Below, in pieces: positions 1-24,473 of a DNA stretch of 24,473 nt. Within the stretch, counting starts at the first letter, position 1; every line of letters begins with the position of its first letter. Under the pieces are notes generated by a model. That model was not told the origin of the DNA and did not search any database. It saw nothing but the letters and a program-made list of their open reading frames with translations. The DNA comes from a virus: positions 1 through 24,473 of the IMG/VR virus record IMGVR_UViG_3300004369_000138; one strand, given 5' to 3'. A program made the position numbers and the translations under genes.

Positions 1-426
1 ACCTTTAGTATCACTATCAGATACCATATCATCTTCATCTAAGAATAATGATGTATTGACTTCTGTACCATCTTCATTAATAATGGTATCTACTCTGTCG
101 TGTATATCATCAAAGTGTTGTGCTTGTGCAACTTGTCTTATCTTTGCACCAGCAGCATGAGTTCTTAATCCTCCACCACCAGTGTCAATGTTTCTTTCTA
201 CAGTTAATGTTGTTCCAGATATATTTTCAACTTTTACATATTCTCTCTGGCTATCACTATCTGGGTCTAAAACTAAATACATGATTACAGAACCAGTGAT
301 AGCTGTATTAGAACTATCAGTTGGTGCTGCATCTACTGAAATTGTAATGTTACTAGCATCTGCTGTTAGTGCACTAGTTATTGTACTTTCGTATGCGTTG
401 CTTAATTTGCTCTCTTGTGCTGCCAT
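1..426 (-). CDS. Virion tail protein, N-terminal part (cut by left edge)
   Basis: Open from an ATG at 426 to the left edge, so 142 residues are seen and the C-terminus is missing. An AGGA ribosome-binding site lies a few bases upstream and the gene begins one base after the stop of its upstream neighbour. Residues about 47-98 form a small beta-rich module seen in many phage tail and connector proteins: a strand ending in REYVKVENISGTTLTVER, then a Gly-rich turn and a THAAGAKIR segment. The connector-like protein at 2400-3344 has a similar module. The residues after it (HFDDIHDRVDTI) look helical and may lead into a longer fibre or tail stem. Tail fibre, tail spike or another distal tail component are all possible; specificity domains would lie outside the window. 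The reading frame is certain, the function only inferred. Confidence 0.75.
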   Translation of the reverse strand, partial: MAAQESKLSNAYESTITSALTADASNITISVDAAPTDSSNTAITGSVIMYLVLDPDSDSQREYVKVENISGTTLTVERNIDTGGGGLRTHAAGAKIRQVAQAQHFDDIHDRVDTIINEDGTEVNTSLFLDEDDMVSDSDTKG

Positions 427-427
427 A

Positions 428-2407
428 TTATCCTAATCTTACCACGCCTAATGTACCAATTCCCATTGTATTAGTAAATAATGATGTAATATCTTCTGCT
501 CTTACACCTCTTATTCTAACAGTACAAAATTGTGTTACAGAACCTATATTAGCATTATTTATCACAGGATATGCAACGCTCTCTACAACTCCTCTGATAG
601 TTTCTGATGGACTATACAATTCTAAAGTAACACTATCGCCTTCTTTTTGTTTAAGCTCTTGATATATTGTTTCTCCTAGGTTTCGTACTTTAATTCGTTT
701 TCTATTTGGTCTTTCTACTTGGTCTGAAATATTTACAGGTATATCAACTACCACTAACTGTGGTCTAGGTAATGCCCTAGCTGATACACTTCTAAATACT
801 GGAGACCCTGTATTGTCATCTGTTGGTTGTAAAACTATTTTTAAGTTTAGGTATCTAGCGTTTCTGTTAATCTGTACTTCTTTTCCACCAAAACCCTGGG
901 TGCTGTCATTAGCTAACTCCCAGTTACTACTATCTGGAAAGTCAATGTTTCCTTCTCTAGTAGATATAAAACTTTGTATTCTTCTGGTATCTACAATCTC
1001 ATCATGCTCTACAGTTGTACCAACCCACTGTTTAACTTCTGATGTGAAGAAATCTATATTAGGTAATATAATATAACCTTCATTTTCATACAAAGATGTT
1101 TCTCTGTATATATCTACACCAGATACTGCTACTACAAATTTACCATTAGCTTGTGTTATACCTGTAATATAACCAGCAGCAGCAGCGTTCATTTTTAAAT
1201 CTCTTGCAAAACCTGCTGTAGGTAAATAATATCTCCATAAAAAACTTTCTGTTGCACTTTCTCTAATTCCACAATATATACTATCTCTTGATGCAAACAT
1301 AAACTTAGGTGTTGTATCTATACCATTTATAACCCATTCTTTAATTAACTGTCTGTTAGCTAATACATACAAGTCATCTGCTGTAACTAAATCTGCTCTG
1401 TAAAATCTACCTATGTCTCTTGACTTCTCTTTAGTTCCAAAAAATACAATACCTTCTGTTGCAGTTATACAATGCACTTCCTCAAATGGTATGTTTGTTT
1501 GACCAAACAATGTCATAGTTCCAGATACATCCTTAACAGAATAAATATCTCCATTAGTAGAAGCTGCTAAAACAACTGCACCTGCATCTATAACTTGTGA
1601 TACATAGTGGCTATCTTCAAATGTAACTATTGCATCTCCATCTGCTAAATCTGAATTACTCCAATTTTTATTAAATGGATTTACTGCCCACAATAACTCT
1701 ACTGTGCCATTGTCTCCAGATATAAATAATTGATTTTTAGCAAACCATACACCTGTTAATCCACCATTAGTAGATTGACCAGTAGTCAATTCTGACCAAG
1801 TATCAGTACCAGCATCATATCTAATTAGTTCTGAATTAGATGTACCATCAGCAGTTGTAAAATAAGCATCAGCACCTACTGCTGTTGCACCTGTAAAATT
1901 ATAATCAATAGTTAAACCAGTTGTTACTGCACTCCAAGTATCTCCATTGTCAGTAGATTTGTATATTGTTGTTTGGTCTGTAACATACATTTCTCCATTA
2001 GTAGTTTGCACTAAATAGTTATTACTACCACTAAAATTTATTTCTTCTGCTGCTGTCTTATATAGTAAATGTACATTGTAAGATGTCTCATCATCTCCAT
2101 GAAATACATCTATACCTTTACTATCAAAAAATCTAGTTACATCTTTATCTACATTGTTTCTTTTGTGTGCGTAATCTAAACCTTGTCCACCAGAAAAATC
2201 ATTACGAGAAAATATCTGACCTATGTTAGTTGTAATATCTTCTGGGTTTTGTCTTAAATCTATTTGTTGATTAGGAAACTCTGCACTTCTAATAACTAAT
2301 TGTCTGTCATTAGATATAGCAGTTCTAAACAATAAGTTATCTAATCTAAAATCATATCCCTTTCTCTGTGGATTAGATACATCAGCAGTGGTAGGTACTC
2401 TAGGCAC
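428..2407 (-). CDS. Putative beta-propeller tail protein (nozzle or tubular type)
   Basis: A 659-residue protein starting at GTG, overlapping the end of the connector-like gene by eight bases, so probably translationally coupled. It is rich in short beta-strand repeats. One clear Asp-box is visible at about residues 151-158 (STDNGDTW), a motif typical of BNR/sialidase-like propeller blades, and a second strand pair ends in GTDTWSEL. The last 150 residues look like a separate beta domain. There is no signal peptide or membrane segment. In short-tailed phages the protein after the adaptor is often a propeller-like nozzle (T7 gp12 is the model), and the position after capsid and connector fits that role. 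A sialidase activity is unlikely because only the Asp-box structural motif, not a catalytic set, is seen. Tail-tube or receptor-binding roles remain possible. Confidence 0.62.
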   Translation of the reverse strand: MPRVPTTADVSNPQRKGYDFRLDNLLFRTAISNDRQLVIRSAEFPNQQIDLRQNPEDITTNIGQIFSRNDFSGGQGLDYAHKRNNVDKDVTRFFDSKGIDVFHGDDETSYNVHLLYKTAAEEINFSGSNNYLVQTTNGEMYVTDQTTIYKSTDNGDTWSAVTTGLTIDYNFTGATAVGADAYFTTADGTSNSELIRYDAGTDTWSELTTGQSTNGGLTGVWFAKNQLFISGDNGTVELLWAVNPFNKNWSNSDLADGDAIVTFEDSHYVSQVIDAGAVVLAASTNGDIYSVKDVSGTMTLFGQTNIPFEEVHCITATEGIVFFGTKEKSRDIGRFYRADLVTADDLYVLANRQLIKEWVINGIDTTPKFMFASRDSIYCGIRESATESFLWRYYLPTAGFARDLKMNAAAAGYITGITQANGKFVVAVSGVDIYRETSLYENEGYIILPNIDFFTSEVKQWVGTTVEHDEIVDTRRIQSFISTREGNIDFPDSSNWELANDSTQGFGGKEVQINRNARYLNLKIVLQPTDDNTGSPVFRSVSARALPRPQLVVVDIPVNISDQVERPNRKRIKVRNLGETIYQELKQKEGDSVTLELYSPSETIRGVVESVAYPVINNANIGSVTQFCTVRIRGVRAEDITSLFTNTMGIGTLGVVRLG

Positions 2408-3344
2408 TTGGATATACCACGCTGTTTAAACTGACAGGTTCTGGGTATCTAGCTCTTAGGTCTTTCCTAGCTTGTTGTATAAGTATTTGTTGATACTGTA
2501 GTAATGAGTTTCTGATATTAGATGATGAACCCACTGGATATACATTAGCTTGTATTGAGTCTGTTATATACTCAGTTGTTGCTGCAGGTATATCTTTACC
2601 AGCTATCATTTGTGCAGCTACTCCTGCCATAATAATTGGCTCATACTCTGTTTCTAAACCAACATCAGCAAGTGTAGTTAACTCACTAGATACTTCACCA
2701 AACTTTTTCTTAAATGTACAATGTACATCTACTCCAGTTTGTATTCCAAAAAACTGTACAACTTTACCAGTAGATGTAACAGATGTAGGTACATCAATAA
2801 GCTCTACTGATACACCTCTAAACTGAACTGTAGTTTCATTACCATTAGCAAGTGTTGTGTATTGTGAAACTGCTTTTAATGGTGCAACTATTCTACTGTC
2901 ATCACTACCAGTAAGAGCTACATAACCATTAGCACTTGTAATAGTTTGTGTCTCTACTGCAAACAATGTTGGATATAAATTTTCTATTTGGTCCTTTACT
3001 GCGTTAAAAACATTAAGTCTTATAAATGGAGGATTTATTTTTACAAGGTCTCCCTGTGCATGTGTAGCAGCAGTAGTACCTCTTGCTCCTCTTTTAACAA
3101 TTAATGTTTCATCTGCTGTATTCAATGATACAACCATCATAAGTTCTTGATTGATTTCTATAAATGCACCTGCACCCATAGCATCTTCTTCTTCAGTAGT
3201 TAAGAAGTCTGATTCGTAAGAAACTGTTGTAGATGTTGTATCTGATATTTCTAGTCTTAAATTAGTAAATGATTGAATGTCATCATTTGGTTCTAAATAT
3301 TCTCTGAAAACTCTATCAACTAGATTGCCTATGGTTGTACTCAT
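2400..3344 (-). CDS. Putative head-tail connector or adaptor protein
   Basis: A 314-residue protein starting at ATG 3344, directly downstream of the major capsid gene and a strong stem-loop. The N-terminus (TIGNLVDRVFREYLEP) looks helical. Residues about 60-103 form the small beta module ending in KRGARGTTAATHAQGD that recurs in phage structural proteins and also occurs in the tail protein at the left edge. The remainder mixes helix and strand and includes VFNAVKDQIENLYPTLF, a helical stretch I associate with similar proteins next to capsid genes in marine phages. Its place between capsid and tail genes suggests it joins the portal vertex to the tail. No Shine-Dalgarno sequence is obvious, so the start is chosen by frame length and family-like N-terminus. 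A minor capsid or decoration role cannot be excluded. Confidence 0.6.
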   Translation of the reverse strand: MSTTIGNLVDRVFREYLEPNDDIQSFTNLRLEISDTTSTTVSYESDFLTTEEEDAMGAGAFIEINQELMMVVSLNTADETLIVKRGARGTTAATHAQGDLVKINPPFIRLNVFNAVKDQIENLYPTLFAVETQTITSANGYVALTGSDDSRIVAPLKAVSQYTTLANGNETTVQFRGVSVELIDVPTSVTSTGKVVQFFGIQTGVDVHCTFKKKFGEVSSELTTLADVGLETEYEPIIMAGVAAQMIAGKDIPAATTEYITDSIQANVYPVGSSSNIRNSLLQYQQILIQQARKDLRARYPEPVSLNSVVYPSA

Positions 3345-3363
3345 GATATTAGATTCTAGCAGA

Positions 3364-3396
3364 ACTTAGGGCAGAGTGGTGGTTCTGCCCATAAGT
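3364..3396 (-). terminator. Strong stem-loop between capsid and connector genes
   Basis: The two arms GGGCAGA (3369-3375) and TCTGCCC (3384-3390) pair perfectly, and after a single bulged base at 3391 five more pairs (ACTTA/TAAGT) extend the stem to twelve pairs. The loop has eight bases. On the minus-strand transcript no T-run follows, so this is more likely a leaky terminator, pause or mRNA-processing hairpin than a full intrinsic terminator. It sits in a 66-base gap right after the major capsid stop codon, where such structures commonly lower downstream expression relative to capsid protein. Confidence 0.6.
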
Positions 3397-3410
3397 CCTA
3401 TAATTTAATT

Positions 3411-4421
3411 TTAGCTTACGCCATTAATTACTGCGTGGTATTCTGCAGGTCCTTTATCAAGACCAATTTCCATATATACACGCTTTGAGATTGCTGCTGC
3501 ATCATCATTGTCTGTATCTTCTACGAATACAGCACCTTTACCTGGGATGTTTAAGAAACAAACATCTAGGTATGCAAGGTCAAGAATGAATGCTTTGTCA
3601 GAAGGAACAAATTCGTTCACTACTAATCCCATGTTTCCAAATGGTGTGATGATGGTGTCAATGTTGATACCAGCGATATTTCTATCTCTTGGTAACACTG
3701 CCATCTTTTGGTTTCCTTGTGCAACAAGTCCTTGGTTTAAATCAAGAACTGAACCTGGTCTTGCGAACAAGACTGTGTTTTGCATTGGAGCTCCAGCATC
3801 ATACATAAGTTTTAATGTTTCAGAAACTGCTGTGTAATCTAATGATTGTGCTGTTCCTGTTCCATCATTATTTGTATCGTGTGCATAAGCTGATGAACCA
3901 TTTCCTGATGCTACCCATTCTGCGATTCCTCGCATCTCTCTTGGGTTACCATCTGTTCCATCATTGAAAGTAGCATTAAAGAACTCAAACTCAACTTCTC
4001 TTGCGATTTTGCTGAGTAGCTCTTCTAATTGAAATGCCATTTCATCATTTATTGGGTTAGAACCTTCAAAAGCTGCTGTTCCAGATTCCATAGCTTGGGA
4101 GTTCAAATATCCTGTTGAACCTAAAGCAGAGTATGTTAACTTTACACCCTGATTCCAGATTTGTACACAGTCTATTGCTGAACTTCTGCTTCTACCAAAA
4201 TATGATGGAGTTCCACCTTCTGCAACTGCTGTGTAGCTGTTAACTGTAGGTGTATCCACTTTTTGGGTTTGGAATACTGGAGAATTAAGAAGTTTACCAC
4301 CTGTTAAACCACCCACCATGGATAGTAGAGGTGTTCTTCTTGCACCAACTTTAAATAGTTCACCTGTAAAATTGTTAATCTCACTTACTGAGATTGGGTT
4401 TGGTGAGCCTATAGCTGCCAT
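3411..4421 (-). CDS. Major capsid protein (HK97-fold, SU10-like type)
   Basis: A 336-residue protein beginning at ATG 4421 with an AGGAGA ribosome-binding site seven bases upstream, one of the best in the window. It follows the scaffold gene, as expected for a shell protein. The N-terminal stretch RRTPLLSMVGG and later TPSYFGRSRSSAIDCVQIW resemble major capsid proteins of the SU10/DUF5309-like branch of the HK97 fold. A long helix with EEMAFQ-like composition (about residues 125-150, ending EVEFEFFNATF) would match the spine helix. No maturation-protease gene is visible in the window and the length is normal for an unprocessed capsid protein. It forms the icosahedral shell around the portal. 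The family is judged from memory; the fold is inference, the capsid role is well supported by context. Confidence 0.82.
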   Translation of the reverse strand: MAAIGSPNPISVSEINNFTGELFKVGARRTPLLSMVGGLTGGKLLNSPVFQTQKVDTPTVNSYTAVAEGGTPSYFGRSRSSAIDCVQIWNQGVKLTYSALGSTGYLNSQAMESGTAAFEGSNPINDEMAFQLEELLSKIAREVEFEFFNATFNDGTDGNPREMRGIAEWVASGNGSSAYAHDTNNDGTGTAQSLDYTAVSETLKLMYDAGAPMQNTVLFARPGSVLDLNQGLVAQGNQKMAVLPRDRNIAGINIDTIITPFGNMGLVVNEFVPSDKAFILDLAYLDVCFLNIPGKGAVFVEDTDNDDAAAISKRVYMEIGLDKGPAEYHAVINGVS

Positions 4422-4443
4422 TTTATTCTCCTATAAATTTTTA

Positions 4444-4464
4444 TCTAGGAGCTTTTCTCCTAGA
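4444..4464 (-). promoter_or_regulatory. Stem-loop between scaffold stop and capsid ribosome-binding site
   Basis: Perfect eight-pair stem, TCTAGGAG (4444-4451) with CTCCTAGA (4457-4464), and a five-base loop. It begins two bases after the scaffold stop codon and ends about 20 bases before the capsid ribosome-binding site. The minus-strand copy carries an AGGAG in one arm, so a second ribosome-binding-like sequence is held in double strand. No T-run follows, so termination is unlikely. A role in processing, or in separating scaffold from capsid translation, is inferred. Confidence 0.5.
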
Positions 4465-4465
4465 C

Positions 4466-4915
4466 TTACTTGTCTTTTAGCTCGTTAAGAGCCATCATTT
4501 TAGACGCAATACTGTCTCTAACTCTGCCAGTTTTTTGTGCTTGGGCTATTTGGTCAGTTATATTTGGAGTTTCGTTAATGGCTTTTGCTGTCTGCTGTAA
4601 AGCATCCAGTCTATTTTGACCTTCGTTTACTGTACTACGAATACTGTCTTGTTGTCCACTAACAATTTCTTCTCCAAATTCTTCAGACAAAAACTCTTTT
4701 AAAGCATTTACTTCAAGGTCGCCTTCGTACATCAAATCTGCAGCTTTTCCAACACCCTTATTTCTGTCTAATCCAACTTCTTTGAACAAGTTGTCTCTCT
4801 CTTTGGATTGATATGAAATCAACTCCTCTTTAAGAGCTTTGTTCTCTTCACGAATTGCTTTCCAATTCTTATCAGATTCTACTGAACCTTCAGTGTTTTC
4901 AATATTTTCAGACAT
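4466..4915 (-). CDS. Capsid scaffolding protein
   Basis: A 149-residue acidic, helix-rich protein just upstream of the major capsid gene. The open frame extends 14 codons further up, but the ATG at 4915 has a GGAG site eight bases before it and gives a sensible N-terminus (MSENIENTEGSVES), so it is taken as the start. Residues about 20-50 (WKAIREENKALKEELISYQ) have heptad-like spacing and should form a coiled coil; the C-terminal 30 residues are helical and end in basic and Leu residues, the usual place for capsid contact. Composition, size and position are typical of phage scaffold proteins, which guide shell assembly and then leave. There is no protease domain. Confidence 0.72.
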   Translation of the reverse strand: MSENIENTEGSVESDKNWKAIREENKALKEELISYQSKERDNLFKEVGLDRNKGVGKAADLMYEGDLEVNALKEFLSEEFGEEIVSGQQDSIRSTVNEGQNRLDALQQTAKAINETPNITDQIAQAQKTGRVRDSIASKMMALNELKDK

Positions 4916-5084
4916 TTGCTGTCTCCTATCTATAAATAATATTTTTACAAGTGCCATCTATGTAATGCACTGAGCTTAAACTACTTATTATTTATTTTCC
5001 ATGTCTTGTTAGTAGGCATCAAGACAGTAATCGTATGTCTCCTGGTCAAGTTTTACCCCTAGACCTAGGAATAGGGTCGTAATT
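4916..5084 (-). promoter_or_regulatory. Leader between predicted promoter and scaffold gene
   Basis: About 160 bases of transcribed leader with no gene I can support. Right at the expected transcript start (5055-5078) lie competing short stems: ACCCTA with TAGGGGT (one bulge), or GACC with GGTC, both around a CCTAGG dyad. A GGAGAC ribosome-binding-like sequence further along precedes only a very short frame (ATG at about 5017, twelve codons). A structured 5' leader that protects or regulates the capsid transcript is the simplest reading; this is inference. Confidence 0.35.
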
Positions 5085-5111
5085 ATTATATCATAATTTA
5101 CAGGTATGCAA
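5085..5111 (-). promoter_or_regulatory. Predicted sigma-70-like promoter for the capsid-tail unit
   Basis: On the minus strand a perfect TATAAT (5090-5085) is preceded by TG one base away, giving the extended -10 form TGATATAAT. A TTGCAT box at 5111-5106 lies 15 bases upstream (16 if read as CTTGCA). It sits in the only gap of about 200 bases inside the gene array, just after the stop of the packaging and internal-protein operon and ahead of scaffold and capsid. The predicted transcript would start near 5078, at the base of a hairpin. Confidence 0.55.
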
Positions 5112-5112
5112 G

Positions 5113-5124
5113 TTGTTTAAACAA
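5113..5124. promoter_or_regulatory. Perfect 12-base palindrome at promoter
   Basis: TTGTTTAAACAA lies immediately after the stop codon of the 288-residue gene and abuts the predicted -35 box of the capsid promoter. Twelve-base perfect symmetry next to a promoter fits a binding site for a dimeric regulator, but it is short and AT-rich, so chance is possible. Confidence 0.3.
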
Positions 5125-5991
5125 TTATTGTTCTATAAGACCTGTAACAGCTCCTGCTTGTGTAGTTCTAGCTCCTGCTTGTATTGCACTACCTGCTAAC
5201 TGCTGTCTAAGAATATTACTTACTTGTCTAAAGTCTTCTACATCACCAAGCTCTAATCCTTCTACTATGTCTTGTATATCTGGTATATCTCTACCTTGTG
5301 CGAATGCTTGTTGCTGTATATTTTGAACTTGATTAAATGCTTGTCTTGCAGATTGTGGGTCTAAACCTTGTTGTCTAAGTGCTTCAACTGCTTCTATAGA
5401 TATCTCTGTTCCAGCTAATAATGCTTGACCACCAATCTGTGCTCTTACTACATTTTGTGATACAACATCTCTAGCTGCAATAGTACCTGCAATTATCTGC
5501 TGACCTAGTTGTGGGTCAATAGCACTAGCTATAATCTCTTCATCAGTTAATGTTCTTCCAAAGTTTCTTTGATAGTATTCTTTTACCTGTGGTATTCCTG
5601 TAATTATATTGCTATACACTGTATTTATTCTTGTTCCTAATTCATCAGGCGATACAATGTTTTGTATTAGTTGTTTCTTTCTGTCATTAGTAAGTATGAC
5701 ATCTGGATTAATACCTATAGATTCAAACTTTCTTTTGTATCCATCTATGACTTGTGTAAACTCTGCTTCTGTATATTTAGTAGTGATACCATCTGGATTT
5801 AAGTTACCAGGATAATAAGTTTGATAAGCATTAGATGTACGAACTGCTTGTATTGCTTGTTGTGAATCATTACCTGATTCAACAAATGCTGTAACATATA
5901 TGTTTAACAATTCATCTGGCAACAAATTACCAAACTTTTTCCTAGATGCTTCTTTTAAATTATTAAAACCTGCTGTAGTTATGTTAGCCAT
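5125..5991 (-). CDS. Helical phage protein, putative internal virion protein
   Basis: A 288-residue protein starting at an ATG that shares its first bases with the stop of the 606-residue gene (TAATG junction), so the two are coupled. It is almost wholly helical, rich in Gln, Ala and Ile, with no membrane segment, signal peptide or catalytic motif that I can see. Residues about 60-100 contain YYPGNLNPDGITTKYTEA and a helical stretch ending GINPD. The C-terminal 100 residues have repeated QQ/AFAQ helices (NQVQNIQQQAFAQGRD), a composition common in T7-like internal core proteins. It is the last gene of the packaging and internal-protein transcript. I do not recognise the family. Internal core or ejection protein is inferred only from context and composition. 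Confidence 0.6.
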   Translation of the reverse strand: MANITTAGFNNLKEASRKKFGNLLPDELLNIYVTAFVESGNDSQQAIQAVRTSNAYQTYYPGNLNPDGITTKYTEAEFTQVIDGYKRKFESIGINPDVILTNDRKKQLIQNIVSPDELGTRINTVYSNIITGIPQVKEYYQRNFGRTLTDEEIIASAIDPQLGQQIIAGTIAARDVVSQNVVRAQIGGQALLAGTEISIEAVEALRQQGLDPQSARQAFNQVQNIQQQAFAQGRDIPDIQDIVEGLELGDVEDFRQVSNILRQQLAGSAIQAGARTTQAGAVTGLIEQ

Positions 5992-7811
5992 TATGTACTA
6001 AATCCTCTCTGCACACCTGTTTTACTTACACCAACTGAACTTGCAACACTGTCAGATAAATCATCTACTACTTTTGCTATGTTTTTGTTTAAACCATAAG
6101 CAGTTAATTCTTGTACTGCAGTGTTTTGGTCATTAGCAAGTAGTACATTTAACCAGTTCTCTGATGTCTCATCTATTCTCTCTCCTAAGAATTGAAATGA
6201 ATAGTTTTGCCATGGTGCTGCTATTTGTTTATATGTTAAGTTTTCGTCATATATATTTGAATTAAATAAAACTTTCCTTTGTGCTTTTAATTCTTGTTGT
6301 AATAAATCTGCACCTTCATCTGGGTTCTCTGCGTTTCTTATTATTCCTGCATAGTCTTGTAATTTGGCTTCATCTAATGCACCATATACTGGACCTAACC
6401 ACTCTAATGCTAATGCTCTAGCTGCAGCATATCCAGTTTTAGTTTGGTCTACTTCGCCTTTACCTTCTAACCAGTTTGTAATTCTTTCATCAACTTGTAT
6501 TCCTGATGTTACATCTGATAATGCTTGTATTTGTTCTGATGCTTTGACTCCATCAAAATCACCAAATGTAACTTTGTCTGCAAACCATTCAGCTAACGAA
6601 TTACCATTAGCATCTCTAATAGTATCTGCATTAGCAATACCAGCATTTTTCATAATTTGTAAATATAATATTCTGTTTTGGTCTAGTAGTGTTTTAGCAT
6701 CAGCAGGAAAATCAGCATCTCCAATACCTCTACCTTTAGAAGTTACTAACCAATCTCTTTCTTCTTTTGTGCTGTTGTTCCACCATTCTGTGTTAGACCA
6801 TTCTTCAGTTGTTATGTCTCTATTTTCTACATATCCTTCTACCCATAAAGCAAACATTTCATCATCACTTTTAAGCCATGGTCTACCTAATGTTGCTTTT
6901 TCAAAATTGTTAAGGAATCCTACAAAAGGACTATCACCAGTAGTAATAACTTTTTCGTCTAATTCATTTACATTTCCAAAAAATACTGAGCTTGTCCACA
7001 TAGTGTCTGATGCCTGTACTACATCTGGTCTTTCTCTACCACTATATAACATATCTAATCCTATATCAGATGCAGCGTAACGCATGTACATCATAGTTTC
7101 AGGAACTTGCCATACTACAAACTTGTTACCTTGGTACTCCCATATCTGACTGTCTACAAAACCTGTACTTAATTCTGCACTACCAGTATTAGTTGTTGTT
7201 ACTGCTGTCGTATCTGTTACTTTGTCTGCTCCTGCATCTTCAGCAGATGTTCCAGCATCTGGTCCTTCTGTTATATCTACAGTATTTAAAGAATAACCAT
7301 TACCTAGTGCTGTTTTTAAATTTGCATTACTAAATACTCTTTCTCCACCTGCAGGTGCATCTTTTCTATAAATAGCAATACCTGCTTCATATTGTGAAGG
7401 AGTAAATCCATATTCATCTGGTTGTTCTGTAACAGTTGGAGTAGGTTTTGGAGTAGGTGTTGGAGTAGGTGTTGGAGTAGGTGCATAAACTTGTTCTTCT
7501 ACTTCATCCATTGGTGGTCTATCATCTACAAAACGAGATGTAGTTGGACCTGCAGGTGGTGCTGATGGTTTACTAGGTTTTGTATCTTGTAGTGCTGGTT
7601 TTGGTTTAGGTGTTGGTTTTGGTTTATTTGCTACAGTCCTTGTAAATAATCTTTTTTCTGATTCTGTTAATGGATTAACTGGTTGATTATTAGATTTTTT
7701 TAAATCTCTAATTCTTTGATTGTACAATACTTCTTCATACTCTTCTTTTGATATACGCTCACTAACTAAATCAATTAGTAACTGTCTCTGTTCTTGTGGT
7801 GTCAATGCCAT
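5991..7811 (-). CDS. Large protein with Thr-Pro linker, putative virion protein
   Basis: A 606-residue protein beginning at ATG 7811, three bases after the upstream stop, with an AGG site. Residues 1-40 are helical and charged. Residues about 63-127 form a Pro/Lys/Thr-rich linker that includes an uninterrupted run of Thr-Pro dipeptides (about 111-120) encoded by a 12-base tandem repeat. After the linker comes a segment with LKTALGNGY (165-173), a motif also found near the N-terminus of the 341-residue protein. The C-terminal half is helical (WFADKVTFGDFDG, GYAAARALALEWLGPVYGA). The layout, helical head, extended linker and globular body, suits a structural protein spanning two sites in the particle. 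No enzymatic motif is visible and the family is not recognised. Confidence 0.6.
   Translation of the reverse strand: MALTPQEQRQLLIDLVSERISKEEYEEVLYNQRIRDLKKSNNQPVNPLTESEKRLFTRTVANKPKPTPKPKPALQDTKPSKPSAPPAGPTTSRFVDDRPPMDEVEEQVYAPTPTPTPTPTPKPTPTVTEQPDEYGFTPSQYEAGIAIYRKDAPAGGERVFSNANLKTALGNGYSLNTVDITEGPDAGTSAEDAGADKVTDTTAVTTTNTGSAELSTGFVDSQIWEYQGNKFVVWQVPETMMYMRYAASDIGLDMLYSGRERPDVVQASDTMWTSSVFFGNVNELDEKVITTGDSPFVGFLNNFEKATLGRPWLKSDDEMFALWVEGYVENRDITTEEWSNTEWWNNSTKEERDWLVTSKGRGIGDADFPADAKTLLDQNRILYLQIMKNAGIANADTIRDANGNSLAEWFADKVTFGDFDGVKASEQIQALSDVTSGIQVDERITNWLEGKGEVDQTKTGYAAARALALEWLGPVYGALDEAKLQDYAGIIRNAENPDEGADLLQQELKAQRKVLFNSNIYDENLTYKQIAAPWQNYSFQFLGERIDETSENWLNVLLANDQNTAVQELTAYGLNKNIAKVVDDLSDSVASSVGVSKTGVQRGFST
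7436..7483. repeat. 12-base tandem repeat coding Thr-Pro
   Basis: Four adjacent copies of TTGGAGTAGGTG (the first differs at the last base) lie inside the linker of the 606-residue protein. Each unit encodes Thr-Pro-Thr-Pro on the minus strand. Such a repeat can gain or lose units by replication slippage without breaking the frame, so linker length may vary between relatives. Confidence 0.85.
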
Positions 7812-7814
7812 AAT

Positions 7815-9974
7815 TTACCTATTCTCCTGTAGTTTAGCATACTCTCCAAAGGCATAATCAATTATAGGTTCACTAATCTTCCATGACAACGACCATGTAT
7901 CAGAGATTTCACCAAATTCATTCCATGTATCTTTACCTAGTTGTTTCCAATTTATATCTGGATTAGTATTGTCATAGTCTAATAATTCTATTCCTTGTTT
8001 TTTTCTAGCTTTATCAAATGCTTGTGCTGCATCTATTGTTAATACACTTAATTCATACCCTACATAAGCTGCTAATGCAGCAGGAGATATTGCAGCTAAA
8101 CCTAGTCTAGGTAACAATCTTGATATACCTGCAGTTATAGCTACATCACCTGGGTCTAATACACCTGCTGCTGTATTAAATGCTTTACCTACAACTTTCT
8201 TAGCTGATTTCATAATTCCATCTACTACTTCTGGTTGTGTACTTACCAGTTCTACTACCTTGTTTAAACTTCTAGTATCTACTAATTCACTTGCATCTTC
8301 TACTACAGTACCTGCAACATTAATAATCTCTTCAGGCATAAGTGCTACTTTTTGTGATGCAAATGGTCTATCAGCAGGTTTAATATATCCTGCATCTGCT
8401 TTAGATAATAGTTTTCCTTCAGCATCTCTCATGTGTGGACCATAGTTTGTAAAAGTATTTTGTCCTAATGTTTCTGTAGTCATTACTCTTCTAGCGTCTG
8501 AAGAATACATCTCTTTATGAGCTAACCATGCGTTGTACTCACCTATTGGACCAAAGGTATTACCTCTCATACCATGTCCAAATGTGTCATGTACAGCTCT
8601 AAAGACATCATTCTCTAGCATTACTCTTCCATTTACATCTGTATATATTGATTCAGCTAACATTGGATTTAACTTACTTGTAGCTTCATCACCAAATCCA
8701 GATTCTGTAGCTAATACTTTTAATGTTCTATTTTCCATATCAGCTATCATTTGTTGATGACCTACTCTGTTAGGTGTGTATGGGTCTCCATCTACTACTT
8801 CAAACTTCATACCTGCATCTAATAGTGTTTGATACTGCATATTAGTTTCTTGTATAAATTTCTTATAGTAAGGTATAGCATTGTCATCAAACATAGGTAA
8901 TTGTTCAAATATATCTGCTGCTATTGCACCTACTTCATCATTAAATACCGCAGCTGGTTTAAAGTCTGGGTCAGAATATCCCATTATCTTGTGATAGTCT
9001 TGTGCTACTTTTCTAATCCTATCGCTATGTGTTGATAAACCTGTTTCTAATGATGATATGTCATCTACTACATTTGTAGGTGTGTTTTGTACTATAAAAC
9101 CTTCTTTAGGTAATTCACTACTTGTAATGTACCAATTATCTTCTATAAATTTTAATCTTTCTTTAGTTAATATATTTCTATCTCCCTTAGAAGTATCCAT
9201 AACTGTTTTAGAAAAAGGATTATCTACTGCTTCTTTATATACAATAAGTTCCATTTCTTCTTTATAATCTAAACCTAAAGAATGTAAATCTATAAAATCA
9301 TTTTTATTAACAAAATAACCATCTATACCTCTACCTTTTTTAATAGTTTCTTGATTAGTTTGAAGACCTACAGACCACGCTTGAAAACCATCTTTAGAAA
9401 ATGATTGAATAGGGTCATTTGTTAATGCACCACCTCTAAATAAAATAAAATAATCATCTGCATTTGCATATAATTTATTGTGTTCATTAATTATTGTTTG
9501 TTTTATTCTTTGTTGTGCATTAGCAAATGGTCCTTCTTCTCTACCAAATTGCAATATTAATTCATCACTTAATACACTCTCCTTATTTATGAAATCAAAC
9601 CATTTTTTTACCATTTCTAATGTATCTTCATTAATTAAATCAATAGGACTTTTACCATTAAAAATAACTATTTTTGTTACATCTGCTAAGGCATCAGATG
9701 AACGAAAAGGTTTACTTCCATAGGCAGGTACTGGACTTTTGTTCAATAACCATATTCCAAATTTAGTAAAATCTATATCGCTTACTGTTCCATCTAATAT
9801 TTGTGGAATTATTCTTTTTATATCATCTCGTTTTAAATTGGGTTTTAATATATTATTTTTTTCAACTACACCTTTTTTCCATTTAGCATATTTTGAGTTT
9901 AAATTATTATCCCACTCTAAATCAGTATTTAAAGTTGGTGTATCATCAGGAATAGGTAGGTTATCCTCTTCCAT
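7815..9974 (-). CDS. Putative ejected protein with ADP-ribosyltransferase-like domain
   Basis: A 719-residue protein starting at ATG 9974, one base after the transglycosylase stop, with an AGG site. Two regions stand out. Residues about 174-246 carry a pattern like the R-S-E signature of mono-ADP-ribosyltransferases: R180 in LFRGG, SFS at 191-193 with AWS just after, and E240-x-E242 followed by LIVY. Residues about 330-515 form a second conserved-looking domain with VHDTFGHG at 461-468 (H462, D463, H467) and W483/H486, possibly metal-binding or catalytic; I recall similar blocks in other phage proteins but cannot name the family. The C-terminal 150 residues include a hydrophobic stretch LPRLGLAAISPAALAAYVGYEL that could insert in a membrane. 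Packaging in the virion and delivery into the cell, as with T4 Alt, is inferred from the neighbours. Confidence 0.6.
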   Translation of the reverse strand: MEEDNLPIPDDTPTLNTDLEWDNNLNSKYAKWKKGVVEKNNILKPNLKRDDIKRIIPQILDGTVSDIDFTKFGIWLLNKSPVPAYGSKPFRSSDALADVTKIVIFNGKSPIDLINEDTLEMVKKWFDFINKESVLSDELILQFGREEGPFANAQQRIKQTIINEHNKLYANADDYFILFRGGALTNDPIQSFSKDGFQAWSVGLQTNQETIKKGRGIDGYFVNKNDFIDLHSLGLDYKEEMELIVYKEAVDNPFSKTVMDTSKGDRNILTKERLKFIEDNWYITSSELPKEGFIVQNTPTNVVDDISSLETGLSTHSDRIRKVAQDYHKIMGYSDPDFKPAAVFNDEVGAIAADIFEQLPMFDDNAIPYYKKFIQETNMQYQTLLDAGMKFEVVDGDPYTPNRVGHQQMIADMENRTLKVLATESGFGDEATSKLNPMLAESIYTDVNGRVMLENDVFRAVHDTFGHGMRGNTFGPIGEYNAWLAHKEMYSSDARRVMTTETLGQNTFTNYGPHMRDAEGKLLSKADAGYIKPADRPFASQKVALMPEEIINVAGTVVEDASELVDTRSLNKVVELVSTQPEVVDGIMKSAKKVVGKAFNTAAGVLDPGDVAITAGISRLLPRLGLAAISPAALAAYVGYELSVLTIDAAQAFDKARKKQGIELLDYDNTNPDINWKQLGKDTWNEFGEISDTWSLSWKISEPIIDYAFGEYAKLQENR

Positions 9975-9975
9975 T

Positions 9976-10827
9976 TTATCTACCTAATAATTTAAGTGCA
10001 GCTTGTACAGCATCGCTAAAAGTAACTTGTGGTACTACACCAGGAATATATGGTGTATGACCTGCTGATTTTTTTTGTTTATTTACTTGTGCTTCTAACA
10101 TCTGTTTAACTCTTGCGTATGAAGGATTTTGTGCAGCTAATGGTACTTGTGTATAGTATTCTGGGTTTACCTGTGGTGTTCTTCTAGTAACTGGTAAACT
10201 ATCAGGAACAAATGTCTCACTAGGTTCTGGTATTCCTCTATCTGGTTCTTGTTCAAGAACTGTAGTAGTTGTTGTAGAAGGCACACCTTCTTTTATTTCT
10301 TCTTCTTGTTTACCAAAAGCTATTTGATTATATCCTTTGATGTAATCTACTGCTTGTGTAATCTCTGCATCTAAACCATCTTTAAATACCAACTCATCTG
10401 TTGGTGCTAATCTTTTCATATTTGGTTTGATGTATTCTTTATAAGTAGTCCAGGCATCAAATGGGTCTTTACCATAAAACTTAGGATTATCTCTTCTGTA
10501 TCTATAGATATGAACAGCGAACTTAGTTGCGTAGTCTATATCATATTTAACCTTCTCTGTAAACTCATCTAGTTCTAAAGTCTCACCTTGTTCTTGAAAA
10601 AATGCTTTAGTCATGTTATCAGGATTACCATTATCAAAATATTGTGGAGGATTGATTTGCCATAAACCTTTATCATTAGGGTCAGCATCACCATCTATAC
10701 CATGAGTAAATTTAGATTCTAAATATGCAATAGCTAAAAGTACTCTTGCATCATCACCAGGAACTTCTTGTTCAAATAATAATTGCTTTACTTCTTCTAC
10801 TGTGTATTGCTTTACTGCTTCTTCCAT
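9976..10827 (-). CDS. Virion-associated lytic transglycosylase (SLT lysozyme fold)
   Basis: A 283-residue protein that starts in a TAATG overlap with the 341-residue gene, behind an AAGGA site. Residues about 27-125 match the soluble lytic transglycosylase fold: LLAIAYLESKF contains the expected catalytic glutamate (E37), and KGLWQINPPQYFD is the Gly-Leu-Trp-Gln-Ile motif that lines the sugar-binding groove. DAWTTYKEYI fits the closing helix of such domains. There is no signal peptide and no holin beside it, so it is better read as a particle-borne enzyme that opens the cell wall during DNA entry than as the lysis endolysin. The second half is Pro/Thr-rich with a STTTTTV run, a flexible region, and ends in a basic tail. 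The enzyme fold is well supported; the role at entry is inferred from context. Confidence 0.78.
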   Translation of the reverse strand: MEEAVKQYTVEEVKQLLFEQEVPGDDARVLLAIAYLESKFTHGIDGDADPNDKGLWQINPPQYFDNGNPDNMTKAFFQEQGETLELDEFTEKVKYDIDYATKFAVHIYRYRRDNPKFYGKDPFDAWTTYKEYIKPNMKRLAPTDELVFKDGLDAEITQAVDYIKGYNQIAFGKQEEEIKEGVPSTTTTTVLEQEPDRGIPEPSETFVPDSLPVTRRTPQVNPEYYTQVPLAAQNPSYARVKQMLEAQVNKQKKSAGHTPYIPGVVPQVTFSDAVQAALKLLGR

Positions 10828-11852
10828 TATCTTATCCTTGGTACTGGTTGTGATTCAGCAGCTTTTAATCCTTCTAAGTTTCTTTGCATTCTATAAAATG
10901 TATCATCTTCAACATCTGCTTGTCTTTGTAATTCTTCTCTTGGTTCAAATATTTCATTAAGCACATCTTGTCCACCTTCATTAAGTATACTTACATCTGG
11001 TTCTTCTGCTTCCATACCAGGTGTTTGTATAGCTTGACCTGTTGTAACATCATAACTTAATGTTGGTGTAGAACCTGCTCCTAGTCCTGTAAGTGATTGT
11101 TTAAACTGTTCCACTGGTCCTTCTGTTAATTTAGCTGTTATGTATTGTTTTTCGTAATCTGACAATGGTGCACCTTTTCTGGCTTTAGCTTTACTTAATA
11201 ACTCATCTACATACTCATCTAATGCTTCATTTCCAAATGTATATCCACCACCTAATCCACTTAAAGCTGCAGCTTGTGTAGTTCCTGCTAATAATTTTAT
11301 TCCTGCTGTCCATGAAAATGAACCACCATTATTCATACTAAATTCCATAGCTGCTTTTAATCCTTTAAGAAACTCATCATCTATCTCTGCACCTACAGTT
11401 TTATTTAAATCTATAAGACCTGCAGCAGATAATAAATTTTTAGTTTGTACTCTAAGATATGGCGTTAGTTGCCTTGCTTGTGCTCCTACATCTGTAGGAA
11501 AATATATATACTTATACGCAGCACCTGTTCCTAGTATTCCTCTTCTTTGCGATTGCCATTCATCACTTGTTAAAAACTCTTCAGCAGAAATTAAACTTAC
11601 TACTGGTCCTTCTTCTGGGTCAGATATTCCTGTTTGTACTTCATATTCTTTTAAGTAGCCATTACCTAATGGTGTCTTAGATGCTGTACCTTCAGTGTCT
11701 AAAATATTTGAAATTCTTACATAAAAATCTTCATCAATAGTGCTGTTACCTGCTGCTCCTTGTCCACTACCTACACCACCAAATGGTCCTTCTGCAACAG
11801 GTGGAACAGTTGTTGTTGTAGTTGTATTATTTACATTTCTTGTGTATACCAC
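10827..11852 (-). CDS. Thr-rich N-terminus phage protein, putative internal virion protein
   Basis: A 341-residue protein starting at GTG 11852 behind an AAGGA site, with one base between it and the giant gene's stop. Residues 8-35 are Thr- then Gly-rich (NNTTTTTTVPPV), a disordered leader. Residues 59-66 are KTPLGNGY, shared with the 606-residue protein. Residues about 115-175 (QLTPYLRVQTKNLLSAAGLI then DDEFLKGLKAAMEFSMNNGG) look like the small helical module, somewhat like a peptidoglycan-binding repeat, that I recall in structural proteins of uncultured phages. The last 80 residues are acidic and helical. No catalytic motif is visible. Its place between the giant protein and the transglycosylase, with coupled starts, suggests it is part of the same particle-internal complex. 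The function is not known. Confidence 0.6.
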   Translation of the reverse strand: MVYTRNVNNTTTTTTVPPVAEGPFGGVGSGQGAAGNSTIDEDFYVRISNILDTEGTASKTPLGNGYLKEYEVQTGISDPEEGPVVSLISAEEFLTSDEWQSQRRGILGTGAAYKYIYFPTDVGAQARQLTPYLRVQTKNLLSAAGLIDLNKTVGAEIDDEFLKGLKAAMEFSMNNGGSFSWTAGIKLLAGTTQAAALSGLGGGYTFGNEALDEYVDELLSKAKARKGAPLSDYEKQYITAKLTEGPVEQFKQSLTGLGAGSTPTLSYDVTTGQAIQTPGMEAEEPDVSILNEGGQDVLNEIFEPREELQRQADVEDDTFYRMQRNLEGLKAAESQPVPRIR

Positions 11853-11853
11853 A

Positions 11854-14800
11854 TTATCCTTCTAATCCAAATCTAGTTAGTTCGTAAGCAAATACTTTAT
11901 CAAATATTACCAAAAATTTAGGATTATTTCTTCCTATTTCTTGTGCTTTAGTATACAACTGATTACGCACTTCTTGTGCTTGTATTGTATCACTTGTGCT
12001 TATCCACCTCATAGCATCTTTTTCTATAGGATAACCTCTTTTATCTGCTACTGCATCTATAGCTTGTGCTCTGTAGTTAAGATACAATGCTATCTCATCT
12101 CTATTATCAAAGTTATTAAACCTAGGGTCTTTAATAGCTCTTTCTAAATAATCTATTAACACATCATTAGGTACTCCTGTTTCATAATTAGAACCTAATA
12201 CTTTATTTAGTTCTGCAGAATTACCATAAGCCATAGGAAACATTTGTGCTAAATCAGCTTCTATTAGTGCAAACTTAGCTTTTTTCTTAGCAACTCTTTC
12301 ACCAGGGTCAGTAGTGCTGTTATCTATAACTTTAGACCAATAATCTTTTGTTGCTACTTCCATTGAACTAGCAAGGAATGTTTGTGTAGATACATAAAAT
12401 TCATCTGGTGTTTTAGGTGTAAATAATCCTAAATTAGATATGTAACTAATACCACCATATTCAACATTACCTTCATCTAGTCCTGGTGCAAACAATACTA
12501 ATACTGGTCCAAATTCTGCAGCTAGTTCTGGATTGTCTAATATAAAATCATATTCTGGTGTAGTTCTTGGCAAGATACCACCTTCAGATATATTTTTTCC
12601 TTTTATCTGTAATGCAGTAGAAGTAAAACCTTCTGATAAATCTCTGTTATCTAATCCTAATAACTTAGCTACTTCTAGCAACGCATAGAACTCACCTTGT
12701 GGTCCTAGTGTCATTACATACTCATCTTTGATATCTTGATAAAAACCATGTATAACTGACAACTCTACAAAGTTGTTATATACTAAACCACTATCTTCAC
12801 CTTTAGTACCATACCATTCTGCAAATGCAACTTCGTTACCTTCTATTGCATACATAACAGATAGTCTAGGTATAAATGGATTTACAAATCTATCCCATGC
12901 TTTTAATTGAAAAAAGTTAGCTGCTAGTGTCATAGCTACAGTTTCTAATGCTTCTTGGTCATCTGCTAAATCTGGTCTCAATATACCTGCAACTTGATAG
13001 GCTGTGCTAATAGATGATAACCATTGGTCTTCGTCTAGCCCTGCTGTACCTAAATTAGTGGCAACTTGGTTTAATAAGTTTTTACCAACAGAAGGTATTG
13101 TAGTTTCTAATAATATACCTGGTATATCTTCTAATGAATCATATTTAGCACCTGTTAATTCAAACCCACCAAAAACATACTTTTCTAAATTCTTTTTAGC
13201 TTTAGGTTTATCTCTTACCAATACACCTATTGGCAACGCAAGACCTGGTCCTATAGGTGGGAACAATCCACCACCACCAACATTCAGTGCATTAAGTGGT
13301 ATCCCTCTTTTAGCAATAATTTTAGAATCAGCAAGTGCCATATCATCTGTAAAAGCACCTCTACCTTCTGACTTTACATAATCTTCAAATGGTGTTCCAC
13401 CTACAGGAACAATAAGATATTTCTCACCTGAAGGGTCTTCATATATAAAATTATGTTCTATTCCTTTTCTGTAACCAAATCCAATTTGTGCTACAGCTTT
13501 AGGATTAGCTAAACCTAAATTGTAATATCTACCTAATACTTCACGCCATGCTTCAAAGAATGCAAAACCTACTCTATATGCTTGTGCGAAAAACCCTCGT
13601 TCTGTTAAGTTATACAATAACCTAGAGTGCAACTCAAAAGCATACTCTACAGCTCTTTCATGCAAATCTTCCATAGACATAACTCTTGGAGTTGTAGCTG
13701 ATTTTATATCTGATAAATCTAACATAGATTGATAGTCGCCACTAAATGTTCTATCTAGTATTGGATTGTTTTGTGGTTTAAGTATTTTTACAACACCTGC
13801 TTTTTGGTCTACTATTGCTCTAATTCCTGCAGATTGTAATACATCATTCCCAATAACTGCACCAGCTCTAGGTAATGTTATAGCTACATTAGGTTTTAAT
13901 ATTTTTTTGTTAGAACCTATAAGTAAATCTTGACCTGCTCTTCTAATTACATCTAATGCACCTGCAGTATTACTATATATAGTACCTTGGTATCCAGCAG
14001 TAGTTATATTACCAATAGCTTTCTGGTCTCCTAGTATTGCTATGTATTGTGCTTTAGCAAGAGCTTCATCTGTTCCATCAACTACTTGTGCAGCAACACC
14101 TTTTTTAACTCTTATAGAAACATCTAAATGCAATTTATCATTAGTTTTATCTATCCAACCACCTAATACATGGTCTTCTTTTTTAAGTAATGTTTTATTT
14201 TTAAGAATAAAATCTTCTATTTGTTTTCTAGTTACAGGTGTTTTTAAAACAACTTCTTTTGTTTTGTATGGTGATACATAATAACCAGGTATGTTTGTAT
14301 TTTTACTTTTTCCTAAATCTATACTCCAACCATCTGGTTTTGCTTGTATATATTCGTATGCTCTATCTATAGCATCCTTCATCTTCTCTTTTTCTACTTT
14401 TGATTTTTTACTAAGTATTGGTCTTGACTCTTTTTTACCTAACACTCTGTTTAATGTAGTAATATTTACATCATGTGTTATTTCTCCTTGTGCATTCTTA
14501 ACTTTTTTAGTTGTCTTGCCTTTTTGTAATTTAACTTTGAGTCCTACAATGTTAGGTGTAGAACCATCAATACCTAATACTTCAAACAATTCCTTTTTAG
14601 TAATTGTTTTATCAAACTTACCTTGGTTACTAGCTAGGTATTCTATAGCATCATCTACTAATGCTTCTGCATCTACACTTTCATCTAGTGCATTTGTTAC
14701 AGCTTTAACAAGTGCATCTTTGTCTGGGATAGAACCATTAATAATTGCTTCTGATTTATTTATAGAAAAGTTATACACACCTATTGCATCACCATCATCA

Positions 14801-17800
14801 CCTAATCTGTAATCAGCAACTGCTGATTGTTTTTTAAATACTTTTAATTCTGTGTTGTACAAGTTTAAATCAAATGTAAGTTCGTCATTGAATGTGTCTA
14901 TTCTTTTTAATGATGTAATTTGTTTTTGTCCATTATCGCTATATGCAATTATTGATAGCGAATCACCATTATCAAATACTTTTACTGGTACAGTTCTTTC
15001 TGTAACAGCTAAGTCTGGTGCTAAATCTTTTATAGCATTGTATTCTTTTTCTACCATTCTAAATATATCATCACTTAAATTAATTGTTGATTCTGGGTCT
15101 TTGTGTGCTGCCATAATTTTGTTAAGACCTTGTTTAGATGTAAATGGTATACCTGCTTCTATAAAATGTTCGTATCCTTGTTTAAAGAAAGGTACTCTGA
15201 TTAAATCTGCTTCCATTTGGGCAGTAGCAAAAAACAATGCGTCTAGTCCTCTTTGGTATGCAGTTCTTTCATCTATTTCAGGTTTCATTTTAGGAACTTG
15301 ATTAGGCATTTTACTTTGATTTTTTAAGGTAAGTTTTTTAATCTTTTCATTATATATAGATAAATTTTCTGGTGTCATAGAATCAGTGCTACGCAAATCT
15401 ACTCTACCTACTTTAGCTGTTGCAATAATGTCTATTATATCTGCACTACCACCAGTCATATTGTTTATGCTCTGTACATAATGTTTAGCTAGTGCTTGGA
15501 AGTCTTCTGGTTTATTTACAATAGGTAGTGTACCTTTTGCATATACATTTCTTGATTGCATCATCTTATTAGCTTGTTCTATAATTGTTTGCACTGCAGG
15601 TGTATCTTGATAAAACTTAGCAATATCTGTATAATCTAAACCTTTTCTCATTAACGCTGCTGTAATCATAGCTAAATCATCATCAATGTATTCAAATAAA
15701 TATTCTTGTACAGCTTCTATATATTCATCTGATAACTTAAATGCTTGTACACCATCTGGCATAGGAACATCTTTAGCTCCTAATTTATTAATTAACTCAT
15801 ATCCTGTATCTGGAAATCTTCTACCAAAAGCAAATGTTGGTGAAGCAGAGGATAAAGATTGTAATTCTGGTATTCCATAGTCTGCACTATCTTGCAATAC
15901 GCCTAATGCTTTTCTAATAGACATAGGTAATTTTTCATTTAATCCCTGTAGTTGTTTATTTTTAAATTCAAGTGGTCTAGTTATTTTATATGGACCAACT
16001 AAAGATGTTTCAGGTGTGTAACCTATAGCTCTAGCTATTACACCATTAGCATCATTTAACAAAAATCTAAGAAACTTAACTGGACTTCTAAATGCAGACC
16101 TTACACCTAGTAATGATGCTCTAAGGTGTCCGTCTACTGTTAGTTTTGCAGGATAAGAAAATCTACCTAACAACTGTAATGGATAAAACACACCTCTTAC
16201 AAATCCAAATGTTCCTTTTTCTATAGCTGACAAAACTTTTTCTTGACCTTTAAACAGTAATCCTGGGTCTCCTAAACCTTTAGAAATATCTGCTATTTCT
16301 TTACCCATAGGTGTATCTACATCCCAGAATGTTCCTGGTTTACCTTCTTCAAATGCTTTTCTTGCTTGATTAAATACTTTATCTATACCTTTTTTTTCTA
16401 TCAATCCTTTTGCTTTTAGTCTTCTTCTTTGTGATGTAGTTTTAATTATTCCAACTACATCAGGTATTTCTATTGTGTAACCTTTAAATTGATTTATTAA
16501 TTCTATAGAGTTTCTTACAAATTCTTGTGGTATTTCTACTCCTTCTACTTGTCCACTAAATTGTTTCTTTGTAAGAATATCTATTTCATCTACTGGATAA
16601 AACTCATCTGTTCTTGATGGTGTTAGAAAATCTCCTACATTATCACTAAACATTCTTGGACCTTGTTTCATTTTTCCAAAAAACTCTGTTATTTCTGTAT
16701 CAAATAATCCATACAAGTATCTAAGTTGTAGTGCACCTTCAGTTCTAAGCAGACCATCATAATAAATATCTTGTGCTTTTGTATATAAACCTTCATCAAC
16801 AGCTTCGTAAAAATCTATTAACAACTTGTTTAAACGACTTTGTGGTACTTTAAATACATTTCCTACTCTTGCAAAAATAACTGCAGCTTCTTGTATATTT
16901 CTTAAATCTATTTGTCCACGATTAGGTAATCTAACATCAGTACCATTAAATAATTCTTTTAATGTTCCACCTCTTCTAGTAGTTGCAGTAATACTGTTAT
17001 CTAATTCTTTATCACCAAATGCTCTAATCAAGTTATCTGATATAACTTTGGACTGTATTCTAAATTGACCTGTTTTACCTAGCGAAGATTTTCCAAACAC
17101 CATATCTGATACATAACCATTATTAAATCCATCTATAAGACCATCTTTAATAATTTCAGGGTCAGTTGCATCAGCTACAGTCTTTGCAAACTTATGATTA
17201 AATCCTGAATTAATCATATTTAAAAATGTAGGTTGATTTGCTTTGTTAGCTTCTACAATAACAGTAGCCATACCATCTAGTATCTCGTCATTGTTTTGCC
17301 AAAACTCTGCTACAGTTCCACCTTCATCAACAAATCTTTTCATTTCTTTTTGTGCACCTGCAAGAACTTCGTCAAACTTTTCTGGTACTTTACCACCCAA
17401 TCCAACACCTTTAGCTACTAATACAAATGGGTCTGTGTAGTACATAGTTACTAAATTAATAGCACCACCCATAATTCCTGCTATACCTTTGTTAGGTTCA
17501 AATGCTATCTTACTTAACTCTTCATCTTTTTCGTCTTCTAATTTGTCTACTAACTCATTTTTTTGTGTTATAGATATTTGTCCTGCATCAAATGCTTGTT
17601 CAGCTTGTAATATTTTTAAATCATATTCCAACTTTTTATCTTCATACATTATGTTTTCAGGTGCATATCTACCTGGCATATTTCCTGTAGCTAAATAACT
17701 AGCAAAATCACCTAAGTTAGAAGATATCTGTGCTTTTTCATATCCTTCTCTTAATTTTCTATTTTGTGCTACTGGTGTAGATTCACCTAATAAATTTAAT

Positions 17801-18714
17801 AATGTATTATCTGAAACCTCTTCAGTAAGAATTTCATACCAGTTGTTTAAAGCTAAACTAGCTTTTTCAGTTTGTGTAAGTTCTCTTTGTAATTTTTTTT
17901 CTTGTATTTTAATTTCATCTAATGTATTTTCTCTAGTTGCTTGTATAGCAGCCCCTATATCTGTTTTTTGTAAATAACCTTCACCATCAGCATCTACCAC
18001 ACCTTGTGTAGCTAACCATGCTTTTGATTTAGCTTCTACATCTACTAAAGAATCTACTGGTGTATCTAAACCAAATATATTTAATAATGTTTCTGGTGCT
18101 GCAATTACATAGTTCTTTAAAGTTTTTGAAAATGCTTTTGTTCTTATACCTGCAACTTTCCATTCTTGTTGATTATCATTACGACTTTTTTTTTCAAACT
18201 CAATCATGTCTTGTCTAGTAAGACCTTGTTCTGCAAGTATTTCTTCTTCATATTGTGCATAAGGCACACCTAATTGATTTACTATACCTCTTTGTAAAGT
18301 ATCAAAAATACTGTTAAGACCCATAAATATAGAACCAAAAAAGAATTTTTCACCTTTGTCATAACCTAAATCTTTTTTTGTTTTATCGTATATCTCTTGA
18401 TTATTGCGAATTGTTTTTTGTACTGTTTTTAAAAAATCTGTAACAGCATTTGGCTTACCATTAGTTAAATTAATTTTTATAGGTTTAGTAGTTTTATATA
18501 ATTCATAATATTGTTGTGGTGTAACATTTAATTCTGCTGCTGATACAACTAACTCATCCATTTCTAATGGTGTTAGATTTTTTAAATCTTGAAAGTTTTG
18601 TGTAAGTGCGTCTAAATCAGTATTAGATTTAGTTGCTTCTTTCTTTTTATTATAAGCAAGGTATTCATTATGCTTTTCGTAGAAGTCTTTATTCCATTTA
18701 TAAAAAATGCTCAT
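11854..18714 (-). CDS. Giant 2286-residue putative internal/ejection protein
   Basis: The largest gene, 28% of the window. ATG 18714 overlaps the stop of the 116-frame gene (TAATG). Residues 1-330 are charged and helical. About 404-440 is a Gly/hydrophobic stretch (IAGIMGGAINLVTMYY) and about 834-876 a hydrophobic-basic one (FYPLQLLGRFSYPAKLT); both could touch membranes. Residues about 1440-1570 contain HVLGGWIDKTNDKLHLDVS near 1515, a block I recall from many polyvalent phage proteins. A second Gly-rich hydrophobic segment lies at about 1813-1834 (GGGGLFPPIGPGLALP). The C-terminal 400 residues are mostly helical. I see no convincing RNA polymerase, protease or nuclease motif. Size, lack of signal peptide and place beside a transglycosylase fit a packaged protein ejected with DNA, as for T7 gp16. 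A virion RNA polymerase of the N4 type was considered but not supported. Confidence 0.7.
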   Translation of the reverse strand: MSIFYKWNKDFYEKHNEYLAYNKKKEATKSNTDLDALTQNFQDLKNLTPLEMDELVVSAAELNVTPQQYYELYKTTKPIKINLTNGKPNAVTDFLKTVQKTIRNNQEIYDKTKKDLGYDKGEKFFFGSIFMGLNSIFDTLQRGIVNQLGVPYAQYEEEILAEQGLTRQDMIEFEKKSRNDNQQEWKVAGIRTKAFSKTLKNYVIAAPETLLNIFGLDTPVDSLVDVEAKSKAWLATQGVVDADGEGYLQKTDIGAAIQATRENTLDEIKIQEKKLQRELTQTEKASLALNNWYEILTEEVSDNTLLNLLGESTPVAQNRKLREGYEKAQISSNLGDFASYLATGNMPGRYAPENIMYEDKKLEYDLKILQAEQAFDAGQISITQKNELVDKLEDEKDEELSKIAFEPNKGIAGIMGGAINLVTMYYTDPFVLVAKGVGLGGKVPEKFDEVLAGAQKEMKRFVDEGGTVAEFWQNNDEILDGMATVIVEANKANQPTFLNMINSGFNHKFAKTVADATDPEIIKDGLIDGFNNGYVSDMVFGKSSLGKTGQFRIQSKVISDNLIRAFGDKELDNSITATTRRGGTLKELFNGTDVRLPNRGQIDLRNIQEAAVIFARVGNVFKVPQSRLNKLLIDFYEAVDEGLYTKAQDIYYDGLLRTEGALQLRYLYGLFDTEITEFFGKMKQGPRMFSDNVGDFLTPSRTDEFYPVDEIDILTKKQFSGQVEGVEIPQEFVRNSIELINQFKGYTIEIPDVVGIIKTTSQRRRLKAKGLIEKKGIDKVFNQARKAFEEGKPGTFWDVDTPMGKEIADISKGLGDPGLLFKGQEKVLSAIEKGTFGFVRGVFYPLQLLGRFSYPAKLTVDGHLRASLLGVRSAFRSPVKFLRFLLNDANGVIARAIGYTPETSLVGPYKITRPLEFKNKQLQGLNEKLPMSIRKALGVLQDSADYGIPELQSLSSASPTFAFGRRFPDTGYELINKLGAKDVPMPDGVQAFKLSDEYIEAVQEYLFEYIDDDLAMITAALMRKGLDYTDIAKFYQDTPAVQTIIEQANKMMQSRNVYAKGTLPIVNKPEDFQALAKHYVQSINNMTGGSADIIDIIATAKVGRVDLRSTDSMTPENLSIYNEKIKKLTLKNQSKMPNQVPKMKPEIDERTAYQRGLDALFFATAQMEADLIRVPFFKQGYEHFIEAGIPFTSKQGLNKIMAAHKDPESTINLSDDIFRMVEKEYNAIKDLAPDLAVTERTVPVKVFDNGDSLSIIAYSDNGQKQITSLKRIDTFNDELTFDLNLYNTELKVFKKQSAVADYRLGDDGDAIGVYNFSINKSEAIINGSIPDKDALVKAVTNALDESVDAEALVDDAIEYLASNQGKFDKTITKKELFEVLGIDGSTPNIVGLKVKLQKGKTTKKVKNAQGEITHDVNITTLNRVLGKKESRPILSKKSKVEKEKMKDAIDRAYEYIQAKPDGWSIDLGKSKNTNIPGYYVSPYKTKEVVLKTPVTRKQIEDFILKNKTLLKKEDHVLGGWIDKTNDKLHLDVSIRVKKGVAAQVVDGTDEALAKAQYIAILGDQKAIGNITTAGYQGTIYSNTAGALDVIRRAGQDLLIGSNKKILKPNVAITLPRAGAVIGNDVLQSAGIRAIVDQKAGVVKILKPQNNPILDRTFSGDYQSMLDLSDIKSATTPRVMSMEDLHERAVEYAFELHSRLLYNLTERGFFAQAYRVGFAFFEAWREVLGRYYNLGLANPKAVAQIGFGYRKGIEHNFIYEDPSGEKYLIVPVGGTPFEDYVKSEGRGAFTDDMALADSKIIAKRGIPLNALNVGGGGLFPPIGPGLALPIGVLVRDKPKAKKNLEKYVFGGFELTGAKYDSLEDIPGILLETTIPSVGKNLLNQVATNLGTAGLDEDQWLSSISTAYQVAGILRPDLADDQEALETVAMTLAANFFQLKAWDRFVNPFIPRLSVMYAIEGNEVAFAEWYGTKGEDSGLVYNNFVELSVIHGFYQDIKDEYVMTLGPQGEFYALLEVAKLLGLDNRDLSEGFTSTALQIKGKNISEGGILPRTTPEYDFILDNPELAAEFGPVLVLFAPGLDEGNVEYGGISYISNLGLFTPKTPDEFYVSTQTFLASSMEVATKDYWSKVIDNSTTDPGERVAKKKAKFALIEADLAQMFPMAYGNSAELNKVLGSNYETGVPNDVLIDYLERAIKDPRFNNFDNRDEIALYLNYRAQAIDAVADKRGYPIEKDAMRWISTSDTIQAQEVRNQLYTKAQEIGRNNPKFLVIFDKVFAYELTRFGLEG

Positions 18715-19049
18715 TAAAACCTCTGTATAGTTATTGGTGCTTTTTCCTTAATTAGCTCTATAAGTATTTGTGTGTCTGTTCCTACAGGCAAACTAACAAC
18801 ATCTTGTGGTGTACTATCAAATGTTCCTGCTTCATCTTCTCTTTCAGTAAATTTAGCAAATATATCTTCTGGTTTATATTGCATAGCTGCTGCATCTTGT
18901 GGTATTAACATATCAGCAGGTGGTGTACCTACTGCATCTATTTGATTTTCTTGTTGTGTATATCCACCAAACTCATCAGAACCTGGAATTGGTTTTAATG
19001 TTAAATCTTGAAATGCACCATCTATTTTTGGTTTTCTACCACCTGGCAT
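18714..19049 (-). CDS. Small acidic phage protein of unknown function
   Basis: Taken from the ATG at 19049 (111 residues, MPGGRKPKIDGAFQDLTL) because a GAGG site lies nine bases before it; ATGs at 19064 and 19058 in the same frame are possible but lack a site. The frame overlaps the end of the 78-residue gene in either case, so translation is coupled. The N-terminus is basic and short, the rest acidic and Gln/Asp-rich, with a helix at the end (TQILIELIKEKAPITIQRF). There are no cysteines, membrane segments or catalytic motifs. It lies between the portal and giant protein genes. A virion or assembly factor is likely from context but the family is not known. Confidence 0.6.
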   Translation of the reverse strand: MPGGRKPKIDGAFQDLTLKPIPGSDEFGGYTQQENQIDAVGTPPADMLIPQDAAAMQYKPEDIFAKFTEREDEAGTFDSTPQDVVSLPVGTDTQILIELIKEKAPITIQRF

Positions 19050-19272
19050 TTTTGTCATCCTCATCTAAATTTTCTATTTCAAATCCCATACTTATACTAA
19101 ACCATATACCAGGTAATGGTGTAGGTAAAATAAAAGCACCTAAAGGAACATCACCTTGTGCAAATAAATCTCTAACTATTGTAGGGTCTGTATCTATTTC
19201 AGGTATATCCCAATCTTCACCATTTATAATTTTAAAAAATTGTGCATTTACTTCTGCTGGATTTTTAGCCAA
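19036..19272 (-). CDS. 78-residue phage protein, TTG start
   Basis: Begins at TTG 19272, five bases after a very good AGGAGG site, and overlaps the portal stop by eight bases, so a TTG start is well supported. The protein is acidic (WDIPEIDTDPTIVRDLF) with one hydrophobic middle stretch (LGAFILPTPLPGIWFSISMG) that is short, has prolines, and is not a clear membrane helix. It ends in the acidic run ENLDEDDKNARW. Its last codons overlap the next gene. The function is not recognised; its position next to the portal suggests a small virion or portal-associated factor. Confidence 0.6.
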   Translation of the reverse strand: MAKNPAEVNAQFFKIINGEDWDIPEIDTDPTIVRDLFAQGDVPLGAFILPTPLPGIWFSISMGFEIENLDEDDKNARW

Positions 19273-21049
19273 GAGGTCCTCCTAATGGTAGTCCTGGTCC
19301 AGCAGCTAATTGTTCTGGTGGTAATCCTCCACTTAATTGTGCAAGAACACTAGCTATATCTGGTTCTGCCTGTGGTATTTGTGGTGCTCCTGCACCAGCT
19401 AATGCTGCTTCTTCTGGTGTCATTTCTGGTTCTTCTGGTGTAAAGAATTTATCTAATATGCTACTCATGTTTTGTGGATTTTTTCTTATTTCTATAGCTG
19501 CCATAGTAGCTTTAGCATTACCTTTTACAGCTTGTGCCATTAACGATTCAAATAATACATTTTCTGCTCTTTCAGAATTAACTCTGTTTTGTATTTGAGA
19601 TATATTATCTAAACCATCAAGGTTTTCTTGTAGCGTTTGCATATCTATTACACCTTGTTGTTTTAATTGCAACCCTGTAATTATTTTTTGTGGTTCATCA
19701 AATCCTGCCATAACACCATAGACTCTTCTTGTTTTATACATTTCTGCTATATCAGTGCCTGGGTCATAACTTTCTTTAAATGCTGTACCTTTTCTAAATC
19801 CTGCAATAGGTTTTCTCTGACCACTATACATAATTTCATCCCACTCTAATCGTTTAGAATCTATTTCTTCTAAAGCATCTGTTAGAACAGTTTGATATTC
19901 TCTTACATGCAGTGATGCAGATTGACCTAGTTCTTCTAATCCTCTACCAGTAACAAAAGCATTAGGCGATTGTCCATCATCTGATACTGGATATGCAGAA
20001 CCTAGTCTTAGGTGTCTTTCAAGTCTATCTATTTGTTGGAACAACTGATAAGGTAAATTACTAGTTGGTTTGCTAACTTGCGAACCAGGTGTCAAGTAAT
20101 TGACTGCGAATCTACCTTTTCTATATTGTCCAGATTCTATCTCACCAATGATGTTGGTTTCTGTAAACACAGCATCTTCCATAGCAATAACAGATAGAAC
20201 ATTGATTTTTGCCATATTTGCCATTAAACCAATTACATGATGGAATTGGCTTTGCATTTGGTCAAAGCTGTAACGCTTTGCTATGACAAATCTTGGTCCT
20301 GATTTAAGAGGGTTAGGAATAAAATCTAATATAATTTTGTTTTCAGGAAGAAATACATAAGTTCCTTCTTCGTCATAATACTCTGCAACTACTTTACCTG
20401 TACCATCTGCGTTATCCCATCCTTGGTCGTAACTAGATAAATAAGCCATAGTGTTATATTCACTACTTACTTCATCAAGTATTATATTTTTGTATTTTGG
20501 ATACATTTCTGCAAGAGTTACATGTGGCACTCTTTGCACTACTGCTAACTCTTTTGGTTGTTGGTCTACACCAAAATATCCTGGGTAACATAGATATGGG
20601 TTTCTTATTTCTGCTACTGGATATGGTATGCCATTAGCATCTTTCTTTTCTTTTAATATCCATACAACAAATCCATAACCTGGCAACCATCTACCAACTT
20701 GTGGTAATTGTTTATCAAGTTTTTGAATATCGTCATAAGCATGTACAATTCTTTCTAATTTTTCTGCTCGTTTAGATGCTCTTTCAGAATCTTTGTCATT
20801 GTATATATCTATTTTTAAATCTGGTGCTCTACCTAATTTTTGTGCAAATCTTTCTAATGCAGAAATTAATAAGTTAGGTGCAGGTAATTGTCTGTAATTC
20901 ATATCACGCATATCTTTGCCTAATAATGCTTTTAATCCATCAGCACCACCATTCATAATTGCTCTTATATTTTCTTTGTCGCCTACATAATCAGCGTGCA
21001 TAGCTCTTAATTCATAAACTCTTGCGTAAAGCTCGTCTGCTGTTTTCAT
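19265..21049 (-). CDS. Portal protein
   Basis: Starts at ATG 21049 in a 4-base ATGA overlap with the terminase stop; a TTG three codons upstream is in frame but less likely. At 594 residues the length is typical of phage portals. It is rich in helix and beta hairpins, with MNYRQLPAPNLLISALERFAQ and an ERFAQK/EKLER clip-like region near the N-terminus, then a wing-like domain (GWLPGYGFVVW, EIRNPYLCYPGYFGVD) that I associate with portals of marine podoviruses. The C-terminal 70 residues are Gly/Pro-rich and probably flexible. It forms the twelve-subunit ring at one vertex, through which DNA is packed by the terminase encoded just upstream. Family membership is from memory; position and size give strong support. 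Confidence 0.82.
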   Translation of the reverse strand: MKTADELYARVYELRAMHADYVGDKENIRAIMNGGADGLKALLGKDMRDMNYRQLPAPNLLISALERFAQKLGRAPDLKIDIYNDKDSERASKRAEKLERIVHAYDDIQKLDKQLPQVGRWLPGYGFVVWILKEKKDANGIPYPVAEIRNPYLCYPGYFGVDQQPKELAVVQRVPHVTLAEMYPKYKNIILDEVSSEYNTMAYLSSYDQGWDNADGTGKVVAEYYDEEGTYVFLPENKIILDFIPNPLKSGPRFVIAKRYSFDQMQSQFHHVIGLMANMAKINVLSVIAMEDAVFTETNIIGEIESGQYRKGRFAVNYLTPGSQVSKPTSNLPYQLFQQIDRLERHLRLGSAYPVSDDGQSPNAFVTGRGLEELGQSASLHVREYQTVLTDALEEIDSKRLEWDEIMYSGQRKPIAGFRKGTAFKESYDPGTDIAEMYKTRRVYGVMAGFDEPQKIITGLQLKQQGVIDMQTLQENLDGLDNISQIQNRVNSERAENVLFESLMAQAVKGNAKATMAAIEIRKNPQNMSSILDKFFTPEEPEMTPEEAALAGAGAPQIPQAEPDIASVLAQLSGGLPPEQLAAGPGLPLGGPLG

Positions 21050-22974
21050 GTTCTCCAAACATCTATATCTATGTCTAGCCCTGAGTATCCACTAAAGCTA
21101 GGTTCATATTCCATACCCATTGTAGCAAGTCTTTCCTTTTGTAAACGCCTTATTGTTTTCATAGGAAACCAACTTGCCATAACTAAGTCAGATTTCTGTC
21201 CTACAGTTCTACTTTTATTTTGTGCAGAACTAAAATACACTAACTGACTTGTATATAAGTTTACCTTTTCTTGTGCTTCAAAGCTACGATAAGGTAAATT
21301 AATTAGCTTTTGTTCAAACAATGGTCTCATAGCTGTAACACCATACACTGGGTCATGCTTGTTACCATAAGTCTGTGTACCTTCTAAAAATATACCATGC
21401 TTACCTGCAAAATCACGAATTGATTTATCTTGTCTAATTGCTTTTTGAAATCCATTCTCTTCAATAACCCAATGTGATAAGTTATATTTTTGAAACCAGG
21501 TTTTTATAATTTCTAGTGCTACTGGTATACCTCCACCTAAACTGTTTTCCATATCTATCATGTACAATCTATCTGTCTGTTGGTCATAACCCCATAAAAA
21601 TGCTGCTTGATATCCTGTAGATGCTGGGTCAAGACCTGCAATTAATCTAACATTATGTGGTATGTGTCCTATGTCTCTGTTTTGGTCTCTACATTCCTCT
21701 ATTTCTAGTCTATCAAACAAACTCATACCATCTGGCATAGCTACATTAAGATATACCATTTCGTATATAGCTCTACCACCTGTAGTTTCTGCAGCTTTTT
21801 TTCTATCCATAAGCCACTTGTATGTTCTTTTTTTAGCCCACAACATACAGTCTTGATGTAATTCATTATCCCAATCTGATAAGTTACAAGCTGTATCATG
21901 TGCCTCTTCTACAATAGTTAGCCATGATTCGTTATCTAACAAATGAGAATACAAATCGTCATAGTGTTGTCTTGAACCTATAACAACCATAGCTGTGTGT
22001 TCCTCTTTACGACTTGACAATGTTGTAGTCCACCAGTTTCTTGTGTTTTCTCTTGATGCTGGTTGCATAGTAGAACTGTGGTCTTCAATGTCATCTGCAA
22101 TAATTAAATCACAGTCTCTTGATAATATTTTTCCACCTCTACCTATACCAACCATAGTAGGTGATTTAATACCTGTTACAGTTCTAGTACCTACAGTAAA
22201 ACCATTTTGAGACCAAGACTTACCAGTTCTGCTTGTTGGTTTAAATTTTGGTCCTGGTCCACATATCTCTTCAATTAATAATTCATTACTTTCTAATTGG
22301 TCTAATACAGAACTAACTGCATTTTTTGCAATCTCTTCGTTACCACCTACCCATAATATTCTTATGTTAGGTTTTGTACATATAAGCCATACTGCAAAGT
22401 GTATAAGCAAATCAGTCTTACCATGTCGTGGTGGGGACAATATCATTTGCTGATTACCATTTTCTATTGTATCTAAAATAGAATTAATCCACTTAATGTG
22501 AAATTCTGGTGTTTCGTATGGGTCTCCAGTTTCTGTCTGAAAATATCTATCTCTAAAATCTCTAAAGTCTTGTAATGACTTTTCTGCAACTTGTGGTATC
22601 TCCCAAGTCTTTCTTGCTTCCTCTTCTTCTAAATCTTCTAAGTACGCTTGGTATGCCATAGACACTGCTGCTATAGATGTTTCTAATATCTTAGATACAT
22701 CTTGTATTGTTGTTTTTTTACTAAGTATATCTTTACCTAAACCTGATTCTTTCAAATCGTTATATACAACACCTCTACGACTTTGTACATTTTTTTTGCT
22801 AGGTATTATTAAATCTTCTTCTTTTTGTTCCCACTCAATACCTTTAGCTTTTGCCCTTTTCTTTTGAGTCTGTATTCTATTAGCACACCTATCACTACAA
22901 TATTTTTTACGCTTACCGCTTAATACTCGTTTGCATCCTGCTGCATAACAAAGTTTATTTGCCACGCTTCTCAC
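21046..22974 (-). CDS. terL: Large terminase with N-terminal zinc-finger/HTH extension
   Basis: A 642-residue motor of DNA packaging, starting at GTG 22974 (a second GTG at 22965 is possible). The ATPase part has a Walker A at about residues 179-187 (SPPRHGKTD) and Walker B at about 289-297 (DLIIADDIE). The nuclease part has the RNase H-like motif GLDPASTG with D449, then HWVIEENGFQ supplying a glutamate and DLVMASW near the end. Before the ATPase lies an extension of about 130 residues: a four-cysteine finger (C9, C14, C26, C30, CSDRC), a basic helix (QTQKKRAKAKG), and a helix-turn-helix-like stretch at about 86-111. No small terminase gene is present in the window, so the extension may recognise DNA. 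It overlaps the portal gene by ATGA and is preceded by a zinc mini-gene that overlaps its start. Confidence 0.88.
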   Translation of the reverse strand: MRSVANKLCYAAGCKRVLSGKRKKYCSDRCANRIQTQKKRAKAKGIEWEQKEEDLIIPSKKNVQSRRGVVYNDLKESGLGKDILSKKTTIQDVSKILETSIAAVSMAYQAYLEDLEEEEARKTWEIPQVAEKSLQDFRDFRDRYFQTETGDPYETPEFHIKWINSILDTIENGNQQMILSPPRHGKTDLLIHFAVWLICTKPNIRILWVGGNEEIAKNAVSSVLDQLESNELLIEEICGPGPKFKPTSRTGKSWSQNGFTVGTRTVTGIKSPTMVGIGRGGKILSRDCDLIIADDIEDHSSTMQPASRENTRNWWTTTLSSRKEEHTAMVVIGSRQHYDDLYSHLLDNESWLTIVEEAHDTACNLSDWDNELHQDCMLWAKKRTYKWLMDRKKAAETTGGRAIYEMVYLNVAMPDGMSLFDRLEIEECRDQNRDIGHIPHNVRLIAGLDPASTGYQAAFLWGYDQQTDRLYMIDMENSLGGGIPVALEIIKTWFQKYNLSHWVIEENGFQKAIRQDKSIRDFAGKHGIFLEGTQTYGNKHDPVYGVTAMRPLFEQKLINLPYRSFEAQEKVNLYTSQLVYFSSAQNKSRTVGQKSDLVMASWFPMKTIRRLQKERLATMGMEYEPSFSGYSGLDIDIDVWRT

Positions 22975-23047
22975 ACTTCTTATTATTACATTTCATTTTA
23001 TTTACAGGTTTTAACTCTACACCACATACTGGACATGGTACTTTCAA
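22955..23047 (-). CDS. 30-residue zinc-ribbon mini-protein (TTG start)
   Basis: The frame from TTG 23047 runs for 30 residues and overlaps the terminase start by 20 bases. It has two Cys pairs, CPVC and CNNKKC, in a short Lys-rich protein, the layout of a single zinc ribbon. It starts six bases after the stop of the 51-residue gene, so coupling is plausible. No good ribosome-binding site is seen, and short Cys-rich frames can arise by chance. A small nucleic-acid-binding or assembly factor next to the terminase is inferred. It is too short for most gene callers. Confidence 0.5.
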   Translation of the reverse strand: MKVPCPVCGVELKPVNKMKCNNKKCEKRGK

Positions 23048-23052
23048 AATTA

Positions 23053-23208
23053 TTATATTCTTTTAGCTTTATTTTTTTTACTATTAGGAAATCCTTTTTG
23101 CATCTCCTTATAGTTTTTAGCACTAATAGTAGAGTTTTTTTTAGACCTGCTAGTACCAGCTTGTTTTCTTTTGTTTATGTTATAATACAAACCTTTTTTA
23201 GCTCCCAT
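23053..23208 (-). CDS. Basic 51-residue phage protein before terminase
   Basis: ATG 23208 follows an AAGGAG site with ideal spacing; the site overlaps the stop of the 85-residue gene. The protein is strongly basic: MGAKKGLYYNINKRKQAG then SRSKKNSTISAKNYKE. I recall very similar short proteins ahead of terminase genes in many marine phages, but no function is established that I know of. The charge suggests DNA or RNA binding. It has no cysteines or hydrophobic segment. Packaging or DNA handling is an inference from the neighbouring genes. Confidence 0.7.
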   Translation of the reverse strand: MGAKKGLYYNINKRKQAGTSRSKKNSTISAKNYKEMQKGFPNSKKNKAKRI

Positions 23209-23216
23209 GTTGCTCC

Positions 23217-23474
23217 TTACCACATTTTACAAGACCAGTACCTAGCTGTAGTCTTGTCCTTCGCTGTATCACATTTGTGCCTAGCTCTAAATGATTTTCT
23301 TGCTTCTGGGTCATCTTTACGAATCTCCATGTTAGGGTCTCCAAACATAACCTTTTTTACTTTGTCTCCATCTTTGACATAGACTTTGAATTTTTTACGA
23401 CCATACCCTGGTTCACCTTTTTGAATCCTAGAAGGATTTTCTAAAGATACTTTTTTACCTTGGTACTCTGCCAT
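23217..23474 (-). CDS. Conserved basic 85-residue phage protein (FRARHKC...YWSCKMW)
   Basis: Starts at ATG 23474, two bases after the stop of the lysine-rich mini-gene. It has a Lys/Gly-rich N-terminus and a C-terminal motif FRARHKC then TTARYWSCKMW that I recall as highly conserved in cyanophage- and pelagiphage-like genomes, often near terminase or structural genes. Two cysteines (in HKC and SCK) are fixed in that motif. The middle (VKDGDKVKKVMFGDPNMEI) looks like beta strands. There is no signal peptide or membrane helix. The function is unknown; a basic, conserved small protein in the late region may bind DNA or be a virion component. The gene is certain, the role not. Confidence 0.8.
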   Translation of the reverse strand: MAEYQGKKVSLENPSRIQKGEPGYGRKKFKVYVKDGDKVKKVMFGDPNMEIRKDDPEARKSFRARHKCDTAKDKTTARYWSCKMW

Positions 23475-23476
23475 AG

Positions 23477-23557
23477 TTATTTTTTCTTTTTTTTCATAGC
23501 TGCTTTTTTCTTAGTAGCTTTCTTCATCCCTTTTGGGTAACCTATACCTTTTGGCAT
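23477..23557 (-). CDS. Lysine-rich 26-residue peptide
   Basis: ATG 23557 has an AGGAG ribosome-binding site with six-base spacing. The frame gives MPKGIGYPKGMKK then nearly all Lys, Ala and Met to the stop, with twelve lysines in the 26 residues. Its stop is two bases before the next gene's ATG, so it is the first gene of that group. I recall similar MPKGxGYP...KKK peptides in uncultured phages. Extreme charge suggests nucleic-acid binding. Too short for usual gene calling, but site, spacing and composition support translation. Confidence 0.6.
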   Translation of the reverse strand: MPKGIGYPKGMKKATKKKAAMKKKKK

Positions 23558-23593
23558 ATTACTCTCCTATGTATTTCTATTATCATAACACAA

Positions 23594-23614
23594 AACGCCA
23601 CACATGGTGGCGTT
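23594..23614 (-). terminator. 8-pair hairpin in leader of the terminase unit
   Basis: AACGCCAC (23594-23601) and GTGGCGTT (23607-23614) pair perfectly with a five-base loop. Reading the minus strand, the stem is followed by TT then GTGTT, only a short U-run, so it would be a weak terminator or attenuator. It lies about 40 bases before the first mini-gene. Its GC content is well above the surrounding DNA. Confidence 0.4.
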
Positions 23615-23716
23615 CTGTCGTACAGTGTGTCCAATACTGTTTTATGAAAGAAAATGAATTAACTTAAATCAACACACAAATTGTCTTATGATTTTCAGCT
23701 TTTTCTTTTTCTAATC

Positions 23717-23751
23717 GTGTACCCCTACACAATACCTAAGACTTTCTTAGG
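23717..23751. promoter_or_regulatory. Two tandem hairpins at a predicted transcript start
   Basis: GTGTA/TACAC (23717-23730, four-base loop) and CCTAAGA/TCTTAGG (23735-23751, three-base loop; A-T pair at 23734/23752) are perfect stems separated by four bases. The second begins about four bases after the start predicted for the promoter at 23762-23789. A short CAATAT dyad lies next to it at 23758-23770, overlapping the -10 box, so some of this symmetry could be an operator. Confidence 0.45.
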
Positions 23752-23761
23752 TGTAACCAAT

Positions 23762-23789
23762 ATAATATTGTTTGTAAATTAATTGTAAA
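23762..23789 (-). promoter_or_regulatory. Predicted promoter with A/T-tract upstream element
   Basis: Minus strand: TTTACA (23789-23784) and TATTAT (23767-23762), 16 bases apart, each one base from consensus. Directly upstream, 23787-23802 is an A7 run then T9 on the plus strand, a bent A-tract that could act as an UP element. It would drive the mini-genes and terminase from a start near 23755. It overlaps the end of the 34-residue gene's downstream tract. Confidence 0.42.
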
Positions 23790-23800
23790 AAAATTTTTTT

Positions 23801-23905
23801 TTATTCTTCTTCAAACTCTTGGCATCTAGGACATAGTCCATTCACTAATTCATCTTCCCAGTAAGGGTGGTAACAAGAATCACAGTCTATTACAAATACA
23901 TCCAT
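23801..23905 (-). CDS. 34-residue two-Cys-pair (zinc-ribbon) mini-protein
   Basis: ATG 23905 to a TAA at 23801 gives 34 residues with CDSC (residues 8-11) and CPRC (25-28) pairs, the classic layout of a small zinc ribbon, plus YWEDELVNG between them. It ends with an acidic tail EFEEE. Only a weak AAGA site is seen upstream. A similar C-x2-C pattern occurs in the 30-residue protein beside the terminase, so the phage may make two tiny zinc proteins. The role is unknown; acidic charge argues against simple DNA binding, and contact with a host protein is as likely. Confidence 0.55.
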   Translation of the reverse strand: MDVFVIDCDSCYHPYWEDELVNGLCPRCQEFEEE

Positions 23906-23925
23906 AGGTGTATCTTAACAGCTTC

Positions 23926-23994
23926 ACCCTCACTTGCGTGAGGGTTAGACTGAACAAACATCAGGAGGTATCCTGAAAAGCTACGAATGTAGCT
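23926..23994 (-). promoter_or_regulatory. Cluster of three tetraloop hairpins in leader RNA
   Basis: In 69 bases lie three perfect stems, each with a four-base loop: 23926-23945 (8 pairs, minus-strand loop GCAA), 23961-23976 (TCAGGA/TCCTGA, 6 pairs) and 23979-23994 (AGCTAC/GTAGCT, 6 pairs). The GCAA loop on a C-G closing pair is a stable GNRA tetraloop only when read leftward, supporting a minus-strand RNA. The last hairpin sits exactly where transcription from the promoter at 24000-24026 should start. The structured leader ends about 20 bases before the 34-residue gene. Confidence 0.5.
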
Positions 23995-24023
23995 AGACAA
24001 TTATACCATAAAATAAATATAAA
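23994..24023 (+). promoter_or_regulatory. Possible rightward promoter, divergent
   Basis: TAGACA (23994-23999) and TATAAA (24018-24023) are 18 bases apart, each one base from consensus, on the plus strand. A start near 24030 would begin just ahead of the nested stem at 24033. It overlaps the leftward promoter at 24000-24026, so the two could exclude each other. In DNA this AT-rich such boxes arise easily by chance. Confidence 0.25.
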
Positions 24024-24026
24024 CAA
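24000..24026 (-). promoter_or_regulatory. Predicted leftward sigma-70-like promoter
   Basis: Minus strand: perfect TATAAT (24005-24000) in the extended form TGGTATAAT, and a weak TTGTTT at 24026-24021, 15 bases upstream. The bases ATG(G/A)TATAAT are the same as at the capsid promoter at 5085-5111. Transcription would start near 23993 at the base of a hairpin and run into the zinc-ribbon gene and the late genes. Confidence 0.5.
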
Positions 24027-24032
24027 ATAAAA

Positions 24033-24102
24033 TTAGGGGGTCGCATGAGGGCGTAGGCGAAAGGAGGAAACTCCTACTATGATACGCAACCCCCTAAAAT
24101 AA
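24033..24102 (+). other. Nested stem structure with hidden ribosome-binding site
   Basis: Outer stem TTAGGGGGT (24033-24041) with ACCCCCTAA (24089-24097), nine pairs; middle stem GCGTA (24051-24055) with TACGC (24083-24087); inner stem AGGAG (24062-24066) with CTCCT (24071-24075) closed by a GAAA loop, a GNRA tetraloop when read on the plus strand. GTAGG (24053-24057) can instead pair with CCTAC (24073-24077), which excludes both the middle and inner stems. The inner stem contains AGGAGG, and an ATG at 24079 opens a seven-residue frame whose codons form the outer stem's right arm. It could be a small RNA, an attenuator, or a DNA-level structure. Confidence 0.45.
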
Positions 24103-24105
24103 TAC

Positions 24106-24125
24106 TACCACTAAATTTTGTGGTA
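24106..24125. other. Short inverted repeat
   Basis: TACCAC (24106-24111) and GTGGTA (24120-24125) pair around an eight-base AT loop. It follows the nested stem by eight bases and may be part of it or a binding site. No U-run follows on either strand, so it is not a terminator. Confidence 0.3.
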
Positions 24126-24135
24126 TGATATAGTT

Positions 24136-24231
24136 CATAGTAACAAGCAAGAGGTTCTTCCTGCTTTAAGAAAAGGACCTTTGACAATACATCAGTAAAT
24201 AAAGTGGACTAGCAGGACCATAGTAACTAGC
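24136..24231. repeat. Direct repeat pair CATAGTAAC(A/T)AGC
   Basis: Two 13-base copies at 24136-24148 and 24219-24231 differ at one base and are 83 bases apart. Between them TCCTGCT and AGCAGGA form an inverted pair. The spacing does not match the repeats further right. Function unknown. Confidence 0.35.
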
Positions 24232-24340
24232 GTAATAGGCTATTATTCCACATATTTAAATGCTACTTATTTTAGTTCATTCTGGTTTTGGGAGGGAGTG
24301 GCACAGGGTTAGCTATCTTCTCTTCTATTATTATTAATAC

Positions 24341-24412
24341 ACTATATCTAGTAGCACTATATATAGTGTTATCTGGTACATTACTATATGTAGTACCACT
24401 ATATCTTGTACC
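24341..24412. repeat. Iterated ACTATAT dyad sites
   Basis: Four related units start at 24341, 24356, 24383 and 24398, each beginning ACTATAT and most continuing with an AGTA/AGTG-like half. Spacing is 15, 27 and 15 bases, so the array is two pairs. The second unit is a perfect 14-base palindrome, CACTATATATAGTG (24355-24368), and the first and third are near-palindromes. This is the layout of a multi-site operator or an iteron-type origin. Confidence 0.5.
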
Positions 24413-24473
24413 TACTTAACAGAATATATTTAGAGGGTACATCAATAGTAATTAAGGGGTGCACATTAAACCC

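What the first reader, a model, noticed from the sequence alone, without database searches (positions are those of the whole stretch)
9233..9473. ADP-ribosyltransferase-like R-S-E signature in a probable ejected protein
In the 719-residue protein, R180 (LFRGG), SFS at 191-193 and E240-x-E242 (followed by LIVY) occur in the order and approximate spacing of mono-ADP-ribosyltransferases. The gene sits in a block with a transglycosylase and a giant protein, all likely particle-borne. Phage T4 delivers Alt, an ADP-ribosyltransferase, with its DNA; a similar enzyme in an unrelated short-tailed type phage would be a delivered host-takeover effector. The motif is seen; the enzyme and its delivery are inferred.
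Basis: partly seen in the sequence, partly recalled or inferred. Interest (0 to 1): 0.72.

Follow-up and report, generated by a model that had tools for sequence, protein, structure and literature searches.

The report
Probable ADP-ribosyltransferase cassette in phage protein
An uncultivated phage carries, in a protein probably injected into the host, what looks like a new kind of NAD-using enzyme domain, and that domain is one of several swappable cassettes joined by a short DNA sequence kept nearly identical across a large phage family.

Summary
In 12 homologous domains from uncultivated viral contigs (22-78% identical to the window in the 10-row alignment), R180, S191, E240 and E242 never vary and position 193 is always S or T; only 18 of 251 positions are invariant. 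One relative reads S-T-S. The domain (residues ~26-298) matches no family in Pfam, PHROGs or the PDB. AlphaFold models were too poor to prove the fold (pLDDT 41 and 50). A new R-S-E ADP-ribosyltransferase family is likely, not proven; R-to-S (11-16 residues) is shorter than in T4 Mod enzymes (24-27).

The gene is modular. Its C-terminal tail is constant. Upstream cassettes are exchanged between phages: this ART, a second ART-like domain, an HPr phosphocarrier, methyltransferase, GNAT, Nudix, aldolase. Cassettes meet at a DTPTNVVDD linker conserved at the DNA level, and homology breaks there: window and L121 are 82% identical before it, 29% after. The neighbouring lysozyme gene swaps heads on a constant tail too. 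Delivery with the DNA, as in T4 Alt and polyvalent proteins, is inferred.

The parts
7815..9974 (-). Gene of the 719-aa multi-domain protein
   Evidence: ORF; syntenic homologues in related phages
9081..9899 (-). ART-like cassette, residues ~26-298: helical N-lobe then R-S-E core
   Evidence: 84% DNA identity with L121 over 875 nt, ending at the linker; 12-member family
9249..9437 (-). R180 ... S191-F-S193-K194 ... E240-x-E242 core
   Evidence: coordinates; invariance
9060..9087 (-). Linker / seam encoding NTPTNVVDD; 18-mer CCTACAAATGTAGTAGAT at 9063-9080
8442..9005 (-). Domain of unknown function (residues 324-511, phrog_3170), motif HDTFGHGMRGNTFGP; found in many phages, one record annotated 'large polyvalent protein'
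7818..8330 (-). Constant C-terminal tail (residues 549-719) with a moderately hydrophobic segment (residues ~605-655) and WSLSWKISEP
9976..10827 (-). Neighbour gene: SLT-like head (weak PF01464 match), constant tail residues ~184-283; head replaced in relatives
11854..18714 (-). Giant 2286-aa protein of the same block, function unknown
3411..4421 (-). Major capsid protein (SU10_MCP, 2.3e-46), anchors the block as virion genes
21046..22974 (-). Large terminase subunit (phrog_38)

Best explanation
Residues ~26-298 are a mono-ADP-ribosyltransferase cassette of the R-S-E type, a new sequence family. It sits at the N-terminus of a modular protein that probably travels in the phage particle and enters the host with the DNA. 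There it would use host NAD+ to ADP-ribosylate one or more host macromolecules early in infection: R180 and S191 would position NAD+, E242 would be the catalytic glutamate and E240 would help orient the acceptor. The conserved C-terminal tail would be the part that puts the protein in the particle or takes it through the envelope. The cassette was acquired by exchange at the DTPTNVVDD linker. Shown: motif, invariance, family, modular architecture, seam. Inferred: fold, catalysis, packaging, delivery, target.
For: R180, S191, E240, E242 invariant in 12/12 domains, position 193 S/T in all; one relative (L099) reads S-T-S. AF2 secondary structure of the L060 relative follows ART order: helical lobe, strand with R, strand with S, helix, strand, strand next to E-x-E (low confidence). 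The four highest-probability Foldseek PDB hits among the 50 listed are TreX/TreTu (E 0.6-0.8, not significant), and TreTu is an ART by PMC10469887. L060 reads NEMEILAPDSAF, close to the E-x-E...P.G...F.V of T4 Mod relatives. Block conserved with terminase and capsid genes. Another ART-like cassette type occupies the same slot in L001/L066. Phage ARTs are often fused to head proteins or lie near head genes (PMC9503650).
Against: No match in Pfam, PHROGs, NCBIfam or PDB by sequence or profile. No hhalign similarity to T4 Mod/Alt relatives. Both structure models poor, and the window's own model found no ART. R-S distance shorter than in Mod relatives. No particle proteomics.
Confidence: 0.62

Rival explanations
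1. The cassette is not an ART: an unrelated enzyme or binding domain in which R, S-x-S/T-K and E-x-E are conserved for another reason, delivered in the same way.
For: No known-family match by any profile; fold unproven; invariant residues also include D68, D98, K101, K194 and D229, which are not typical ART positions (renumbered).
Against: Order, strand placement, S-T-S in one member and E-x-E followed by hydrophobics all fit ARTs; four residues named in advance are invariant (p about 2e-5).
Confidence: 0.25
2. It is an ART but acts inside the producing cell (late takeover, superinfection exclusion or anti-defence) and is not ejected.
For: Packaging is not shown; T4 ModA and ModB are ARTs that, unlike Alt, are not injected (PMC5512222).
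Against: The ART is fused to a tail conserved across phages, adjacent to a lysozyme gene built the same way, inside the structural block.
Confidence: 0.2
3. The motif is a chance pattern in a structural protein.
For: A loose motif occurs in 12% of shuffles.
Against: 12/12 conservation in diverged homologues; the cassette moved between phages as a unit.
Confidence: 0.04
4. The linker is conserved only as a peptide (hinge or protease site), and the DNA identity is codon bias plus recent common descent.
For: Contigs were partly gathered by the exact 18-mer; AT-rich codon bias gives 4.3% by chance per site.
Against: 16 of 19 contexts collected without the 18-mer carry it exactly; conservation stops sharply at about 27 nt; homology breaks at it.
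Confidence: 0.25

Closest known systems
T4 Alt / ModA / ModB (Alt/VIP2 clade, R-S-E)
   Same: R, S-x-S/T and E-x-E order; RG after the strand, S-F-S and E-x-E; Alt is packaged in the head and injected (PMC5512222; T4 record note)
   Different: No profile similarity; R-S distance 11-16 against 24-27; here the ART is one module of a multi-domain protein in an unrelated phage family
Polyvalent proteins of phages and conjugative elements (Iyer et al. 2017, PMC5512222)
   Same: Multi-domain, virion-block gene, domains of diverse biochemistry including ART and ParB-like domains; phrog_3170 domain shared with a phage protein annotated 'large polyvalent protein'
   [quoted passage not shown] here R-S-E. 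HPr is not mentioned in the paper's text; whether it describes conserved linkers was not checked
Virus NAD/ADPr survey, MuF-fused and head-encoded ARTs (PMC9503650)
   Same: ARTs near terminase, portal and capsid genes, predicted to be packaged; about 44% of phage ARTs in such contexts
   Different: That survey covers completely sequenced viral proteomes; no cultured relative of this domain was found here
Phage protein domain mosaicism (PMC10684548)
   Same: Domain shuffling within phage proteins
   Different: Here cassette boundaries coincide with one short repeated DNA sequence; I read only the start of that paper's abstract

Membership tests
ART superfamily, R-S-E type | Catalytic Arg on strand 1, preceded by hydrophobics | tested here: met
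   R180 12/12, [FW]R-x-G context; strand placement only from a low-confidence model
ART superfamily, R-S-E type | S-x-S/T motif | tested here: met
   S191 12/12, position 193 S/T 12/12, STS in L099
ART superfamily, R-S-E type | E-x-E with catalytic second Glu | tested here: met
   E240 and E242 12/12
ART superfamily, R-S-E type | Split beta-sheet ART fold | tested here: inconclusive
   pLDDT 40.8 and 49.5; Foldseek against PDB no hit better than E 0.2, best-probability listed hits TreX/TreTu at E 0.6-0.8
ART superfamily, R-S-E type | Detectable sequence/profile similarity to a known ART family | tested here: not met
   Pfam, NCBIfam, PHROGs, PDB profile search, hhalign
ART superfamily, R-S-E type | NAD+-dependent activity | not testable with these tools
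   needs purified domain
T4 Alt/VIP2 clade | Profile similarity to Alt/ModA/ModB | tested here: not met
   hhalign probability 0.2%
T4 Alt/VIP2 clade | Packaged in head and injected | not testable with these tools
   no particle proteomics
Polyvalent proteins (Iyer 2017) | Two or more unrelated effector domains in one polypeptide | tested here: met
   ART-like + phrog_3170 domain in the window; ART-like + HPr in L121; ART-like + ParB-like in L027
Polyvalent proteins (Iyer 2017) | Encoded with virion genes of a mobile element | tested here: met
Polyvalent proteins (Iyer 2017) | ART of H-Y-D (Tox-ART-HYD2) type (usual for the class, not required) | tested here: not met
   R-S-E instead (paper text)

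The most novel reading that the evidence does not exclude
A large family of uncultivated phages arms its ejected protein from a shared pool of effector cassettes (ART, second ART-like domain, HPr, methyltransferase, GNAT, Nudix, aldolase and others) by recombination at a dedicated ~27-bp in-frame seam, GACACACCTACAAATGTAGTAGATGAT, which contains a 12-bp dyad (CTACAAATGTAG). It would be a phage counterpart of polymorphic-toxin junctions, with the seam working at the DNA level.
Probability: 0.4. Interest if true: 0.88.

Novelty: new variant of a known kind. Interest (0 to 1): 0.72.

Why it matters
Injected ARTs are known from T4, and multi-domain 'polyvalent' effectors have been predicted. This adds a probable new R-S-E family in a multi-domain protein, where the published survey found H-Y-D types. 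It also gives a system in which effector exchange is visible: close relatives whose virion-block proteins are up to 97% identical carry unrelated cassettes, while phages whose neighbour proteins are 24-38% identical share an 84% identical cassette. The seam makes unknown effectors findable by sequence: whatever lies between two copies is a candidate early-infection effector. The HPr cassette suggests that some of these phages tap the host's sugar-phosphotransfer signalling on entry.

Tried and rejected
Protein-level scans with the N-terminal domain alone found nothing in viral contigs, phages or plasmids; early two-sequence profiles failed too. Foldseek on the window model and in the viral library gave no usable match. 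hhalign to nine T4 Mod/Alt relatives: nothing. Weak Streptomyces phage hits (E 0.6-7) were inspected and dismissed: they straddle two small overlapping ORFs. Genome scans with the C-terminal block and with the ART alignment found no bacterial relative. My first assumption that R-S spacing in Mod is about 37 was wrong; the alignment shows 24-27. A membrane-spanning tail was considered: the maximum Kyte-Doolittle value is 1.49, below the usual 1.6 cut-off, so it is only 'moderately hydrophobic'.

Full report
WHAT WAS CLAIMED AND WHETHER IT IS THERE. The window is a whole 24,473-base virus record. The gene at 7815-9974 (-) encodes 719 residues. As a naked pattern this is not impressive, since a loose R/S-x-S/E-x-E pattern turns up in 12% of shuffles of the protein. 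The question is whether evolution protects those residues.

RELATIVES. Searching with the whole protein gave 13 contigs; 12 share only residues ~290-719 and one (L001) aligns from residue 215, at 62-82% identity, although the surrounding genes are collinear and up to 94-97% identical. So the N-terminal part, the proposed enzyme, is not shared even by close relatives. More distant relatives found with the C-terminal profile and a tail DNA pattern gave two with a similar domain: L027 (blastp 3e-9) and L060 (blastp 3e-5).

THE SEAM LED TO THE FAMILY. The stretch after the domain, DTPTNVVDD, recurs at domain boundaries across the family, with the same codons. Scanning viral contigs for the 18-mer CCTACAAATGTAGTAGAT returned 99 stretches. 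On the newly fetched loci all hits but one lie in an open frame that reads PTNVVD. A profile of the three known domains then found nine more homologues, most at E between 1e-25 and 1e-20 and one (L121) at 1e-60.

CONSERVATION. In the 12 domains R180, S191, E240 and E242 never vary and position 193 is S (11) or T (1). The motif reads SFSK, SFTK, SASK, SMSK or, in L099, STSK. In the 10-row tool alignment 18 of 251 positions are invariant and all four named residues are among them (p about 2e-5). R-to-S is 11-16 residues and S-to-second-E 50-57. T4 Mod relatives show the same order with R-to-S 24-27 (alignment).

WHAT REMAINS UNPROVEN. No profile library or PDB search recognises the domain. hhalign against T4 Mod/Alt relatives gives nothing. 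Two AlphaFold runs gave mean pLDDT 40.8 and 49.5. The second, on L060, has strands and helices in ART order, with R on the first strand, S on the second and E-x-E at the start of a later one. Its Foldseek search has no significant hit; the four listed matches with the highest probability (0.18-0.20) are the Rhs toxins TreX and TreTu, the latter an ADP-ribosyltransferase (PMC10469887). I treat that as a hint only. The window's own model gave no useful match.

ARCHITECTURE. The protein is ART-like cassette - linker - domain of unknown function (phrog_3170; similar regions in mycobacteriophages and in a cyanophage protein annotated 'large polyvalent protein') - constant tail. In the more distant clade only residues ~549-719 are kept. 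Upstream of the tail, relatives carry other cassettes. One is an HPr-like domain: the profile matches HPr structures at 1.8e-7, and L121 passes the Pfam cut-off with 24.1 against 23 bits. Its phospho-acceptor histidine is invariant. Another is an ART-like domain matching phrog_2579 (the ART reading is mine). ParB-like, methyltransferase, GNAT, Nudix and class II aldolase domains also occur in proteins of this family or with this linker.

EXCHANGE AT THE SEAM. Window and L121 share 84% DNA identity over 875 nt of the gene, ending inside the linker: 82% identity in the 120 nt before it and 29% after it. Their neighbouring genes are only 24-38% identical in protein. The left edge of the shared stretch also lies near a linker remnant (window residue 13 PTLN; L121 STNVVDDVPTLN). 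Across 77 proteins, 295 of 574 internal homology ends lie within 12 residues of a linker, against 71 expected; these ends are not independent of one another. Of 19 linker contexts gathered without using the 18-mer, 16 carry it exactly, against 4.3% expected from codon usage; these contexts are partly related. The conserved block is about 27 nt and sharply bounded; within it, the central 18 nt are partly fixed by how the contigs were selected, while the flanking positions and the 16/19 are not. The block contains the dyad CTACA-AA-TGTAG. Whether the seam recombines by short homology or by an enzyme is unknown.

NEIGHBOUR. The adjacent gene at 9976-10827 has the same logic. A constant C-terminal ~100 residues carries an SLT-like head in the window, a GH24/T4-lysozyme-like head in seven relatives (by motif, my reading) and a third type in three. 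A constant tail with exchangeable cell-wall enzymes next to a constant tail with exchangeable effectors is what one expects of ejected proteins. That is inference.

MECHANISM. Most likely the protein is built into the particle late, enters the host with the DNA, and the N-terminal cassette modifies a host target with NAD+. T4 Alt is the working model, and packaged or injected phage ARTs are an established or predicted theme (PMC5512222; PMC9503650). The roles given to R180, S191, E240 and E242 follow general knowledge of R-S-E ARTs. [quoted passage not shown] The target cannot be predicted from the sequence. Phage morphology ('short-tailed') was not testable.

VERDICT. Observation confirmed; ART likely (about 0.7) and delivery likely (about 0.75) but both inferred. 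The more surprising result is the DNA-conserved seam and the pool of interchangeable cassettes.

Noticed in passing
L005-L013, L054, L064, L065, L067, L072-L076, L121: HPr-like phosphocarrier domain with invariant active-site His inside the same virion-block protein; profile hits HPr structures at 1.8e-7. The Arg next to the His is lost in L005/L013 (M-I) and L006 (G); by my reading there is no Ser at the regulatory position.
   Followed up: partly
window 9976-10827; L001, L002, L004-L006, L008, L010-L012, L027: The neighbouring lysozyme gene swaps three unrelated heads on one constant ~100-residue tail; L060 has the window's SLT head at 72% identity without a detected match to its tail.
   Followed up: partly
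window 9060-9087; 116 distinct contexts in loci: The seam contains a near-perfect 12-bp inverted repeat CTACAAATGTAG (read from the consensus).
   Followed up: no
L001 residues ~418-500; L066 residues ~22-85: A second ART-like cassette (TIYRVVPEG...NANDWVFINKGQAEE...LEMGYF), matching the C-terminal part of phrog_2579 (1.9e-9).
   Followed up: partly
linker-bearing ORFs of L090-L175: One linker-bearing ORF holds a class II fructose-bisphosphate aldolase (6e-36); others a Nudix, GNAT acetyltransferases and methyltransferases.
   Followed up: no
window 8442-9005: Domain with invariant HDTFGHGMRGNTFGP and MTTET-GQN, widespread in phages (annotated lysin, RelA/SpoT, glycosylase or crystallin motif in different records); looks enzymatic, no Pfam match.
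   Followed up: no
L060 residue ~334; L027 residue ~44: Further possible ART-like or unknown N-terminal domains (LYHSISKGE...FHAGT; KFSHTM) in the same proteins, unclassified.
   Followed up: no
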